Shown here: in pieces, positions 1 through 64,000 of the stretch
Layout of the letters: every line of letters begins with the position of its first letter
Numbering within the stretch: position 1 is the stretch's first letter
NCBI GenBank assembly: GCA_020853395.1
Contig: JADYYY010000007.1
Span: forward strand, 62,001 to 126,000
DNA length: 64,000 nt
Direction of reading: 5' to 3'
Source: Acidobacteriota bacterium
GTDB taxonomy: Bacteria; Acidobacteriota; Vicinamibacteria; Vicinamibacterales; SCN-69-37
Program-made: the position numbers and the translations under genes
Notes under the pieces: model-generated
What the model saw: the letters and a program-made list of their open reading frames with translations, nothing else
What the model was told of the DNA's origin: nothing
Database searches by the model: none

Positions 1-276
1 CACCCGCAGCCGCGCGTCGGCGACGGCGAAGTCCGCCGCCGCGATCGCGAACTGGATGAAGACGTCCATCTTCTTGACGTCCTTGCGATCCACGAACTGC
101 AGCGGATCGAAGCCCTTGACTTCGCCCGCGATCCGCGCCGAGAAGTCCGACGCGTCGAAATGGGTGATCGGCCCGATGCCGCTCCGGCCCGCGCAGAGCG
201 CGTCCCAGGTTGCCTGCGTTCCGAGGCCGACGGACGACAGCAGTCCGACCCCGGTCACCACCACTCGGCGCGACAC
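1..276 (-). CDS. fabF: 3-oxoacyl-ACP synthase II, N-terminal part (FabF)
   Basis: Only the first 92 codons are in the window; the gene runs off the left edge. A GTG start at 276 gives MSRRVVVTGVGLL, the typical opening of beta-ketoacyl-ACP synthase II, the condensing enzyme that elongates fatty acids on ACP in the cytoplasm. It lies 13 bp downstream of acpP on the same strand, the usual acpP-fabF order. The catalytic Cys-His-His triad would lie outside the window. FabB is the main alternative, but the acpP neighbour favours FabF. Confidence 0.88.
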   Translation of the reverse strand, partial: MSRRVVVTGVGLLSSVGLGTQATWDALCAGRSGIGPITHFDASDFSARIAGEVKGFDPLQFVDRKDVKKMDVFIQFAIAAADFAVADARLRV

Positions 277-289
277 GTCGTCCGTATCC

Positions 290-529
290 CTACTTCTTCT
301 TGGCGTGGCCTTCGATGTACTCGATGGCTTCCTTCACGCGGGTGATCTTCTCGGCGTCCTCGTCGGGGATCTCGATCCCGAATTCCTCCTCGAACGCCAT
401 GACGAGCTCCACGGTGTCGAGCGAGTCGGCCCCCAGATCGTCGACGAAGGACGCGTCCGGCGTCACTTCCTCCTCGTCCACTCCGAGCTGTTCGACGATG
501 ATCTTCTTCACCTGATCCGCAACCGCCAT
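290..529 (-). CDS. acpP: Acyl carrier protein
   Basis: This is a 79-residue acidic protein of normal ACP length. The DSL motif at residues 35-37 holds Ser36, the site for the 4'-phosphopantetheine arm that carries growing acyl chains. These chains are used for fatty acids and, in this organism, for lipid A acylation by the LpxA encoded further on. A strong AGGAGG ribosome site lies 7-8 bases before the ATG. It sits between fabG and fabF in a plsX-fabG-acpP-fabF order. It ends in a Lys-rich tail. Confidence 0.97.
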
Positions 530-612
530 TCAATCCTCCTGCATCGGCGCAGCCGAGGGCCCCGCCGTGGCTTCAGCCCGCTCGTCACGTGCGGGTCCGG
601 CGCGCCGCCGCG

Positions 613-1356
613 CTACATGTACATGCCACCGTTGACCGCGAGCACGTGCCCCGTAATATACGCCGCCTCGTCCGAGGCAAGGAACACCACGGCGGCCGCG
701 ACCTCTTCGGGCGTGCCCAGCCGCCTCGCGGGAATCCGCGACGCCCAGTCGGCCTGGGCCGCGCCGGAGATCGCCTTCGTCATGTCGGTGTCGATCAGTC
801 CCGGAGCGACCGCGTTCACGGTGATATTACGCGACGCGACCTCCTGCGCCATCGCCTTGGTCAGGCCGATCAGGCCGGCTTTCGACGCGGCGTAGTTCGC
901 CTGTCCGGCATTGCCGGACTGCCCCACGACCGACGTCACGTTGACGATGCGCCCGTAGCGCTGCTTGACCATCGGCTTCAGGACGGCCTGCGAGCACGCG
1001 AACGCGGCCGTCAGGTTGGTCGCCAGCACCGCGTCCCAGTCGTCGCGCTTCATCCGCAGCATCAGTTGGTCGCGCGTGATGCCGGCGTTGTTGACGAGCA
1101 CGTCGATCCGTTCGTGCCGGCTCACGATGTCGGCCACCAGGCGGCCGACGGCGTCGTCGTCGGTCACGTCGAGCGCCGCCGCGTCGGCGAGGCCGCCGGC
1201 CTCGCCGATCTCGGCGGCCACGGCGGCCGCGTGATCGCCGCGCGCCGCGGCGATCACGCGCGCCCCGCGCGCGGCGAACGCCCGCGCGATCGCGCGGCCG
1301 ATCCCGCGAGAGGCGCCGGTGACCAGCGCCACGCGTCCCGTCATCGTGCCCATCAC
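613..1356 (-). CDS. fabG: 3-oxoacyl-ACP reductase (FabG)
   Basis: A 247-residue short-chain dehydrogenase that reduces 3-oxoacyl-ACP with NADPH in fatty acid elongation. The cofactor motif TGxxxGIG is at residues 13-20 and NNAG at 89-92. The catalytic residues Ser142, Tyr155 and Lys159 (YAASK) are all present. It ends MYM, as many FabG proteins do. The first ATG (1356) and Met5 are both possible starts. Its place between plsX and acpP supports FabG over other SDRs. The fabH and fabD genes often found between plsX and fabG are absent here. Confidence 0.95.
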   Translation of the reverse strand: MMGTMTGRVALVTGASRGIGRAIARAFAARGARVIAAARGDHAAAVAAEIGEAGGLADAAALDVTDDDAVGRLVADIVSRHERIDVLVNNAGITRDQLMLRMKRDDWDAVLATNLTAAFACSQAVLKPMVKQRYGRIVNVTSVVGQSGNAGQANYAASKAGLIGLTKAMAQEVASRNITVNAVAPGLIDTDMTKAISGAAQADWASRIPARRLGTPEEVAAAVVFLASDEAAYITGHVLAVNGGMYM

Positions 1357-1403
1357 AACCTGCCTACTTCAGCACACGGCGGCGACGCCGCGCAACCGCG
1401 CGC

Positions 1404-2408
1404 TCATCGCGCGCGCGCCGCCAGGTCGTCGCGCACGCGCGGCAGCACCCGCCCGGCGATCAGCCGCGCCGCCGTCGCGATCCCGCTCTCCACGGCGCGC
1501 GACGACGACCGGCCGTGTCCGATGAGCGTCAGCTCGCCGACGCCGAGCAGCAGCGCCGCGCCGTGCTCCGCGTAGTCGACGCGCTGGCGGAACCGCTGGA
1601 AGGCGCGCCGCGTGAGCAGCGCGCCGATCTGCGAGACGAGCGCGGCGCCCAGCTCTTCGCGCAGCATGACCTCCAGCGCCTCGACCAGGCCCTCGCCGAC
1701 CTTCAGCGTGATGTTGCCGGTGAAGCCATCGCAGACGGCGACGTCGGCCCGCCCCGTGAAGAGCTCCCGCGCTTCGAGGTTGCCGATGAAGTTGAGATCG
1801 GCCTCCTGCAGGCGCGCGTGCGCTTCGCGGATGAGGTCGTTGCCCTTGCCGGCCTCCTCGCCGATCGACAGCAGTCCGACGCGGGGCCGATCGGCCGTGA
1901 GCGTCACGGCGGCGTACGCCGCGCCGAGCCGGGCGAACGACACCAGGTGCTCGGGCCGGCACTCGAGGTTCGCGCCGGCGTCGAGCAGCACCGCCGCGCC
2001 CGTCAGCGTCGGCACCGTCACGGCCAGCGCCGGACGGTCGACGCCGGGCAGCAGGTCGAACGCGCCGCGCGCCGCGAGCACGGTCGCGCCCGAATGCCCG
2101 GCGCTGAAGACGGCATCGGCGCCGCGCGAGGCGACGAGCGCCGTCGCCACGCGAATCGAGCTGCGCGGCTTGCGGCGCAGGGCGACGAGCGGCGGCTCCG
2201 CCATGCCGACGACGTCCGGCGCGTCGACGATCGAGACGGCCGCCGTCTCCGACGCCGCATAGCGCTCGAGCTCGTCGCGCAGCACGGCCGCGGGGCCGAC
2301 GAGCGCGACGCGGACGTCGAGCCGCTGCACCGCCCTGATCGCACCGTCCACGATGGCGGCCGGCGCATGGTCCCCGCCCATCGCGTCGACGGCGACGACT
2401 GGAGGCAC
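1404..2408 (-). CDS. plsX: Phosphate acyltransferase (PlsX)
   Basis: A 334-residue protein that opens with the family signature AVDAMGGDHAP at residues 6-16. PlsX converts acyl-ACP to acyl-phosphate, the donor for PlsY in the first step of phospholipid synthesis, as a peripheral membrane enzyme. The length matches the family. It follows rpmF by 12 bp and precedes fabG by 47 bp, reproducing the widely conserved DUF177-rpmF-plsX-fab gene order. Confidence 0.96.
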   Translation of the reverse strand: MPPVVAVDAMGGDHAPAAIVDGAIRAVQRLDVRVALVGPAAVLRDELERYAASETAAVSIVDAPDVVGMAEPPLVALRRKPRSSIRVATALVASRGADAVFSAGHSGATVLAARGAFDLLPGVDRPALAVTVPTLTGAAVLLDAGANLECRPEHLVSFARLGAAYAAVTLTADRPRVGLLSIGEEAGKGNDLIREAHARLQEADLNFIGNLEARELFTGRADVAVCDGFTGNITLKVGEGLVEALEVMLREELGAALVSQIGALLTRRAFQRFRQRVDYAEHGAALLLGVGELTLIGHGRSSSRAVESGIATAARLIAGRVLPRVRDDLAARAR

Positions 2409-2420
2409 GGGACGAGCCGC

Positions 2421-2603
2421 TTATTCCTCGTCGACGGCGCGAACCTGACGGCCGCGGTAGTACCCGCAATTACGGCAGACCGTATGCGGCGGGCGCAGTT
2501 CGTGGCACTGTGGGCACTCGCTCGTGCCGATCGGCTTGAGCGCATCGTGCGTGCGGCGCTTGGCGGTGCGGGTCTTGGAGTGTCGTCGCTTGGGATTCGG
2601 CAT
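2421..2603 (-). CDS. rpmF: 50S ribosomal protein L32
   Basis: A 60-residue basic protein with the L32 N-terminus (MPNPKRRHSK). Two Cys pairs (C30/C33 and C43/C46) form a zinc ribbon, so this is the zinc-binding (C+) form of L32. It is a large-subunit ribosomal protein. It sits between the DUF177 gene and plsX, a classic arrangement linking ribosome and membrane lipid synthesis. Confidence 0.97.
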   Translation of the reverse strand: MPNPKRRHSKTRTAKRRTHDALKPIGTSECPQCHELRPPHTVCRNCGYYRGRQVRAVDEE

Positions 2604-2694
2604 GGGATGACTGCTCGGCTGCTCTCACTCTGGGTCGTTGGTGATGTCGAACGGCGATTCGGCGCCCGCAGCCCGCCGGGCATCCGGATCGCGT

Positions 2695-3222
2695 CTACTG
2701 AAAATGCCCCTTCAACTGGCGCAACGCGTCGAGCCGGGGGTCCACCCACTCCACCTGACACGTGCAGCTCTCCCGATTGCGGTTGATCCCGCAGACCGGA
2801 CAGAGCCCCAGGCAGTCGGCCCGGCACAGCGGCTTCATCGGCAGCGCCAGGTAGCATTGCTCGCGCACGACTTCCCCGAGGTCGATCACGTCCTCACGGT
2901 AGTACGAGACGCCGAGATCCTCGGAGGCCACCTGCTCGTCGTCGCCGGCGACGTTCTCGGCCGCGGGCAGGAAGATCGAGTCGATCGGCGCGTCCACCAG
3001 AATCTCGAACGGCTCGAGGCATCGGCTGCAGTCGGTGGCGATCGTCGTCTTCACCCGCCCGGTCAGCCGGACTTTCCTCGCGTCCTTGGTCACCTCGACA
3101 TCGAGGTCGACCGGTGCGACCACGCGGAACTGGTCGTCGCCGGCGAACTCCGCGGGCGCGAGCCGCCTGACGACATGCTCCACGCCGGCACGGATTCGGT
3201 TCAGGTCGAGCCACATACTCAT
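2695..3222 (-). CDS. DUF177 (YceD) family protein
   Basis: About 175 residues from the ATG at 3222, which has a GGGGGCG ribosome site 6-7 bases upstream; a TTG at 3249 would add 9 residues with no such site. It contains the DUF177 core with a CSRCLEPF-type motif and a C-terminal Cys cluster (CxxC then CxC) that may bind metal. DUF177/YceD proteins are encoded just before rpmF in most bacteria and have been linked to 23S rRNA handling and ribosome assembly. The family call is firm; the exact role is not. Confidence 0.88.
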   Translation of the reverse strand: MSMWLDLNRIRAGVEHVVRRLAPAEFAGDDQFRVVAPVDLDVEVTKDARKVRLTGRVKTTIATDCSRCLEPFEILVDAPIDSIFLPAAENVAGDDEQVASEDLGVSYYREDVIDLGEVVREQCYLALPMKPLCRADCLGLCPVCGINRNRESCTCQVEWVDPRLDALRQLKGHFQ

Positions 3223-3255
3223 CGAACGCCCCCGGTGGAGCTCGGGCAAACGTCT

Positions 3256-3261
3256 ATTTTA
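3256..3261 (-). promoter_or_regulatory. Candidate -10 element of the DUF177-rpmF-plsX-fab operon
   Basis: The minus-strand hexamer TAAAAT lies 33 bases before the chosen DUF177 start, in a short AT-rich patch of otherwise GC-rich DNA between dgt and the operon. I see no good -35 hexamer at 16-18 bases. The expected start of transcription would leave a leader of about 26 bases that includes the ribosome site. Confidence 0.4.
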
Positions 3262-3375
3262 CATCGGGCGGCGATCCGGCCCAGCGCCCAGGGGCCGGGC
3301 CGTTCCACACGCCTCGCGTCGCCCTTGGCGCGGCCCGACCGGTGCGACATGAGGTAGGTAGCCGCGAGGCGAGCA

Positions 3376-4419
3376 TCAGACGCTCCAGGACCTCGGCACG
3401 AAGAGCTCCTCGAAGAGCGCCACGGCATAGCGGTCGGTCATCCCGGCCACGAAATCCCTGGCGGCCGCGTCGAGCCCTTCCTCGGCGATGGTTGCGGGAT
3501 CCAGATACGGCTCGGGACGCTGCCTGATGCGCCCCCAGATCCCGCCGAGCACACCGGACGCCTTCTCGAACTCGGCCGTCGCCCTGGGATTCTCGTAGAC
3601 GGCGTCGAAGAGATAGCTGCGCAGCGCGAGCGTGGCGTCGAGGACCTCGTCGCTCATCCGGATCTCGGCCAGCCCGGCGTCGAGCGTCCGGTGCACGACG
3701 TCGGTGACCATCGTGTTGATGCGCTGAGACGACGTCTCGCCGAGCACGGCCGTCGCCGACGCCGGCAACGCTGCCGGCTCCAGCACGCCGGCGCGCACCG
3801 CGTCGTCGATGTCGTGGTTCACGTACGCGATGATGTCGGCCACGCGCGCGATCTGCCCTTCGATCGTGCTCGCGCGATCGGCGGCGGGCGCGCCGACGGG
3901 CAGCCCGTGCTTGCCCTTGGAATGGCGCGCGATCCCGTCGCGCACTTCCCACGTGAGGTTCAATCCCTGCCGGCCGTTCTCCAGCAGATCGACGATGCGC
4001 AGGCTCTGCGCGTAGTGGCTGAACCCGCCCGGCACGAGCCGGTCGATCACCCGTTCGCCCGCGTGGCCGAACGGCGGATGGCCGAGATCGTGTCCGAGCG
4101 CGATCGCCTCGGTCAGCTCTTCGTGCAGGCGGAGCACCTTCGCGATGCTCCGGGCGACCTGGGAGACCTCGAGGGTGTGGGTCAGGCGCGTGCGGTAGTG
4201 ATCGCCGGTCGGCGCGAAGAAGACCTGCGTCTTGTGCTTGAGCCGGCGGAAGGCCTTCGAGTGGATGATTCGATCGCGGTCGCGCTGAAACGCCGGGCGG
4301 ATCGGGTCCTCGCGCTCGGGCCGGCGGCGGCCCCGGCTCGCGGCGCTCCGCGCTGCCTGTGGCGCGAGGAACTCGCGCTCGCGCGCCTCGAGCTGTTCAC
4401 GGATCGTCATGCCCGGCAC
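3376..4419 (-). CDS. dgt: dGTPase-like dNTP triphosphohydrolase
   Basis: A 347-residue HD-domain protein. The opening IRPAFQRDRDRIIHSKAFRRL motif region (residues about 40-60), then RTRLTHTLEVSQ and HDLGHPPFGHAGE, supply the H...HD...D metal ligands of the deoxynucleoside triphosphate triphosphohydrolase family. The family cleaves dNTPs to nucleoside plus triphosphate and so lowers dNTP pools. Starts are GTG 4419 or ATG 4410. It stands alone between the lipid operon and miaA. It matches the shorter Dgt-like class found widely outside enterobacteria, so strict dGTP specificity should not be assumed. Confidence 0.9.
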   Translation of the reverse strand: MPGMTIREQLEAREREFLAPQAARSAASRGRRRPEREDPIRPAFQRDRDRIIHSKAFRRLKHKTQVFFAPTGDHYRTRLTHTLEVSQVARSIAKVLRLHEELTEAIALGHDLGHPPFGHAGERVIDRLVPGGFSHYAQSLRIVDLLENGRQGLNLTWEVRDGIARHSKGKHGLPVGAPAADRASTIEGQIARVADIIAYVNHDIDDAVRAGVLEPAALPASATAVLGETSSQRINTMVTDVVHRTLDAGLAEIRMSDEVLDATLALRSYLFDAVYENPRATAEFEKASGVLGGIWGRIRQRPEPYLDPATIAEEGLDAAARDFVAGMTDRYAVALFEELFVPRSWSV

Positions 4420-4505
4420 TCTCGAGCCGCCTCGAGGTGTGACACGCGCGTGCCGCCCGTCATGGCGTCGAGCCGGGGCTCGGAGTCGATGATCGACACG
4501 TCACG

Positions 4506-4511
4506 ATTATG
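4506..4511 (-). promoter_or_regulatory. Candidate -10 element upstream of dgt
   Basis: The minus-strand hexamer CATAAT is set in a local AT-rich patch within the 218-bp gap between dgt and miaA. It is about 87 bases before dgt. The -35 region (CGGTTG at 17 bases) is poor. This is the only reasonable promoter candidate in the gap. Confidence 0.3.
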
Positions 4512-4533
4512 CTACGTCGGCCTCGAAACAACC

Positions 4534-4548
4534 GCCTCTTGAAGAGGC
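4534..4548 (-). terminator. Possible terminator hairpin after miaA
   Basis: GCCTCTT and AAGAGGC form a 15-base inverted repeat about 90 bases downstream of the miaA stop. On the minus strand it is followed by GGTTGTTTCG, only a weak T-run. The stem is short, so this is a weak candidate. Confidence 0.3.
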
Positions 4549-4637
4549 AGGCCAGCGCGCGGACCACCTCGCCAACGAGGCGGCGGCGAGCGGCGATCGC
4601 CGGGCTGGCGCGATCGGCCTGCGCGGCGGCGCGACGC

Positions 4638-5567
4638 TCAGCGCTTCTCCTCCCGCCAGCGTCCCACGCATTGAATGGCGGCCGCGGCGTCGCCCCCGGC
4701 CTCGGCATCGAGCCACGTCACGCCCGGCTCTTTGCGGAACCAGGTCATCTGCCGTTTCGCGTAGCGCATGTTCTCGCGCACGATCAGCGCGCGCGTCGCC
4801 GCCTCGTCGCGCACGCCCGCCAGCAGATCCAGGATCTGCCGGTACACGAGACCGCTGAACGCGTGGGCATCCGGCGGTACGCCGGCGGCGATCAATCGCT
4901 GGACTTCCGCGACGACGCCGCGCGCGAACTGCTCGTCGACGCGGCGGGCGACGCGTGCAAGTTGCAGCGCGCGCGAGACGCGCAGGCCGATGGCGCACAC
5001 GTCCGCCGCGCCGAGCGGCGACCTGGTCTCGCCGAAGTGGTCGGTCAGCGGCCGGCCGGTGAGCAGGTAGACCTCGAGTGCGCGCACGATCCGCTTGCGA
5101 TCGCCCGGCAGCACGCGCCGGCCGGACGCGGAGTCGACCCGGGTGAGCCAGCGGTGCAACGACGCCGTGCCGCGCCGCTCGGCCACGCGCTCGAGCCGGC
5201 GCCGGATGCGCTCGTCACGCGCGGGCCCCGCGAACAGACCTCTCGTCAGCGCCCGAAAGTAGAAGCCGGTGCCGCCGACGACGATCGGCAGCCGGCCCCG
5301 CGCGGCGATGTCGTGGATGGCCGCCGCGGCGTCGGCCGCGTACCGCGCCGCCGAGTAGATCTCGGTGGGCGCCGCGACGTCGATCAGATGGTGAGGGATG
5401 GCGCGCCGCTCGGCCTCCGTCGGCTTGTCGGTGCCGATGTCGAGCCCGCGATACACCGCCGTCGAATCGCACGAGACGACTTCCCCGCCGAACGCCGATG
5501 CCAGGGCGACGCCGAGCGCCGTCTTGCCCGACGCCGTCGGGCCGACGACCGCCACCAGCCGCGTCAC
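4638..5567 (-). CDS. miaA: tRNA dimethylallyltransferase (MiaA)
   Basis: 309 residues from the GTG at 5567, whose GTGA overlaps the stop of the TonB-like gene. The N-terminus carries the P-loop GPTASGKT (residues about 9-16) and a DSTAVYRGLDIGTDKP segment (the family's DSxQxYxxxxIGTaKP). Mid-protein VVGGTGFY and a late RYAKRQMTWFRK segment are typical MiaA features. The enzyme adds an isopentenyl group to A37 of tRNAs reading UNN codons. The reading frame stays open far upstream, but family homology begins at this GTG. Confidence 0.94.
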   Translation of the reverse strand: MTRLVAVVGPTASGKTALGVALASAFGGEVVSCDSTAVYRGLDIGTDKPTEAERRAIPHHLIDVAAPTEIYSAARYAADAAAAIHDIAARGRLPIVVGGTGFYFRALTRGLFAGPARDERIRRRLERVAERRGTASLHRWLTRVDSASGRRVLPGDRKRIVRALEVYLLTGRPLTDHFGETRSPLGAADVCAIGLRVSRALQLARVARRVDEQFARGVVAEVQRLIAAGVPPDAHAFSGLVYRQILDLLAGVRDEAATRALIVRENMRYAKRQMTWFRKEPGVTWLDAEAGGDAAAAIQCVGRWREEKR

Positions 5568-6448
5568 TGCCGATCCCGGAGCGGCTCGTTGTAGTGGAAC
5601 GTGACCGTGAAGAGCACGCGATCGTCCTGGTACTCGGCCGGCAGCACGGACGTCGGGTTCGACAGCTTGAGCGCGGTGACGGCGGCCTGCGTGAGCGCGC
5701 CGATGGCCGCCGGCTGCCTGACCTGGAGATCGATGAGCGTGCCGTTGCGGAGAACGGTGAAGGTGACGACGACGCGGCCGCGCGACATCTCGGCGACCTG
5801 CGGGATGATCCAGTTGCGGCGGATCTGCGCGGCGAAGCGGCGCATCCACGGCCCGAAGTCGATGCCCTCGATCGGCCGCCCCTTCGAGTCGAGCATCTCG
5901 ACGTCGGCACCCGAGTCGCCTTCGCCGATCCCCGGCTGCTGCGCGCTGACCTGCGGTTCCTGGAGGTAGCGGCCCAGGTCGCGGAAGGCGTTGCCCAGGC
6001 TGCCGCTCGGCCGCGGCGGCGGCGGGCGCTCCGGCTCGGGCGGGGCCATCGCGCCCAGGGTCGAGGGCGACGGCGCCAGGGGGTCTGGCGTCTCGGGACC
6101 CGGCGCCGGCTCCGTCCGCGGCACGTCGGGCGCTGGCGGCGCGGGCGCGGCATCGGGCGCCGGCACGGGCGTCGGCTTCGCCCGCAGGTCGAACTCCGAC
6201 CGGTCGGCCTCCGGATTCGGAATCTGACGGCGGTCGATGAGCGGCATCACCTGGACGAACCGGAGCGGTTCCTGCTGCTCGGCCTGCGCGGCCTCCTCGG
6301 GCGCCGCCTCGAACCACTCGGCGGGCGCGACGAGCAGGAAGATCACGAAGGCGAGGTGGACGATGATCGACAGCAGCACGCCCTCGCGCACCGAGATGGC
6401 CTGCGGCACACGGGGGATGTCTGGCCGATCGTCGAAGTCCAGGTACAT
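5564..6448 (-). CDS. TonB-family C-terminal domain protein
   Basis: A 294-residue protein with a short cytoplasmic N-terminus and one membrane helix at about residues 24-42. A long Pro/Ala/Glu-rich periplasmic stretch (about 60-150) follows, then a C-terminal TonB/TolA-type domain (about 195-290) with VVVTFTVLRNGTL. This is the layout of TonB, which transmits inner-membrane energy to outer-membrane receptors, or of a stand-alone TolA/TonB-like envelope protein. No exbB or exbD lies nearby, so receptor coupling is uncertain. Its stop overlaps the miaA start, so the two are translationally coupled. Confidence 0.8.
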   Translation of the reverse strand: MYLDFDDRPDIPRVPQAISVREGVLLSIIVHLAFVIFLLVAPAEWFEAAPEEAAQAEQQEPLRFVQVMPLIDRRQIPNPEADRSEFDLRAKPTPVPAPDAAPAPPAPDVPRTEPAPGPETPDPLAPSPSTLGAMAPPEPERPPPPRPSGSLGNAFRDLGRYLQEPQVSAQQPGIGEGDSGADVEMLDSKGRPIEGIDFGPWMRRFAAQIRRNWIIPQVAEMSRGRVVVTFTVLRNGTLIDLQVRQPAAIGALTQAAVTALKLSNPTSVLPAEYQDDRVLFTVTFHYNEPLRDRQ

Positions 6449-6520
6449 CAGTAACTTGTCTCGCAGTATACGGCCGGCGGTCGGACGGTGCCACGCGGGG
6501 CCCGGGCGAGCTCCTGGTGT

Positions 6521-7267
6521 TCAGACGCGGGACGCGGCCGGTTGGGCGTCGGGCTTGACGGCAAGATACAGATAGACGATCCCGAACGTGAGCGGCTCGA
6601 CGCGGATGTTCGCGAAGCCCATCTCGCGGAGCATCGCGCCGAACGCCTGCCCCGACGGGAACTCGAGGACCGAGGCCGGCAGGTACGCGTACGCGTCCCC
6701 GTGCTTCGAGACGAGCCCGCCGATTCGCGGCAGCACGTGCGTGAAGTACCAGAGATACGCCTGGCGCAGGCCGGGCAACGCCGGCGCGCCGAACTCGAGG
6801 ATCGCGAGCCGTCCGCCTGGCCGCAGCACCCGGAAGAACTCGGCGCACGCCGCGCGCGGGTCGACCACGTTCCGGATGCCGAACGCCACCATGGCGACAT
6901 CCATGGATGCGTCCGGGAGCGGTACCTGCGTGGCATCGGCCCGTGCGACCTGCACGCGCGCCGCCAGGCCGGCGGCCCTGACCTTTCGCTGCGCGATGCC
7001 GAGCATCTCGCCCGAGAAGTCGATGCCGACGACGCCCGCCGCGCGTCCCGACGCCGAGGTCGCCGCCTCGATGGCGAGATCCGCCGTGCCCGTGCACATG
7101 TCCAGCACGCGCTCGTGTCCGGTCAGCGACAGCGCCCGTACCGCTCGCGCGCGCCACCGGCGATCGAGGCCGGCGCTGAGCAGGTGGTTGAGCGTGTCGT
7201 AGCGGCGGGCGATCGCGTCGAACATGCCCGCGATGCGCCCGGGATCTTTGGAGATCGAAACCGTCAT
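6521..7267 (-). CDS. menG: Demethylmenaquinone methyltransferase (MenG/UbiE)
   Basis: 248 residues from the ATG at 7267, which overlaps the mqnM stop (ATGA). The N-terminus has the UbiE pattern FDAIARRYDTLNHLLSAGLD; class I SAM-binding motif CTGTADLAIEA and the post-motif FGIRNV are visible. It methylates demethylmenaquinone in the last step of menaquinone synthesis. Being the last gene of a futalosine-pathway operon favours menaquinone rather than ubiquinone as its substrate. Confidence 0.93.
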   Translation of the reverse strand: MTVSISKDPGRIAGMFDAIARRYDTLNHLLSAGLDRRWRARAVRALSLTGHERVLDMCTGTADLAIEAATSASGRAAGVVGIDFSGEMLGIAQRKVRAAGLAARVQVARADATQVPLPDASMDVAMVAFGIRNVVDPRAACAEFFRVLRPGGRLAILEFGAPALPGLRQAYLWYFTHVLPRIGGLVSKHGDAYAYLPASVLEFPSGQAFGAMLREMGFANIRVEPLTFGIVYLYLAVKPDAQPAASRV

Positions 7268-7899
7268 TCGCCCTTCCACGCAGGGAAGAGCCGCTGGTCG
7301 AAGCCCAGCGCGTTCAGGATCTTGCCCGCGATGAAGTCCGCGAGGTCGTCGATCGTCTTCGGCCGCTGGTAGAAGGCGGGCATCGCCGGCAGCACCATCG
7401 CGCCCGCCTCGGCGCACGCGACCATGTTGCGCAGCGCGGGCAGGCTCATGGGCGTTTCGCGCGGTACGACCACGAGCCGCCGCTGCTCCTTGAGCATGAC
7501 ATCCGCCGCGCGCTCGATGAGGCTGCGCGACAGCCCCTGCGCCACGGCGGCGAGCGTCTTCATCGAGCACGGCACGATGACCATGCTCTCGCAGCGGTGG
7601 CTTCCGCTCGCCAGCGAGGCACCGAGATCACGGTTGCCGAGCAAGCGAAAGCTGCCGCGCGCCACACCATCGCCGTACTTGGCCGCGAGCAACTCGGGCA
7701 GCCGTTCGACCTTCGCGTCCGGCCCGAGCTCGTCCATGAGCAGCCGGCGTCCGTAGTCGCTGAACACGATGTCGAGCTCGCAGCCCAGCTCGAGGAGGGC
7801 CGCGATGGTGCGCACGGCGTAGATCGCGCCGCTCGCGCCGGTGACGCCGACGGCCACGCGCCTGGCGCTCGCGCCCGCCGGCTCCGTTCGGGCGCTCAC
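7264..7899 (-). CDS. mqnM: UbiX-family flavin prenyltransferase (MqnM role)
   Basis: 211 residues from the GTG at 7899, which overlaps the stop of the UbiA-like gene (GTGA). The N-terminal VGVTGASGAIYA and the VVVPRETPMS segment are UbiX signatures. UbiX makes prenylated FMN from FMN and dimethylallyl phosphate; the cofactor is then used by a UbiD decarboxylase. Its partner is the UbiD-like gene at 12892-14355 of the same operon. In futalosine-pathway organisms this UbiX paralogue is called MqnM. The role follows from the neighbours; the family call is certain. Confidence 0.9.
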   Translation of the reverse strand: MSARTEPAGASARRVAVGVTGASGAIYAVRTIAALLELGCELDIVFSDYGRRLLMDELGPDAKVERLPELLAAKYGDGVARGSFRLLGNRDLGASLASGSHRCESMVIVPCSMKTLAAVAQGLSRSLIERAADVMLKEQRRLVVVPRETPMSLPALRNMVACAEAGAMVLPAMPAFYQRPKTIDDLADFIAGKILNALGFDQRLFPAWKGE

Positions 7900-8750
7900 G
7901 ACGTGAGCACGTCCGCGCACGTCGCGACGAAATACAGCACGCCGACCCACGCGTTCAGGTCGAACGCGCGCTTGACCTGCGACAGGTCGGCCGCGCTCAC
8001 GAGCGATTGCTCGTACACGAGCAGCGCCGCCACCATGGCGAGGCCGGCCGCGTAGACCGGGCCGAGCCCGGCCAGCCGTCCGACCACGGCCAGCGCCAGC
8101 ACCGTGACGACGTGCAGGCCGCGGGAGATCCAGATTGCCCGGCGGACGCCGAACGTCACCGGGATCGACCGGAGCCCCTCACGCCGATCGAACTCGAGAT
8201 CCTGGCACGCGTAGAGCACGTCGAATCCCGCCACCCACGAGCCGATCGCGAGGCCGAGCACCCAGGGCTCCGGACGCAGCGGCCCGCCCGCGGCAATCCA
8301 GCCGCCCACCGGCGCGACCGCCATCGCCAGCCCGAGGAAGAGCTGCGTGTACGTCGTCACGCGCTTCGCGAGCGAGTACCAGAAGACGATCGCGAGCGCC
8401 AGCGGCGACAGGGCGAGGCACACCGGGCCGAGCGGGACGGTGGCGGCCACGAACACCGCCGACGACGCGATCACGAAGAGCGCGGCCTCGCGGCGTGACA
8501 TCGCGCCGCGAGGCAGCTCGCGCATCGCGGTGCGCGGGTTGCGCGCGTCGTACACGGCGTCCACGAGCCGGTTGAAGCCCATCGCCGCGCTCCGCGCCGC
8601 CACCATGCAGACGATGATCCACAGAAGCCGCATCGGATCGAGAGACACGAGACGGCCGGCGAGCAAGGCGCCCGTCAGCGCGAACGGCAGCGCGAACACC
8701 GAGTGGCTGAACCGGACGAACGACGCGTAGGTCTGGAGGCGCGCGAGCAT
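7896..8750 (-). CDS. mqnP: UbiA-family prenyltransferase (MqnP role)
   Basis: 284 residues with about eight hydrophobic helices. The first Asp-rich motif appears as NRLVDAVYDARNPRT and a second one as DLEFDRREGL. The family joins a polyprenyl diphosphate to an aromatic ring in the inner membrane. Within a futalosine operon the acceptor should be the 1,4-dihydroxy-6-naphthoate-derived ring (MqnP) rather than 4-hydroxybenzoate. The start ATG at 8750 follows the mqnX stop by one base. An upstream in-frame extension has no family homology. Confidence 0.88.
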   Translation of the reverse strand: MLARLQTYASFVRFSHSVFALPFALTGALLAGRLVSLDPMRLLWIIVCMVAARSAAMGFNRLVDAVYDARNPRTAMRELPRGAMSRREAALFVIASSAVFVAATVPLGPVCLALSPLALAIVFWYSLAKRVTTYTQLFLGLAMAVAPVGGWIAAGGPLRPEPWVLGLAIGSWVAGFDVLYACQDLEFDRREGLRSIPVTFGVRRAIWISRGLHVVTVLALAVVGRLAGLGPVYAAGLAMVAALLVYEQSLVSAADLSQVKRAFDLNAWVGVLYFVATCADVLTS

Positions 8751-8751
8751 G

Positions 8752-9960
8752 TCAGCCGCTGACGGGTCTGACGGCCGTGGCCGGCACGCCAGCGACCAGG
8801 TATTCTTCCACATCGGCCGTGCCGGGCGGAACCGCGACCGCCACGAACCGCGCCCGTTTCCCCGGCGCGATCGTGCCGTACGCGCGGCCGAAGCCGAGCG
8901 CCTCGGCGCCAATCCGCGTCGCGCTCTCGAGCAGCGATGCGGCCGACACATCGGGCGCAATGCGCCGGATCTCGGCAAGCTCGTCGAACAGGTTCAGCGT
9001 CGGCGCGGACGCGAGGCTGTCGGTGCCGATCGCCACGGGGACGCCGGCCGCGTAGAAGTGCGACAGCCGAGGAATTCCGGCCCCCACCCACTCGTTGCTC
9101 CGCGGGCAGGTCACGAGCACCGCTTCGGCCTCGCCCAGCCTGGCCAGGCAGTCGTCCGTGAGATGGACGCCGTGGACGGCCAGCATCCCGGGCGACAGGT
9201 ACCCGACGCGCTTCATGTACTCGACCGGATCGCAGCCCGGCGGCGTCCAGGCCGGGGTCCACGCGCCAAGCTCGCGGAGCAGACGACGGAAGGGCCCGGT
9301 GCCGCTCCGCAGGAACTCGATCTCCTCCGCCGACTCCGCGAGGTGCACCGACCGGGGCGTCGTCTGCGGCCAGCGACCGATCTCGGTGAAGAGCGCGGGA
9401 GCCACCGAGTACGGCGCGTGGGCCACGACGCTGAGGCGGATGTCGGGTGGCGGCTCGGCCTCGGCCGCGATGGCGCGCGACGAGGCGTCGCGCACCATCG
9501 CGGCCGGGTCCGCGGCGTCGAAGCCGATCAGCTCGTGGAACACGACGGCGTCGAATGCGGCCTCGCGCAGCACCGGCACGCTCGCGAGCGAATTCGAGAC
9601 GTCGCCGACGAGCACGGTACCGGTCGCCTGCATCTCGGCCACCGCCGCCTGCATGGCGGCGACGTTCGCCGGGCTCGCCGGCGGCACCGCCATGCGTTCA
9701 GCGAGCATCGCCCGAATCCAGGCCACCATGCTGTCGGCGGGCCGGACCCGTCCTGCCAGGCCGCTCAGCTCGAGATGGGTGTGAGCGTTGACGAGGCCGG
9801 GCAAGAGGGCCACGTCCCCGAGATCGTCGGCAGGGCCTGGAGCCGCGCCGCGCCCGACCTCGATCACCGTGCCGCTCCGGGTCGCGACCCAACCGCCGTC
9901 GAGCGGCGGGCCGTCAATCGGCAGGAGCCAGCGCGCGCGAAACACCCTCACGCCCGTCAT
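8752..9960 (-). CDS. mqnX: Aminodeoxyfutalosine deaminase-like amidohydrolase (MqnX)
   Basis: A 402-residue protein of the SAH/atrazine-type deaminase branch of amidohydrolases. Metal ligands are seen in VNAHTHLE (His60, His62), VHGVHL and the late GTDSLAS Asp; a CPRSNEWVGAG segment matches the family. MqnX deaminates 6-amino-6-deoxyfutalosine to futalosine. The assignment over other deaminases rests on its position between mqnC and the UbiA-like gene. The next enzyme, futalosine hydrolase MqnB, is not in this window. Confidence 0.85.
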   Translation of the reverse strand: MTGVRVFRARWLLPIDGPPLDGGWVATRSGTVIEVGRGAAPGPADDLGDVALLPGLVNAHTHLELSGLAGRVRPADSMVAWIRAMLAERMAVPPASPANVAAMQAAVAEMQATGTVLVGDVSNSLASVPVLREAAFDAVVFHELIGFDAADPAAMVRDASSRAIAAEAEPPPDIRLSVVAHAPYSVAPALFTEIGRWPQTTPRSVHLAESAEEIEFLRSGTGPFRRLLRELGAWTPAWTPPGCDPVEYMKRVGYLSPGMLAVHGVHLTDDCLARLGEAEAVLVTCPRSNEWVGAGIPRLSHFYAAGVPVAIGTDSLASAPTLNLFDELAEIRRIAPDVSAASLLESATRIGAEALGFGRAYGTIAPGKRARFVAVAVPPGTADVEEYLVAGVPATAVRPVSG

Positions 9961-9966
9961 GCGGGT

Positions 9967-11187
9967 TCACGACGGCGGCGCCGTCCGAAGACGTCTCGCC
10001 GCCAGGCTGCGGGCCTCGTAGCCGCGGAGGTCGTCGGCCTCGCCGCCCCGCCCATCTCCCCGCGCCACCGCCAGCTCGAGCATCCGCGGCACCTCGCGCG
10101 AGCGGAACATGGGATCGCCGAGCACCTCGTAGTGCATGTTGCGGCGCTTGGCGGTGAATCCGGCGTTCTCGATGTTGCGGACCACCTCGTGCTCGTCCAT
10201 GCAGTACGCCGCGCCGGCCGCGCGCACGACGTTCTCCTCGATCATCACGGAGCCCATGTCGTTGGCGCCGTAGGCGAGGCTGAGCTGCCCCACCTTCCCG
10301 CCCTGGGTGACCCAGGACGCCTGCAGGTTGTCGAAGTTGTCGAGCACGAGCCTCGCCAGCGCGAGCGTCCGGACGTACTCGACGGCCGTCGCTTCCGCGC
10401 CGCCGAGCTCGGTGTGCTGCGGCTGATAGCTCCAGGTGATGAACGCGGTGAAGCCGCCGGTCTCGTCCTGCAGCTCGCGAAGCCTGAACAGGTGCTCGAG
10501 CCGCTCCTCCATCGTCTCGACCGTGCCGTACATCATCGTCGCCGTCGTGCGCAGCCCGGCGCGGTGCGCGTGCCGCATGACGTCGAGCCACTCGTCGGCC
10601 GTGGCCTTGTTGTAGCAGTTGAGGAGCCGCCGCACGCGGTCGACGAGAACCTCGGCGCCGCCGCCCGGGACGCTGTCGAGACCCGCGCTCACCAACCGCT
10701 CGATCACGGCGGGCACCGGCAACTGCGACAGCCGCGCGAGGTGGATGATCTCGGGCGGCGACAGCGCGTGCAGGCGGAACGCGGGATACCGCTGCTTCAC
10801 CGCGCGGAAGAGATCGTCGTACCACTGCAGCGGGATGTCCGGGTTGTGCCCGCCCTGCAGCAACAACTGCTCGCCGCCGAGCGCGATCGTCTCGTCGATC
10901 TTGCGGAAGATCTCGTCGAAGCCGAGCGTGTAGCCCTCGCTCGACCCGACCGGGCGATAGAACGCGCAGAACCTGCAGCGCGCGACGCAGACGTTCGTGT
11001 AGTTGACGTTCCGGTCGATGATGTAGGTGACGACGCCCTCGGGATGCTTGAGGCGGCGGACGTCGTCGGCCAGCCGGCCGATGAGCTCAGTCGGCGCGTC
11101 GCGGTACAGCTCGAGCGCCTCGTCCCACGTGAGGCGCCGCTCCACCTCGAACCGCCGTGCGATGGCCTCGACCGACATGCGGTTCAT
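9967..11187 (-). CDS. mqnC: Cyclic dehypoxanthine futalosine synthase (MqnC)
   Basis: 406 residues from ATG 11187 (397 from the ATG at 11178). The radical-SAM motif CX3CX2C is intact as Cys67, Cys71, Cys74 (NVCVARCRFCAF). It also has LLQGGHNPD and the SVPGGGAE segment typical of MqnC/MqnE/CofH enzymes. MqnC cyclises dehypoxanthine futalosine in menaquinone synthesis. IDRNVNYTN before the cysteines separates it from MqnE. The start overlaps the mqnA stop (TAATG). A C-terminal tail of about 30 residues is Arg/Ala-rich and not obviously conserved. Confidence 0.94.
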   Translation of the reverse strand: MNRMSVEAIARRFEVERRLTWDEALELYRDAPTELIGRLADDVRRLKHPEGVVTYIIDRNVNYTNVCVARCRFCAFYRPVGSSEGYTLGFDEIFRKIDETIALGGEQLLLQGGHNPDIPLQWYDDLFRAVKQRYPAFRLHALSPPEIIHLARLSQLPVPAVIERLVSAGLDSVPGGGAEVLVDRVRRLLNCYNKATADEWLDVMRHAHRAGLRTTATMMYGTVETMEERLEHLFRLRELQDETGGFTAFITWSYQPQHTELGGAEATAVEYVRTLALARLVLDNFDNLQASWVTQGGKVGQLSLAYGANDMGSVMIEENVVRAAGAAYCMDEHEVVRNIENAGFTAKRRNMHYEVLGDPMFRSREVPRMLELAVARGDGRGGEADDLRGYEARSLAARRLRTAPPS

Positions 11188-11999
11188 TATCGCGCACCCG
11201 GCCCGGCGAAGAAGGAGAGGTCGGCCGCCGCACGAATCAGCCCGAGCGCCGCGGCTTCGGCGTAATAGGTCCGAAGACCGGCCAGGGCCCGCTCGTCCAG
11301 GTGGAACATGAGGTTCCGTTCGAGGTAGGCCTGCGCCAGCGGCACGTCCTCCGGATGCGAAGCGCAGTATTCCTTCGCGATGACGTGCGTGTGACGCATG
11401 CCCGCATCGGCGGCCCGTTGCAGGACCGGCACGACCGCGTGCACGTCGGGCGAGTCGGGGCCGGCCCAGAACGCGAAGACGAACGGCAGGCCCGTCATCG
11501 CGCGCCATGCCTCGCCGAGATCGATCTTCTCCGCGCCGAACGCCCGCTGATCGACGAAGAGCGCCGGGTCGCCGATGAGCAGCGCTGCGTCCGCGACCGC
11601 GAGCATCGCCGTCAGATCGGGCGCATGCGGTACGAACGCCGGTGCGATCCCGAAGGCGCGCGCACACAGGATCCGCAGGAGCACGGACGAGGTCCGCGAC
11701 GACGTGTCGAGCGCGATCGTGGCGATCGCGGGCACGGGCCGGCGCGTGAAGAGCGCCACGGAGGCGACCGGGCCGTCGGCGCCGATGCAGACGCCCGGCA
11801 CCACGCGGTCCGACGGGCGGTCGAGATACGCGATCGACGGAATCATCCCGAGATCGATCGCGCCCGCGGCGAGCAGCCGCGCGCAGTCGGCGGGCGAATC
11901 GAACCGCAGGGACACGGCGGCGGGCCGCGCGTCGAGCCCGTACACGAGCGGGCGGACGTTGAGGTAGTTGACCGCGCCGAGACGGACGGGCCGGCTCAC
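11187..11999 (-). CDS. mqnA: Chorismate dehydratase (MqnA)
   Basis: 270 residues from the GTG at 11999, overlapping the stop of the mqnE-like gene (GTGA). The opening VRLGAVNYLNVRPL and the IDLGMIPSIAYL, TSSVLLR and LLIGDPAL segments match MqnA. This periplasmic-binding-protein-like enzyme dehydrates chorismate to 3-[(1-carboxyvinyl)oxy]benzoate, the entry step of the futalosine route. The reading frame is open upstream, but homology begins here. Confidence 0.92.
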   Translation of the reverse strand: MSRPVRLGAVNYLNVRPLVYGLDARPAAVSLRFDSPADCARLLAAGAIDLGMIPSIAYLDRPSDRVVPGVCIGADGPVASVALFTRRPVPAIATIALDTSSRTSSVLLRILCARAFGIAPAFVPHAPDLTAMLAVADAALLIGDPALFVDQRAFGAEKIDLGEAWRAMTGLPFVFAFWAGPDSPDVHAVVPVLQRAADAGMRHTHVIAKEYCASHPEDVPLAQAYLERNLMFHLDERALAGLRTYYAEAAALGLIRAAADLSFFAGPGAR

Positions 12000-12895
12000 G
12001 GGCGGCGCTCGTATCGGCCGTCGCGCTCGACCGGCACGCCGCCCGCGGCCCGGATCTGTCGCGCGATCTCTTCCTTCGCCGACCGCCGCGGCCCCTGGTC
12101 CGGCGAGTCCACGGGATCGATCCCGTCGATGTCGTTCGCGCCGTACGCGATCGACACCTGCGCGAGCTTGGGGCCGTAGAGCAGCCAGTCGGCCTGGATG
12201 AACCGGATGTCGCGGCAGACGAGCGCCGCCACCGCCATCGTCCGCACATCGTCGTACCCCGTGGACGGGGCGTCGACGGGGTCGCGACGCGGCAGCGGTG
12301 CGAACGCCGCGACGCCCTGCACGTCCCGCTGGATGGCGTCGGCGGCGAAGACGACGTCGAGGCGATCGGCGCCGGACGCGCGATCGACGGTGAGCCGTCG
12401 CATGGCGAGGCCACCCTGCCGGAGCGCGCGGATCACGCCGACCGCCGTCGCGACGCTGGCGAGACGATCGACCGGACATTCGGCGACGGCCTCGAGTCCA
12501 GCCGCGCGAAGCCGTGCGGCCGACTCCGCGACGCCGCCGTAGTCTCCGCCGGCGAGGTCGAACAGATCGGCGGCCGAGAAGCCGGTGAGCGGGACGCCGC
12601 CGGCCAAGGCGGCGAGGGCCGAGACGCGTTCACACGCCTGCCGGAGCGACGTCGGGCGGCCGGCGATGCGCACTTCGCCGGCATGGCCGACCGACGGATC
12701 GGCACCGCCCTCCAGCGGCACGATCGCCACCCGTCCGTACGTCACGTCGAGCCCCGCACGACGGCGGCGCGCCGATTCGCCGAGCACGCCGACCCTGATG
12801 AGATCGAGCGAGCGCAGCACGCGTTCGGCGTCGGCGCGCGTCAGCGCCCCCCCCGCGGCGGCTTTCGCTTCGAGGTCGATGATCGTCTCGGTCAT
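11996..12895 (-). CDS. MqnE-like protein lacking the radical-SAM cysteines
   Basis: 299 residues, starting at ATG 12895 (overlaps the mqnL stop, ATGA) and ending in a GTGA overlap with mqnA. The N-terminus (LDLIRVGVLGESARRRRAGL) and especially the C-terminus (TGYDDVRTMAVAAL, YGPKLAQVSIAYGANDIDG, PVERDGRYER) align with aminofutalosine synthase MqnE. The stretch that should hold CX3CX2C reads VTYGRVAIVPLEGGADP: it has no cysteines, and the PGGGAE motif is also gone. It is shorter than MqnE (about 370 residues). Without a [4Fe-4S] cluster it cannot do MqnE chemistry, so it is a pseudoenzyme or a partner protein. The frame is open and tightly coupled on both sides, which argues against recent decay. 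Confidence 0.8.
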   Translation of the reverse strand: MTETIIDLEAKAAAGGALTRADAERVLRSLDLIRVGVLGESARRRRAGLDVTYGRVAIVPLEGGADPSVGHAGEVRIAGRPTSLRQACERVSALAALAGGVPLTGFSAADLFDLAGGDYGGVAESAARLRAAGLEAVAECPVDRLASVATAVGVIRALRQGGLAMRRLTVDRASGADRLDVVFAADAIQRDVQGVAAFAPLPRRDPVDAPSTGYDDVRTMAVAALVCRDIRFIQADWLLYGPKLAQVSIAYGANDIDGIDPVDSPDQGPRRSAKEEIARQIRAAGGVPVERDGRYERRP

Positions 12896-14355
12896 GTCCC
12901 TTGCGTCCTGCTGGTCCTGCCGATCGTGGCCCAGATGTCGTCGGCGCGGCGGCGGGCCTGCTCGCTCGTCACGAGGCGCTTCGGGAACTCGCGGGTGCCG
13001 CCCTCGGCCGGCAGCTTGCGCGTCGCGTCGATGCCCATCTTGCCGCCGTACGCCGGCGCGATCGCCGCGTCGTCGAGATCGTCGACGGGCCCGCGGGTGA
13101 TCTCGATGTCGCGCGACGGGTCCACGTGCGTGCCGGCAATCCACGTGACCTCGGCCTCGTCGTGCACGTTCACGTCCTTGTCGACGACGATGACGCACTT
13201 CGAGAACATGAGCTGGCCGAGCCCCCAGACGGCGCTCATGATCTTGCGCGCGTGCCCGGGATACCGCTTGTCGATCGAGATGATCACCAGGTTGTGGAAG
13301 ATGCCGGCGGCTGGAAAGTGCATGTCCACGATCTCGGGCAGCGTCTTGCGGATGAGCGGCAGGAAGATCCGCTCGCTCGCCTTGCCGAGGTAGTAGTCCT
13401 CCATCGGCGGCACGCCCACGACCGTCGAGACGTAGACCGGCTTCTTCCGCATCGTGAGACACGTCAGGTGGAACACTGGGAAGTCGTCGGCGAGCGAGTA
13501 CAGGCCGGTGTGGTCGCCGAACGGCCCCTCGCGGCGGCGCTCACCGGGCTCCACGTAGCCTTCGAGGACGATCTGCGACGTCGCCGGCACTTCCAGATCG
13601 ACCGTCCGGCACTTGACGAGCTCCACGCGGCGCTTGCTCAGCACGCCGGCGAGCATCAGCTCGTCGAGGCCTTCGGGCATCGGCGCCGTCGCCGAGTAGA
13701 TGAGGACGGGATCCGCGCCGAGCGCGACCGCGACCTCGAGACGACGGCCGAGACGCTCGGCGACGCGATGATGCTGCGCGCCGCCCTTGTGGCGCTGCCA
13801 GTGCATGCCGGTCGTGCGCCGATCGAACACCTGCATGCGGTAGGTGCCGATGTTGCGCATGCCGGTCTCGGGGTCGCGCGTGATGACGAGCGGCAGCGTG
13901 ATGAACGGGCCGCCGTCCTCCGGCCAGCACGTCAGGACCGGCAGCTCGTCGAGACCGCCGTCCATCTTCACGACCTCCTGGCACGGCGCGTCCTTGACGG
14001 TCTTCGGCATCAGGTCCGTGAGCCGCGTCACGAGCGGCATGAGCTTCAGCGCGTCCATGAAGCCGCGCGGCATCGGCGGGGTCGTCAGCTCCTCGATCTC
14101 CTTCGCCAGCTCGTCGAGGTGCGTCACGCCGAGCGCCAGGCAGATGCGCGACATCGAGCCGAAGAGATTCGTCGCCACGGGCATCGAGCCGCCCGCCGGC
14201 GTCTCGAACAGCAGCGCCGGTCCGCCACCCGGCGACTTCGAGGCGCGATCGGTGACGGCGGCGATCTCGAGGTGCGGGTCGACGGAAGGGCGGATGCGCG
14301 CCAACTCTCCGCGGCGCTCGATCTCGGCGATGAACGACGTGATGTCCTGGAACAT
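12892..14355 (-). CDS. mqnL: UbiD-family decarboxylase (MqnL role)
   Basis: 487 residues from ATG 14355. It has the UbiD segments IGTYRMQVFD, MHWQRHKGGAQHH, and EPGERRREGPFGDHTG, which holds the conserved catalytic Glu region. UbiD enzymes use prenylated FMN made by UbiX to (de)carboxylate aromatic acids. In a futalosine operon with mqnM and mqnP, the likely job is decarboxylating the dihydroxynaphthoate or its prenylated form (MqnL). It overlaps the mqnE-like gene by 4 bases and follows the Gfo/Idh gene by 11 bases. Confidence 0.9.
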   Translation of the reverse strand: MFQDITSFIAEIERRGELARIRPSVDPHLEIAAVTDRASKSPGGGPALLFETPAGGSMPVATNLFGSMSRICLALGVTHLDELAKEIEELTTPPMPRGFMDALKLMPLVTRLTDLMPKTVKDAPCQEVVKMDGGLDELPVLTCWPEDGGPFITLPLVITRDPETGMRNIGTYRMQVFDRRTTGMHWQRHKGGAQHHRVAERLGRRLEVAVALGADPVLIYSATAPMPEGLDELMLAGVLSKRRVELVKCRTVDLEVPATSQIVLEGYVEPGERRREGPFGDHTGLYSLADDFPVFHLTCLTMRKKPVYVSTVVGVPPMEDYYLGKASERIFLPLIRKTLPEIVDMHFPAAGIFHNLVIISIDKRYPGHARKIMSAVWGLGQLMFSKCVIVVDKDVNVHDEAEVTWIAGTHVDPSRDIEITRGPVDDLDDAAIAPAYGGKMGIDATRKLPAEGGTREFPKRLVTSEQARRRADDIWATIGRTSRTQGT

Positions 14356-14366
14356 GGGATTGAGTC

Positions 14367-15326
14367 CTACGGCCTCGGAGCCGGCGTCTCGGCGCGGATC
14401 GCCTCGGCGACGCGGGTGGCCAGCGCGAGCGCGCGGCGCCCGTCCGTACCCGGCACGCCGGGCGGCCGCCGGCCGCGAATCGCCTCCACGAAGTCGGCCA
14501 GCTCGAGCCGCAGCGGCTCGTCGCGCTCGACCGGCACGCGGCCGCCCGCGATGGCCGGGCGGCCGTCGGGCCCCGGCTCCAGCTTCCAGACCTCGAGCTC
14601 CTGCGCGGCGTAATCCACCGACACGTAGCGATCCGGCTGGAAGCACCGGAGCTTCCGAATCTTGTCGCGGCTGATGCGGCTCGCCGTGATGTTGGCGACG
14701 CAGCCCGACGCGAACTTCAGCCGCGCGTTCGCGATGTCGATCTTCTGCGTCAGCACCGGCACGCCGACGGCCTCGACGTCGATCACACCGCTCGGGTCCG
14801 CCGCGAGCGCGATGTCGAGGTCGTGAATCATCACGTCGAAGATCACGTCGATGTCGAGGCTCCGCTCCGGGAACCCGCTCAGCCGGTGCACCTCGATGAA
14901 GCGCGGGTGGGCCAGGCCCGGGAGCGCCGCGCGAAACGCCGGGTTGAACCGCTCGGTGTGCCCGACGGCGAGCGTGGCGCCCGACGCGGCCGCGGCCGCG
15001 ATCATCGCGTCGGCCTCGTCGAGCGACGCCGCCATCGGCTTCTCGACGAGCACGTGGATGCCGCGCTCGAGGCAGCGGCGTGCAACGCGCAGGTGGTCGA
15101 CGGTCGGCACCGCGATCGACACGGCGTCCACGCGATCGAGCACGTCGTCGAGGTCGGTCAGCGCCAGCGCGCCGGAGGCGTGCGCCGCCGCCTGCGCCCG
15201 CTCCGCGACGAGATCCACGGCCGCGACGAGCTCGACGCCAGGCATCGCACCGAACAGCCGCGCGTGATGGCGGCCGAGATGGCCGACGCCGACGACCGCC
15301 ACGCGCAGCGCGGCATCCGTCGTCAC
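14367..15326 (-). CDS. Gfo/Idh/MocA-family oxidoreductase of the lipid A cluster
   Basis: 319 residues from the GTG at 15326, overlapping the lpxI stop (GTGA). The N-terminal Rossmann motif is [11 protein letters not shown] and the family's EKPMA motif is present. Gfo/Idh enzymes oxidise or reduce sugars with NAD(P). Directly after lpxI it recalls the oxidoreductases of lipid A clusters, including GnnA, which oxidises UDP-GlcNAc at C3 to make amide-linked lipid A sugars. No gnnB transaminase lies next to it, so GnnA is a possibility only. Confidence 0.75.
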
Positions 15327-16144
15327 GGCTGCGCCCTCCCGACGACGACGATGCCCGCCGCGTCGGCGGCGCGGACGAAGGCGTCGCCGTCGATCACGAG
15401 CGTCCGGCCGGCGTCGATCGACAGCCCGTCGGCGCCGGCCGCCCGCATGGCCGCGATCGTGGCGACGCCGACGATCGGCACGTCGAACCGCATGTCCTGC
15501 CGCGGCTTCGCGACCTTGACGATGCGCGTCTCGGCGCCGGCCAACGCACCGGCCCGCTGGATCGCCGCGTCGGTGCCCTCCATCGCCTCGACCGCCACGA
15601 CCGCCCGATCCTTCACCACGATCGTCTGCCCGATGTCGAGCCCGGCGACGACGTCGGCGACGCGATAGCCGAACGCGAAGTCCGCCGTCATCGCCTCGGA
15701 GGGCTGCACTTTCGTGAGCACGCCCGCGCCCGCCAGCAGGTCGGACAGCAGCGCCGTCGAGTCCATGAGCGCGATCCCGTGCTGCTGCAGCGCCTCGGCG
15801 ATCCCGCTGATGAGCGAGTTCGTGTTGCGCGTCGCCAGCCGGCCGAGCACGCCGAGGAGCGTCAGGTCCGGCATCACGTCGGTGAACAGCTTCACGTGCT
15901 TGACCTGGCCGGCCATGACCGCCTGCGACACGCCGGCCTCCCGCAGGATCGCGATGCACGTGCCCAGCTTGCCGAGCGGAATCCAGTGGATCGACGTGCC
16001 GCCGAGCTCGGCCGCGAGCTGGGTCAGAGCCGGAAACGCCTCGCCCTCGATGGCGACGACGGTGACGTCGTGACCGAGCTGGCGCGCCGCGCGCAGGACG
16101 AGAAACGGAAAGGTGCCGTTGCCGGCGATGAGCCCGATGGGCAT
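15323..16144 (-). CDS. lpxI: UDP-2,3-diacylglucosamine pyrophosphatase (LpxI)
   Basis: A 273-residue DUF1009/LpxI protein. Opening [14 protein letters not shown] and later [23 protein letters not shown]-like and [14 protein letters not shown] segments match the family. LpxI cleaves UDP-2,3-diacylglucosamine to lipid X plus UMP, the step done by LpxH in E. coli. It follows the fabZ-lpxA fusion by 17 bp, the order seen in many diderm genomes that use LpxI. Confidence 0.92.
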
Positions 16145-16161
16145 GGCCGTTCGACTGGCTC

Positions 16162-17409
16162 CTACTCGCTGTCGAGCAGATCGTCCACCCGCTTCGACGG
16201 CCGCCGCAGGATGACGCCGCGCTGCGCGGACCGGATGAAGGCGACCAGATAGGCCACCTCCGGTGCCGCGAGCGACGGGTCGCGCTCGATCAGCTCGAGC
16301 GCGCGGCTGGTGTTGTGCTGCACGAGGTGCCGGTAGGCCCGCCGCAGCTTGTTGATCAGCTCGGGCGAGAATCCGCGCCGCGCCAGCCCGATCGTGTTGA
16401 CGCCGTAGATGCGCGCGCGGTTGCCCACGGTCTTCGCGTACGGCAGCGCGTCGCGCGTGACCACGGTGTAGCCGCCGATGAACGCGTGCTGGCCGACCCG
16501 GCAGTACTGGTGCACGCCGGAATAGGCGCTAATCGTCGCGTAGTCCTCGACGACCACGTGCCCGCCGAGCGTGGCCGCGTTGCCGAAGATGTTCGAGTGG
16601 CCGACGTGGCAGTCGTGCGCCACGTGCGCGTACGCCATGAACAGATTGCGATCGCCGATCGTCGTCTCGCCGCCGCCGCCCGCCGTGCCGCGATGAATGG
16701 TGACGAACTCCCGGAAGACGTTGCGCCGGCCGACCACGAGCCGCGTCCGCTCGCCCTTGAACTTCAGATCCTGCGGCGCGAGGCCGACCGACGCAAACGG
16801 GTAGATCTCCGTCTCGTCGCCGATCACCGTGTCGCCGTCGATGACGGTCATCGCCCCGACGCGGCACCCCCGTCCGATCCGCACGTTCGGCCCGATCGTC
16901 GCGTACGGCCCGATCGTCGTCCCCTCGCCGATCTGGGCGCCGGGGTCCACGATGGCGGTGTCGTGAACGACGCGCCCGGCCGCGCAGTCCGCGCGCTCGA
17001 CGACGATCACGAGCTCGGCTTCGGCGACGACCTGACCTTCGACCGACGCGGTCGCGAGCACGCGCGCGATCGATCCGCGGCGGCGGCCGGCCCTGACCTG
17101 CAGCTCGAGCCGATCGCCAGGCACGACCTGCCGGCGGAACTTGGCGTTGTCGACGCCGCGCAGCCGCGCGCGCGTCACCGCCGGGTCGCCGCCGGCCACG
17201 AGCAGCGTGGCCACCTGCGTCAACGACTCGATCATGAGCACCCCGGGCATGAGCGGCGCGCCGGGAAAGTGCCCCTGGAAGAACTCCTCGCCGACGGTGA
17301 CGTTCTTGATCGCCACGAGCGACTGCCGCGGATCGTGCCGGACGATGCCGTCCACCAGCACCGAGGGATAGCGGTAGGAGAGCCGATCCAGGACTGCGGG
17401 GATGTTCAT
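16162..17409 (-). CDS. FabZ-LpxA fusion protein
   Basis: 415 residues with two complete enzymes in one frame. Residues 1-145 are a FabZ hot-dog dehydratase with catalytic His47 and Glu61 ([17 protein letters not shown]). Residues 149-405 are LpxA: left-handed hexapeptide repeats, then [10 protein letters not shown] with His262 and His265 at the E. coli His122/His125 positions, and a helical C-terminus. FabZ dehydrates 3-hydroxyacyl-ACP; LpxA uses the same 3-hydroxyacyl-ACP to acylate UDP-GlcNAc, so the fusion joins two competitors for one substrate. There is no stop or ribosome site between them. Confidence 0.93.
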
Positions 17410-17431
17410 GAGTACGAACGCAAACGGACCA

Positions 17432-17488
17432 CGACCTCGTCCGCCGCGCGCGGCTACAGACTGTAACCGAAAACGATGGACGAGGTCG
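17432..17488. repeat. 11-bp perfect inverted repeat between skp and fabZ-lpxA
   Basis: CGACCTCGTCC (17432-17442) pairs perfectly with GGACGAGGTCG (17478-17488) around a 35-base loop. The loop includes the 12-base palindrome GCCGCGCGCGGC at 17443-17454. It fills most of the 111-bp gap between skp and the fabZ-lpxA fusion, where lpxD often lies. It could be an attenuator, an RNA-processing hairpin or a protein site; no T-run follows. Confidence 0.6.
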
Positions 17489-17520
17489 GACGGGATGCCC
17501 GGCGCGGCGCGAGGCCGGAG

Positions 17521-18186
17521 CTACTTGACCGCATCGAGCCGCTTGACGACGTCGAGCGACAGGTTGATGCCGGGGTGCACGGCCGCGATGCCCGACCCGT
17601 CACCGGCCGTCATCACGAGCCAGAGGTTGCGCTCCTTGCGCATCTGCTCGATGATCGGCAGCACCTTCTCCTGGAACTCGTCGAGCAACTGTTCGTTGAG
17701 GTTGTTCAGATCCACCTGCCGCTGCTGTTCGTCGAACTGCGCGGCGCGCGTCAACCGGTCGAGGTCGGCGTTCTTCTGCGCCAACACCTGCGCCGACAGG
17801 ACGGACTGGCCCGACTGGATCTCCTGCTGCAGCTTCTGGATTTCGCCGTTCTTCGCCGCGCGATCCGCGTTCTGCTTGGTGACGAGCGCCTGGATCCTTT
17901 CCTGGCCGGTCTTGCCCAACCGGGATTCCTGCACGACGTACTGCATGTTCACGAACGCGATCTTCGCGTCGGCAGGGAACGGCTCCTGGACGGGAGCCGG
18001 CGCGGGTGCCTGGGCCGGCGCGGCGGGCGCCGGCTTTGCGGTCTGCGGCGCCGGGGCGGCCGGTGCCGGAGCGGTGGGCGCCGGACGAGCCGGCGCCTGC
18101 TGCGCCGCGGCGCCGGCAGGCGCCGCGATGGCCAGCGCGGTGAGTATCGTTCCGAGGACTGTGCACTTCATCTGCGGCACCTTCAC
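17521..18186 (-). CDS. skp: OmpH/Skp-family periplasmic chaperone
   Basis: 221 residues. There is an N-terminal signal peptide (cleavage probably near AAAQQ, residues 27-30), then a Pro/Ala-rich linker of about 45 residues. The OmpH domain follows from about residue 75 (IAFVNMQYVVQES) with a long charged coiled coil (about 100-175). Skp-type chaperones keep outer-membrane proteins unfolded on their way to BamA. It lies between bamA and the fabZ-lpxA gene. The Pro/Ala linker is unusual compared with E. coli Skp. MKVPQM or the following MKC may be the start. Confidence 0.87.
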   Translation of the reverse strand: MKVPQMKCTVLGTILTALAIAAPAGAAAQQAPARPAPTAPAPAAPAPQTAKPAPAAPAQAPAPAPVQEPFPADAKIAFVNMQYVVQESRLGKTGQERIQALVTKQNADRAAKNGEIQKLQQEIQSGQSVLSAQVLAQKNADLDRLTRAAQFDEQQRQVDLNNLNEQLLDEFQEKVLPIIEQMRKERNLWLVMTAGDGSGIAAVHPGINLSLDVVKRLDAVK

Positions 18187-18264
18187 GGCGATCGGCGCCC
18201 CTCACCGGGGCCCGCCGCCCGAAATGATCGCTACATCCTATCAGAGGCGCTCGGCCCCGCAGCC

Positions 18265-18285
18265 CTCCGGCCGGGCCGGCCGGAG
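18265..18285. terminator. Strong GC hairpin upstream of skp
   Basis: CTCCGGCCG and CGGCCGGAG form a perfect 9-bp stem around GGC. It is 30 bases downstream of the lipoprotein gene stop on the minus strand. It lacks a T-run, so it is a candidate for Rho-assisted termination, transcript stabilisation or attenuation before skp. Confidence 0.4.
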
Positions 18286-18314
18286 ACGCCCCGAGACCGC
18301 CGCGCGTCCATCCC

Positions 18315-18767
18315 TCAGTAGTGCTTGATGCCGACCGTGAACGCCACGGGCTCGGTGAGCTGGCCGACGTCGTACACGCGGACGCAGAACTCTCCGGCGC
18401 CGTTGGCGTACCCGGCGATGCCGCTCCCCACGCCCGCGTTGTCGTTGAAGAGCGACGGCGCGCCGAACAACTGGCACGACGTGCCGTTCCAGATGCCGAG
18501 CCCGACGCCGATGCTCAGCGACGCGTCGGACCGGTTCGGCTGCAGGTCGGCGATGGTGATCGTGATGATCCCGATGTTCGAGACCGTGAAGTTCCGCGTC
18601 GCACCGCCGTTGATCGTCAGCGTGCCGGTGAAGTCGGGTTCGCTGACCTCGACCGCGACCGGCGTGGTCGGCGTCAGCGGGTCCTGGGTCCGGTCGCAGC
18701 CCGCGAGGACGACGGGGACCGCCAAGAGCAGCACGCCGGCCGCGGCGCGCAAGAACGGGACACGCAT
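18315..18767 (-). CDS. Small exported lipoprotein
   Basis: 150 residues from ATG 18767, which has GGGAG five bases upstream; an ATG at 18779 overlapping the bamA stop is also possible. The N-terminus is a lipoprotein signal with lipobox VLAGC. The mature part begins with a Thr/Pro-rich linker, then a beta-rich domain (FTGTLTINGGATRNFTVSN; ends with a VAFTVGIKHY strand) like bacterial pre-peptidase C-terminal (PPC-like) domains. I do not recognise a precise family. Its place between bamA and skp hints at an envelope role. Confidence 0.7.
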   Translation of the reverse strand: MRVPFLRAAAGVLLLAVPVVLAGCDRTQDPLTPTTPVAVEVSEPDFTGTLTINGGATRNFTVSNIGIITITIADLQPNRSDASLSIGVGLGIWNGTSCQLFGAPSLFNDNAGVGSGIAGYANGAGEFCVRVYDVGQLTEPVAFTVGIKHY

Positions 18768-18778
18768 GCCATCTCCCA

Positions 18779-21415
18779 TCAGAAGGTCGTGCCGACCGCG
18801 AACCGGAACGTGAAGCGCGGCGTCTGCAAACCGTTGTTGTTGATCACGCCGAGCCGCTGCGGGTTGTAGGCCGCGATGAGGCGGAACGGGATGTTGATGA
18901 AGGGCACGATGAAGCGCGCCTCGAGGCCGGTCGACGTCCGCGTCGCGCTCACGCGCCCGATCGTCTCGGTGCGGATCGCCCCGATCTCCGTCAGCAGGTT
19001 CGACGTCGCGCCGAGGTTCACCAGGATCGGATCGGCCGGCACGAACGTCGCGCGGACCGGCTCCCAGCGCCGGAACGGCTGGCCCACGTCGCGCACCTGC
19101 CCGGCGTCGTAGAACGCGAGCACCCGGACCTGTCCGATGTCGATGTAGTACTCGGCGTTGAGCACGACCGACTTGTTGCCGCCGACGAGCACGCCCGAGT
19201 ACGGGTCGCGCGGCGAGATGCTGCGCAGATCGTAGCCGCGGATGTTGTACTCGCCGCCGAGGAACACCTTCTCGAAGATCGGCAGCGACGTCGTCGTGCC
19301 GTAGGGGCGGATGTACTGCGTCTGGGCCCGCAAGCCGAGCGACATCGTCTTCGGCAGCTTGAAGTACCAGATGCCCTCGAGGCTCACCTGGTTGTACGAC
19401 GTGTTGCCGCCGAGGCCCGCGAAGTCGAACGCGACCGAGTAGCGGCGGCCGGCGGTCGGAAAGATCGGCTGGTTGACGGTGTTGAAGACGAGGCTCGGCG
19501 AGACCTTGCTGACCGTCCGCTGACCTCCCTGCCCGATCAGGAGCGAGTCGGCGAGGTACGGATTGAACTGCAGCACCTGCGGGCTCGTGTAGGCCGGGTT
19601 CACGTCGAACACCGAGATCTGCTCGTACGAGTAGCCGAGGAAGAGCCGCGTGTAATCGGCGAGCGGCAGACCGAGCACCGCGTTGCCGCCGCTCGACCGC
19701 TGCGTGTACTGCCCGATGAACATGTACTGGCGGCTGTGCACGTCGAAGCCGGCGGTGATCGGCCGATCCCAGAGGTACGGCTCGCTGAAGGAGAGTTGGT
19801 ACTGCCGGGCGCGCGCGCCCTTCTGCAGCGAGATGCCGAGCGTTTCGCCGCGGCCCAGGAAGTTGGAGGTCTGGAACGAGAGCTGGCCGAAGACGCCCTC
19901 GAACTGCGAGACGCCGGCGCCGAACGCGATGGAGTTGCGGTTCTGCTCCTCCACCCGCATCTTCACGTCGAGCTTGTCGTCCATGCCCGGCGCGGGCGTG
20001 ACGTCCATCTCGCCTTCCACGCCCTTGAGCGGCTTGAAGTAGCCGAGCTGGTTGAGACGGCGCACGCTCTCCTTCAACGCCTCGCTGTTGAACACCGCGC
20101 CCTCGGCAATCCGCAGCTCGCGCCGGATGACCGGATCGCGCGTCGTGTGGTTGCCGACGAAGGTGATGCGGTTCACGAAGAACTGCTTCCCTTCGTTCAT
20201 CTTGACGTTGATGTCCATGATGGGCGGCGCGCCCTCGGGCAGCTTGCCGGTCTCTTCGTCGACGCCGCGCGGCTTGAGCTCGGGATCCGGCGCCCACTGG
20301 TAGTAGCCGAAGGCCCCGTAGAGCTCCTTGAGCTTCTCGAATCCCTGCCGCAGCTTCTTCAGGCTGTAGATGTCGCCTTCCTTGAGCTCGAAGAACGGCC
20401 GCAGGCCTTCGCCGCGAAGCGCCTTGGCCTCGGTGATCGTGAACTCACCCACGCGGAACTGCGGCCCTTCCTCGACCGGCACGCGCAGCCGGATCCACCG
20501 CGTCTTGCCGTCGGCCGTGACCTCGAGCGTCTCGATCTGCGGCGAGCCGATCTGCGCCCCGGCATACCCGCGATCCCGGTAGTACTCGCCCAGCTTCTCG
20601 GCGTCCTCCGCGAACTTGTCCTCGCGGTACTGCCCGCCGCCGACGAGAATCAGGATCCGCGAGCGCGGCCGGTTCTCCTTCAACTGGCCGCGCAGATCAT
20701 CGTCGGTGATCGCCTTGTTGCCGTCGAAGACGACCTCACGCAGCCGCACCTTCGGCCCTTCGCGGATGTTGAAGCGAAGATCGACCAGCTTGCTGCCGCC
20801 CGCCACCTCGCGCATCGTCGGCTCGACGATCGCGTCGTTGTACCCCTGCTCCGCGTAGAGCTCGCGGATGACGCCGACGACCTTGCGGATCGTGGCCTCG
20901 TCGACGAACGTGTCGAGGCTGATCTCGAGGTTCCGTTCTTTCAACGTGCTGTCGATCTTCGACACGTCCACCCGGAGCTTGGCGCCCGGCCCCACCGGCG
21001 CGTAGTCGACGGCCTTGACGCGGTTGCGCTCCTCGATGTGGAAGATGACGTGCTTGCCCTGGATGCCGTTGTCGTACGGCTCGTCGAGCACCTCGATCCA
21101 GAGGTTCTCGAGGAAGTTGGTCTTCCAGAGGCTGTTGAAGTCGGCGAGGATCGACTCCTCGTTGTAGGGCACCCACCGGTCGTTCGCGGAGTCGGGCTGC
21201 GGCGTGCGGATGTAGAAGGCGTAGGTCTGGCCGTCGACGAGCGTCTCGTTGACCGGGTGCGCGACGATCTCCATGCAGCGCAGCAGCACCGGCGAGCCGG
21301 CGGGCGGCTGCTTGGCCGGCGGCGGACAGGGCTGCACCTGCGCCATGGCCGGGCCGGCCCAGGCCAGCGTCAAGACGAACCCAGCAGCCCGCAGCAACAT
21401 CAATATTCGGGCCAT
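18779..21415 (-). CDS. bamA: Outer-membrane protein assembly factor BamA
   Basis: 878 residues from ATG 21415, giving a clean signal peptide (MARILMLLRAAGFVLTLA) cut near AMAQ; ATGs at 21433 and 21460 give 6-15 extra residues. The first 450 residues hold repeated POTRA domains (for example VKLREVVFDGNKAI-type strands and VNRITFVGNHTTRD). The C-terminal half is a 16-strand barrel ending in Phe (FRFAVGTTF). It has the barrel motif GGEYNIRGYD, close to the VRGF/IRGF lock motif of Omp85 proteins. BamA inserts outer-membrane proteins. It is followed by a lipoprotein gene and skp. Confidence 0.95.
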   Translation of the reverse strand: MARILMLLRAAGFVLTLAWAGPAMAQVQPCPPPAKQPPAGSPVLLRCMEIVAHPVNETLVDGQTYAFYIRTPQPDSANDRWVPYNEESILADFNSLWKTNFLENLWIEVLDEPYDNGIQGKHVIFHIEERNRVKAVDYAPVGPGAKLRVDVSKIDSTLKERNLEISLDTFVDEATIRKVVGVIRELYAEQGYNDAIVEPTMREVAGGSKLVDLRFNIREGPKVRLREVVFDGNKAITDDDLRGQLKENRPRSRILILVGGGQYREDKFAEDAEKLGEYYRDRGYAGAQIGSPQIETLEVTADGKTRWIRLRVPVEEGPQFRVGEFTITEAKALRGEGLRPFFELKEGDIYSLKKLRQGFEKLKELYGAFGYYQWAPDPELKPRGVDEETGKLPEGAPPIMDINVKMNEGKQFFVNRITFVGNHTTRDPVIRRELRIAEGAVFNSEALKESVRRLNQLGYFKPLKGVEGEMDVTPAPGMDDKLDVKMRVEEQNRNSIAFGAGVSQFEGVFGQLSFQTSNFLGRGETLGISLQKGARARQYQLSFSEPYLWDRPITAGFDVHSRQYMFIGQYTQRSSGGNAVLGLPLADYTRLFLGYSYEQISVFDVNPAYTSPQVLQFNPYLADSLLIGQGGQRTVSKVSPSLVFNTVNQPIFPTAGRRYSVAFDFAGLGGNTSYNQVSLEGIWYFKLPKTMSLGLRAQTQYIRPYGTTTSLPIFEKVFLGGEYNIRGYDLRSISPRDPYSGVLVGGNKSVVLNAEYYIDIGQVRVLAFYDAGQVRDVGQPFRRWEPVRATFVPADPILVNLGATSNLLTEIGAIRTETIGRVSATRTSTGLEARFIVPFINIPFRLIAAYNPQRLGVINNNGLQTPRFTFRFAVGTTF

Positions 21416-21516
21416 CGCCCAATCCTGGCGCATTTCATCGCCGTCGCACCGGGATGGCACACGCGCCCCGCCGGGTGCGCGAGCGACCCGCCTTCATAGC
21501 CACGAATCATGACGAG

Positions 21517-23961
21517 TTAGACGGTCACCGCCAGACGCCGGCCGGCGTCGGTCTGACCCGCGGATCGCCAGGCCAGCGTCCCGTGGTCCATGTAGATCTC
21601 GATGACGCCGCTGCGCAACTGGCCGCGAATCAGCTCCTCGGACAGCGGATCCTCGATGTACCGCTGGATCGCCCGGCGGAGCGGCCGGGCACCGTACGAG
21701 CGGTCGCGGCACGTGGCGTCGATGATCCAGTCCACCACGTCGGGCAGCACCTCGACGCGCAATTGGCGGTCTGCCAGATGCTGGTTCAGCGTGCTGATCA
21801 GCAGCAGCGTGATCTGGCGCAGGTCGTCGTCCGACAGCGGATCGAAGACGATGAGCTCGTCGACGCGGTTGATGAACTCGGGGTTGAAGGTGCGGCGCAC
21901 CTCGCCGAGGACCATGTCGGTCACCGACTTCTGGATCTCGCGCGTATCCGGCGTCTGGAACCCCATCGACGCCTTCTTCTGGATGAAGCGCGCGCCGATG
22001 TTCGACGTCATGATCACGATGGTGTTCTTGAAGTTCACCCGGTTCCCGAGGCCATCCGTCAAATGGCCGTCTTCGAACACCTGCAGCAGGATATTGAAAA
22101 GGTCCGGGTGCGCCTTCTCGATCTCGTCGAGCAGCACGACCGAGTACGGATTGCGCTTCACCTTTTCGGTCAACTGCCCGCCTTCTTCGTGACCGACGTA
22201 GCCGGGCGGCGATCCGATCAACTTCGAGACGGAGTGCTTCTCCATGTACTCCGACATGTCGAAGCGGATGAGCGCATGGTCGCTGCCGAACAGGAAGTTC
22301 GCGAGCGCCCTGGCCAGCTCCGTCTTCCCCACGCCGGTCGGTCCCAGGAAGATGAAGCTGCCGACCGGGCGCTGGGGGTTCTTCAATCCGGCGCGGGAGC
22401 GGCGGATGGCTCGCGACAGCGCGGAAATCGCCTTCTCCTGGCTGATCACGCGCCGGTGGAGCTCGTCCTCCATGCGGAGCAGCTTGCCGCCCTCGTCCTC
22501 GGTCACCGACATCAACGGCACGCCGGTCCAGTTCGAGACGACCTCGTCGATCTCCTGCTTGCCGATGGCGACGCGGCTGGCCTGCGACTTGACGTCCATC
22601 CGCTCCCGGACGACCTGGAGCGACTCGCGCGCCTGCACTTCCTGGTCGCGGTACAGCCAGGCCTTCTCGATGTTGCGATCCGTGATCGCGCCGTCCATGT
22701 TCTCGACGGCGGTGCGGACGATGCGGCTGAGCTCGCCGATTTCGGCCGATAGCTCGGCGTCGCGCAGCTTGGCCCGCGCACCGGCTTCGTCGATGAGGTC
22801 GATCGCCTTGTCGGGCAGGAACCGGTCGGTGATGTAGCGGCTCGACTGGTACACGGCCGCCTCGATGGCGTCGGACGAGTACTCGACGTGGTGGAACGCC
22901 TCGTACCGATCCTTGATGCCCATCAGCACCTGGACGGTCTCCTTCTCGCTCGGCGGATCCACCTTGACCGCCTGGAAGCGGCGCTCGAGCGATCGATCCT
23001 TTTCGATGTACTTCCGGTACTCGGCGGGCGTCGTCGCGCCGATGCAGCGGATCTCGCCACGCGAGAGCGCCGGCTTCAGGATGTTGGCCGCGTCGAGCGA
23101 CCCCTCGGCCGACCCGGCGCCGACGAGCGTGTGCAGCTCATCGATGAACACGATGATGTTCGGGTTCTCGATGAGCTCCTTCATGATCGCCTTGAGCCGC
23201 TCCTCGAACTGGCCGCGGTACTTGGTGCCGGCGACGATGAGCGAGATGTCGAGCGCCAGCACCCGCTTGTCGGCCAGGAAGTGCGGCACGTCGCCGCAGG
23301 CGATCTTCTGGGCGAGCCCCTCGACGATGGCGGTCTTGCCGACGCCGGGCTCGCCGATGAGCACGGCGTTGTTCTTGGTGCGGCGGCACAACACCTGCTG
23401 GACCCGTTCGAGCTCTGGCGCGCGGCCGACGAGCGGGTCGAGCTGGTTTTTCATCGCGGCCTCGCTCAGGTCGCGGCTGAACTCCGCCAGCAGCGGCGTC
23501 TCCTTCGGGCGGGACGGCGCCGTCTTCTCGTTGAGCAACTGGACGATGTCTTCGCGCACGGCGGCCAGCCGCATGCCCTTGTCGTACAGGATGGCGGCCG
23601 CGACCGACCGTTCTTCGCGCAGGATGCCGAGCAGCAGGTGCTCGGTGCCGATGTAGGTGTGCAGCAGCCGATCGGCTTCCTCGGCCGCGAACTGCAGCAC
23701 GCGCTTGGTCTCGGGGCTGAACGGAATCTCGACCGAGGTCGACACCTTCTCGCGAAAGACCGTCCGGCCCTCGATTTCCTTCCGGATGCTCTCGAGCGAC
23801 AGGTGCGACCGCGCGAAGATCCGGCTCGTGAGGCCCTTGCCCTCACGGATGAGGCCGAGCAGCAGGTGCTCCGTCTCGATGGACGTGCTTCCCAACTGCG
23901 TCGCCTCGTAGCGTGCAAAGAAGAGAACCCGCCGCGCTCGTTCCGTGTAGCGTTCAAACAT
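21517..23961 (-). CDS. clpC: ATP-dependent Clp protease ATPase subunit ClpC
   Basis: 814 residues. The two Clp_N repeats span residues about 1-145. The first AAA+ module has Walker A GEPGVGKT at 203-210; a middle coiled coil follows; the second module has GPTGVGKTE and [11 protein letters not shown]. Length and opening ([15 protein letters not shown]) match ClpC, which unfolds substrates for ClpP and acts as a stress chaperone. A -10 element TATAAT lies 46 bases upstream. The bamA gene follows 101 bp downstream. Confidence 0.95.
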
Positions 23962-24008
23962 TCAAACAGCCGCCTGAAAACGGGGCGTGTAGGCCATTCC
24001 CATTCGCA

Positions 24009-24682
<674 letters not shown>

Positions 24683-24686
<4 letters not shown>

Positions 24687-25906
24687 TGGTTGCGCAACGC
24701 CTCCGCCGGATCGATCCGGCCGGCCTGCCGCGACGGGTACAGCGTCGCCAGCAGGCACACGCCGACCGCCGACAGCACCACGACCAGCACGTCCATCGGC
24801 AGCACCCGGAACGGCAGGTACGTGATCTGGTAGACGTCCGGCGGAAGCTTCACGAGCCGATACCGATCCGCCACGAGGCACACGACGAGACCGCACGCGG
24901 TGCCGGCCAGCGTGCCGATCAACCCGATCGTGAGCCCCTGCAGCACGAAGATCCGGCGGATGACAGCCGCCGGCGTGCCCATCGTTCTCAGGATCGCGAT
25001 ATCCCGCGTCTTCTCCATCACCAGGAGGACGAGCGACGCGACGATGTTGAGCGCCGCGACCATGACGATCAGGCCGATCGTGAGCGAGATGGCGATCTTC
25101 TCGAGCAGCAGCGCCGAGTAGAGCGGCTGGTTGAGCTGCGTCCAGTCCTGCACGCGGTAGGCGGTGCCGAGCTCCTGCTGCAGCCGCTCGCGCATGGCGG
25201 GCGCGCCGGCCATGTCGTCGAGGCGGAGCTGCATCATGTCGGGCCCGTCGATCCCGAGCAGATCGGCCGCCGTCTCGAGCGAGACGAGCGCGTAGCTGTC
25301 GTCGATCTCGTAGAACCCGAACGAGAACGTGCCCACGACCGTGAGCGGCCGGGTCCGCGGGATGACGCCGACCAGCGTCGGCGTGAGGTTCGACGTGAAG
25401 ACGTCCACGGTGTCGCCGGTCGTGACGCCGAGCTCGCGCGCCAGCTCCGCGCCGAGCAACACGCCGTCCAACCGATCGCCCGCGCGAGCCACCGCCTGCA
25501 GCGCGCCGTTCGACAGCGACCGGCCGATGTCGGTGACGTCCGGCTCGGTCCGCGGATCGATGCCCTTGATCGTGACGGCCTTCGGCGTCTGTCCGCTCGC
25601 CGTCAACAGCCCGAAGCCGACGATCATCGGCGAGGCGCCGCGCACGCCCGGCCGGCGCCAGTGCGCCGGGTCGGCGTCGAGCGGCGGCGGATTCGGATCG
25701 TCCTTCGAGATGAAGACGTGCGCGGTGGATCCGACGATGCGGTCGCGCAGCTCCGTCTGGACGCCCGTCATCAGCGCCAGCGCGATGATGAGCGCCATGA
25801 CGCCGACGCCCACGCCGAGGATCGATACCGCCGAAATCACCGAGATGAACGCCTGGCGTCGGCGGGCCGTGAGGTAGCGACGGGCGACGAACCAGGCGAA
25901 GGACAT
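24683..25906 (-). CDS. Lipoprotein-releasing system permease (LolC/LolE type)
   Basis: 407 residues with the LolC/E layout: first helix at about 20-45 after FVARRYLTARRRQAFIS, a large periplasmic domain (about 50-270), then three helices and a cytoplasmic end (PAEALRNQ). It forms the membrane part of the LolCDE exporter with the adjacent LolD. Only one permease gene is present, so it probably acts as a homodimer (LolF-like), as in many bacteria outside the gammaproteobacteria. The start ATG at 25906 is 26 bp after the lysS stop. Confidence 0.92.
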
Positions 25907-25932
25907 GGCGGCGGCGAGCGGTCGGCGGTCCG

Positions 25933-27474
<1,542 letters not shown>

Positions 27475-27479
27475 GGCGG

Positions 27480-27938
27480 CTAGCTCGACTCGGCCGGGCG
27501 GGTACTCCCGCCGGCGTCGAGGGTTTTCAGAATGGCATCGAGCACGCCGTTGACGAAGCGCACGGACTCGTCGGTCCCGAAGCGCCGCGCCAGCTCGATG
27601 GCCTCGTTCAGAATCACGGGCGCCGGCGTGTCGCCCCGGTGTGCGAGCTCCCACGTCCCGATCCGGAGGATCAGGCGATCGATCACGGCGAGCCGCTCCA
27701 GCCGCCAGTGCCGGGTGTGGCGCTCGATGAGGGCGTCGATCCCGCCGATCTCGGTGACGGTCCCGAGCACGATGGTGCTCGCGAACTCGACCACCTCGGC
27801 CGGAGCCGCCGGCGCGTGCTCCTGGAAGTACGCGCCGATCGCCTCGCGCGGATCGGCCTGGCCCACTTCCCAGAAGTACAGGATGCGCAATGCGGCTTCG
27901 CGCGCCTGTCGGCGCGGCGCGTTCGGCTCGGATCTCAC
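27480..27938 (-). CDS. nusB: Transcription antitermination factor NusB
   Basis: 152 residues from the GTG at 27938, overlapping the ribH stop (GTGA). The all-helical NusB fold is recognisable from ARREAALRILY-type start (here QAREAALRILYFWE), LIERHTRHWRLERLAVIDR and ILNEAIELARRFGTDESVRFVNGVLD. NusB with NusE binds boxA in rRNA leaders to prevent early termination. The ribH-nusB pairing is widespread. Confidence 0.94.
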   Translation of the reverse strand: MRSEPNAPRRQAREAALRILYFWEVGQADPREAIGAYFQEHAPAAPAEVVEFASTIVLGTVTEIGGIDALIERHTRHWRLERLAVIDRLILRIGTWELAHRGDTPAPVILNEAIELARRFGTDESVRFVNGVLDAILKTLDAGGSTRPAESS

Positions 27939-28393
27939 GACGGGCCCGGTCCGTTCGGCCCGGCAATCGCCCGGTACAGATCGATCATCGCGAGGGCCGC
28001 GGCCGCCGCTTCCCGCCCTTTGTTCATGGGGCCGCTGCTCGATCGGGCGATCGCCTCTTCCACCGTGTTGGTCGTGAGCAGGCCGAACGTCACCGGCACG
28101 CCGGTCGCCTGCGCGGCGTGCATGATGCCGTGCGCCGCGGCCTGCGCGATGTAGTCGAAGTGCGGCGTCTCGCCGCGAATCAGGCAGCCGAGGCACACGA
28201 CCGCATCGACCGTCCCGCTGCCAGCGACGCGCCTGGCCGCCTGGGCGAGCTCGTACGCGCCCGGCACGGCCAGCCGATCGATCCGGTCGTCGGACCAGCC
28301 CGCTTCCTGCAGCACGGCGCGCGCGCCGGCCTCCAGGCCGTGGGTCACGAACGTGTGGTATTCCGACACGACGAGCGCGACGCGCGGGGTCAT
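27935..28393 (-). CDS. ribH: 6,7-dimethyl-8-ribityllumazine synthase (RibH)
   Basis: 152 residues from ATG 28393, overlapping the enoyl-CoA hydratase stop (ATGA). Family segments VVSEYHTFVT, VPGAYELAQAA, CLGCLIRGETPHFDYI and FGLLTTNTVEEA are clear. It makes the lumazine precursor of riboflavin from the ribityl-pyrimidine and a four-carbon phosphate. The final DG/RA-type catalytic His (residue in GETPHFDY) is present. The other rib genes are not in this window. Confidence 0.95.
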   Translation of the reverse strand: MTPRVALVVSEYHTFVTHGLEAGARAVLQEAGWSDDRIDRLAVPGAYELAQAARRVAGSGTVDAVVCLGCLIRGETPHFDYIAQAAAHGIMHAAQATGVPVTFGLLTTNTVEEAIARSSSGPMNKGREAAAAALAMIDLYRAIAGPNGPGPS

Positions 28394-29172
28394 CGGCCGC
28401 GGTACTCCGGACGACGCCGATCGAGAAACGCAGAAACGCCTTCGCGCATGTCGTCGGTCGCGCACACGAGACCGAAGAGCGTCGCCTCGTGATCGCGGGC
28501 GACGTCGGCCGGCATCTCCAGGCCGGCGGCGACCGCCTCCAGCAGGTAGCGCATCGCGAGCCTCGGCTGCGCCGCCAGCGACATCGCGAGCGCGTGCGCG
28601 GCGCTCCGCAGGTCGCCCGCTGGCACGACCCGGTTGACGAGCCCGACGCGCCAGGCTTCGTCGGCGGCGATCGGCTCACCGGTGAGCAGCAGCTCGAGCG
28701 CGGTGCCGCGGCCGACGAGCCGCGGCAGGCGCACCGTCGCGCCGTAACCGGGAATCAGGCCGAGCCCGATCTCCGGCTGGCCGAACGTCGCGCCCATCGA
28801 CGCCAGCCGCAGCGCGCACGCGAGCGCCAGCTCGCAGCCCCCGCCGAGGGCCAGGCCGTTGATCGCCGCGATCACGGGCATGCGCAGCCGCTCGATCCGG
28901 GTGAACACGGCGTGCGCGCGCCTGGCCCGCACGTGCGCGCCGGCCGGGCCGTCCTGCACGATCTCGCGAAGGTCGGCGCCGGCGGAGAACGCCCGATCGC
29001 CGGCCCCGGTGAGCACGACGGCACCGATCGACGCGTCGGCGTCGGCGTCCGCCAGCGCGTCGTCGAGCTCCTCGATCATCCGCGCATTGAGCGCGTTCAG
29101 GACGGTCGGTCGGTTGAGGACGATGGTCAGGACGCTGCCGTCGCGCTCGACGAGCAGGTACTCGTGGGCCAT
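28390..29172 (-). CDS. Enoyl-CoA hydratase/isomerase family protein
   Basis: 260 residues of the crotonase fold. The oxyanion-hole regions FSAGADLREI (about 61-70) and NGLALGGGCELALACA (about 103-118) are intact, and the catalytic Glu positions are present in GGCE and in the PEIGLGLIPGYGATVRL segment. It probably hydrates enoyl-CoA in fatty acid or amino acid breakdown; the precise substrate is unknown. It leads a ribH-nusB-lysS-lol unit, unusual company for a crotonase. Its ATG is only nine bases after a TATAAT, suggesting a leaderless mRNA. Confidence 0.85.
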   Translation of the reverse strand: MAHEYLLVERDGSVLTIVLNRPTVLNALNARMIEELDDALADADADASIGAVVLTGAGDRAFSAGADLREIVQDGPAGAHVRARRAHAVFTRIERLRMPVIAAINGLALGGGCELALACALRLASMGATFGQPEIGLGLIPGYGATVRLPRLVGRGTALELLLTGEPIAADEAWRVGLVNRVVPAGDLRSAAHALAMSLAAQPRLAMRYLLEAVAAGLEMPADVARDHEATLFGLVCATDDMREGVSAFLDRRRPEYRGR

Positions 29173-29181
29173 TCGCGGGAA

Positions 29182-29187
29182 ATTATA
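29182..29187 (-). promoter_or_regulatory. -10 hexamer nine bases before the enoyl-CoA hydratase gene
   Basis: TATAAT on the minus strand, overlapping the TAA stop of the VanZ-like gene. With transcription starting about 7 bases later, the mRNA would begin within a few bases of the ATG at 29172. No convincing -35 is seen. Confidence 0.5.
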
Positions 29188-29566
29188 CTGCGCGCGCCGA
29201 ACGGGTCAGGACGCGCGCGATCGCCGCGAGCACGAGCACGGCCGCCGACGCGCCGCTCACGTCCGCGACCCAGTCGTCGAACGACGTCGAGCGCCCCGGC
29301 ACGAACGCCTGGTGGAGCTCGTCGAACACGCCGTAGGCAGCCGCGCCGGCGATCGCCAGCAGCCCGCTGCGCCAGCCGACGCCGGCCCAGCGCACGTTCG
29401 ACGTGCCCCAGAGCAGCAGCGCGGCCAGCACCGCGTACGCCGCGAAGTGCGCAGTCTTGTCCGATACGTCGCCCGGCAGGTGTTGGAGGTTGGGAATGCT
29501 CGACGTGCCGAAGATCAGCGCCATTTGCAGGAGCGCCGGCCCCCAGCGCCAGAGCCGGCCGTTCAT
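29183..29566 (-). CDS. VanZ-like membrane protein
   Basis: 127 residues with four hydrophobic segments. The VanZ-family landmarks are SSIPNLQHLP, SDKTAHFAAYAVLA and FDELHQAFVPGRSTSFDDWVADVSGA, with conserved His, Glu and Asp residues in the membrane. The molecular role of the family is unclear; the first member gives low-level teicoplanin resistance. The start ATG at 29566 overlaps the stop of the upstream small gene. Confidence 0.82.
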   Translation of the reverse strand: MNGRLWRWGPALLQMALIFGTSSIPNLQHLPGDVSDKTAHFAAYAVLAALLLWGTSNVRWAGVGWRSGLLAIAGAAAYGVFDELHQAFVPGRSTSFDDWVADVSGASAAVLVLAAIARVLTRSARAV

Positions 29567-29736
29567 CCGAACACTCCGTACATCACCCACCCGAGCACGA
29601 ACGCCCCGGCGACGAGCCCGGCGAAGATCCGCAGGCCGAGCCGCATCTGCTCGCGGCCGCCGTCGCGCATGAGCGTCGCGAACACGATCGCGACGCACGC
29701 CGCGAAGATCAGCATCAGGCCGGCGTGCGACGTCAC
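29563..29736 (-). CDS. 57-residue two-helix membrane protein
   Basis: A short gene from the GTG at 29736 (GTGA overlap with the upstream stop) to an ATGA overlap with the VanZ-like gene. Two hydrophobic helices (about residues 5-21 and 36-55) flank a short RDGGREQMRLGLR loop. I do not recognise a family. The couplings on both sides make it likely to be real despite its size. Confidence 0.6.
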   Translation of the reverse strand: MTSHAGLMLIFAACVAIVFATLMRDGGREQMRLGLRIFAGLVAGAFVLGWVMYGVFG

Positions 29737-30167
29737 GATTTGCGTCCGGTCGCGAGGTCGACCGCGTCGAGCACGACGAGCGCGTTCAACAGCCCGGCGG
29801 CGATGAGAAAGGTGTTCCCGTATTCGTACGACGCGGCGACCAGGTCGCCGGCGCCCCATCCGCCGAACGCGGCCGCGAGCCTGGGCAGGCCGAGCCCGTA
29901 CTCGGCGAGCCCGGCGAGGAACACGAGCACGTCGCCCGGCTGCAACGGAAAGAGGCGGCCGCCGCAGGCGAGGCCGATCCCGAACATGGCGAGGAGCACG
30001 ACGAAGAACACCGCGCCCTTGGCCACGTGCCCCTGCCAGACGTGCGCCGCGCCGGGCACGAGCCACGCGACGACCGAGACGACCGCCACAGCGGGACGCG
30101 CGCTCGCGGCAACGCCGGCGGCGTGACGCCGGTCCGTCGCGGCGCCGGATTTCGGATCGGACGGCAT
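29733..30167 (-). CDS. Small multi-spanning membrane protein (DUF6677-like)
   Basis: 144 residues with about four helices after a polar N-terminus of about 25 residues. WLVPGAAHVWQGHVAKGAVFF resembles the PG-G-H-Y-G turn of TM2-type proteins, and the overall layout recalls DUF6677 proteins annotated in Acidobacteria; that match is from memory. TAGACT lies eight bases before the ATG, so the message may be leaderless. Function unknown. Confidence 0.6.
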   Translation of the reverse strand: MPSDPKSGAATDRRHAAGVAASARPAVAVVSVVAWLVPGAAHVWQGHVAKGAVFFVVLLAMFGIGLACGGRLFPLQPGDVLVFLAGLAEYGLGLPRLAAAFGGWGAGDLVAASYEYGNTFLIAAGLLNALVVLDAVDLATGRKS

Positions 30168-30178
30168 TGGTAGTCAGT

Positions 30179-30616
30179 CTATCCGATTGCTTCGCCCGCC
30201 CCGGCGAGCGCCGACACGAGCGCGACGACGATCGCCGCGCCGGCCGGGATCGCGGCGACGGCGCGCAGCTCGTTCGACACGGGAGCGCCCGCCCACTCCG
30301 CCACGATCGTGAGCGCCGACGGCACGCACGCCGCGGCCAGCACCGTCACGGCGCGGCGGCGCAGCCGCCGCGCCAACGTCAAAGCGAACGGCACGATCGC
30401 CATGCCGCCCAGATAGCCGCCCGCACAGCGCGCGCACACCGGCCATCGCACGCCGGCCACCTGGAACGATCGGTCCGGCCGCTGGTGACAAACACGCGAC
30501 GCTGCGAGGTAGACGACGGCTGACCATGGGCGTGGGCCAACCGTGACGTGCCCGGCCAGCGCGGCGCCGAGCAGCAGCGGCCACGCGATCGCCGCGGCCA
30601 GGATCCAGCTCGTCAC
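30179..30616 (-). CDS. DUF2085 membrane protein
   Basis: 145 residues from the GTG at 30616, five bp after the adoK stop. It shows the DUF2085 pattern: CHQRPDRSF (Cys43, His44), then PVCARCAGGYLG (Cys61, Cys64) at the start of a helix, and three to four helices. The Cys/His cluster may bind metal. The function of the family is not known. The other frames open here do not show this pattern. Confidence 0.75.
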   Translation of the reverse strand: MTSWILAAAIAWPLLLGAALAGHVTVGPRPWSAVVYLAASRVCHQRPDRSFQVAGVRWPVCARCAGGYLGGMAIVPFALTLARRLRRRAVTVLAAACVPSALTIVAEWAGAPVSNELRAVAAIPAGAAIVVALVSALAGAGEAIG

Positions 30617-30621
30617 GGCGG

Positions 30622-31575
30622 TCAGGCCAGCCGGAGCGGCCCGAAGTGCTCCTCGTAGCGCGCGCGGAACTCGTCCCACGTGTACGCGTGGCTCTGGCCG
30701 CCGAGGTGCTCGAGCGTGTAGGTCGCCGCCACGCTGCCGATCCGGGCGCAGACGTCGGCCGGCGCCTGGTGCACGAGCCCCTTCATGAAGCCGGCGCGGA
30801 ACGCATCTCCGACGCCGGTTGGATCCACCACCTGCGTCGGCGGCACGGCCGGCACGTCGACGCGGCGGCCGTGACCGATGACCGTCGAGCCGTGCTCCCC
30901 TCGCGTCACGACCAGCGTCGTCGCGCGCTCGAGGACGTCGGTCTCGCCGAGGCCGGTCTTCTCTTTCAGGATCTCGAACTCGTAGTCGTTGCAGATGAGC
31001 ATGTGCGCACCGGTCAGCCCGTCGACGAGCTCGGGCCCGGACATCCGCGCGCACTGCTGCCCGGGGTCGAAGATGAACCGCAGGCCCATGGACCGGCTCT
31101 CCTCGGCGTACTGCGTCATCGCGCCAGGGTCGTTCGGCGAGATGATGACGAGGTCCGCGTGCCCTGCCGTGCGGAACGACAGCTCGCCGGCGTGCGCCAT
31201 CGCGCCGGTGTAGAACGACGCGATCTGGTTGTTGCGCACGTCGGTGCTGCAGAAGAACGACGCCGTGAACTTGCCCGGCACCTCCCGCACGAGCGACGTG
31301 TCGACGCCGGCCGCCTCGAGCCACTGCCGGTAGTCGCCGAAGTCCTGGCCCGCCGTGCCCATGAGCGACGGCCGCTCGCCGAGCAGCGCGAGGTTGTAGG
31401 CGATGTTCGGCGCGCACCCGCCCCGGCGCTTGTCCATCGAGTCCACGAGGAAGCTCAGGCTCACCCTGGTCAGATGCTCCGGCAACAGGTGATCCGTGAA
31501 CGTCCCGGGGAAGGACATCAGGTAGTCGAAGGCGATCGAGCCGGTGACGATGATGCGCGGGTGCAGACCAGGCAC
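30622..31575 (-). CDS. adoK: Adenosine kinase of the PfkB (mycobacterial AdoK) type
   Basis: 317 residues of the ribokinase/PfkB family. GSIAFDYLMSFPG, LPEHLTRVSLSFLVD, RRGGCAPNIAYNLALLG and the catalytic DPTGVGDAFRAGF are strikingly like the mycobacterial adenosine kinase AdoK. The reaction is adenosine + ATP to AMP + ADP. The stop of MTA phosphorylase is one base from this gene's neighbour position, forming a nucleoside-salvage pair (adoK follows mtnP by 1 bp). A general sugar kinase is the alternative. Confidence 0.82.
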   Translation of the reverse strand: MPGLHPRIIVTGSIAFDYLMSFPGTFTDHLLPEHLTRVSLSFLVDSMDKRRGGCAPNIAYNLALLGERPSLMGTAGQDFGDYRQWLEAAGVDTSLVREVPGKFTASFFCSTDVRNNQIASFYTGAMAHAGELSFRTAGHADLVIISPNDPGAMTQYAEESRSMGLRFIFDPGQQCARMSGPELVDGLTGAHMLICNDYEFEILKEKTGLGETDVLERATTLVVTRGEHGSTVIGHGRRVDVPAVPPTQVVDPTGVGDAFRAGFMKGLVHQAPADVCARIGSVAATYTLEHLGGQSHAYTWDEFRARYEEHFGPLRLA

Positions 31576-31576
31576 G

Positions 31577-32446
31577 TTACGCTCCCAGGTACTTGGCGAC
31601 GAGCGGCCGCAGCCTCTCCTTCGTCGCGGCCGGAATCACGTCGCGCCGGGTGATGATCGCCGCCTCGAGCGCGCGCGCGCACTCGCACTGGCGCGCGATC
31701 GGCAGCGCCTCGACGGCGTTGGCGATCACGCGCTGCGCCATCGCGGCGTTCGCCGTGAGGTTCGCGACGATCATGTCGACCGTGACCGCGTCGTGGTCGG
31801 GATGCCAGCAGTCGTAGTCGGTGACGAGCGCGAGCGTCGTGTAGCAGATCTCCGCCTCGCGCGCGAGCTTCGCTTCCTGCAGGTTCGTCATCCCGATGAT
31901 GTCGAAGCCCGACGCGCGGTAGTGGTTCGACTCGGCGACGGTCGAGAACTGCGGCCCTTCCATGCAGACGTAGGTGCCGCCGCGGTGCACGGTGCCGCCG
32001 GCCCGCACGGCCGCACGGTGGAGCACGTCGCTCAACGGCGCGCAGAACGGGTGCGCGAAGGCCACGTGCGCCACGAGCCCGTCGCCGAAGAACGTGCTGG
32101 CGCGCCCGCGCGTGCGGTCGTAGAACTGGTCGGGCACGACCAGATCCTGCGGCCGGTAGTCGTCGCGCAGGCTGCCGACCGCGCTCGCCGACAGGATCCA
32201 CTCCACGCCGAGCGTCTTGAACCCGTAGATGTTCGCGCGGTAGTTGATCTCCGATGGAAGCAGCCGGTGCCCCCCGCCGTGCCGGGCGAGGAATGCCACG
32301 CGGCGTCCGCGCAGCGTGGCCGTGACGTAGGGGCCGGACGGATCGCCGAACGGCGTCGTCACGACGCGCGCGTCGCGGTCCACGAGCTCGGCCATGTCGT
32401 ACAGGCCGCTGCCGCCGATGATGCCGATGCCGATGGTCGAGGACAT
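31577..32446 (-). CDS. mtnP: S-methyl-5'-thioadenosine phosphorylase
   Basis: 289 residues. Phosphate-binding GGSGLYD near the start, ARHGGGHRLLPSEINYRANI, and MEGPQFSTVAESNHYRASGFDIIGMTNLQEAKLAREAEICY are MTA phosphorylase signatures. It splits methylthioadenosine to adenine and methylthioribose-1-phosphate. Radical-SAM reactions release 5'-deoxyadenosine, another possible substrate. It pairs with adoK downstream. Confidence 0.92.
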   Translation of the reverse strand: MSSTIGIGIIGGSGLYDMAELVDRDARVVTTPFGDPSGPYVTATLRGRRVAFLARHGGGHRLLPSEINYRANIYGFKTLGVEWILSASAVGSLRDDYRPQDLVVPDQFYDRTRGRASTFFGDGLVAHVAFAHPFCAPLSDVLHRAAVRAGGTVHRGGTYVCMEGPQFSTVAESNHYRASGFDIIGMTNLQEAKLAREAEICYTTLALVTDYDCWHPDHDAVTVDMIVANLTANAAMAQRVIANAVEALPIARQCECARALEAAIITRRDVIPAATKERLRPLVAKYLGA

Positions 32447-32485
32447 GAACGTGTGCCGATGGTCTCGCCGGATCGCCGGCGGGCG

Positions 32486-33316
32486 TCAGAGCGGGTCCAC
32501 CCGCTTCCTGCCGTGCTCGATCGTGATGCGACCCGCCGTCAGGACGGGATCGTGCTCGAAGAAGATAACGTACTCGCGCGCGGCCGCCTCGGCCACGAAC
32601 CGTTTCTTGAAGTGCAGGGTGTCGACCGGATAGAGGTCGTACCCCATGATCCAGGCGTCGTCGACGTGCGCGGCCGTGGGCAGAAGGTCCGCGGCGAAGA
32701 TGGCCGTCTCCCCGCCCGACTCGAGGCGGACGATCTGATGGTGCATCGTGTGCCCGCCCGTGCGCCACACGCTGATGCCCGGCAGCACGTCGCCGTCGTG
32801 GTCGACGAAGTCGACGAGGCCAGCTTCGAGCAGCGGCACGTAGTTCTCCGACAGGTAGCTCGCCCGGTTCCGCTCGTGCGGGTGCGTCGCGTCGTCCCAC
32901 TCGCCGCGGCGGATGACGTACCGCGCCTTGGGGAACGCCGGCATCAGCACGCCGTCCACCAGTTGCGTGAACCCGCCGGCGTGATCGAAGTGGAGGTGCG
33001 TCGCGATCACGACGTCGATGTCGCTCACCGTCAGCCCCGCGGCGGCGAGCGAGAGCGTCAAGTGCTGCGTGCGATCGATCGCGTAGATCTCGATTTCCTT
33101 CGCGCCGAGCTTGTCGCCGACGCCGGCGTCGATGAGGACGTTGCGGGTGGGCGTGCGGACGAGCAGCGGCCGGATCGACATCGGGATCCGGTTGCGCGCG
33201 TCGGGGGGCGCCCGCCGCTCCCAGAGCGTCTTCGGGATGACACCGAACATCGCGCCGCCGTCGAGGCGGAAGGTGCCGTCGGACAGCGAGACCACGTCGA
33301 GCTCACCGATCGTCAT
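32486..33316 (-). CDS. Metallo-beta-lactamase-fold hydrolase
   Basis: 276 residues. The metal site HLHFDHAGG is at residues 107-115; later His (GGHTMHH) and Asp (FAADLLP) ligands are present. The layout fits the AHL-lactonase-like/quinolone-resistance-unrelated MBL group without a signal peptide. Its 5' end overlaps the meaB-mce gene by 14 bp. The substrate cannot be told from sequence. Confidence 0.82.
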   Translation of the reverse strand: MTIGELDVVSLSDGTFRLDGGAMFGVIPKTLWERRAPPDARNRIPMSIRPLLVRTPTRNVLIDAGVGDKLGAKEIEIYAIDRTQHLTLSLAAAGLTVSDIDVVIATHLHFDHAGGFTQLVDGVLMPAFPKARYVIRRGEWDDATHPHERNRASYLSENYVPLLEAGLVDFVDHDGDVLPGISVWRTGGHTMHHQIVRLESGGETAIFAADLLPTAAHVDDAWIMGYDLYPVDTLHFKKRFVAEAAAREYVIFFEHDPVLTAGRITIEHGRKRVDPL

Positions 33317-34652
33317 GCGCCGGCTCCTTCCCGATGAGCTCGACGAGCACGCCGCCCGCGCTGGCGGGATGGACGAATGCCACGTCGCGCCCGTGCGCGC
33401 CGCGACGCGGCGCCCGGTCGATCAGGCGAATACCGCCGGCCTCGAGCCGCCGCAAACAACCCGACAGATCGGCCACGCGGATCGCCACGTGGTGCAGGCC
33501 CGGCCCGCGCCGGCGCAGGAACGCGTCGACGGGAGACGCGTTCCCGGCCGGCTCCACGATTTCGATCGACGCCGCGCCTGCGGCGGCGAAGCGCACCCGC
33601 ACGGCCTGGTCGGGCACGTCCTCGGCCTCGCCGGTCTGGACGCCGACGGCGTCGAGGAACGCGATCACGTCGCGAGCATCGCGCACCGCGACCGCGACGT
33701 GGTCCAGCTCGACCGGCGCCGGCGGCGCCGGAGCGGCGCGGCGGATCCACAGGTCGGCCGCATCGCGCGGATCCAGATCCGCCGCCTCGACGCGCCGCGC
33801 AAGCTCCTCGAAGAGCGCCGGGTCGAGCGCCGCACGCATCGCTCGCAAGGCGGCGGCCTCCACGGCCTGCCGCGCGCGGCGCATCGCTGGCGGACGGCCG
33901 TGCGTCCGCGACCATTCGGCATAGCGGGCGATCGCCTCGACGAGATCCGGCACGCCGGTCCCGTCGGTCGCGATCGTCCGCTCGATCGGCGGCGTCCACC
34001 CGTCCTCGCGCGCCGTGCCGAGCGAGAGGGACGCCTGCACCGCGGCCTGCGCGGCCTCCGCCCCTGGCAGGTCCGCCTTGTTGACGACGAACACGTCGGC
34101 CACTTCCATGAGGCCCGCTTTGAGCGCCTGGATGTCGTCGCCGGCGCCCGGCGACAGCACCACCACGGTGACGTCCGCCACGCGCCCGACGTCGACCTCG
34201 TCCTGGCCCACGCCCACGGTCTCGACGAGGATGACGTCGAAGCCCGCCGCATCGAGCACCAACGCGGCGTCGGCGGCGGTCGCCGGCAGGCCGCCGGCGT
34301 CGCCGCGCGTCGCCAAACTGCGGATGAACACGCCGTTGTCGGACGCGTGCGCCTGCATGCGGATGCGGTCGCCGAGCAGGGCGCCGCCTGATAACGGGCT
34401 CGTCGGATCCACCGCGAGCACGCCGACCGTCCGATTCGACGAGCGGTACGCCGCGATCAGCCGATCGACGAGCGTGCTCTTGCCGGCCCCGGGCGGCCCC
34501 GTGATGCCAACGATCGTCGCGCGGCCGCCCGCGCCGGTGAGAGTCCGCCGCAGCGCGCGAGCCGCCGGCCGCTCGTCGACGACGATCGTGAGCGCGCGGG
34601 CGATGGCGCGGGGATCGCGGGCACGCAGCCGATCGAGCATCGCGGCGTCCAC
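33303..34652 (-). CDS. MeaB-type G-protein fused to methylmalonyl-CoA epimerase
   Basis: 449 residues from the GTG at 34652 (ATG 34640 also possible). Residues 1-300 are MeaB, the GTPase that loads and protects B12 in methylmalonyl-CoA mutase: P-loop GPPGAGKS (52-59), ETVGVGQ (144-150), NKAD (191-194). Residues 315-445 are a glyoxalase-fold methylmalonyl-CoA epimerase with all four metal ligands apparent (His318, Gln349, His387/388, Glu438). The two steps flank the mutase reaction of propionyl-CoA metabolism. The mutase gene is not in the window. The join has no stop or ribosome site. Confidence 0.9.
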   Translation of the reverse strand: MDAAMLDRLRARDPRAIARALTIVVDERPAARALRRTLTGAGGRATIVGITGPPGAGKSTLVDRLIAAYRSSNRTVGVLAVDPTSPLSGGALLGDRIRMQAHASDNGVFIRSLATRGDAGGLPATAADAALVLDAAGFDVILVETVGVGQDEVDVGRVADVTVVVLSPGAGDDIQALKAGLMEVADVFVVNKADLPGAEAAQAAVQASLSLGTAREDGWTPPIERTIATDGTGVPDLVEAIARYAEWSRTHGRPPAMRRARQAVEAAALRAMRAALDPALFEELARRVEAADLDPRDAADLWIRRAAPAPPAPVELDHVAVAVRDARDVIAFLDAVGVQTGEAEDVPDQAVRVRFAAAGAASIEIVEPAGNASPVDAFLRRRGPGLHHVAIRVADLSGCLRRLEAGGIRLIDRAPRRGAHGRDVAFVHPASAGGVLVELIGKEPAHDDR

Positions 34653-34653
34653 G

Positions 34654-35799
34654 TCAGTGCCCGAGGAGCTGGCGCGCGATGACGAGCCGCTGGATCTCGC
34701 TCGTGCCCTCGCCGATCGTGCAGAGCTTGACGTCACGGAAGAGCTTCTCGGCCGGGTAGTCTTTCACGAAGCCGTAGCCGCCGTGGATCTGCACGCACTC
34801 CTCGGCGGCGCGCACCGCGGCCTCGCTCGCGTACAGCTTCGCGATCGACGACGCCATCGTCGTGCGATCCGCGTGCGTGTCGCGGAGCCACGCCGCGCGG
34901 TAGGTCAGGAGGCGGGCGGCGTCGAGCCGCGTCGCCATGTCGGCCAGCTTCCATCGGATCGCCTGGAACTGGGCGATCGGCCGGCCGAACTGCCGCCGCG
35001 TCGTGGCGTACTCGCGCGCGGCCTCGTACGCGCCCTGCGCGAGGCCCACGGCCAGCGCCGCGATGCCGATGCGCCCCGCGTCGAGCACGCGCAGCGTCTG
35101 GATGAAGCCCTCGCCTTCCAGGCCGAGCATCGCCGATTCCGGCACCTCGGCGTCGTCGAGGATCACCTCGCTCGTGTCGCTCGCGCGCATGCCCAGCTTG
35201 CGCTCCTTGCGTCCCGCGCGCAGGCCCGGCGTGGCGCGGTCCAGCACGAACGCCGAGATGCCGTGGTGCCCGCGCGCCGGATCGGTGACGGCCATGACGA
35301 CGAGCACGCCGGCGATGCGGCCGTGGGTGATGAACTGTTTCGTGCCCGTCAGGCGCCACCCGCCGGCATCGCGCGCCGCGGACGTGCGCAGGGCGGCCGC
35401 GTCGCTGCCCGCCCCCGCCTCGGTGAGCGCCCAGGCGCCGAGCTGATCGCCGCGCACGAGCGGCGGCAGCCAGCGCGCCTTCTGAGCGGCGGATCCGAAC
35501 ATCGACAGGTGCGCGACGGCCAGGCCGTTGTGCGCGGCGACCGACAGCGCCACCGAGGGATCGACGCGCGCGATCTCCTCGAGGCAGATGCAGTAGTCGA
35601 GCGCCGACAGGCCGGCGCCTCCGTCCTCCGGCGGCACCTGCATGCCGAGCAGCCCCATCGCGCCGAGCTTCGGGACCAGCTCGGGCGGAAACGCTTCCGC
35701 CTCGTCCCACGCCATCACGTGCGGGCGGATCTCCGCTTCGACGAACGCGCGCACCGACTGGCGCAGCAGGTCCTGCTCGGCCGAGGTGCGAAGATCCAT
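34654..35799 (-). CDS. Acyl-CoA dehydrogenase
   Basis: 381 residues from ATG 35799. FAD-binding segments [15 protein letters not shown] and [35 protein letters not shown] and the catalytic-base region [11 protein letters not shown] are present. The family oxidises acyl-CoA to enoyl-CoA and passes electrons to ETF. Next to meaB-mce it may serve branched-chain amino acid or short-chain acyl breakdown that ends in propionyl-CoA. TAACAT lies eight bases before the ATG. Confidence 0.92.
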
Positions 35800-35833
35800 G
35801 CAGAGGCATGTTACGCCGGCCGATAGACGATCC

Positions 35834-36307
35834 ATGACGCGCTTCGTCCGGTTCGGGCTGCTGACGGTCGCCCTCCTGCTGCTGCCCCGCGCGGCCAACG
35901 CCGACATCACTGCCTTCTGGGGCTTCTCGCCGACGCCTTCGACTCATGCCGCGCGCGGCTTCGCCCTCGGGATCTCGCTGCTCGTCGTCGGCTTCGAAGG
36001 GGAGTACGCGACGCTCACCGAGGATCCGGTGAAAGCGGCGCCGGGACTCACGACCGGCATGGTCAACGGCCTGATCCAGACGCCGACCCGGCTGCAGTTG
36101 TACGTGACGGCGGGCGGCGGTTTCTTCCGCGAGCGTGCCGGCACCGAGCGGGAAACGAGCATCGGCACCAACGTCGGCGGCGGCCTGAAGTTCCCGGTGC
36201 TCGGCCCGTTGCGGGTGCGGGTGGACTACCGGATCTTCCGGCTTCGCGGCGCCCCCGTGGAGCGCACGCCGACCCGCTTCTACGTCGGCGCCAATCTCGC
36301 GTTCTGA
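35834..36307 (+). CDS. Small outer-membrane beta-barrel protein
   Basis: 157 residues with a signal peptide (about residues 1-23, cut near ANA-D). The mature part alternates short amphipathic strands (for example [24 protein letters not shown]) and ends in FYVGANLAF, a typical C-terminal Phe barrel signature. It resembles the 8-strand OmpX/OmpA-barrel class. It is transcribed away from the acyl-CoA dehydrogenase gene from a 34-bp gap. Function unknown. Confidence 0.75.
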
Positions 36308-36454
36308 TCCGCCCGGAGCCGCGCGGTCAGTAGGGACTCTTCAGACGTCCTTGGTGAGCGGCCAGCGTCGGGCCGCGTCGCCGCGCGCGCTCGTGACTCG
36401 ACGCCCGGCGACGCGATCTCGGACGCGGCACGCCGTTACACGTCAGGGCCAGAT

Positions 36455-36473
36455 GTCTGCCGCAGCGGCAGAC
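36455..36473. terminator. Hairpin between convergent genes
   Basis: GTCTGCCG and CGGCAGAC form a perfect 8-bp stem with a CAG loop. It lies in the 175-bp gap between the convergent genes ending at 36307 (+) and 36483 (-), a good spot for a shared terminator. No T-run follows on either strand. The rest of the gap shows nothing else. Confidence 0.4.
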
Positions 36474-36482
36474 GACGGGGCG

Positions 36483-36938
36483 CTACTGCACCGGCGCCAA
36501 GGCCAACTTCTCGACCTTGATCACGGCGGCTCGCAGGATCTCGTACTGCACCTGCGCCTCGGCGGGCGCCGCTTCCGCCAGGATGCGCACGGGATCGTAG
36601 TCGGCCGTCGTCACCGCGGGATCGAAGACGAAGACGTAGAGTGCGGCGTCCTGCGTCGTCTCGACGGCACGGAACATCCGCCAACTGCCCGCCTGTTGGC
36701 GCCGCACGGGATCGGTGGAAGACGCGAGGACCTGCGACAGCCGGCGGATGACGCTCTCGAACTCCTGCGCGCGTTCGGGCCGCACGTGAAAGACGAGAAC
36801 GCCCGCGCCGGTCGAGAACACGTAGTCGGACCTTGCCGGGGCGGCTGGCGCCGGCCGCTCCTGCGCCCGGGAAGGCTCGGTGCCGAGCAGGACGAAGACC
36901 GCACAGCACACGATCGCCGCGTTCGGGACGTGGCGCAT
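36483..36938 (-). CDS. Exported protein, paralogue A of a tandem pair
   Basis: 151 residues with a signal peptide (cut near SRAQ, about residue 25) and a Pro/Ala linker. The mature domain starts with FSTGAGVLVFHVRPERAQEFE and has RMFRAVETTQDAALYVFVFDP. The same pattern occurs in the protein at 37009-37509, so the two are paralogues. The compact alpha/beta pattern is reminiscent of ABM-like ferredoxin folds; this is inference. Function unknown. Confidence 0.65.
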   Translation of the reverse strand: MRHVPNAAIVCCAVFVLLGTEPSRAQERPAPAAPARSDYVFSTGAGVLVFHVRPERAQEFESVIRRLSQVLASSTDPVRRQQAGSWRMFRAVETTQDAALYVFVFDPAVTTADYDPVRILAEAAPAEAQVQYEILRAAVIKVEKLALAPVQ

Positions 36939-36948
36939 CAGGCCCCCA

Positions 36949-36986
36949 AAAACGCGAATGGGACGCCACGCAGGTGCTGGCGTCCC
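36949..36986 (-). terminator. Rho-independent-type terminator after the 37009 gene
   Basis: Minus strand: GGGACGCCA pairs perfectly over 9 bp with TGGCGTCCC (36960-36986), followed after about 7 bases by TTTTT (36949-36953). It lies 22 bases past the stop of the upstream paralogue and just before the next gene's start, so it should separate the two transcripts. Confidence 0.6.
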
Positions 36987-37008
36987 TCCCCTTCGCAGCG
37001 TCCAACGT

Positions 37009-37509
37009 CTACTGAATCTTCGTCACCGCAATCGCGTTCAACTGCGCAATCGAGTCCTTGATCTTGTTGATCGCCGCGTCACCTTCCTCGCGGCTGAACA
37101 GCTTCGACTCGAACAGGAGAAACGGCGACAGGCTGTAGCTCAGCGTCTTGGATGCGGGATCGGCAGTGAGGACGTACGTCTGCCCTTCCGGCGCACCGAC
37201 GGCGAACTTGTAGATGTTCAAACTCGCGCCGAGCGCCTTGAGGTTCTCGTCGGCGCTGGCAGCCGTTCTCTTCTTGACCTCGGACCAGATCCGGTCGAAC
37301 TCGGCCACCGCTTCGGGCTTGACCGTGAAGATCATCACGCCCGCGCCCGTCTTGTCGAACTTGAACGGATCCTCTGCCGGTTGCGCCGGCGCCGATGCCG
37401 GCGCGGCCTGTCCCTGCGCCCAGGCCGTTCCCGTCCCCACCACAGCCGCGAGCGCTACAGCCGCCAACATGCGCCGACCTCTGGCCCGCGCGAAACCCGA
37501 CAACATCAT
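37009..37509 (-). CDS. Exported protein, paralogue B of a tandem pair
   Basis: 166 residues with a signal peptide (cut near TAWAQ, about residue 32), a Pro/Ala linker, then FKFDKTGAGVMIFTVKPEAVAEFDRI. It shares the TGAGV-[ML]-[IV]-F-x-V-[KR]-PE-x(3)-EF pattern with the neighbouring 36483 gene. A GGGAGG ribosome site precedes the ATG. It has no recognised family and no Cys or membrane anchor in the mature part. A soluble periplasmic role is likely. Confidence 0.65.
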   Translation of the reverse strand: MMLSGFARARGRRMLAAVALAAVVGTGTAWAQGQAAPASAPAQPAEDPFKFDKTGAGVMIFTVKPEAVAEFDRIWSEVKKRTAASADENLKALGASLNIYKFAVGAPEGQTYVLTADPASKTLSYSLSPFLLFESKLFSREEGDAAINKIKDSIAQLNAIAVTKIQ

Positions 37510-37606
37510 GAAATGCCTCCCGCCCTCCTGGGCTATCGCAACAAAAGCCCGACTACCATATCGTACACCGTCGGCCCGTCACTACCGGGAAGTGGGCCCG
37601 CGGCTT

Positions 37607-38782
37607 TCAGACAAAAGTCACGAGGATCTCGTTGGCGACGAGCATGCCCCGGCGCGTCAGGCCGAATCGCCGTCCCTCCTGCCAGATCAGCCCGTCCTCG
37701 ACGTACGGCGCGAGCGATGCGCGATGGCGCATCCAGGGATCGACTCCGAAGCGCGCAGCGAACGACCCGACGTCGATGCCGGCCGACAGCCGCAAGCCCA
37801 TGAAGAGCGCTTCCTCGACGCGCCCCGGCTGATCGAGCGCCTGCACGTCCACGGCCGGCGACCGGCCTGCGTCGATCCGATCGACGTACTCGGCCGCGGC
37901 CGTCACGTTGCGCCAGCGCCGGCCGTCCATGGTCGAATGCGCGGCGCACCCGAACCCGCGCCAGGCGCCGCTCTGCCAGTACTTGAGGTTGTGCCGGCTC
38001 TCGCGTCCCGGCTTCGCGACGTTCGAGATCTCGTACTGTTCGTAGCCGGCGTCGTCGAGGCGCGCCAGCCCGTCGAGGTACATGTCGGCCGCCTCGTCGT
38101 CGGCGGCCTGCGCCCAAGCCGTTCGAGCCTCCGTGTTTGCGCCCGGCGCGTGGAGCGCCCGCGCCATCGCCTCTTTCAGCGGCGCGTTGGGGTACAGCTC
38201 CAGCAGGTACAGCGACACGTGATCGGGCGCGGCACCGATCGCCGCCTCGACGGTGCGCAGCCACGAGGCCCGCGACTGCCCGGGCAGCCAGAGCATCAGG
38301 TCGAGGCTGACGTTGTCGACGCCGCCGCGACGCGCGGTCTCCAGTGCCTCCGCCGCCCGCGCGGCCGAGTGCACGCGGCCGAGCCGCCGGAGCTCGTCGT
38401 CGTCGAACGACTGGACGCCGACGCTCAGGCGCGTGACGCCGGCGTCGAGCCAGCCGCTGACGCGTGCGGCGGTGACGCTCTCCGGGTTCGCCTCGAGCGT
38501 GACCTCGGCGCCCGGCGTGAGCTGGAAGCCGCGGCGACACGCGTCGACGAGCCGGCGCACCTCGGCGGGCTCGAGCAGCGACGGCGTACCGCCGCCGAAG
38601 AAGATCGTGTCGGCCGGCCGCCCATCGCCGGCGGCGGCGATCTCGCGCGCAAGCGCGGCGACGTACCGGCGCATCAGCGGCGCGTCCTGCAAGCCGCGGG
38701 CGAAGTTGCAGTAGCTGCAGATGGCCTGGCAGAACGGGATGTGGAGATAGAGACCCAGCAATGATCCGCTGACGAGCGGCAA
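37607..38782 (-). CDS. hemW: Heme chaperone HemW (radical SAM)
   Basis: 391 residues. The cluster motif CX3CX2C is Cys18, Cys22, Cys25 (HIPFCQAICSYCNF), GGGTPSLL follows, and HNLKYW matches the HNxxYW heme-binding motif of HemW. HemW delivers heme to membrane proteins and was long mis-annotated as coproporphyrinogen III oxidase (HemN), which has an extra N-terminal Cys pattern. It lies 4 bp after the DnaC-like gene. Confidence 0.9.
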   Translation of the reverse strand: MPLVSGSLLGLYLHIPFCQAICSYCNFARGLQDAPLMRRYVAALAREIAAAGDGRPADTIFFGGGTPSLLEPAEVRRLVDACRRGFQLTPGAEVTLEANPESVTAARVSGWLDAGVTRLSVGVQSFDDDELRRLGRVHSAARAAEALETARRGGVDNVSLDLMLWLPGQSRASWLRTVEAAIGAAPDHVSLYLLELYPNAPLKEAMARALHAPGANTEARTAWAQAADDEAADMYLDGLARLDDAGYEQYEISNVAKPGRESRHNLKYWQSGAWRGFGCAAHSTMDGRRWRNVTAAAEYVDRIDAGRSPAVDVQALDQPGRVEEALFMGLRLSAGIDVGSFAARFGVDPWMRHRASLAPYVEDGLIWQEGRRFGLTRRGMLVANEILVTFV

Positions 38783-38786
38783 CCCG

Positions 38787-39644
38787 TTATCGGGTGCCGG
38801 CCTTGCCGCCCGGCCAGCGCAGCTCGCGCGGATCGCGGCCGCGATCGTCGCGCAGCTCGGCGCGAGCGGGGCGATAGGTCCGCGCCGGCAGGCCGCGACG
38901 GCCGCGCTGCTGCTGCTTCCAGAGCGTCATCAGGTCGTCCGGGCCGCCATTCGAGGGCAGCATCCGGAAGTCGCCGCCGTCGTACTCCAGGAACTCGCAC
39001 ATCTCGTGCAGGCGCGAGTGCAGCCGGAAGCCGACGCGCGCCTTGAGCGAGTTGACGTCCGTCTCGTCGGGCACGTCCTCGTAGTTGGTCGTGAAGATCG
39101 TGGGCCGCCGCTCGTTGTAACGGGTGTTGACGATCAGGTTGACGGTCTCCTCGACCCACTCCGACGGTTTCTCGGCGCCGAGATCGTCCAGCACGAGCAG
39201 CTCCGCGTCCATCACGGGCCGCAGCACGTCCATCTCGGCCGTGCGGACGACGGGGTTGTACGTGGAGCGGATGACGCGCAGCAGATCGCGCACGTCGTAG
39301 AACAGGCCGCGGGCGCGGTGCTCGAGCACGACGCGGCGCAGCACGGCGACGGCGATGTGCGTCTTGCCGATGCCGGGCGGCCCGATGAGGCACAGCCCCT
39401 TGGCGACGGCCGGAAAGGCATCGGCGAACCGCTTCGCGCGGGCGACGGCGGAGACGAGCTGTTCGTTGGGATAGAGGATGAACCGATCGAGATCGCAGCG
39501 CGCGTAGCGCGGCGGAATGCGCGCGGCCTCGAGCTGGCGCGCGGCCTGCGCGTCGTGCCAGCAGGCGCAGCGCTCGACGCGGCGGCGACCGTCCGGCCGA
39601 TCGACCGGACGCCAGCCGGTGCCGTCACAGTGTGCGCACGCCAT
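38787..39644 (-). CDS. DnaC/DnaI-like AAA+ ATPase with zinc-binding N-terminus
   Basis: 285 residues. The N-terminus has Cys3/Cys6 and Cys26/Cys28, a likely zinc site. The ATPase core has Walker A GPPGIGKT (88-95) and Walker B LLVLDDLG, with an arginine-finger-like R in FRLHSRLHEMC. This is the layout of replicative helicase loaders (DnaC, DnaI) and of IstB-like proteins; no transposase is nearby, so a chromosomal loader is more likely. The last 35 residues are basic. TATCCT lies nine bases before the ATG. Confidence 0.8.
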   Translation of the reverse strand: MACAHCDGTGWRPVDRPDGRRRVERCACWHDAQAARQLEAARIPPRYARCDLDRFILYPNEQLVSAVARAKRFADAFPAVAKGLCLIGPPGIGKTHIAVAVLRRVVLEHRARGLFYDVRDLLRVIRSTYNPVVRTAEMDVLRPVMDAELLVLDDLGAEKPSEWVEETVNLIVNTRYNERRPTIFTTNYEDVPDETDVNSLKARVGFRLHSRLHEMCEFLEYDGGDFRMLPSNGGPDDLMTLWKQQQRGRRGLPARTYRPARAELRDDRGRDPRELRWPGGKAGTR

Positions 39645-39653
39645 CGCGCGATC

Positions 39654-39659
39654 AGGATA
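39654..39659 (-). promoter_or_regulatory. -10 hexamer nine bases before the DnaC-like gene
   Basis: TATCCT on the minus strand; the ATG at 39644 follows after nine bases and there is no ribosome site between them. It is one of a set of -10 hexamers placed 6-12 bases before start codons in this window. Confidence 0.4.
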
Positions 39660-39682
39660 GCACCGAGACGGCCGCCGCGCCG

Positions 39683-40105
39683 CTATCGCGTCGACGCGTT
39701 CGCGTCGGCCGGCGGCTCGACGGCCGCGCCGAGGTCCGACGCCGACGTCGGCACGAGCGCGGTGTTCAGCCGCTGCTCCCAGTCACCGAGGCCGCGCGCG
39801 AGCTCACCCTTCACGTACTGCATGAACTCGTTGACCTCGCGCTGCATCCGCTCCATCTTCCGCCGCATGTTCAGGATGATCTCGACGCCCGCCAGGTTCA
39901 CGCCCAGGTCGCGCGTCAGCGCGAGGATCGTCTCGAGCTCCTGCAGGTCCTCGTCCGAATAGAGCCGCGTGTTCCCCTCCGTGCGCGACGGCTTCAGAAG
40001 CCCCTCGCGCTCGTACAGCCGGAGCGTCTGCGGGTGGATGTTGTACTTGGCGGCCACGGCGCTGATCATGTAGTAGCCGCGACCCGTTCCGCGTTTGTTC
40101 GCCAT
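39683..40105 (-). CDS. hspR: MerR-family heat-shock repressor HspR
   Basis: 140 residues. A winged-helix MerR DNA-binding domain spans about residues 12-80 (YMISAVAAKYNIHPQTLRLYEREGL, then NTRLYSDEDL), followed by a coiled coil (about 82-115). HspR represses dnaK operons by binding HAIR sites and is fed back by DnaK. Last in a dnaK-dnaJ-hspR operon, it is in its classic place; a HAIR-like site lies at the dnaK promoter. Confidence 0.92.
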   Translation of the reverse strand: MANKRGTGRGYYMISAVAAKYNIHPQTLRLYEREGLLKPSRTEGNTRLYSDEDLQELETILALTRDLGVNLAGVEIILNMRRKMERMQREVNEFMQYVKGELARGLGDWEQRLNTALVPTSASDLGAAVEPPADANASTR

Positions 40106-40137
40106 GACGACTCGTTGAGGCCGGCCCGCCCCCAGCA

Positions 40138-41235
40138 TCACGGCCGGCTGAAGAGGTGACGTCTCACGTCCACGTCGTTGCGCCGCCCGAACTCCTCGAG
40201 CAGCGCCTTCGAGTCCTCGTCGAGATCCGGCGGCAACACGATCTGCACGTCGACCACGAGGTCTCCTCGATCGCCGTCCGCGGTGCCGATGCCCTGCCCA
40301 CGGAGGCGCAGGCGGCGTCCGCCGGGCGTCCCGGGCGGGATGTGCAGCCGCGCGACGCCGTCGAGCGTCGGCACCTCGACGCGCGCGCCGAGCGCCGCCT
40401 CGTGGACCGCGACCGGCACGGTGACGTGCAGGTCGCGTCCCGCGCGGCGAAAGACCGGATGGTCGGCGACGTCGACCGTGACGTAGAGGTCGCCAGTCGG
40501 CCCGCCGCGCGCGCCGGCGTGCCCGCGACCCGGCACCGCGATGCGCGCACCGCTCTCGAGGCCCGCCGGCACGGCGATGGTGACGACCTCGGTGCGCGGC
40601 ACCGTGCCGAGGCCGTGGCACGCCCGGCACTGATCCCACAGCATCCGTCCCTGGCCCGCGCAGCCGTCGCACGGCTTGGTGAACACGAGGTGTCCGCGCG
40701 CCCAGCGCCGCACGCCCGTGCCGCCGCACTCGCGGCACGGCGCCGGCGGCCGCCGCACCTGGCCGTGCCCGGCGCACGCGGCGCAGCGCTCCTGCCTCGT
40801 CACCGACAACGGCACGGCGCCGCCGCGCGCGGCCTCCTCGAACGACACGCGCAGCGGCAGCTCGAGGTCGGCGCCGCGCGAGGGCGCCACCGCCTCGCGC
40901 GCCGCGTCCTGGAAGACGTCGGCGAACAGCTCCGAGAACGTGGCCGCGCGCGACCCTTCGGCCACGGCGGTGAAGTCGAAGCCCTCGAGGCGGACGGTCG
41001 CGGCGGCGGGCGCCGGCTCCGGCGCCAGCCGGCCGCCGCCGTCGTACTCGCGGCGCCGGCCGGCGTCGCCGAGCACGTCGTACGCGTGCTGGATCTGCCG
41101 GTACATCTCCGCGGACACGCGATCACCCGGGTTCACGCCCGGGTGATAGCGCCTGGCGAGCCGTCGATAGGCCCGCTCGACTTCCGCGGCCGACGCCGTC
41201 CGCGCAACGCCGAGGACGCCGTAGAGATCCATCAA
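40138..41235 (-). CDS. dnaJ: DnaJ-family co-chaperone with an HPG motif
   Basis: 365 residues: J-domain (about 4-66), a short linker without a clear Gly/Phe-rich region, four zinc-binding repeats (CAACAGHG, CRECGGTG, CDGCAGQG, CRACHGLG), and the DnaJ C-terminal substrate domains. Thus it is a full type I DnaJ. The J-domain motif reads HPG (31-33, CAC CCG GGC) instead of HPD; the Asp normally triggers DnaK's ATPase. It lies 9 bp after dnaK. A second DnaJ elsewhere may do canonical work. Confidence 0.92.
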   Translation of the reverse strand: MMDLYGVLGVARTASAAEVERAYRRLARRYHPGVNPGDRVSAEMYRQIQHAYDVLGDAGRRREYDGGGRLAPEPAPAAATVRLEGFDFTAVAEGSRAATFSELFADVFQDAAREAVAPSRGADLELPLRVSFEEAARGGAVPLSVTRQERCAACAGHGQVRRPPAPCRECGGTGVRRWARGHLVFTKPCDGCAGQGRMLWDQCRACHGLGTVPRTEVVTIAVPAGLESGARIAVPGRGHAGARGGPTGDLYVTVDVADHPVFRRAGRDLHVTVPVAVHEAALGARVEVPTLDGVARLHIPPGTPGGRRLRLRGQGIGTADGDRGDLVVDVQIVLPPDLDEDSKALLEEFGRRNDVDVRRHLFSRP

Positions 41236-41244
41236 CGCACTCCG

Positions 41245-43155
<1,911 letters not shown>

Positions 43156-43199
43156 GACGTGACTCCCTTATCCGCGTGGGACGAACTTTAGCAAGTCAA

Positions 43200-43229
43200 A
43201 TGATAGATTCTTGAGTGCATTGATGTCAA
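43200..43229 (-). promoter_or_regulatory. Sigma70-type promoter of the dnaK operon
   Basis: Minus strand: -35 TTGACA (43224-43229), an 18-base spacer, then -10 TATCAT (43200-43205). The dnaK ATG is 44 bases downstream of the -10, giving a leader of about 37 bases. This is the best consensus promoter in the window. Confidence 0.75.
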
Positions 43230-43230
43230 T
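43210..43230. promoter_or_regulatory. HAIR-like HspR operator at the dnaK promoter
   Basis: CTTGAGT (43210-43216), seven bases, then TGTCAAT (43224-43230). The HAIR consensus is CTTGAGT-N7-ACTCAAG; the left half is perfect and the right half keeps the TCAA core at the exact spacing. It overlaps the -35 hexamer and most of the spacer, where a repressor would block RNA polymerase. The hspR gene in the same operon supports the call. Confidence 0.7.
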
Positions 43231-43364
43231 AGAGTCATGAGCCGAGAGGCGACCACGCGCTCAGACTGCGCCGTAACGCTCCGCGGCGTGAAATCACGGT
43301 GACGGACCTGAGCGTTTTGTTATCATCCGTCTAGCCATTGCCTGTCTGACTTGGAGGCCCTGCC

Positions 43365-45197
43365 ATGCCTCGTTCGTACCGAGTCAGGCCCGTCGCTCGC
43401 CGCTTCCGCGCCGCCCCCCTTTTCTTCGGGGTTCTGCTGGCATTGCTCGCCCTGCCTCGTCTGGCGGCGGCGCAGATGGACGCTGTCGTGGAGTCGGACA
43501 CCGACTGGACCGACGCCATTCCAGCGCACCTGTCGGTCGTCGAGGGCGACGCCTCGCTCGAGCGGGACGGCCAGCTCGAGCGCGCGATCGAGAACATGCC
43601 GCTGCTCGCGGGCGATCGGCTCGTCACCAAACGCGGCCGGGTCGAGGTGCTGTTCGCCGACGGCAGCGTCCTCGACGTCGACGAGAGCTCCGCCATCGAG
43701 TTCTTGTCCGACGAGCTGCTGCGGCTGACGGCCGGACGCGTCCGCCTCACGATCGCGCGCGGCGCCTCGCCGGTGGATTACCGCGTCGACGCCGCCGGTA
43801 CCTCGGCGCTCATCGGCTCGCCGGGCGAGTACCGCCTCGATCTCTACGATGCCAGCGCGTACGCGCCGGAGGTCCGGCTCACCGTGATGCGAGGGAGCGC
43901 CGAGCTGTCGACCGCCGCAGGGCGCACGCTCGTTCGCGCCGGCTACGAGGCGCGCGCGACCGCGCAGAGCGAGCCGTCGCTGCCGTCGTACGCGAACGCG
44001 TCGGCATGGGACGACTTCGAGCGCTGGGCGCTCAACCAGCGCGACGGCCGGCTCGGCGTGTCGGCGCAGTATCTGCCGGCCGAGCTGCGCTACTACAGCG
44101 GCGCCTTCGACCGCGATGGCTGGTGGCGGTATCAGCAGGATGTCGGGTACGTCTGGTATCCGCGCGTGGCGGCCGACTGGCGGCCGTACTACGACGGCGG
44201 CTGGTCGTATGTCGGCGTGTTCGGCTGGACCTGGGTCGGCGGCGGCCGATGGGGCTGGCCGACGCACCACTACGGCCGCTGGGGCTTCTCGGCAGGCGCC
44301 TGGTACTGGATTCCCGGACGACGATGGGCGCCGGCGTGGGTGTCATGGGCGTCGGCGCCGGGCTACGTCGGCTGGTGTCCGCTCGGCTGGGACAACCGGC
44401 CGGTCGTCTCCATCATGCAGGTGAACATCTACAACAACCGCACGCGCGGCTGGACGGTGCTGCCCGATCGCTCGTTCGGCACCCGCTACGCGACGCCCCG
44501 AAGCTTCGCCAACTCCCGCGCGATCGTCGTCGACAACCACCGCTTCGCGCCGAGTCCCGTCGCCCCAGTGCGCCCGGCGTCGGTGCGCGACGATCTGCGA
44601 CCGCTGCGGGCGCCGACGCCGCGCGCCGCGCGCGCCGCCACGGCTCGTGAGCGCGGCGGCGACCTCATCGTGCGTGGCGACGCGCGGAGCCAGACGGCGA
44701 TGCCGCGGGCACGATCGGCGAGCGCCGCGCCGCCGACCGCTGAGGTGATGCCACCGCGCGGCGGCGACGACACGAGCTCCGCGCGGCCGCGCGCACGTGC
44801 GCTCCCATCGTCTGGCGCCTACGGAGGCAGCCGAACACCGGCGGCGCGGCCCGGCGCGGCGGCAGGCGACGATCGATCCGACGCGCCGAACGCACCGACA
44901 GTGCCGCGCATGGGTCGCTCGCGCGGCACCGACCGGAGCGCACCGCCTTCGGCACCGCCGCCGTCGACGGATCGGCCGCAGTACGGCCGCCGCGCGCCGT
45001 CCAGCCTGCCGTCGCGACCAGCGGCAGAACCCCCGAGCCGCCCGACGTCGACGCCCTCACGCCCATCGGCGGAATCCTCGCGGCCATCCGGCGGCTCCAC
45101 CGCGCGCGCTCGCAGCGCTCCAGCAGGCCCGCCTCCGTCTTCGCCAGCCCAGGGGTCGCGTTCCGAAAGCGCGAGCGGCAGGGCGAGGACGCGTTGA
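43365..45197 (+). CDS. Exported FecR-domain / DUF6600 protein
   Basis: 610 residues with a signal peptide (cut near AAAQM, residue about 37). Residues about 55-200 are FecR-like (LSVVEGDASLERDGQ, GDRLVTKRGRVEVLFADGS). Residues about 240-345 are Trp/Tyr-rich in DUF6600 style (DWRPYYDGGWSYV, WVGGGRWGWPTHHYGRWGF). The last 200 residues are low-complexity Pro/Ser/Arg/Ala, probably disordered. FecR domains elsewhere sense or bind at the envelope; here no sigma factor is adjacent. A -10-like TATCAT lies 38 bases upstream. The gene is transcribed away from dnaK. Function unknown. Confidence 0.75.
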   Translation: MPRSYRVRPVARRFRAAPLFFGVLLALLALPRLAAAQMDAVVESDTDWTDAIPAHLSVVEGDASLERDGQLERAIENMPLLAGDRLVTKRGRVEVLFADGSVLDVDESSAIEFLSDELLRLTAGRVRLTIARGASPVDYRVDAAGTSALIGSPGEYRLDLYDASAYAPEVRLTVMRGSAELSTAAGRTLVRAGYEARATAQSEPSLPSYANASAWDDFERWALNQRDGRLGVSAQYLPAELRYYSGAFDRDGWWRYQQDVGYVWYPRVAADWRPYYDGGWSYVGVFGWTWVGGGRWGWPTHHYGRWGFSAGAWYWIPGRRWAPAWVSWASAPGYVGWCPLGWDNRPVVSIMQVNIYNNRTRGWTVLPDRSFGTRYATPRSFANSRAIVVDNHRFAPSPVAPVRPASVRDDLRPLRAPTPRAARAATARERGGDLIVRGDARSQTAMPRARSASAAPPTAEVMPPRGGDDTSSARPRARALPSSGAYGGSRTPAARPGAAAGDDRSDAPNAPTVPRMGRSRGTDRSAPPSAPPPSTDRPQYGRRAPSSLPSRPAAEPPSRPTSTPSRPSAESSRPSGGSTARARSAPAGPPPSSPAQGSRSESASGRARTR

Positions 45198-45203
45198 CCA
45201 GAA

Positions 45204-45287
45204 CAAAGGGCAAAGGGCAGAGGGCAAAGGGCAAAGGTAAAGGGACGAAGGGAAAAGGAAGGGACGAAGGGGAAAAGGGAGAAGGGC
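45204..45287. repeat. Heptamer array, arm A (CAAAGGG units)
   Basis: Starting 7 bases after the stop of the FecR gene, CAAAGGG repeats every 7 bases (exact or one change) for five units, then degenerates to AAGGG-rich purine sequence. The reverse complement of this arm closely matches 45800-45878. The purine strand has many GGG runs that could form a quadruplex. Confidence 0.85.
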
Positions 45288-45329
45288 TCTGATATCGCAC
45301 GCGGTCGTCGGGCCGGCGGGCTCGACAGG

Positions 45330-45383
45330 TCGTTGCCGGTCGGCTCGCTCGGGACGTCGTTGCCGGTCAGCTCGCTGGGGACG
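45330..45383. repeat. Two 27-bp direct repeats
   Basis: Units 45330-45356 and 45357-45383 both read TCGTTGCCGGTC-GCTCGCT-GGGACG with two or three differences. They lie just inside arm A of the heptamer arrays in a 695-bp non-coding stretch. The rest of that stretch (45384-45692) shows no gene, RNA or promoter that I can support. Confidence 0.7.
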
Positions 45384-45692
45384 AACGGTGGGCGTTCGTC
45401 TCGGATTCGCGCGCACTGCGCCATCACGATGACGACGTGGCGGTAACGGTCACGTCGTCGTTCGCACGGCGACGATGGCTCGTGTCGTTGGGGTGGAGGG
45501 CGCTCGCCGGGTCCGAGCCTCCTTGAACCGTCGCGTCGCCGACGTCACCGCCGCGACACCCTCCATGCCCTCACGAACAACCCGTCTCAGCCCGTCCTCG
45601 GGACCGGACGCGCAACCCTAGGCCCGCCTGCTTGCCGGCCCCACTTCACGCGGCACAAGATCTCCTCTGGCCTGTCCCGGGAACGCTGCGGG

Positions 45693-45879
45693 TCCCTTCG
45701 CCCTTCGCCCTTCGCCCTTCGCCCTTCGCCCTTCGTCCTTCGTCCTTCACCCTTGACCCTTCACCCCTTGCCCCTTCACCCTTCGTCCTTCACCCTTCCC
45801 TTTCCCCTTCTCCCCTTCGTCCCTTCCTTTCCCCTTCGCCCCTTTACCTTTGCCCTCTGCCCTTTGCCCTTTGCCCTTG
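45693..45879. repeat. Heptamer array, arm B (CGCCCTT / TTTGCCC units)
   Basis: At 45693-45760 CGCCCTT repeats every 7 bases, drifting to CGTCCTT and CACCCTT. From about 45800 it becomes the inverse of arm A, ending in TTTGCCC units. The array stops one base before the TAGACT that precedes the PBP gene. It stays open as a reading frame but codes only Pro/Ser/Leu/Phe repeats, so I treat it as non-coding. Confidence 0.85.
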
Positions 45880-45892
45880 TAGACTGGCAGTC

Positions 45893-48112
45893 ATGCGTCT
45901 CGCGGCAAGCTTGGCTCGTGGCGTCGGTATCGCCGCGTTGTTCCTCGCGGCCGCGCTGTTCGGGACCGCTGGCGGCGTGCTGTTCGCGTTCGTCGGCGAC
46001 CTGCCGCAGATTTCGGCGCTCGACGACTACACGCCCGGCACCATCACGCGCGTGCTCGGCCGCGACGGTGCCATCGTCGGCGAGTTCGCCACCGAGCGCC
46101 GCGTGGTCGTCACCTACGACCAGATCCCGGTCGTGCTCCGCAATGCGCTCGTGGCGGCCGAAGACGGCGATTTCTTCCATCACCCGGGCGTGGACGTGCG
46201 GCGCATCGCCGCGACGGCGTTTCGGCGCGCGGTCGGGCTCCAGCGACGCGGCGGCGCCAGCACGATCACGCAACAGCTCGCGCGCAAGCTGTTCCTGACC
46301 GACGAGGTCACGCCGGAGCGCAAGATCAAGGAAGCGCTGCTCGCCATCCAGATCGAGAAGCGGTACACGAAGGAGGAAATCCTCACGATGTACTGCAACA
46401 AGATGTACTGGGGGCACGGCATCTACGGGGTCGAGGCCGCCTCGCAGCTCTACTTCGGCAAGTCGGTGAAGGACCTGACGCTCGACGAGGCCGCGATGAT
46501 CGCCGGCATTCATCAGAGCAACGTCCGCCAGAGCCCGTACACCAACATGGCGGCGGCTGTCGCGCGGCGCAACTACACGCTCGATCGGATGGCCGACGAG
46601 GGGTTCGTCCGCGCCGAAGAGGCCGCCGCGGCCAAGAAGCGGCCGATCGTCACCCGCGGGCGCCCCACGCCGCCGCCGTCGATCGCGCCGTACTTCCTCG
46701 AGACCATCCGCACGCAGCTCGAAGAGCGCTACGGATCGAAGGCGATCTACGAGGGCGGGCTCGTCGTGCACACCGGGATCGATGCCGAACTGCAGCGCGC
46801 CGCCAACCTCGCGCTCGACAACGGCATCCGCCGGCTCGACAAGCTTCGCGGCTATCGCAAGCCGTCGCGCAACGTCCTGCAGGATGGGCGGTCGATCGAC
46901 ACGTTCCGCCACCCGCGCTGGACGCACGATCCGATGCCGGCCGAGGTGATGCCGGCCGTCGTGACGGAGGTGACGCCGGCGGAGCTCCGCGTCAGGGTCG
47001 GCCGGTTCGCCGGGACGATCGCCAAGGCCGGCTACCAGTGGACGAACCGGCCGCCCTCGCAGCTCGCCCGGCGCGGCGATCTGATCGAAGTGCGGATCGG
47101 CAAAGTCGACGACAAGACGGCCTCGTTCGCCGGCGCGCTCGAGCAGACGCCAGTGCTCGAGGGCGCGGTCGTCGCGATCGAGAATCGCACCGGCCAGCTC
47201 CTCGCGCTCGTAGGCGGCACGGACTTCGAGCGGACCCAGTTCAACCGGGCCACGCAGGCGCTGCGCCAGGTCGGTTCGCTCTTCAAACCGTTCGTCTACG
47301 CGACGGCCATCGACCGCGGCTACACGCCGATCTCGCTGATCGACGACTCGCCGGCGAGCTTCGACGCCGGTCCAGGCCAGCCGCCGTACCAGCCGCAGAA
47401 CTACGACCACGAGTACCACGGCATGGTCACGCTGCGCGCGGCGCTCGAGGAATCGCGGAACATCCCGACGATCCGCCTGATGGCCGCGCTCGGCCCGCGC
47501 GAAGTCGTGCGCGTCGCGCGGCAGATGGGCATCACGTCGCCGCTGCCCGAGTACCTGTCGGTGGCGATCGGCTCGGCCGAAGCGACGCTGCTGGAGATCG
47601 CCTCCGCCTACACGGCGTTCCCCAACCAGGGCGTCCGCATGGCGCCGACCGCGCTCCTCGACGTCGTCGATCGCGACGGCAACACGCTCGAGCAGCATCG
47701 CGTCGAGCCCCACGAGGCCCTGCGCGCCGACACGGCGTACGTGATGACGAGCCTGCTGCAGGGCGTCGTGGAACACGGCACCGCGCAGGCCGCGCGCGCG
47801 CTCAACTGGCCGCTCGGCGGCAAGACCGGCACGACCGACGACTACTCCGACGCGTGGTTCATGGGCTTCGATCCGGACATCACGCTGGGCGTGTGGATCG
47901 GCTACGACCAGAAGCGGCCCATCGGACACAACCAGACGGGCGCCGTCGCCGCGCTGCCGATCTGGCAGGAGATCATGAAGTCCTGGGTCGAGCGGCAACG
48001 CGCCGCGCGCCCGGAGCCGCCCACCTTCCCGCGCCCGGAGAACATCGTGACCGTGAACGTGGCCGGCGGCCCCGAAGTGTTCATCGCCGGCACCGAGCCC
48101 GGCGCGCGCTGA
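45893..48112 (+). CDS. Class A penicillin-binding protein (PBP1A type)
   Basis: 739 residues from ATG 45893; one membrane helix at about 12-34. The glycosyltransferase (GT51) domain has Glu90 in AAEDGDFFHHPGVD and GGASTITQQLARKLFL (120-135). The transpeptidase has SLFK (Ser462-Lys465), SRN (521-523) and KTG (644-646). It polymerises and crosslinks peptidoglycan. The frame is open upstream through the heptamer array, but the helix and homology begin here. TAGACT lies seven bases before the ATG, so expression may depend on a promoter whose -35 side lies in the array. Confidence 0.92.
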   Translation: MRLAASLARGVGIAALFLAAALFGTAGGVLFAFVGDLPQISALDDYTPGTITRVLGRDGAIVGEFATERRVVVTYDQIPVVLRNALVAAEDGDFFHHPGVDVRRIAATAFRRAVGLQRRGGASTITQQLARKLFLTDEVTPERKIKEALLAIQIEKRYTKEEILTMYCNKMYWGHGIYGVEAASQLYFGKSVKDLTLDEAAMIAGIHQSNVRQSPYTNMAAAVARRNYTLDRMADEGFVRAEEAAAAKKRPIVTRGRPTPPPSIAPYFLETIRTQLEERYGSKAIYEGGLVVHTGIDAELQRAANLALDNGIRRLDKLRGYRKPSRNVLQDGRSIDTFRHPRWTHDPMPAEVMPAVVTEVTPAELRVRVGRFAGTIAKAGYQWTNRPPSQLARRGDLIEVRIGKVDDKTASFAGALEQTPVLEGAVVAIENRTGQLLALVGGTDFERTQFNRATQALRQVGSLFKPFVYATAIDRGYTPISLIDDSPASFDAGPGQPPYQPQNYDHEYHGMVTLRAALEESRNIPTIRLMAALGPREVVRVARQMGITSPLPEYLSVAIGSAEATLLEIASAYTAFPNQGVRMAPTALLDVVDRDGNTLEQHRVEPHEALRADTAYVMTSLLQGVVEHGTAQAARALNWPLGGKTGTTDDYSDAWFMGFDPDITLGVWIGYDQKRPIGHNQTGAVAALPIWQEIMKSWVERQRAARPEPPTFPRPENIVTVNVAGGPEVFIAGTEPGAR

Positions 48113-48120
48113 GCCCGCGC

Positions 48121-49252
48121 CTACTCGTCCTCGTCGTCCACGGTGCTGTCGAGCTTGCCGAGCGCTCGCTTCATCAGATAGGCCTTGATGAACTCGTCGA
48201 GGTCGCCGTCGAGCACCCGGTTGATGTCGCCGACCTGGTACTTCGTGCGGTGGTCCTTGACCATCTGGTACGGATGGAGCACATAGCTGCGGATCTGGCT
48301 CCCGAACGCGATGTCCTTCTTCTCGCCGCCGAGCGCCTCGAGCTTCGCCTGCTGCTCCTTGAGCCGCATGTCGTACAGCCGTGCACGCAGGACCTTCATC
48401 GCCGACGCGCGGTTCTTGTGCTGCGACCGCTCGTTCTGGCAGGAGACGACGATCCCGGTCGGCAGGTGCGTGAGACGCACGGCCGAGTCGGTGACGTTGA
48501 CGTGCTGCCCGCCGGCCCCGCTCGATCGGAACGTGTCGATGCGCAGGTCCTTCTCGGGGATGTCGATGTCGATGTCGTCGGGCAGCTCCGGCCACACGTA
48601 CACGGACGCGAAGGACGTGTGCCGGCGTGCCGCCTGGTCGAACGGCGAGATCCGGACGAGCCGGTGCACGCCGGCTTCCGCCACCATCAGGCCGTAGGCG
48701 TAGTCGCCGACGATCGTCAGCGTGGCGCTCTTGATGCCGGCCTCGTCGCCCGGCTGCACGTCGATGATCTCGCGCTTGAAGCCGCGGCGCTCGGACCAGC
48801 GCAAGTACATGCGCAGCAGCATCTCGGCCCAGTCCTGCGACTCGGTTCCGCCCGCCCCGGGATGGATCGTGACGATGGCGTTCTTCCGATCCATCGGCCC
48901 GGCGAGCATCGTGCGGATCTCGGCCGCCTGCACGTCGCGGGCGAGCACATCGAGCCCGCGCTCCAGATCGCCCGTGACGTCCTCCCCCTGGCGCGCCCAC
49001 TCCACGAGCACGCCCACGTCGTCGAGCTGGCGGCGCAACTGCTCGGCGAGCGCGCGGTCGTCATCGAGCCGGCGCCGGCGCTGGAGCACCTTCTGGGCGT
49101 TGGCCGCGTCCTTCCAGAAGTCGGGCGCCGAGACCTCGGCCTCGATGTCGGTCAGTTCGCGCTGGAGCCGAGCCTCGTCAAAGTCCCCTCCGAAGATCGG
49201 CGGCGCGGGCGGTGAGGTCGGCGTGCGTACGGATCAGCTCGTCCAAGGTCAT
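48121..49252 (-). CDS. prfB: Peptide chain release factor 2, programmed +1 frameshift
   Basis: The first 24 codons, from ATG 49252, end in CTT TGA C; a +1 shift there continues into the main frame for a total of about 376 residues. The main frame holds the SPF anticodon-like motif (ISPFDQAA), which reads UGA/UAA, and GGQ ([12 protein letters not shown]), which triggers peptide release. The shift site is the classic autoregulation: scarce RF2 slows reading of the in-frame UGA and favours the shift. The gene is 8 bp past the PBP stop, convergent. Confidence 0.96.
49178..49190 (-). promoter_or_regulatory. prfB programmed frameshift signal
   Basis: Minus strand: GAGGGGA CTT TGA C. The slippery CTT (49181-49183) precedes the in-frame TGA (49178-49180), and the internal Shine-Dalgarno-like AGGGG lies about 2 bases upstream. 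In E. coli the spacing is AGGGGGTAT CTT TGA C. Codon 24 is the last zero-frame codon. Confidence 0.93.
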
Positions 49253-49263
49253 GGCGTTTCAGC

Positions 49264-50706
49264 TTACAGGAGCGCGGCGCGCGGCGACAGCCCGCCGGCG
49301 GCGCGGCCGCGACCAGCGACGATCGACGCAACGGACACGGCGAGCGCAATCCACACGACGACGTCGCCGAAGCGGCTGTAGATCGTGCGCGCGTCGATCA
49401 GCCGGACGTCCACCGTCACGGCCGCCGGAACGAAGAGATCGGTGCGCGCCAGCACGCGCCCGTAGGGGTCCACCGCACCCGTGATGCCGGTGTTGGCCGC
49501 GCGGACGACGTAGCGGCCCTGCTCGATGGCGCGCATCGCGCCCTGGTTGAAGTGCTGATAGGCCGCCGAGGAGCGGCCGAACCACGCGTCGTTGGTGATC
49601 GTCGCGAGCAGCTCGCTGCCCGCCGCCACGAACTGCCGCGCCACGCCCGGATACACCGACTCGTAGCAGATGGCGACGCTGAGACGCCGGCCCGCCGAGT
49701 CGAACACGACCGCCGACTCCCCCGCCGAGAAGTCGCTCACGGCCTCCACGAGCGGCCCGACGAAGAACAGCAACTGCTTGAGCGGCACGTACTCGCCGAA
49801 CGGCACGAGCTGCATCTTGCGATAGCTGCCGTGCGAGCGGCCGTCGGGGCCGAGCAGCACGGCCGAGTTGAAGTAACGATCCGGCGAATCGCCCGACCGC
49901 GGTGTGAACTCGTCGGTGCCGATGAGGAACGGCGTCTTCGTCTCGACGGCCAGCTGCCGGATCGGCGCCGACAGCACATCGCTCAGATCGAAGTAGAAGG
50001 GCGTCGACGCCTCGGGCCAGATCACGAGCGCCGCGCCGGCCGCAATCGTCGCGCGGCTCAGATCGAGGTAGCGCTGGACGATCTCGTCGCGGAACTTCGG
50101 GTCGTACTTGCGCTCCTGCGCCACCGATCCCTGCACGAGGCCCACCCGCAGCGGCCGGCCCACCGTCGTCCACGTCTCGGTGCGGATGCGTGCGGCGCCG
50201 GCGGCCACCGCCAGCACCAGCCCGATCGCGACGGCCGCCGCGGCGCGGCGATGCACGCGCTCGCGGCTCACGGCCACGGCCGCGGCCGCCGTGCTGACGA
50301 ACGCGATCATCAGCGACACGCCGTAGACGCCGACGACGCTCGCGGCCTGGGCCACGGGCAGGACGGGCGTTTGCGACGTCCCGAGGAGCACCCAGGGAAA
50401 TCCGCCGCCGACGGTCGATCGCGCCCACTCGGTCGCGACCCAGAACCACGGCGCCCACCACAGCCCGGCCGTCCCCCAGCGCTGCACGGCAGCGCGCAGC
50501 AGCAGGGCGAACAGCCCGGCGTAGAGCGAGAGATACGCCGCGAGCAACCCGCCGATCGCCACAGAGACGATCGTCGGCAGGCCGCCGTAGCCCTCCATGA
50601 CCTGGACGACCCAGTAGAGCGTGCCGGAGTAGAAGACCATGCCGGCCGCGACGCCGAGCAGAAAGACGCGCACCGCGGAGTGCGGCGCCTGCCGTGCGGT
50701 GAGCAC
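49264..50706 (-). CDS. lnt: Apolipoprotein N-acyltransferase (Lnt)
   Basis: 480 residues from the GTG at 50706. The nitrilase-type catalytic triad is visible: Glu in VIWPEAS, Lys in SYRKMQLVPFGEY and Cys in AICYESVYP, after a multi-helix N-terminal membrane part. Lnt adds the third acyl chain to lipoproteins in the inner membrane. Family-like sequence (ALALLSGALLAISFPKFG, the usual first helix) continues in frame up to about 50817 but contains no ATG, GTG or TTG. Either an unusual start is used, or the protein lacks that helix, or there is a base error. The SPOR gene ends at 50802. Confidence 0.9.
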   Translation of the reverse strand: MLTARQAPHSAVRVFLLGVAAGMVFYSGTLYWVVQVMEGYGGLPTIVSVAIGGLLAAYLSLYAGLFALLLRAAVQRWGTAGLWWAPWFWVATEWARSTVGGGFPWVLLGTSQTPVLPVAQAASVVGVYGVSLMIAFVSTAAAAVAVSRERVHRRAAAAVAIGLVLAVAAGAARIRTETWTTVGRPLRVGLVQGSVAQERKYDPKFRDEIVQRYLDLSRATIAAGAALVIWPEASTPFYFDLSDVLSAPIRQLAVETKTPFLIGTDEFTPRSGDSPDRYFNSAVLLGPDGRSHGSYRKMQLVPFGEYVPLKQLLFFVGPLVEAVSDFSAGESAVVFDSAGRRLSVAICYESVYPGVARQFVAAGSELLATITNDAWFGRSSAAYQHFNQGAMRAIEQGRYVVRAANTGITGAVDPYGRVLARTDLFVPAAVTVDVRLIDARTIYSRFGDVVVWIALAVSVASIVAGRGRAAGGLSPRAALL

Positions 50707-50801
50707 GACAGCGACGATGAGCGGCGCCAGCGCGACCCAGGCGAACGCAGGTGCACCGAATTTTGGAAAGCTGATCGCGAGAAGCGCCCCGGAGAGGAGT
50801 G

Positions 50802-51464
50802 CTAGGGCTGTACTGACGGTTTGAACCCTTCTTCCTTGCTGAGCCGTGCCGCCATCCGGTTGGCGTCGGCGCGATCGGCGAACGGCCCGATCCGCACGCG
50901 ATACAACCCGGCCATCGCGGCGACGGCCGCGTTGCTGTAGCCCTTCGAGCGAAGCTGCGCCGCCTGGCGATCGGCGTTCTCGCGCGATCGGAAGGAGTTG
51001 ACCTGCACGTACCAGCCGCCGCTGGCCGGTGGCGGCGTCGATTCCTTCGCGGCGGTCGAGGGCGCGGGCGTGGCCGGCTGCGCCGTCGGCGTGGCGGGCG
51101 GTTCGGCCGCCGGCTTCACGGCCGTCGACGCCGGCGCTGCCGTCGACGTGGGCGCGGACGACGTGCCCCGAGGCTCGACACCCGCGGCGGACGGCGGAGC
51201 CCCCGTTCCCTGCAACTGATCGTGATACTGGAGATCCGCGGGCGTCGTCTCGGTGGCGGGCGGCATCTCGACGGACGCGCCAGGCGACTGGCTGAGCGCG
51301 ACCTCGGTCGGCGATGCCGCGGCGTCGGCGGACGCCGTCCGCACGCCGCGCCCGACCGAGACGCCCAGCAGGAAGATGGCGACCGCCACCACGACGGACG
51401 CCATGAACAGGAACACGAGCTGTTTGCCGCCGAGCTGGATCTCGCGGACCGGCTGATCCGACAT
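50802..51464 (-). CDS. SPOR-domain inner-membrane protein
   Basis: 220 residues from ATG 51464. A short cytoplasmic part and one membrane helix at about 17-37 (VFLFMASVVVAVAIFLLG) precede a long Pro/Ala/Thr-rich periplasmic stretch. A C-terminal SPOR domain (about 148-215: GGWYVQVNSFRSRENADRQA, then LYRVRIGPFADRADANRMA) follows. SPOR domains bind denuded peptidoglycan at division sites, so this is a cell-division or cell-wall protein of the FtsN/DedD layout. Its 3' end overlaps the in-frame beginning of lnt homology. Confidence 0.88.
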   Translation of the reverse strand: MSDQPVREIQLGGKQLVFLFMASVVVAVAIFLLGVSVGRGVRTASADAAASPTEVALSQSPGASVEMPPATETTPADLQYHDQLQGTGAPPSAAGVEPRGTSSAPTSTAAPASTAVKPAAEPPATPTAQPATPAPSTAAKESTPPPASGGWYVQVNSFRSRENADRQAAQLRSKGYSNAAVAAMAGLYRVRIGPFADRADANRMAARLSKEEGFKPSVQP

Positions 51465-51489
51465 GGCTCGCGCAGATGTTAACACGGCG

Positions 51490-53106
51490 TCATCCGCCGA
51501 TTCGCTCGAGGAGTGCTCTCGCGGCGGCGGATCCGGGCGAGAGCACGAGCGCCCGATCGGCCGCCTTGCGCGCCGCCTCCTTCTCGCCTGCGTCGAAGAG
51601 CGCCTCGCCGAGCGCCACGTGCGCTTCCGCAGACTCGCGCGCCCAGACGGCCACTTTGAACTCGTCGATCGCGTCGGACACCTGGCCGGCGCGCCGGTAG
51701 AGCTGGCCGAGCAGCAGGTGCGGCTCGTCCTGATAGGGCGCGAGGTAGATCGCGCGGCGGAGCTCGGCCATCGCCCGCCGATCGTCCTTCTGCGCGATCA
51801 ACGTCTTCGCGCGCGCGAGGAGGAATGCCGCGGTCTCCTGCTGATCGCGTTGGGCCGGCGCGGCGGCCGCGACGGCGCGCGACGGCTTCACGTCGAGCTG
51901 ATCGATCAATCGCTCCAGGTTGCGCGGGATGCGAGGCGAAGGCGGTCCAGCCGCGACCGGCTCGGTGGCCCCGAGCACGCGCGCGAGCTCCAGTTCGCGC
52001 TGGGCCTCGGCCTGCCGGCCGTTCGCCGCCAGCACCGCGCTCATCACCACGTGCGCATCGCCGTCGGCCGCGTCGAAGCGCACGGCTTCGCGCAGCCACG
52101 CGAGCGCCTCCGTCGCGTTGCCGGCGAGCGCGAACGCATACCCGAGGTTGAAGAGGTACGCCGTGTTGTCGGACTCCTGGTCGACGGCGCGCTTGAAGTA
52201 GGCGCTCGCTGGCGTGGATCCGGCGGGCGCCCCGCGACGAAGCTGCACGATGCCGAGCGCGTTCGCGATCGCGGCGCTTCCTCGCTGCGCGGCGAGCGTC
52301 GACAGTTCCTGGTACGCGCCGTCGAGCCTCTTGAGCGCGACCAGCGACAGCGCCACGCCGAACCGCGCCTTCCGGCCGAACGACGACGTTGCCGGCACGG
52401 CGTTGGCCACGGCGAGCGCCTTCTCGTGAAGCTCCTGCACGGTGTAGACGTTCCAGAGCGCCAGCAGCACGCGGGGGTCGCCAGGCGCCAGCCGCAGGGC
52501 CGTCTCGAGGAACCGCTGCTGCGCGGCGGGCGTGGCCGCCACGAGCCCTTTGACGTAGTTCTCGAACGCTTCGAGCGAGAGCGGCGACAGGTCGGAGGGC
52601 GAGGCCGGCAGCGGCCGGAGCGCGGCGGTCTCTGCGACGCGATCCGCCACGCGCCGGAACAGCGTGAAGATCTCGGCGAGCGGCGCGCTGTCGCTCGCCG
52701 GCAGCCGCTCCTGCCCGGCCGCCAGATCCACGACGCGGGCGCGGACGCCGAGCGTCTGGCCAAGGCGCACGTCCCCGAACAGCACGTGCGAGGCCCCCAT
52801 CAGCTCCGCGGCGCGGATCATCGTCGCGCGCGTCAGCGCCGGCGACATCGGCAACTGCAGGCGATCGAAGCCGGCGACGCGTTCATCGCGCGTCAAGGTC
52901 CCGATGCCGCGCCGCGCGAGCTGTTCCTCCAGCAGGAGCGCCGAGGCTTCGCCGAGCCAGAACGCCGTGCCGGCGCCGCCGGGCGCGTCGGGCGACACCT
53001 CCACGGCAAACGGCATGACGAGCACGCGCGAGCTCTGCGCGAGGGCGGCGCGCGGTGCGGCCAGGAGCACGATCGCGATCAGGAACGTCAGGACCCGTCG
53101 AGCCAT
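51490..53106 (-). CDS. Exported TPR-repeat protein
   Basis: 538 residues from ATG 53106 (GTG 53115 also possible), with a signal peptide (cut near ALAQS). Residues about 25-150 resemble the anticodon-free FlgO/TolB-type N-terminal domain (VLVMPFAVE, LLLEEQLARRGIGTLTRDERV). At least five tetratricopeptide repeats fill the rest (for example YLFNLGYAFALAGNATEALAWLREAVR and PHLLLGQLYRRAGQVSDAIDEF). Such proteins scaffold envelope complexes. It lies 25 bp before the SPOR gene and may work with it. Confidence 0.78.
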   Translation of the reverse strand: MARRVLTFLIAIVLLAAPRAALAQSSRVLVMPFAVEVSPDAPGGAGTAFWLGEASALLLEEQLARRGIGTLTRDERVAGFDRLQLPMSPALTRATMIRAAELMGASHVLFGDVRLGQTLGVRARVVDLAAGQERLPASDSAPLAEIFTLFRRVADRVAETAALRPLPASPSDLSPLSLEAFENYVKGLVAATPAAQQRFLETALRLAPGDPRVLLALWNVYTVQELHEKALAVANAVPATSSFGRKARFGVALSLVALKRLDGAYQELSTLAAQRGSAAIANALGIVQLRRGAPAGSTPASAYFKRAVDQESDNTAYLFNLGYAFALAGNATEALAWLREAVRFDAADGDAHVVMSAVLAANGRQAEAQRELELARVLGATEPVAAGPPSPRIPRNLERLIDQLDVKPSRAVAAAAPAQRDQQETAAFLLARAKTLIAQKDDRRAMAELRRAIYLAPYQDEPHLLLGQLYRRAGQVSDAIDEFKVAVWARESAEAHVALGEALFDAGEKEAARKAADRALVLSPGSAAARALLERIGG

Positions 53107-53124
53107 CACCCGCACAGACGATCG

Positions 53125-53727
53125 TCAGGCCGCCGCGGCCGTCTCCGAGATGGCGGACCGGTCCAGGTCGAGCGACACGACGCAGGTGCTGCCCTGCACG
53201 GCGTGGCAGCGGTCGAGCCGCGCGCCGACGGGATCGAAGGCGAACTGCCGTAGGGTCTCGACGGCGAGCGACAGGTAGAACGCGCAGAGCGGCGCGGGCT
53301 GCACGCCGCGCACGTCGCAGAACATCGACGCCGTCACCTCCAGGCTCGCGCGCGTGCCGCTGACGGTCACCGATGCCCGGCTCGTCCGATCGAGCGTGTG
53401 GACGACGGACGCGGCGAGCCGCAGCGCCAGCCGGAGCCGCAACGGCCGCGGCAGCCAATCGATCGCGCGGCGGCGGAACGGCGCGAGCGAGCTCACGGTC
53501 CAGGCCGCCGCACACTCGCCGGCGCGCCGCATGACCTGGTCGTAGCCGGCGCCTTCGGTGCGCAGGAATCCGATGACGGCCAGCATCGGCGCGGCGCCGA
53601 TCGTGCCGTCGCGCAGCCCCTCGGACGTCAGCCAGTGCTCGTAGAACTCGAGCCGGTCCGGGAGCCGTTCGGTGATCGCCTGATGAAGGCACGCGGCCAG
53701 AAGGCGACCGATTCGGACGTCTGTCAT
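53125..53727 (-). CDS. Protein of unknown function with V4R-like Cys pattern
   Basis: 200 residues, no signal peptide or membrane helix. N-terminal half is helical (LPDRLEFYEHWLTSEGL). The C-terminal part has MFCDVR, APLCAFY, DRCHAVQGSTCVVSL, a Cys/Gly arrangement like the V4R (4-vinyl-reductase/small-ligand-binding) fold; this is a resemblance only. Its ATG is 9 bp from the divergent mobA start, so both promoters must sit inside coding sequence. It is followed by the TPR gene. Confidence 0.6.
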   Translation of the reverse strand: MTDVRIGRLLAACLHQAITERLPDRLEFYEHWLTSEGLRDGTIGAAPMLAVIGFLRTEGAGYDQVMRRAGECAAAWTVSSLAPFRRRAIDWLPRPLRLRLALRLAASVVHTLDRTSRASVTVSGTRASLEVTASMFCDVRGVQPAPLCAFYLSLAVETLRQFAFDPVGARLDRCHAVQGSTCVVSLDLDRSAISETAAAA

Positions 53728-53736
53728 GATCGCCCC

Positions 53737-54336
53737 ATGTCCGGTACCGGCACGACCTCTGCGGCCATCCTCGCGGGCGGGCACGCCCGCCGCTTCGACG
53801 GCCGCGACAAGAGCCGCCTCGTCGTCGAGGGGCACCCCATCATCGTTCGACAACTGCGCGTCCTGCAACCGCTGGCTGACGAAATCTTCGTCGTCGCGCC
53901 CGATCCGGCGCGCTTCGCCGATCTTGGTCTGAAGGTGTACGCGGACCGCCGGCCGGGCCTCGGCGCGATCGGCGGCATCGAGACGGCATTGGCCACAGCC
54001 GGCGGCGATCGCGTGCTCGTGCTGGCCTGCGATCTGCCGTTCGTCACGGAGGCGTTGCTCGCCGAGCTCGTGGCGCGCGCGGCCGACGGAGACGGCGCGT
54101 GGGTCCGCGGCGCTCGCGGGATCGAGCCGCTGATCGCGTGCTATCGCCGGAGCGCGCTCGCGGCCGTCGACGCCGCGATCGACGCTGGCCGGCTGGCGGC
54201 TCGCGGGCTCGCCGACGTCCTCCGCATGCGCGAGATCGGCCCGGCCGAGCTGGACGCCTTCGGCGGCGAGGTCCTGCTGCTCGCGAACGTCAACACGCCC
54301 GCCGACTACGCGCGAGTACAATACGGCGGCCGATGA
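53737..54336 (+). CDS. mobA: Molybdenum cofactor guanylyltransferase (MobA)
   Basis: 199 residues. The nucleotide motif AAILAGGHARRFDGRDKSRL (about 9-28, including the conserved Lys25) and GLGAIGGIETAL, LACDLPFV match MobA. The enzyme links GMP to molybdopterin. No other Mo-cofactor gene is in the window. Its stop overlaps the argS start (ATGA), so translation of argS is coupled to it. Confidence 0.88.
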   Translation: MSGTGTTSAAILAGGHARRFDGRDKSRLVVEGHPIIVRQLRVLQPLADEIFVVAPDPARFADLGLKVYADRRPGLGAIGGIETALATAGGDRVLVLACDLPFVTEALLAELVARAADGDGAWVRGARGIEPLIACYRRSALAAVDAAIDAGRLAARGLADVLRMREIGPAELDAFGGEVLLLANVNTPADYARVQYGGR

Positions 54337-56333
54337 TTCTGCCCGTCCATGCGGCCGTCCGCGCCGCCCTGACCCAAGCTCTGCACCAGACGTTCTCGCT
54401 CGCGCCGGCCGACCTGCCGGCGATCGTCATCGAGACGCCGCCGCGTCGCGCCCTCGGCGATCTGGCCGTGCCGATCGCCTTCGAGCTGGCTCGCCGACTG
54501 CGAAAGGCGCCGCGCGCGATCGCGCAGGAGATCGCCGGCGCGCTCGGCCCGATTGCCGGCGTCGCGCGCGTCGAGGCCGCACCGAACGGCTATCTCAACT
54601 TCTACCTCGAGCGCGCGGGCACGATCGCGCGGTGGCTCGCGCCGGCCGATGCCGCGCCCGTCGCAACCGGCGGCAAGATCATCGTCGAGCACACGGCCAT
54701 CAACCCGAACAAGGCCGCGCACATCGGCCACCTCCGCAACGCGGCGCTGGGCGACACGCTCGTCCGGCTGCTGCGGTTCCAGGGCCGGCCGGTCGAAGTG
54801 CAGAACTACATCGACGACACCGGCGTGCAGGTCGCCGACGTGGTGGTCGGCTTCTCGTCCCTCGAGGGACGGGACGTCGCGGGCGTCAGGGCGCTCATCG
54901 CCGATCCCGCCGTCCGCTTCGACTACTACTGCTGGGATCTGTACGCGCGCGTCACCGAGTGGTACGCGCAGGATCGTGCCCACCTCGAGGCGCGGAGCCA
55001 TGCGCTCCACGCCATCGAGGCGGGCGGCAGTCCGCTCGCCGACATGGCGGCCCTCGTCGCCGATCGCATCGTGCGCGCCCACCTCGACACGATGGCGCGC
55101 ATGAACGTCGCCTACGATCTGCTCACCTGGGAAGGCGACATCCTGCGGCTGCACTTCTGGACGACGGCGTTCGAACAGCTCAAGGCGACCGGCGCGGTGT
55201 ACCTGCAGACCGACGGCCGGCTGAAAGGATGCTGGGTGATGCCGATCGAGGACGCCGGCGCGGCGTCGAGCGACGCCGACGAGGCGGACGCGGACGCCGA
55301 CCAGCGCGAGAAGGTCATCGTGCGATCGAACGGCACCGTGACCTACGTCGGCAAGGACATCGCCAACCAGTTCTGGAAGTTCGGCCTGCTCGGCCAGGAC
55401 TTCTACTACCGGCCGTTCGAGGAGCGCGACGGCCGCACCATCTGGGCGACGACCTCGACGCCGCGCGATCGCGCCGGCGTGCCGTCGTTCGGCCGCGCGT
55501 CGGCGGTCTACAACGTCATCGACACGCGCCAGTCGTACCTGCAGGAGCTGCTCAAGCAGGCGCTCGACACGATCGGCTTCACCGAACAGGCCGCGCGCTC
55601 GACCCACTTCTCGTACGAGATGGTCGCGCTCTCCCATGCCACGGCCCGGACGCTCGGCTACGAGGACACCGAGAGCAGCGGCAAGCCGTTCGTCGAGGTC
55701 TCGGGGCGCAAGGGCCTCGGCGTCAAGGCCGACGACCTGCTCGACCGGCTCACGGCGCGCGCGACCGAGGAGATCGCGTCCCGCAACCCCGATCTGCCGG
55801 CCGACGATCGCGCGCGCGCGGCCGAGGTGATCGCCACCGCGGCGGTCCGCTACTTCCTCGTCAAGTTCACCCGCAACAAGATCATCGCCTTCGACATCGA
55901 CGAAGCCTTGAGCTTCGAGGGCGAGACCGGCCCGTACATCCAGTACGCGGTCGTCCGGGCGAACAACATCCTGGCCAAGCTCGCCGAGCGCGACGGCATC
56001 ACCGACGCCGACGTCGTCCGCCGCCTGCCCGATCTCGATCGCGACGCCATCGCGGCGGGCGACGATGCGGACGAACTGTGGAACGTGGTGCTCGAAGCCG
56101 GCCGCCTCGACGACACGGTCGACGCCGCGATCCGTTCGCTCGAGCTGTCGCTCGTCGCCAAGTTCGCGTTCGGCGTGGCGCAGGCGTTCAACGCCTTCTA
56201 CCACCGCCAGCAAATTCTTCGCGAGGAACGGGAGGCGGCACGGCTCTGGCGTGCGGCCGCGGTGCTGTACGTCAAGCGCCAGCTCACCGCCGCGCTCGAC
56301 GTCATGGGCTGCGGCGTGCCGGTGCGCATGTGA
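54333..56333 (+). CDS. argS: Arginyl-tRNA synthetase (ArgS)
   Basis: 666 residues, longer than the common 550-590. The N-terminal additional domain (about 1-100) is followed by INPNKAAHIGHLRNA with HIGH at 129-132 and NYIDDTGVQVAD. The KMSK-equivalent is weak (SGRKGLGVKADDL). The C-terminal DALR anticodon domain covers the last 120 residues. An acidic run (DADEADADAD, near residue 315) is part of an insertion in the catalytic region. TACAAT lies ten bases before the ATG. Confidence 0.94.
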   Translation: MILPVHAAVRAALTQALHQTFSLAPADLPAIVIETPPRRALGDLAVPIAFELARRLRKAPRAIAQEIAGALGPIAGVARVEAAPNGYLNFYLERAGTIARWLAPADAAPVATGGKIIVEHTAINPNKAAHIGHLRNAALGDTLVRLLRFQGRPVEVQNYIDDTGVQVADVVVGFSSLEGRDVAGVRALIADPAVRFDYYCWDLYARVTEWYAQDRAHLEARSHALHAIEAGGSPLADMAALVADRIVRAHLDTMARMNVAYDLLTWEGDILRLHFWTTAFEQLKATGAVYLQTDGRLKGCWVMPIEDAGAASSDADEADADADQREKVIVRSNGTVTYVGKDIANQFWKFGLLGQDFYYRPFEERDGRTIWATTSTPRDRAGVPSFGRASAVYNVIDTRQSYLQELLKQALDTIGFTEQAARSTHFSYEMVALSHATARTLGYEDTESSGKPFVEVSGRKGLGVKADDLLDRLTARATEEIASRNPDLPADDRARAAEVIATAAVRYFLVKFTRNKIIAFDIDEALSFEGETGPYIQYAVVRANNILAKLAERDGITDADVVRRLPDLDRDAIAAGDDADELWNVVLEAGRLDDTVDAAIRSLELSLVAKFAFGVAQAFNAFYHRQQILREEREAARLWRAAAVLYVKRQLTAALDVMGCGVPVRM

Positions 56334-57097
56334 CCGGCCGCGCGACAGCCGCGGCCGTCCACGGCCCGCCGGCGCCGGTCATCGCCCTCGCCTGGCCGAA
56401 GCACGACTACGTCCGCGCGCTTCAACGCGCCGGGGCGGATCCGCGTCCGCTCGATCCCGCGGTCGATCTGCTGCCCGGCGCGCTCGACGGCTGCGACGGC
56501 GTGCTGCTCACCGGCGGCGCCGACGTCGATCCTGCATGCTACGGCGAGCGCGATCGCCATCCCACCGTGCAGGTGGACGAGGCGCGCGACGCGTACGAGA
56601 TCGCGCTCACTCATGCCGCGCGCGATCGCGGCCTGCCGCTGCTGGCCATCTGCCGCGGTGTGCAGTTGCTCAACGTCGTCGCCGGCGGCACGCTCGTGCA
56701 GGACATCCCATCGTCCGGCCTCACGACGCTCGTGCACCGCCGGCCCAAGCCGCCGCGCGTGAAGGCGACGAACCAGCACGCCGTCCGCATCGCCGAGCAC
56801 ACCCGCCTGGCTTCCCTGCTCGGTGCGGCGGCCGACGAAGACGTGCCGGTGAACAGCCGGCACCACCAGTGCATCGCGACGGTCGCACCGGGCTTCGTGG
56901 TCTCCGCCGTCGCGCCCGACGGTATCGTCGAGGCGATCGAGACGCCGTCCGGACCGTTCTGTCTCGGCGTGCAGTGGCACCCGGAGAACTACTGGCGCAC
57001 CGGCAGGTTCGCCGAGTTGTTCACGGGGCTGATCGAGGCGGCGGGTCGAGCGCGGCCGCCAGCGCCATCGCCCCGGTCAAGTTCGCCGTCGTCCTGA
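56330..57097 (+). CDS. Class I glutamine amidotransferase-like hydrolase (peptidase C26)
   Basis: 255 residues from the GTG at 56330, overlapping the argS stop (GTGA). Catalytic Cys108 lies in LLAICRGVQLLN, and the His/Glu pair is in GVQWHPENYW. The family includes PuuD (gamma-glutamyl-GABA hydrolase) and other gamma-glutamyl hydrolases. VLLTGGADVDPACYGE is typical. The Arg/Pro/Ser tail of about 20 residues overlaps the 3' end of the convergent carrier gene by 77 bp. Substrate unknown; a link with the nearby gamma-glutamyltransferase is possible. Confidence 0.85.
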   Translation: MTGRATAAAVHGPPAPVIALAWPKHDYVRALQRAGADPRPLDPAVDLLPGALDGCDGVLLTGGADVDPACYGERDRHPTVQVDEARDAYEIALTHAARDRGLPLLAICRGVQLLNVVAGGTLVQDIPSSGLTTLVHRRPKPPRVKATNQHAVRIAEHTRLASLLGAAADEDVPVNSRHHQCIATVAPGFVVSAVAPDGIVEAIETPSGPFCLGVQWHPENYWRTGRFAELFTGLIEAAGRARPPAPSPRSSSPSS

Positions 57098-58238
57098 ACA
57101 TGTCCGGAATCGTGTCGAGCGCGAGCAGCAGGCCGATGCCTTCGATCGGCACGCCCGCCACGGTGAAGACCGGCGCGAGCGCGATGATGCTGCCGCCCGG
57201 AACGCTCGGGACGGCGTAGGTCGCGAGCACGACGGCCGCCACGACCGAGACCATCGCCCACGGCGCGATCGCCACATCGGACAGCCGCGCGACGAAGAGC
57301 ACGGCGACCGTCTGTTGAATGGCCGCGCCGACGTGGAACACCGAGGCCAGCAGCGGCAGGAGGAACCGCGCGCCCGTCGGGCCCAAGCCGGCGCGCTCCG
57401 CGCTCTCGATCATGGCCGGCAGCGCGGCGAGCGACGACCGCGACGCGAAACCGATTGCCTGGCCCGGCGCGCAGTACGCGGCGAACCGCCGAACCGGCAT
57501 CCGGCTGCCCAGAATGCCGGCCGGGTACAGCAGCACGGCGATTGCCACGATCGTCAGCGCCACCACGAGCCCGACGTAGACGAGGACCGCGCCGGCCGCC
57601 GACGCGCCGAGTCGCGCGGCGAGCGGCACCGCCAGCGCGAAGACGCCCGCCGGAGCGACTCGCATGATCCAGCCGACGATGGCCTGCATCGTCGCGGCGA
57701 CGCCCTCGGCGACGGCGACGAGCGGCCGCCGCACCGGCTCGGCCAGCCGCGCGAGCGCGAGTCCGAACAGCACGGAGAAGACGATGATTGGCAGGACGGC
57801 GCCATCCGCCGCGGCCTTCACGACGTTCTGCGGCACGAGGTCCACGATCCATCGGGCGAAGCTCGCGCTCTCCGCCGTGGTTTCGGGCGTGCGGTCCATG
57901 GCGAGCAGCGCACGGTCGCCGGGCAAGCGGGAGAAGATCGGTGCGGCCACGAGCGCGCTGAACAGTGCGGCCACCGCCAGCAGCGCCGTCGCGGAGCCGA
58001 GCGCGCGGCCGGTCACGCGGCCGAGACGATCGGCCCCGGCGATCGCTCCCAGCGTGGCGATCAGCATCGAGGCGACGAGCGGGATCGCCGTCATCCGGAT
58101 CAGATTGACGAACAGCGCGCCGATAGGCGTCAGCACTGCCAGAATGGGCGACGTCACGGCGTGCTCGCCGGCCGAGAGAACGCCGCCGAGCAGCAGGCCG
58201 AGCGCGAGCCCGACGAGCACGCGAGCCGCGAGCGTCAC
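57021..58238 (-). CDS. Dicarboxylate/amino acid:cation symporter family protein
   Basis: 405 residues from the GTG at 58238 (GTGA overlap with ggt). About eight helices and two hairpins in GltP/DctA layout; hairpin 1 is seen as FASRSSLAALPAM (family Ser-rich SSSxATLP). The NMDGT motif is replaced by the segment VFHVGAAIQQ, and the last motif reads DTIPDMFRTTANLTGAM, lacking the Asp after TG. So both Asp residues that bind Na1 in GltPh appear missing. The transport may be coupled differently. Substrates unknown. Confidence 0.82.
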   Translation of the reverse strand: MTLAARVLVGLALGLLLGGVLSAGEHAVTSPILAVLTPIGALFVNLIRMTAIPLVASMLIATLGAIAGADRLGRVTGRALGSATALLAVAALFSALVAAPIFSRLPGDRALLAMDRTPETTAESASFARWIVDLVPQNVVKAAADGAVLPIIVFSVLFGLALARLAEPVRRPLVAVAEGVAATMQAIVGWIMRVAPAGVFALAVPLAARLGASAAGAVLVYVGLVVALTIVAIAVLLYPAGILGSRMPVRRFAAYCAPGQAIGFASRSSLAALPAMIESAERAGLGPTGARFLLPLLASVFHVGAAIQQTVAVLFVARLSDVAIAPWAMVSVVAAVVLATYAVPSVPGGSIIALAPVFTVAGVPIEGIGLLLALDTIPDMFRTTANLTGAMALAAALDPPPRSAP

Positions 58239-59923
58239 GGCATCCCCACGCCGCCGTCGGCCTGACGACGATCCAGCCCGCCTTCGAGCACGTCGGCGTT
58301 GCGATCGAACACGATCACTTCGGCGGCGCCTTGACGGCCGCCCTGCTCGACCCGATGTCCGCGCGCCTCGAGCAGCGCGACCGTGTCGGGTGACAACGCC
58401 CGTGGCTCGTACGTCAGCCGATCGGGAAGCCACTGATGATGGAGGCGTCCGGCGTCGACCGCGTCCTGCGCGTTCATCCCGAAGTCCACCGCGTTCAGGA
58501 TGGTCAGCAGGACCGTGCTGATGATCGTGCGGCCGCCCGGACTGCCGGTCACCATGAAGAGCGTGCCGTCGCGCGCGAGGATGGTGGGCGTCATGCTGGA
58601 GAGCATGCGCTTGCCCGGCGCGGCGAGGTTCGGCGGCGTGCCGATGAGGCCGGCGTCGATGGTCAGGCCCGGCGCCGCGTTGAAGTCGCCCATCTCGTTG
58701 TTCAGCAGAAAGCCCGCGCCCGGCACGACGATCCGCGCCCCGTAGGACTGTTCGAGCGTGTAGGTGAGCGCAACGGCATTGCGGCGCGCGTCGACGACCG
58801 ACAGATGCGTCGTCTCCGAACTGACGGCCGGCCACTCGAAGCTCGACGGCGACGACACGGAGGCACGCAGCGGATCGATGGTGCGCCGCAGGCCGCGCGC
58901 GTACTCCTTCGAGACGAGCCGGGCCATCGGCATGACGGGGTTGAACGCGGGGTCGCCGAGCTCGGCGGCGCGGTCGGCGAACGCCCGGCGCATGCTCTCG
59001 GCGATCAGATGGACGGCCTGCGCGGAGCCGGCGCCCATCCGCGCGAGGTCGTATCCCTCGAGCACGTTCAGCATCTCGATGATCGCCACGCCGCCGGAGC
59101 TCACGGGCGGCATCGTGAGCACGTCGTAGCCGCGGTAGGCGCCGCGAAGCACCGGGCGCACGAGGGCGCGGTACGCTCTCAGGTCGTCCTGCGTGATCAA
59201 CCCGCCCTGTCGCTGCATTTCCCGCTCGATGAGGCGCGCCGTCTCTCCTTCGTAGAATCCCGCAGGTCCGCGGTCCGCGATGCGCTGCAGCGTCTTCGCG
59301 AGGTCGGGCTGAACGAGCACGTCGCCCGGCTCATACGGCACGCCGCGTTTCGAGAACTGCGGGACCGACGCTGGATAGGGCTGCATGTCGTCCAGCACGG
59401 CGCGCAGCGACCGGGCGAGATCGATCGAGACGACGAACCCGTCGCGCGCGAGCCGGACGGCGGGCATGACGAGGCGCCGCCAGGCCAGCGTGCCGTGCGC
59501 TCGCCAGGCCGCGTGCAGGCCCGCGACCGTGCCGGGCACGCCGACCGCGAGGTGGCTCCAGTGATGGCGGCGCTCGTCGTACACGCCGTCCCGCAGAAAC
59601 ATCGTCGGCGTCGCGCTCGACGGCGCGACCTCCCGGAAGTCGTAGGCCGCCGGTTCGCCCCGCGCCGGACGGAAGAGCAGGAACCCGCCGCCGCCGATGT
59701 TGCCGGCCGCCGGATGGACGACTGCCAGCGCGAACGCCGTCGCGACCGCGGCGTCCACGGCGTTGCCGCCGTCCCGAAGGACGCCGGCGCCGATGGCGGA
59801 CGCTGCCGCGTTGGCCGAGATCACCATGCCGCGCGACGCGCGGAACGGCACCGACGCGCCGCGCGCCGGTGGCATCGCCAGCGCGACGAGCGCGATGACC
59901 CCGGGCGTCAAGAAACGTCGCAC
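58235..59923 (-). CDS. ggt: Gamma-glutamyltransferase
   Basis: 562 residues from the GTG at 59923, with a signal peptide (about 1-24). The maturation/catalytic Thr begins TTHLSVVDARRNAVALTYTL, and GSPGGRTIISTVL lies near the end. The precursor self-cleaves before that Thr to form two subunits that hydrolyse or transfer gamma-glutamyl groups of glutathione in the periplasm. It lies one base after the dipeptidase stop and overlaps the carrier gene, a peptide-scavenging unit (dipeptidase, GGT, carrier). Confidence 0.92.
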   Translation of the reverse strand: MRRFLTPGVIALVALAMPPARGASVPFRASRGMVISANAAASAIGAGVLRDGGNAVDAAVATAFALAVVHPAAGNIGGGGFLLFRPARGEPAAYDFREVAPSSATPTMFLRDGVYDERRHHWSHLAVGVPGTVAGLHAAWRAHGTLAWRRLVMPAVRLARDGFVVSIDLARSLRAVLDDMQPYPASVPQFSKRGVPYEPGDVLVQPDLAKTLQRIADRGPAGFYEGETARLIEREMQRQGGLITQDDLRAYRALVRPVLRGAYRGYDVLTMPPVSSGGVAIIEMLNVLEGYDLARMGAGSAQAVHLIAESMRRAFADRAAELGDPAFNPVMPMARLVSKEYARGLRRTIDPLRASVSSPSSFEWPAVSSETTHLSVVDARRNAVALTYTLEQSYGARIVVPGAGFLLNNEMGDFNAAPGLTIDAGLIGTPPNLAAPGKRMLSSMTPTILARDGTLFMVTGSPGGRTIISTVLLTILNAVDFGMNAQDAVDAGRLHHQWLPDRLTYEPRALSPDTVALLEARGHRVEQGGRQGAAEVIVFDRNADVLEGGLDRRQADGGVGMP

Positions 59924-59924
59924 G

Positions 59925-61253
59925 TCACCGCTCCGACGACCGCCGGCCGATCGCGTCGACGTCCGCCATGACGCGAAGCACGTTGCCGCCGAGGATCTTG
60001 CGAATCGCCTCCGGCGCGTAGCCACGGCGCAGCAGCGCATCGGTGAGGCGCGGAAGCTTCGTCACGTCCTCCATGCCCAATGGGGTCGTCGCGCCGTCGA
60101 AATCCGATCCGATGCCGACGTGGTCGATGCCGGCGGTTTTGACGATGTGGTCGAGGTGATCGACGATGGCGGTCCAGGAGACCGGCGGCAAGGCGCCGGC
60201 CGCCATCAGCTCGTGGATCATCTGGTTGGCGCCGACGAGGCTGCAGGCCTCGTCGGCACCGCATCGCTGCGCGAGGTCGCGAACCCGGCTCGCCACGGCC
60301 GGCGGCATCGCGGCGAAGGCCTGCCGGTAGCGCTCGTCCAGGAACGTCACGACGAAGTCGACCATCACGACACCGCCATTCTTCGCCACGGCCCGCAGCA
60401 TGTCGTCGGTCATGTTGCGCGCGTGGTTCACGAGGGCGCGGGCCGACGAATGCGAGGCGAGCACCGGCGCCTGCGTCGTCGCGATGACGTCGTAGAACGT
60501 CTCGTCCGAGACGTGCGAGACGTCGACCATCACGCCGAGCCGATTCAACTCCCGCACGACGTCGCGTCCGAACGGCGTCAAGCCGCGCGGCGCGGCGTCG
60601 CCCGACGAGCCGGCCCACGGCGTGCCGGCCGAGTGCGTGAGCGTCAGGTAGCGGACGCCCAGCGCGGCGAACGTGCGAAGCAGGCCGAGATCGCCGTCGA
60701 TCATGTGCCCGCCCTCGAGCCCCAGCAGGACGGCGATCTTCCCGCGTCGCACGGCCTCGCGCACGCCGGCCGCCGACGTGGCGAGCTCGAGATCGCGGGC
60801 GTGCGTCCGGACGGTCTCGCGCGTCCGGTCGACGAGCGCCAGCGCGCGGCGCACCGCATCCGGCGCCGGCACGCTCGCCGGCACCCAGATCGAGAAGAAC
60901 GCGGCGTCCAGCCCGCCGTCGCGCATCCGGGGAATGTCCAGATGGCCGTCGGCGTGGCGCACGCCGAGATCGAACGCCGCGTCGAACAGCAGACGTTGCG
61001 TCGTGTCGACGTGGGTATCGACGACGATCGCCTCCCTGTGGAGGCGCCACGCGTCGGCGCTGACGTCGAGCGCGGCTGCCGGCGACGGCCGGTCGGCACG
61101 CTCGGGCACCGCGACGGCCGCGGCCGCCGGCGCGCGCGAGGCGCACGCACCGATGGCGCCAAGCGTCAAAGCCGGCGCCAGCCAGGCGATCGGCCGCAAC
61201 CACCACGTGGAGCGGCCGACGGGACGCGGACGAACCCGCGCGAACAGCGTCAT
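59925..61253 (-). CDS. Membrane dipeptidase-like lipoprotein (DPEP family)
   Basis: 442 residues. A lipoprotein signal ending near LGAIGACAS is followed by the renal dipeptidase fold: VVDTHVDTTQ (metal His/Asp), LEGGHMIDGD (bridging Glu), TLTHSAG, VDVSHVSDETF, LASHSSARAL and GIGSDFDGAT. It hydrolyses dipeptides, probably including Cys-Gly from GGT. It is the first gene of the dipeptidase-ggt-carrier unit. A TATAAT lies 12 bases upstream. Confidence 0.88.
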   Translation of the reverse strand: MTLFARVRPRPVGRSTWWLRPIAWLAPALTLGAIGACASRAPAAAAVAVPERADRPSPAAALDVSADAWRLHREAIVVDTHVDTTQRLLFDAAFDLGVRHADGHLDIPRMRDGGLDAAFFSIWVPASVPAPDAVRRALALVDRTRETVRTHARDLELATSAAGVREAVRRGKIAVLLGLEGGHMIDGDLGLLRTFAALGVRYLTLTHSAGTPWAGSSGDAAPRGLTPFGRDVVRELNRLGVMVDVSHVSDETFYDVIATTQAPVLASHSSARALVNHARNMTDDMLRAVAKNGGVVMVDFVVTFLDERYRQAFAAMPPAVASRVRDLAQRCGADEACSLVGANQMIHELMAAGALPPVSWTAIVDHLDHIVKTAGIDHVGIGSDFDGATTPLGMEDVTKLPRLTDALLRRGYAPEAIRKILGGNVLRVMADVDAIGRRSSER

Positions 61254-61265
61254 GACGGCCGCGCG

Positions 61266-61271
61266 ATTATA
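61266..61271 (-). promoter_or_regulatory. -10 hexamer 12 bases before the dipeptidase gene
   Basis: TATAAT on the minus strand. Transcription starting about 7 bases downstream would leave only about 5 bases before the ATG at 61253. No good -35 is seen. The remaining 270 bases up to the SDR gene hold nothing else that I can support. Confidence 0.5.
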
Positions 61272-61545
61272 GGCCGGCCACGGCAGGGCGCCGCGTGCGG
61301 GTGGCCGACACGCGTCGCCTGCGACCAGAGTCGCGGAAGAGCAGCGGCACGAGCGCGGCCCCAGCCGCGGTCATCATGCGCGTACGCCGAGGCATCGAGA
61401 TCAAACGTCCGCACGCCAACCGGTGCGTCGTCGCCGGTCGCCAACGCGTGGGTGCGCTCGAGCGACGATGCTGTCGACGACCGCCACGTTCAGCGTCAGA
61501 CGTCCGCGCGCATGGCTGCAGCCGCGCGAATGCTATGCTCGCGCC

Positions 61546-62418
61546 GTGTCTGCCTCGCCGGCGGTGAACGAGCGCCCGAGCGCGCTCGTCACCGGTGCGA
61601 ATACCGGGATCGGCCTCGCCACCGCGCGCCAACTCGCTGCCTCGGGATTCCGCGTGCTCATCACCGGCCGGCACGCCGAGTCGATCGAGCGCGCCGCTGC
61701 CGACGTGCGCCGCGCGACCCGCAACCCGGACGTCGACCCGCTCGTGCTCGATCTCGGCAACGCCGAGTCGATTCGAGCGTGCGCCACGGCCGTGGTCGCG
61801 CGAGCCTCCTCGCTGCACGTGCTGATCAACAACGCGGGCACCGTGCCACACCGCGGCGAGCGGACGGCGTCGGGTTTCGAGCAGGCATTCGGCGTGAACC
61901 ACGTCGGCCATTTCCTGCTCACGGCGCTGCTCGTCGATTTCCTCCGTGCGTCCGCGCCCTCCCGCGTCGTCACCGTCGCGAGCCATGCGCACTACGGCGT
62001 GCGCGGCTTCGACTGGTCGGCCGTGCGGCTGCCCACACGCTCGCGGCTCGGATACCGCGAGTACGCCGCGTCGAAGCTCGCGAACGTGCTGTTCAGCGTC
62101 GAACTGGGCCGGCGGCTCGGCGGCACGGGCGTCACGACGTACGCCGTCCATCCCGGCGTGGTCGCGTCCGATCTGTGGCGCGGCGTCTACTGGCCGGTAC
62201 GCAAGCTGATCACGTGGCCGATGATCAGCTCGGACCGCGGCGCCGACACCTCGGTGTACTGCGCCACGGCGCCGGCGCTCGCCAGGGAGACGGGCTTGTA
62301 CTACGACAAGCGGGCGCCGAAGTCGCCGAGCCGTGCCGCCGCGGACCCATCGCTCGCGCGCGAGCTTTGGGCGCGGACCGAGGCATGGATTCAGAGCTCC
62401 AGCAACTCTGAGTTTTGA
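61546..62418 (+). CDS. Short-chain dehydrogenase/reductase (retinol dehydrogenase-like)
   Basis: 290 residues from the GTG at 61546. TGANTGIG opens the Rossmann fold; INNAG, VTVASHAHYG (Ser) and YREYAASKLAN (Tyr, Lys) are intact. The long C-terminal part (HPGVVASDLWRGVYW) fits the retinol-dehydrogenase-like SDR group. Substrate unknown. TATGCT lies six bases before the GTG. The frame is open further up, but with no SDR homology. Convergent with engB. Confidence 0.83.
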   Translation: MSASPAVNERPSALVTGANTGIGLATARQLAASGFRVLITGRHAESIERAAADVRRATRNPDVDPLVLDLGNAESIRACATAVVARASSLHVLINNAGTVPHRGERTASGFEQAFGVNHVGHFLLTALLVDFLRASAPSRVVTVASHAHYGVRGFDWSAVRLPTRSRLGYREYAASKLANVLFSVELGRRLGGTGVTTYAVHPGVVASDLWRGVYWPVRKLITWPMISSDRGADTSVYCATAPALARETGLYYDKRAPKSPSRAAADPSLARELWARTEAWIQSSSNSEF

Positions 62419-62524
62419 GTGCGGGCGTTGAGTGGCGAGCCTCGAGCAGCACCGTATCGAGATGGGCTCGGAATCACGACCCACAACTCAGAAATACGAC
62501 AAGCACGTCGCCGTCGAGCGCCCG

Positions 62525-63160
62525 TCACGTCCGTGCGGCCGCTGCGATGAGCTTCCACAGTTCGTCGAGCCCCTCTCCCGTGACCGACGAGACAGGAACG
62601 GGCGCGAGGCCGATCGCGCGCTCGATCTGCTGCAAGTGCCGGGTGCGCTCCGCTCGCGACAGCTTGTCGACCTTCGTGGCCACCACCGCGACCGGGCCAG
62701 CGGCGCCGGCCAGCCAGCCATAGGCGTCGAGATCCGAACGCAGTCCTGGATGGCGCGCATCCACCAGGAGGAAGACGACGCCGGGACAACGCCGCGGATC
62801 GGTGTGCCTGACCCGCCAGCCACGAAAGAACGCGTCCGCGACGGCCGCCAGCTCACCGGCCGCATCGTCGCCGCCACGCGCGTAGCCGTAGCCAGGGAGA
62901 TCGACGAGGTACGTCGACCAGCGTCCCGGACCTCCCGGACCGCCCTCGAGGACGAGATGGTACGTGTTGGCCGTACGAGTCTTGCCGGGCGCCGCGCTCG
63001 TCCGCGCGATCTTCCGTCGCGCGAGCGCGTTCAGCAGGCTGGACTTGCCGACGTTCGACCGCCCGACGAAGGCGATCTGTGCCGGCTCATCGCGAATGCC
63101 GCGTACTGTCGACCGATCGGCCCCCGCGGTGGCGACGAGCTCGGCGCTGAGGATCTTCAC
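62525..63160 (-). CDS. engB: Ribosome biogenesis GTPase EngB (YihA/YsxC)
   Basis: 211 residues from the GTG at 63160. G1 is GRSNVGKSS (33-41), G3 is DLPGYGYARG, G4 is TKVDKL, and G5 is near SSVTGEG. EngB helps assemble the large ribosomal subunit and is essential in many bacteria. TACGAT lies six bases before the GTG. The dcp stop is 24 bp upstream. 62419-62524 between this gene and the SDR shows nothing. Confidence 0.93.
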   Translation of the reverse strand: MKILSAELVATAGADRSTVRGIRDEPAQIAFVGRSNVGKSSLLNALARRKIARTSAAPGKTRTANTYHLVLEGGPGGPGRWSTYLVDLPGYGYARGGDDAAGELAAVADAFFRGWRVRHTDPRRCPGVVFLLVDARHPGLRSDLDAYGWLAGAAGPVAVVATKVDKLSRAERTRHLQQIERAIGLAPVPVSSVTGEGLDELWKLIAAAART

Positions 63161-63183
63161 GCCCGCATCGTATCGCGGCCCGA

Positions 63184-64000
63184 TCAAGGAATCGGGAAGC
63201 CGCGCTCCTCGAACAGGGCGGCGACGTCGGGATCCCGTCCAAGGAACGCGCGGTAGGCCTCGGCGCGATCGGTGGCGTTGCCGTTCGACAGCAGGTGCTC
63301 GCGCATCCGGCCGAGCAGCGCCTCGTCCCACGGACCACCGGGTGCGGTCTCGAACGCGCGCCACGTGTCGGCAGCCATCACGTCGGACCAAAGATAGCTG
63401 TAGTAGCCGGCCGAGTAGCTGTCGCTGCCGAACAGATGATCGAAGTGCGGCAGCCGGTGGCGCAGCGCGATCTCGCGCGGCATGCCGAGCCTAGCGAGCG
63501 CGTCTCGCTCGAAGCTCGGCGGATCGGCCACCCCGTCGGGCCGCGTGTGGAGGTCCATGTCGACGATGGCGGCGGCCAGGTACTCGATCGTGGCGTAGCC
63601 CTGGTTGAACTTGCCGGCGCGCGCGATCTTCTCGACGAGCGCGTCGGGCATCGGATCCCCCGTGCGGCAGTGCCGCGCGAAGCGGTCGAGCACGTCGCGC
63701 GTCAGCACCCAGTGCTCGTTGATCTGCGACGGGAACTCGACGAAATCACGCGGCGTCGTGCCGAGGCTGGGATAGCGCACGTCCTGCAGCAACGAGTGCA
63801 GCGCGTGCCCGAACTCGTGGAACAGCGTCCGGACGTCGTCGAGCGAGAGCAGCGTCGGCTCCCCGGCCGGCGCCTTGACGAAGTTGTTGTTGTTCGAGAC
63901 GAGCGGCGCCACCGGACCGTCGAGCCGATGCTGCTCGCGGTACTCGGACGCCCAGGCGCCGGATCGCTTGCCCGGCCGGGCGAAGTTGTCGAGATAGAAC
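63184..64000 (-). CDS. dcp: Peptidyl-dipeptidase Dcp, 3' part (M3 metallopeptidase)
   Basis: About 272 C-terminal residues; the gene extends past the right edge. FYLDNFARPGKRSGAW is followed by the zinc motif HEFGHALH, then the M3 segments DFVEFPSQINEHWV and SDSYSAGYYSYLWSDV. Dcp removes dipeptides from peptide C-termini. It reads in frame to position 64000 with no start in the window. The end is a short ERGFPIP tail. Confidence 0.9.
   Translation of the reverse strand, partial: FYLDNFARPGKRSGAWASEYREQHRLDGPVAPLVSNNNNFVKAPAGEPTLLSLDDVRTLFHEFGHALHSLLQDVRYPSLGTTPRDFVEFPSQINEHWVLTRDVLDRFARHCRTGDPMPDALVEKIARAGKFNQGYATIEYLAAAIVDMDLHTRPDGVADPPSFERDALARLGMPREIALRHRLPHFDHLFGSDSYSAGYYSYLWSDVMAADTWRAFETAPGGPWDEALLGRMREHLLSNGNATDRAEAYRAFLGRDPDVAALFEERGFPIP

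Follow-up and report, generated by a model that had tools for sequence, protein, structure and literature searches.

In the futalosine pathway menaquinone (vitamin K2) is made by Mqn enzymes that are regarded as a fixed set; in other bacteria the pathway is discussed as an antibiotic target. Two members of this set, MqnE (aminofutalosine synthase, TIGR03700; PDB 6xi9 and 6xig) and MqnC (cyclic dehypoxanthinyl futalosine synthase, TIGR03699), belong to the same CofH family. As for the literature, a genomic study of the pathway proposed mqnZ and others (PMC4746308), mqnA, mqnC and mqnD have been counted in five Acidobacteria (PMC3914697), and quinone pathways have been surveyed (PMC13386864); the accessible portions of these three texts make no mention of an MqnE-like protein devoid of its cluster.

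Such a protein is encoded in the stretch of 64,000 nucleotides analysed here (the window; contig JADYYY010000007.1, positions 62,001 to 126,000), from an Acidobacteriota bacterium. It is named pMqnE in this work, and it is a real and conserved radical-SAM pseudoenzyme without an assigned function. No report of it, or of the second clusterless protein described below, was found in the literature searched.

The pMqnE gene and its product

pMqnE is encoded on the minus strand, at the coordinates that the sequence-only reading had given, and its gene is part of an operon whose members are as follows.

7264..7950, minus strand: ubiX-type flavin prenyltransferase (mqnM-like); open reading frame read from the sequence without a family scan, with orthologues at the same position; its true start is probably internal
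7896..8750, minus strand: ubiA-type prenyltransferase (mqnP-like), 284 aa; open reading frame read from the sequence without a family scan, with orthologues at the same position across the order
8752..9960, minus strand: mqnF-like amidohydrolase (aminofutalosine deaminase family); Amidohydro_1, best NCBIfam match NF006269 with 150 bits, below the cut-off of 320
9967..11187, minus strand: mqnC, intact radical SAM enzyme; TIGR03699 with 482 bits against a cut-off of 428, Radical_SAM and CofH_C
11187..11999, minus strand: mqnA, chorismate dehydratase family; PF02621, E 2.8e-50
11996..12895, minus strand: pMqnE, clusterless MqnE-like protein; 299 aa, 299 codons from ATG
12892..14358, minus strand: mqnL, UbiD-type menaquinone decarboxylase, upstream neighbour of pMqnE; TIGR03701 with 609 bits against a cut-off of 495.9, UbiD Pfam

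The junction letters agree with the overlaps of four bases that had been noted on both sides: the stop of mqnL overlaps the ATG of pMqnE (GGACATGACC), and the TGA of pMqnE overlaps the GTG of mqnA (CCCGTGAGCC); the mqnA/mqnC junction reads TAATG. The neighbouring MqnC, said to keep its cysteines, does so in the form CVARCRFC, and it passes TIGR03699.

Regarding its family, pMqnE matches TIGR03700 with E 5e-19 and 68.3 bits, far under the cut-off of 434.55 and over residues 176-296 only, and TIGR03699 with 50.8 bits, below the cut-off of 428.1; it passes the gathering cut-off of 27 for the Pfam domain CofH_C (PF19288) with 39.1 bits, and Radical_SAM (PF04055) gives no match up to E 1. Sequence HMMs thus recognise just the C-terminal third of the protein, that is, the CofH/MqnC C-terminal region. 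The proposal that both ends align with MqnE holds for the whole protein when profiles are compared with hhalign (E 1.5e-29 over 288 columns with MqnE, and E 1.2e-23 over 294 columns with MqnC) and when the predicted structure is used. Both motifs reported as lost, CX3CX2C and the SAM-binding PGGGAE, are indeed absent from the window copy; the former is missing from all 61 distinct orthologues as well, one of which matches a loose GGGAE/GGx[AG]E pattern, and a quarter of these 61 sequences have no cysteine at all. Because the Fe-S cluster motif is lacking, pMqnE is predicted to be unable to carry out the radical chemistry of MqnE, and aminofutalosine synthase activity is expected, from its sequence, to be absent.

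AlphaFold2, run with the family alignment, predicted a complete MqnE-like barrel (mean pLDDT 93.3, pTM 0.92); the nearest solved structure is MqnE from Pedobacter heparinus (PDB 6xig; Z 27.2, rmsd 3.0 over 293 residues), followed by a group of other radical SAM enzymes with Z 19-20. Compared with MqnE, pMqnE has in common the full-length fold, the profile homology, the CofH_C region and the slot before mqnA; the region of the cluster and of SAM is replaced, whereas the second half retains W237, Q246, D255, D257 and R291. As for MqnC, its QASWVTQGGKVGQ stretch is matched by Q234, W237, K243 and Q246 of pMqnE, which differs in having no cluster and in reading GADDID where MqnC has GANDMG; the intact MqnC is encoded two genes off.

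Among 26 diverse members of the pMqnE family 27 columns are invariant, and mean conservation is higher in the strands (2.86 bits) than in the loops (2.0-2.2) or helices (2.0). The invariant pairs E74/R76, Q234/D236 and D255/D257 have the alternate spacing expected for one face of a strand. Judging from secondary structure and residue spacing, these alternating polar residues of strands 2, 7 and 8 point to a barrel with a polar inside, and the conservation peak in the barrel strands suggests that a ligand pocket was kept; a bound ligand is therefore favoured over a bare scaffold.

Conservation across the order and the position of mqnE

A search of 60 relatives normally returned three matches per genome, namely pMqnE, MqnE and MqnC. 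Judged by E-value, pMqnE occurred in 52 of the 54 relatives with a gene of the MqnA/MqnD family (PF02621) and in none of the six without one; the two exceptions are a relative with a single PF02621 match whose assembly shows no mqnA cluster, and another with a partial mqnA match alone. When 396 genomes of the phylum were searched, family-level scores were limited to the order of the window, apparently the Vicinamibacterales, and elsewhere the matches were the weaker ones typical of MqnE and MqnC, plus a few proteins of 300 residues that are taken up below.

The suggestion that the gene is translated and selected, and that a radical-SAM pseudoenzyme is retained in a futalosine operon, could be followed across the order. 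The 61 distinct homologues contain no internal stop and are all clusterless, which rules out a local frameshift or assembly error, and close pairs give a pairwise dN/dS of 0.06-0.23, far below 1; purifying selection thus goes together with the lost catalytic motif. The gene order pMqnE, mqnA, mqnC, mqnF-like, ubiA and ubiX is kept in the 20 relatives examined, a few of them without the end genes; in one of the 20 (G028) BLAST missed mqnA, which is present by PF02621.

Two side observations concern these loci. In several genomes extra DNA of 1.2-3.3 kb splits the operon on one or the other side of mqnC, towards mqnA or towards the mqnF-like gene:

L199:5540-6748: operon-interrupting DNA
L201:5407-6663: operon-interrupting DNA
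L080:6163-7402: operon-interrupting DNA
L083:4039-7387: operon-interrupting DNA

In addition, the same complete cluster is found on contigs titled Alphaproteobacteria (L091) and Woeseiaceae (L100), which are probably mislabelled or misbinned assemblies and not cases of transfer.

An intact mqnE, sought elsewhere in the genome of the window, is present on contig C5 (L078:7046-12467), apart from the rest of the pathway, where its neighbours read as genes for a metal-chelate ABC transporter and superoxide dismutase; MqnD is encoded a few kb away. Its product has 371 aa, so that pMqnE is shorter by 72 residues, close to the 70 first estimated. All of the 20 relatives examined likewise have an intact MqnE elsewhere, 75-84% identical to that of the window genome. 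Since the genome has its own MqnE, MqnC, MqnA and MqnD, pMqnE is not needed for those steps, and the idea that it makes up for the loss of MqnD or MqnE is ruled out, both being present on contig C5.

Outside the order an intact mqnE lies directly before mqnA in a family of the same class (L085), in a further family within the phylum (L079) and in 26 of the 58 loci of other lineages that were scanned; pMqnE therefore occupies what appears to be the ancestral position of mqnE. In a tree of 71 sequences it forms a single clade with a long stem, which attaches on the MqnC side with a support of 77; union with the MqnE of the order is not rejected by the AU test (p 0.397). Some members score slightly higher with MqnC than with MqnE (L020). 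Synteny and most profile scores favour an origin from mqnE over one from another CofH-family paralogue, which makes it the most likely source, and pMqnE seems to be the former operonic mqnE, changed into an accessory protein without radical chemistry.

A second clusterless family in Acidobacteriota

Another clusterless protein, MqnC-like and about 300-315 aa long, occurs in an Acidobacteriota family of another class (f24; loci L167-L192), as in these examples:

L167:1501-2448, minus strand: f24 clusterless protein
L185:1501-2379, plus strand: f24 clusterless protein

It resembles pMqnE in its size, in keeping CofH_C, in the loss of both CX3CX2C and GGGAE, in its coexistence with an intact MqnC (at least 26 genomes, the majority from a single genus) and in being under purifying selection (dN/dS 0.04-0.2); it is modelled as a complete barrel (pLDDT 86.7) with Z 38 to MqnE. 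Unlike pMqnE, it lies outside the mqn operon and nests with the MqnC of its own family (support 100 for the joint clade and 97 for the clusterless group), to which its N-terminus is almost identical up to the deletion. Its gene also differs in usually following a VKOR gene (PF07884), found just upstream on the same strand in 22 of the 26 loci, mostly with a small unassigned protein between them; this adjacency may point to a connection with quinone redox chemistry.

A single origin of the two families is not rejected by the tree alone (p 0.456). Independent origins are likelier, and the two families are probably independent, since the f24 protein nests with the MqnC of its own family, is nearly identical to it at the N-terminus and is less widely spread than pMqnE.

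Possible roles of pMqnE

Our preferred reading, to which we give a probability of about one half, is that pMqnE serves the futalosine pathway as an accessory or substrate-handling subunit with a putative partner and a putative ligand. The intact mqnE elsewhere would have freed the original operonic copy to become pMqnE, which would retain the entire TIM barrel, its second half in particular (strands 6-8 together with the C-terminal part in which the match to MqnE persists); loss of the cluster loop and of the SAM-binding motif would have produced a non-catalytic member of the CofH/MqnE/MqnC family. The old substrate cavity would bind a pathway compound, either the 3-enolpyruvylbenzoate formed by MqnA or a nucleoside intermediate, and pMqnE would pass it to MqnA, MqnC and/or the remote MqnE, or stabilise a complex of these. 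From the data above we infer that pMqnE descends from mqnE, that its ligand is a pathway compound and that it enters a complex. Evolutionary rates of pMqnE co-vary with those of MqnA, MqnC and MqnF (partial r 0.29-0.42), whereas the correlation with the remote MqnE is not significant (0.15, p 0.10); such covariation among operon mates is weakly consistent with an operon-linked role and singles out no partner.

It is possible, though unlikely, that the barrel was instead rebuilt for a non-radical reaction such as the hydrolysis of (amino)futalosine. Invariant acidic and basic residues are available for this on the barrel strands (E74, R76, D236, D255 and D257), together with R270 and R271 after strand 8, and the window genome (G000) has no recognisable MqnB, with no match to TIGR03664; 29 of the 60 relatives likewise have none at E 0.001. 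However, all 12 relatives with a clear, above-cut-off MqnB also keep pMqnE, which is thus no stand-in for it there; since pMqnE is equally present alongside MqnB, its use as an MqnB replacement is unsupported. Moreover, the missing hydrolase could be an unrecognised enzyme or one of two phosphorylases, the only PNP_UDP_1 proteins of the window genome:

31580-32446 of the window, minus strand: MTA phosphorylase
L247:1492-2307, minus strand: purine-nucleoside phosphorylase

It should be noted that, with 29 of 60 relatives lacking a TIGR03664 match, the hydrolase step is without an explanation in much of the order.

The adjacency to mqnA, the distance of one gene from mqnC and the rate covariation with MqnA and MqnC would also fit a partner whose role is purely structural, binding no ligand itself and serving MqnC (or MqnA) as a dimerisation or docking scaffold. 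This seems rather unlikely, because conservation favours the barrel strands over the helices and a scaffold alone needs no invariant polar residues there; besides, among the 396 genomes no clear family member was found outside the order, where MqnC evidently works without it. A sensor or regulator would, by analogy with HisZ in histidine synthesis, bind a compound of the pathway and control its flux; the barrel predicted to be retained without its catalytic cluster and the long-term conservation in the operon would be compatible with it, but pMqnE has no additional regulatory domain, and we consider such a role very improbable. As for a decaying remnant or an assembly error, the lost catalytic motif and the fast evolution of the protein (mean distance 0.99, against 0.31 for MqnC and 0.27 for MqnE) could point that way, but the uninterrupted and constrained orthologues, the invariant residues and the overlapping start and stop codons leave it hardly credible. 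The idea of a remnant of a replaced enzyme therefore survives at most as a statement of ancestry, given the mqnE slot, and fails as one of decay.

Returning to the accessory or substrate-handling role, a conserved non-catalytic relative of MqnE would be an unrecognised component of the pathway, and reconstitution of the pathway would change if pMqnE channels or senses intermediates. The parallel f24 protein offers a natural replicate for how radical-SAM enzymes become pseudoenzymes. A tentative and rather doubtful generalisation is that in Acidobacteriota clusterless CofH-family proteins have had two or more origins, one in operonic MqnE and one in MqnC, and serve as carriers of futalosine intermediates or as non-radical enzymes on them; if true, the radical-SAM barrel would have been reused without radical chemistry inside one pathway.

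Further systems with which pMqnE can be compared are HisZ and the prozymes of trypanosomatids, catalytically dead paralogues that are kept in their own pathways as activating subunits. These have other folds and act in other pathways, and for pMqnE an activating role would be hypothetical.

Follow-up and report, generated by a model that had tools for sequence, protein, structure and literature searches.

Tandem heptamers with the potential to form G-quadruplexes (G4) were described by Rehm et al. 2015 (PMC4692102) in Xanthomonas and Nostoc, where GGGNATC repeats, preferentially of four units, lie within 50 bp of a stop codon on the sense strand or of a start codon on the antisense strand. Each Xanthomonas genome carries 70-75 inverted pairs of these repeats, and generally no association with mobile elements was observed (PMC4692102). 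Bacterial heptameric G4 repeats have so far been described without a known origin. Among the small bacterial MITEs, Correia elements have been proposed as promoter carriers (PMC2229807). Here we analyse a pair of inverted heptamer arrays in front of a penicillin-binding protein (PBP) gene of an Acidobacteriota bacterium. The arrays form the two ends of a single copy of a small, hairpin-forming and probably mobile element, which lies between neighbouring genes at dozens of places in this genome and occurs in some relatives, and not a one-off switch of cell-wall synthesis. A literature search on GGGCAAA repeats or Acidobacteria heptamers yielded nothing direct.

Results

Inverted heptamer arrays at the PBP locus

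The window is the 64,000-nucleotide stretch C7:62001-126000 (70.6% GC) of a 4.28-Mb genome, here called G000. Its relevant features, in window coordinates, are as follows.

43365..45197, plus strand: upstream gene, FecR/DUF6600 protein (Pfam PF20245, PF04773 weak), stop codon at 45195-45197
45204..45287, minus strand: left arm (arm A), whose tip at 45204 points left; minus is the C-rich strand; one of the 38 aligned arms
45288..45692, no strand: spacer, 405 bp, single copy, without a convincing gene
45693..45797, plus strand: inner part of arm B, a heptamer extension of (CCCTTCG)6 followed by degenerate CCTTCG/CCCTTCA units
45798..45879, plus strand: right arm in the strict sense (the conserved portion of arm B), with the end ...TTTACCTTTGCCCTCTGCCCTTTGCCCTTTGCCCTTG; its tip, at 45879, points right
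45880..45885, plus strand: -10-like hexamer TAGACT, abutting the arm B tip
45893..48112, plus strand: downstream gene, class A PBP (transglycosylase and transpeptidase; Pfam PF00912, PF00905)

Arm A, whose tip is located 6 bp past the stop codon of the FecR/DUF6600 gene, consists of five CAAAGGG-type units in period 7 from 45204 and a subsequent irregular purine tract. Arm B (45693-45879) opens with six perfect CCCTTCG units, and positions 45798-45878 match the reverse complement of 45206-45286 with 91% identity over 81 nt without gaps; the two period-7 arrays and their inverted relationship, as reported in the earlier note, are thus real. Of the 38 arms, A and B match one another best and thus belong together. 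CCCTT/AAGGG words number 30 in the kilobase at 45 kb and at most four in any other kilobase of the window. The view that nothing else has this sequence therefore holds for the window, but not for the genome with its ~38 arms. The inner extension (45693-45797) was met at the window locus only in the genome search, its (CCCTTCG)6 run is separated from the -10 hexamer by 140-185 bp, and it is possibly a slippage tract.

No second copy of the spacer was detected in G000, in nine relatives or in plasmids, and a conserved element body is hence ruled out for this single-copy sequence. The spacer includes a 27-bp repeat in two copies at 45329-45383 (GTCGTTGCCGGTCAGCTCGCTCGGGAC; TRF). Scanning the feature region against Rfam gave no match, and terminator-like sites appeared at chance level only.

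The ATG of the PBP gene (45893) follows TAGACT, which agrees with the -10 consensus in four of six positions. At the corresponding loci of the relatives G002 and G003 the array is absent and TACAGT is found at nearly equal distance from the ATG, indicating that the -10-like hexamer is native to the PBP gene. A stricter sigma-70 scan of the junction between arm B and the PBP gene returned no promoter at the set threshold. The position of the arm B end beside a -10-like hexamer, pointed out in the earlier note, is confirmed and returns throughout the family (see below).

A dispersed family of G4-capable arms

G000 carries ~38 arms of ~75-85 nt, all G4-capable and with their tips pointing outwards. 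The tip pattern gave 92 matches in this genome and the reversed-pattern control none; the array is therefore far beyond chance. Alignment of the arms revealed a consensus end ...TTTACCTTTGCCCTTTGCCCTCTGCCCTTTGCCCT, which is preceded by a non-heptameric pyrimidine tract, and this non-heptameric part (CTTTTCCC..TTTACC) is kept in common by arms from different loci and genera. The arm unit is GGGCAAA/GGGCAGA. In 25 of the 38 arms the perfect run comprises exactly three CCCTYTG units plus CCCT, that is four tracts, and all 38 match the four-tract G-quadruplex motif, so that the predicted quadruplex potential is supported at the level of the motif.

Most arms of G000 are single. Seven inverted pairs enclose non-coding DNA, all of them between co-directional genes, and pair mates are closest relatives in some cases only. 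The pairs C9:35226-35671 and C13:113959-114544 have a common inner sequence that differs from the other arms; the tip thus occurs with two or more kinds of inner arm. Inspected by eye, the spacers of the other long pairs bear no apparent relation to one another, and tandem repeats of their own are present in some. The nuoD-nuoE element (C9:35226-35671; L053:6227-6672) harbours about nine 36-bp repeats seemingly derived from its own inner arm. We also considered C7:182914-184373 as a gene-bearing copy and rejected it, because, as judged from the starts of the translations, it seems to consist of ordinary genes with an arm on either side.

Counting arrays genome-wide and in relatives, as the earlier note had proposed, located the tip pattern, patchily distributed, in 8 out of 193 genomes from the class. 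In G065 (C25:214616-215296; L091), two arms ~0.6 kb apart flank DNA in which a long stretch of (CCCTGCG)n precedes the right tip. Plain (CCCTTTG)n arrays are present in many unrelated phyla. At loci L106-L224, from Cyanobacteria, Bacteroidota, Chloroflexota, Geobacter and others, (CCCTTTG)n stands beside arrays of further heptamers such as GCCATTT, CGTAATT and GCCTTTA, as if heptamers interconvert by mutation within arrays.

Compact elements and empty sites in relatives

The family relative G005 (WY5.bin136) contains compact palindromes of 105-180 bp, the best copies of which are bounded by perfect 11-bp terminal inverted repeats (TIRs), CCTGTTAGGGC/GCCCTAACAGG. Full-length copies at unrelated loci of this genome are up to 94% identical, and a 145-bp copy in G000 (C13:78173-78317) aligns end to end with a G005 copy at 79%.

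Empty sites were identified by comparisons between species (~58-85% identity) rather than strains. Gaps of ~205 and ~181 bp in G005 correspond to ~23 and ~13 bp in its congener G006. At the first of these sites the element tip provides the stop codon of the upstream gene (TGT TAG GGC), whereas the G006 genes overlap in ATGA. Likewise, nuoD and nuoE are separated by a 446-bp element in G000, and by -4 to ~27 bp in ten relatives. The gap at the PBP locus measures 695 bp in G000 versus ~45-100 bp in G002, G003 and G013.

No consistent direct repeat that would indicate a target-site duplication was observed at the ends of the G000 pairs or of the G005 copies. A search with the TIR ACCTGTTAGGGC in seven genomes uncovered no transposase at the one single match inspected in detail, the only exact match in G006, which lies inside an ordinary gene. 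The RAYT family of Y1 transposases (PF01797) had no match in G000, G057 and G105, all of which carry arms.

Tips at stop codons and -10-like hexamers

Stop-facing tips are mostly found 0-14 bp from the stop codon and nearly all within 50 bp. About half of the start-facing tips lie within 50 bp of a start codon and the remainder farther away; as genes were called with a simple codon-usage script made for this analysis, single distances to start codons are approximate. A TAnnnT hexamer occurs 1-4 nt past the tip at 11 of 19 start-facing tips and at none of the 19 other tips, compared with a background of 0.022 per five positions in the 120 nt upstream of genes (binomial P = 4e-14). A random distribution of the arrays with no positional bias, which the earlier note had named as speaking against its reading, is therefore not observed. 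That each tip might also contribute a -35 hexamer, TTGCCC, at a spacing of 17 nt to the -10 is a weak idea at most, as the window has CTGCCC there.

The arms adjoin a variety of unrelated genes, including nuoD-nuoE, a tRNA-Met gene and the linker of ligD in G000, and uvrC in G005. The tRNA-Met gene (C8, L052:6172-6247) ends with its 3' end ~4 bp from an arm tip. In-frame arms occur in ligD of G000 (C11:83243-83320; L059:16744-16821), where the ligase C-terminal domain is joined to the primase-polymerase domain by a charged linker (RRAKGRGQRAKVKGEGEREGKGEKAKG) that the arm encodes, and in uvrC of G005 (C69, L165:571-640), where a single arm resides in a linker that is variable among relatives.

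Predicted RNA structure

As a 676-nt RNA, the feature is predicted to adopt one structure of -349 kcal/mol (z -11.7) with a closing stem of ~80 bp, in agreement with the long hairpin proposed for the arms. Among 12 full-length copies, compensatory changes affect 7 of 46 pairs and the covariation term is near zero. The palindrome is thus clear, yet these data provide no evidence of selection on RNA structure as such.

Discussion

On the basis of these results, we consider it likely that the paired arms and their spacer make up one copy of a palindromic MITE-like element, dispersed and non-autonomous, that resembles ERIC and Correia and whose terminal inverted repeats would be built of G-rich GGGCAAA/GGGCAGA heptamers. 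The family is dispersed, near-identical full-length copies exist in a relative, related genomes have empty sites, and the tips are tightly placed at stop codons and -10-like hexamers. Terminal inverted repeats are present both in the 11-bp ends of the G005 copies and in the window arms (91% over 81 nt), as are dispersed copies of a defined unit together with empty sites. Against this reading stand the lack of a target-site duplication and, unlike in a classical MITE, a window spacer in single copy and spacers of the other G000 pairs that seem not to resemble each other. The failure to find a transposase, including the absence of RAYT from G000, the predominance of single arms in G000, the limited number of pair mates that are closest relatives, and empty sites that were compared between species instead of strains likewise count against it. 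The element behaves like a bacterial MITE, and its membership falls short of a full one by the target-site duplication and a known transposase.

The most likely history of the window locus is that some transposase, acting in trans, mobilized the element into the short gap between the FecR/DUF6600 and PBP genes, where it came to lie between the stop codon of the former and the native -10 region of the latter, and that the spacer and the inner (CCCTTCG)n tract grew after insertion. The tip would now occupy the sequence immediately preceding the -10 and may determine how strong the PBP promoter is, as a constant setting and not as a switch; when transcribed, the element would form a long hairpin in the mRNA.

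An unlikely explanation is that the arrays are not mobile but grew in place by replication slippage as G4 heptamers, the pairs arising through local inverted duplication. It would fit the Xanthomonas repeats, which share the period, the G4 motif, the positional rule and the frequent inverted pairs (PMC4692102), and it would also fit the plain (CCCTTTG)n arrays of many phyla, the mutual best match of the window arms and the perfect (CCCTTCG)6 of arm B. The conserved non-heptameric arm part shared across loci and genera argues against it, and the 94% identical full-length copies at different loci together with the clean empty sites imply that a ready-made unit was inserted, which already weakens growth in place. 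Somewhat less improbable, and compatible with a mobile origin, is that selection maintains the pair because a promoter-proximal G4 or hairpin sets downstream expression and protects or terminates the upstream transcript. The -10-like hexamers at 11 of 19 start-facing tips, the short distances of the other tips from stop codons, the strong fold and the near-constant four G-tracts agree with such a role, but purifying selection on surviving insertion sites can explain the placement as well, the consensus pairs vary little, with few compensatory changes, and the family is confined to 8 of 193 genomes in the class.

Simple sequence repeats beside promoters are known switches, and the perfect inner (CCCTTCG)6 tract could slip. 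The proposal of the earlier note that array length acts as a phase-variable switch on the PBP gene, and so on cell-wall synthesis, is nevertheless unsupported and very improbable: the unit number near the promoter is almost fixed (the same in 25 of 38 tips), the perfect run is remote from the -10, the 38 arms adjoin unrelated genes, and Rehm et al. thought phase variation unlikely for their heptamers (PMC4692102). Hardly any credence can be given to the arms being REP/REPIN elements moved by a RAYT. Both are small palindromic intergenic repeats with inverted pairs, and G005, like several relatives, has RAYT-like genes; however, the carriers G000, G057 and G105 lack Y1_Tnp while arm-less relatives have it, and no GTAG/CGTC tag is visible at the foot of the tips. 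For G000, which has no PF01797 match, a RAYT/REPIN system is ruled out.

If the element is mobile, heptameric G4 repeats would be the ends of a small mobile element, and their origin becomes testable, because the same positional rule and inverted pairing are found here alongside full-length palindromes and empty sites. We tentatively extend this to a broader proposal, itself rather doubtful: at least in Vicinamibacteria, G4 heptamer repeats may terminate mobile elements of a foldback-like family. These would insert at gene junctions, precisely in the interval from stop codon to -10, and their heptamer tips would take the place of the native promoter's upstream half; comparable G4 heptamers of other phyla may share this origin. 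As copies split tight operons such as nuoD-nuoE and abut -10-like hexamers, they offer naturally occurring insertions in which to study the influence of a long RNA hairpin or quadruplex on the expression of an operon.

Compared with the repeats of Rehm et al., the present ones are likewise intergenic G3N4 tandem heptamers that prefer four G-tracts (38/38 for the motif and 25/38 for the exact run), with the G-rich strand sense after stops and antisense before starts, frequent inverted pairs between aligned ORFs and a position within 50 bp of stops or starts, although for start-facing tips this applies to about half. They differ in their GGGCAAA/GGGCAGA unit, which does not conform to GGGNATC, and in a conserved arm that is longer and partly non-heptameric. 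Further differences are full-length palindromes with TIRs, the empty sites of related genomes and the -10-like hexamers that immediately follow tips. With ERIC/IRU and Correia/NEMIS (PMC2229807) the family has in common a compact form of ~105-180 bp, TIRs, dispersal between genes, a whole transcript that folds as one long stem-loop, and filled as well as empty sites; in contrast to these, the element is GC-rich instead of A+T-rich, lacks TA termini, shows no target-site duplication, and combines tandem-heptamer arms with spacers of up to 0.4-0.5 kb and common single arms. Rickettsia palindromic elements also occur in-frame within protein-coding genes, as the arms do in the UvrC (G005) and LigD (G000) linkers, but they have a different sequence and host, and coding copies are a minority here. 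Foldback transposons of eukaryotes possess inverted arms composed of short tandem repeats, and the middle that these enclose is variable and not conserved. The arm architecture is alike, and the analogy is one of architecture only, since the element described here is much smaller, bacterial and without a known transposase. The present family unites the two descriptions, that of Rehm-type heptamers and that of small bacterial MITEs.
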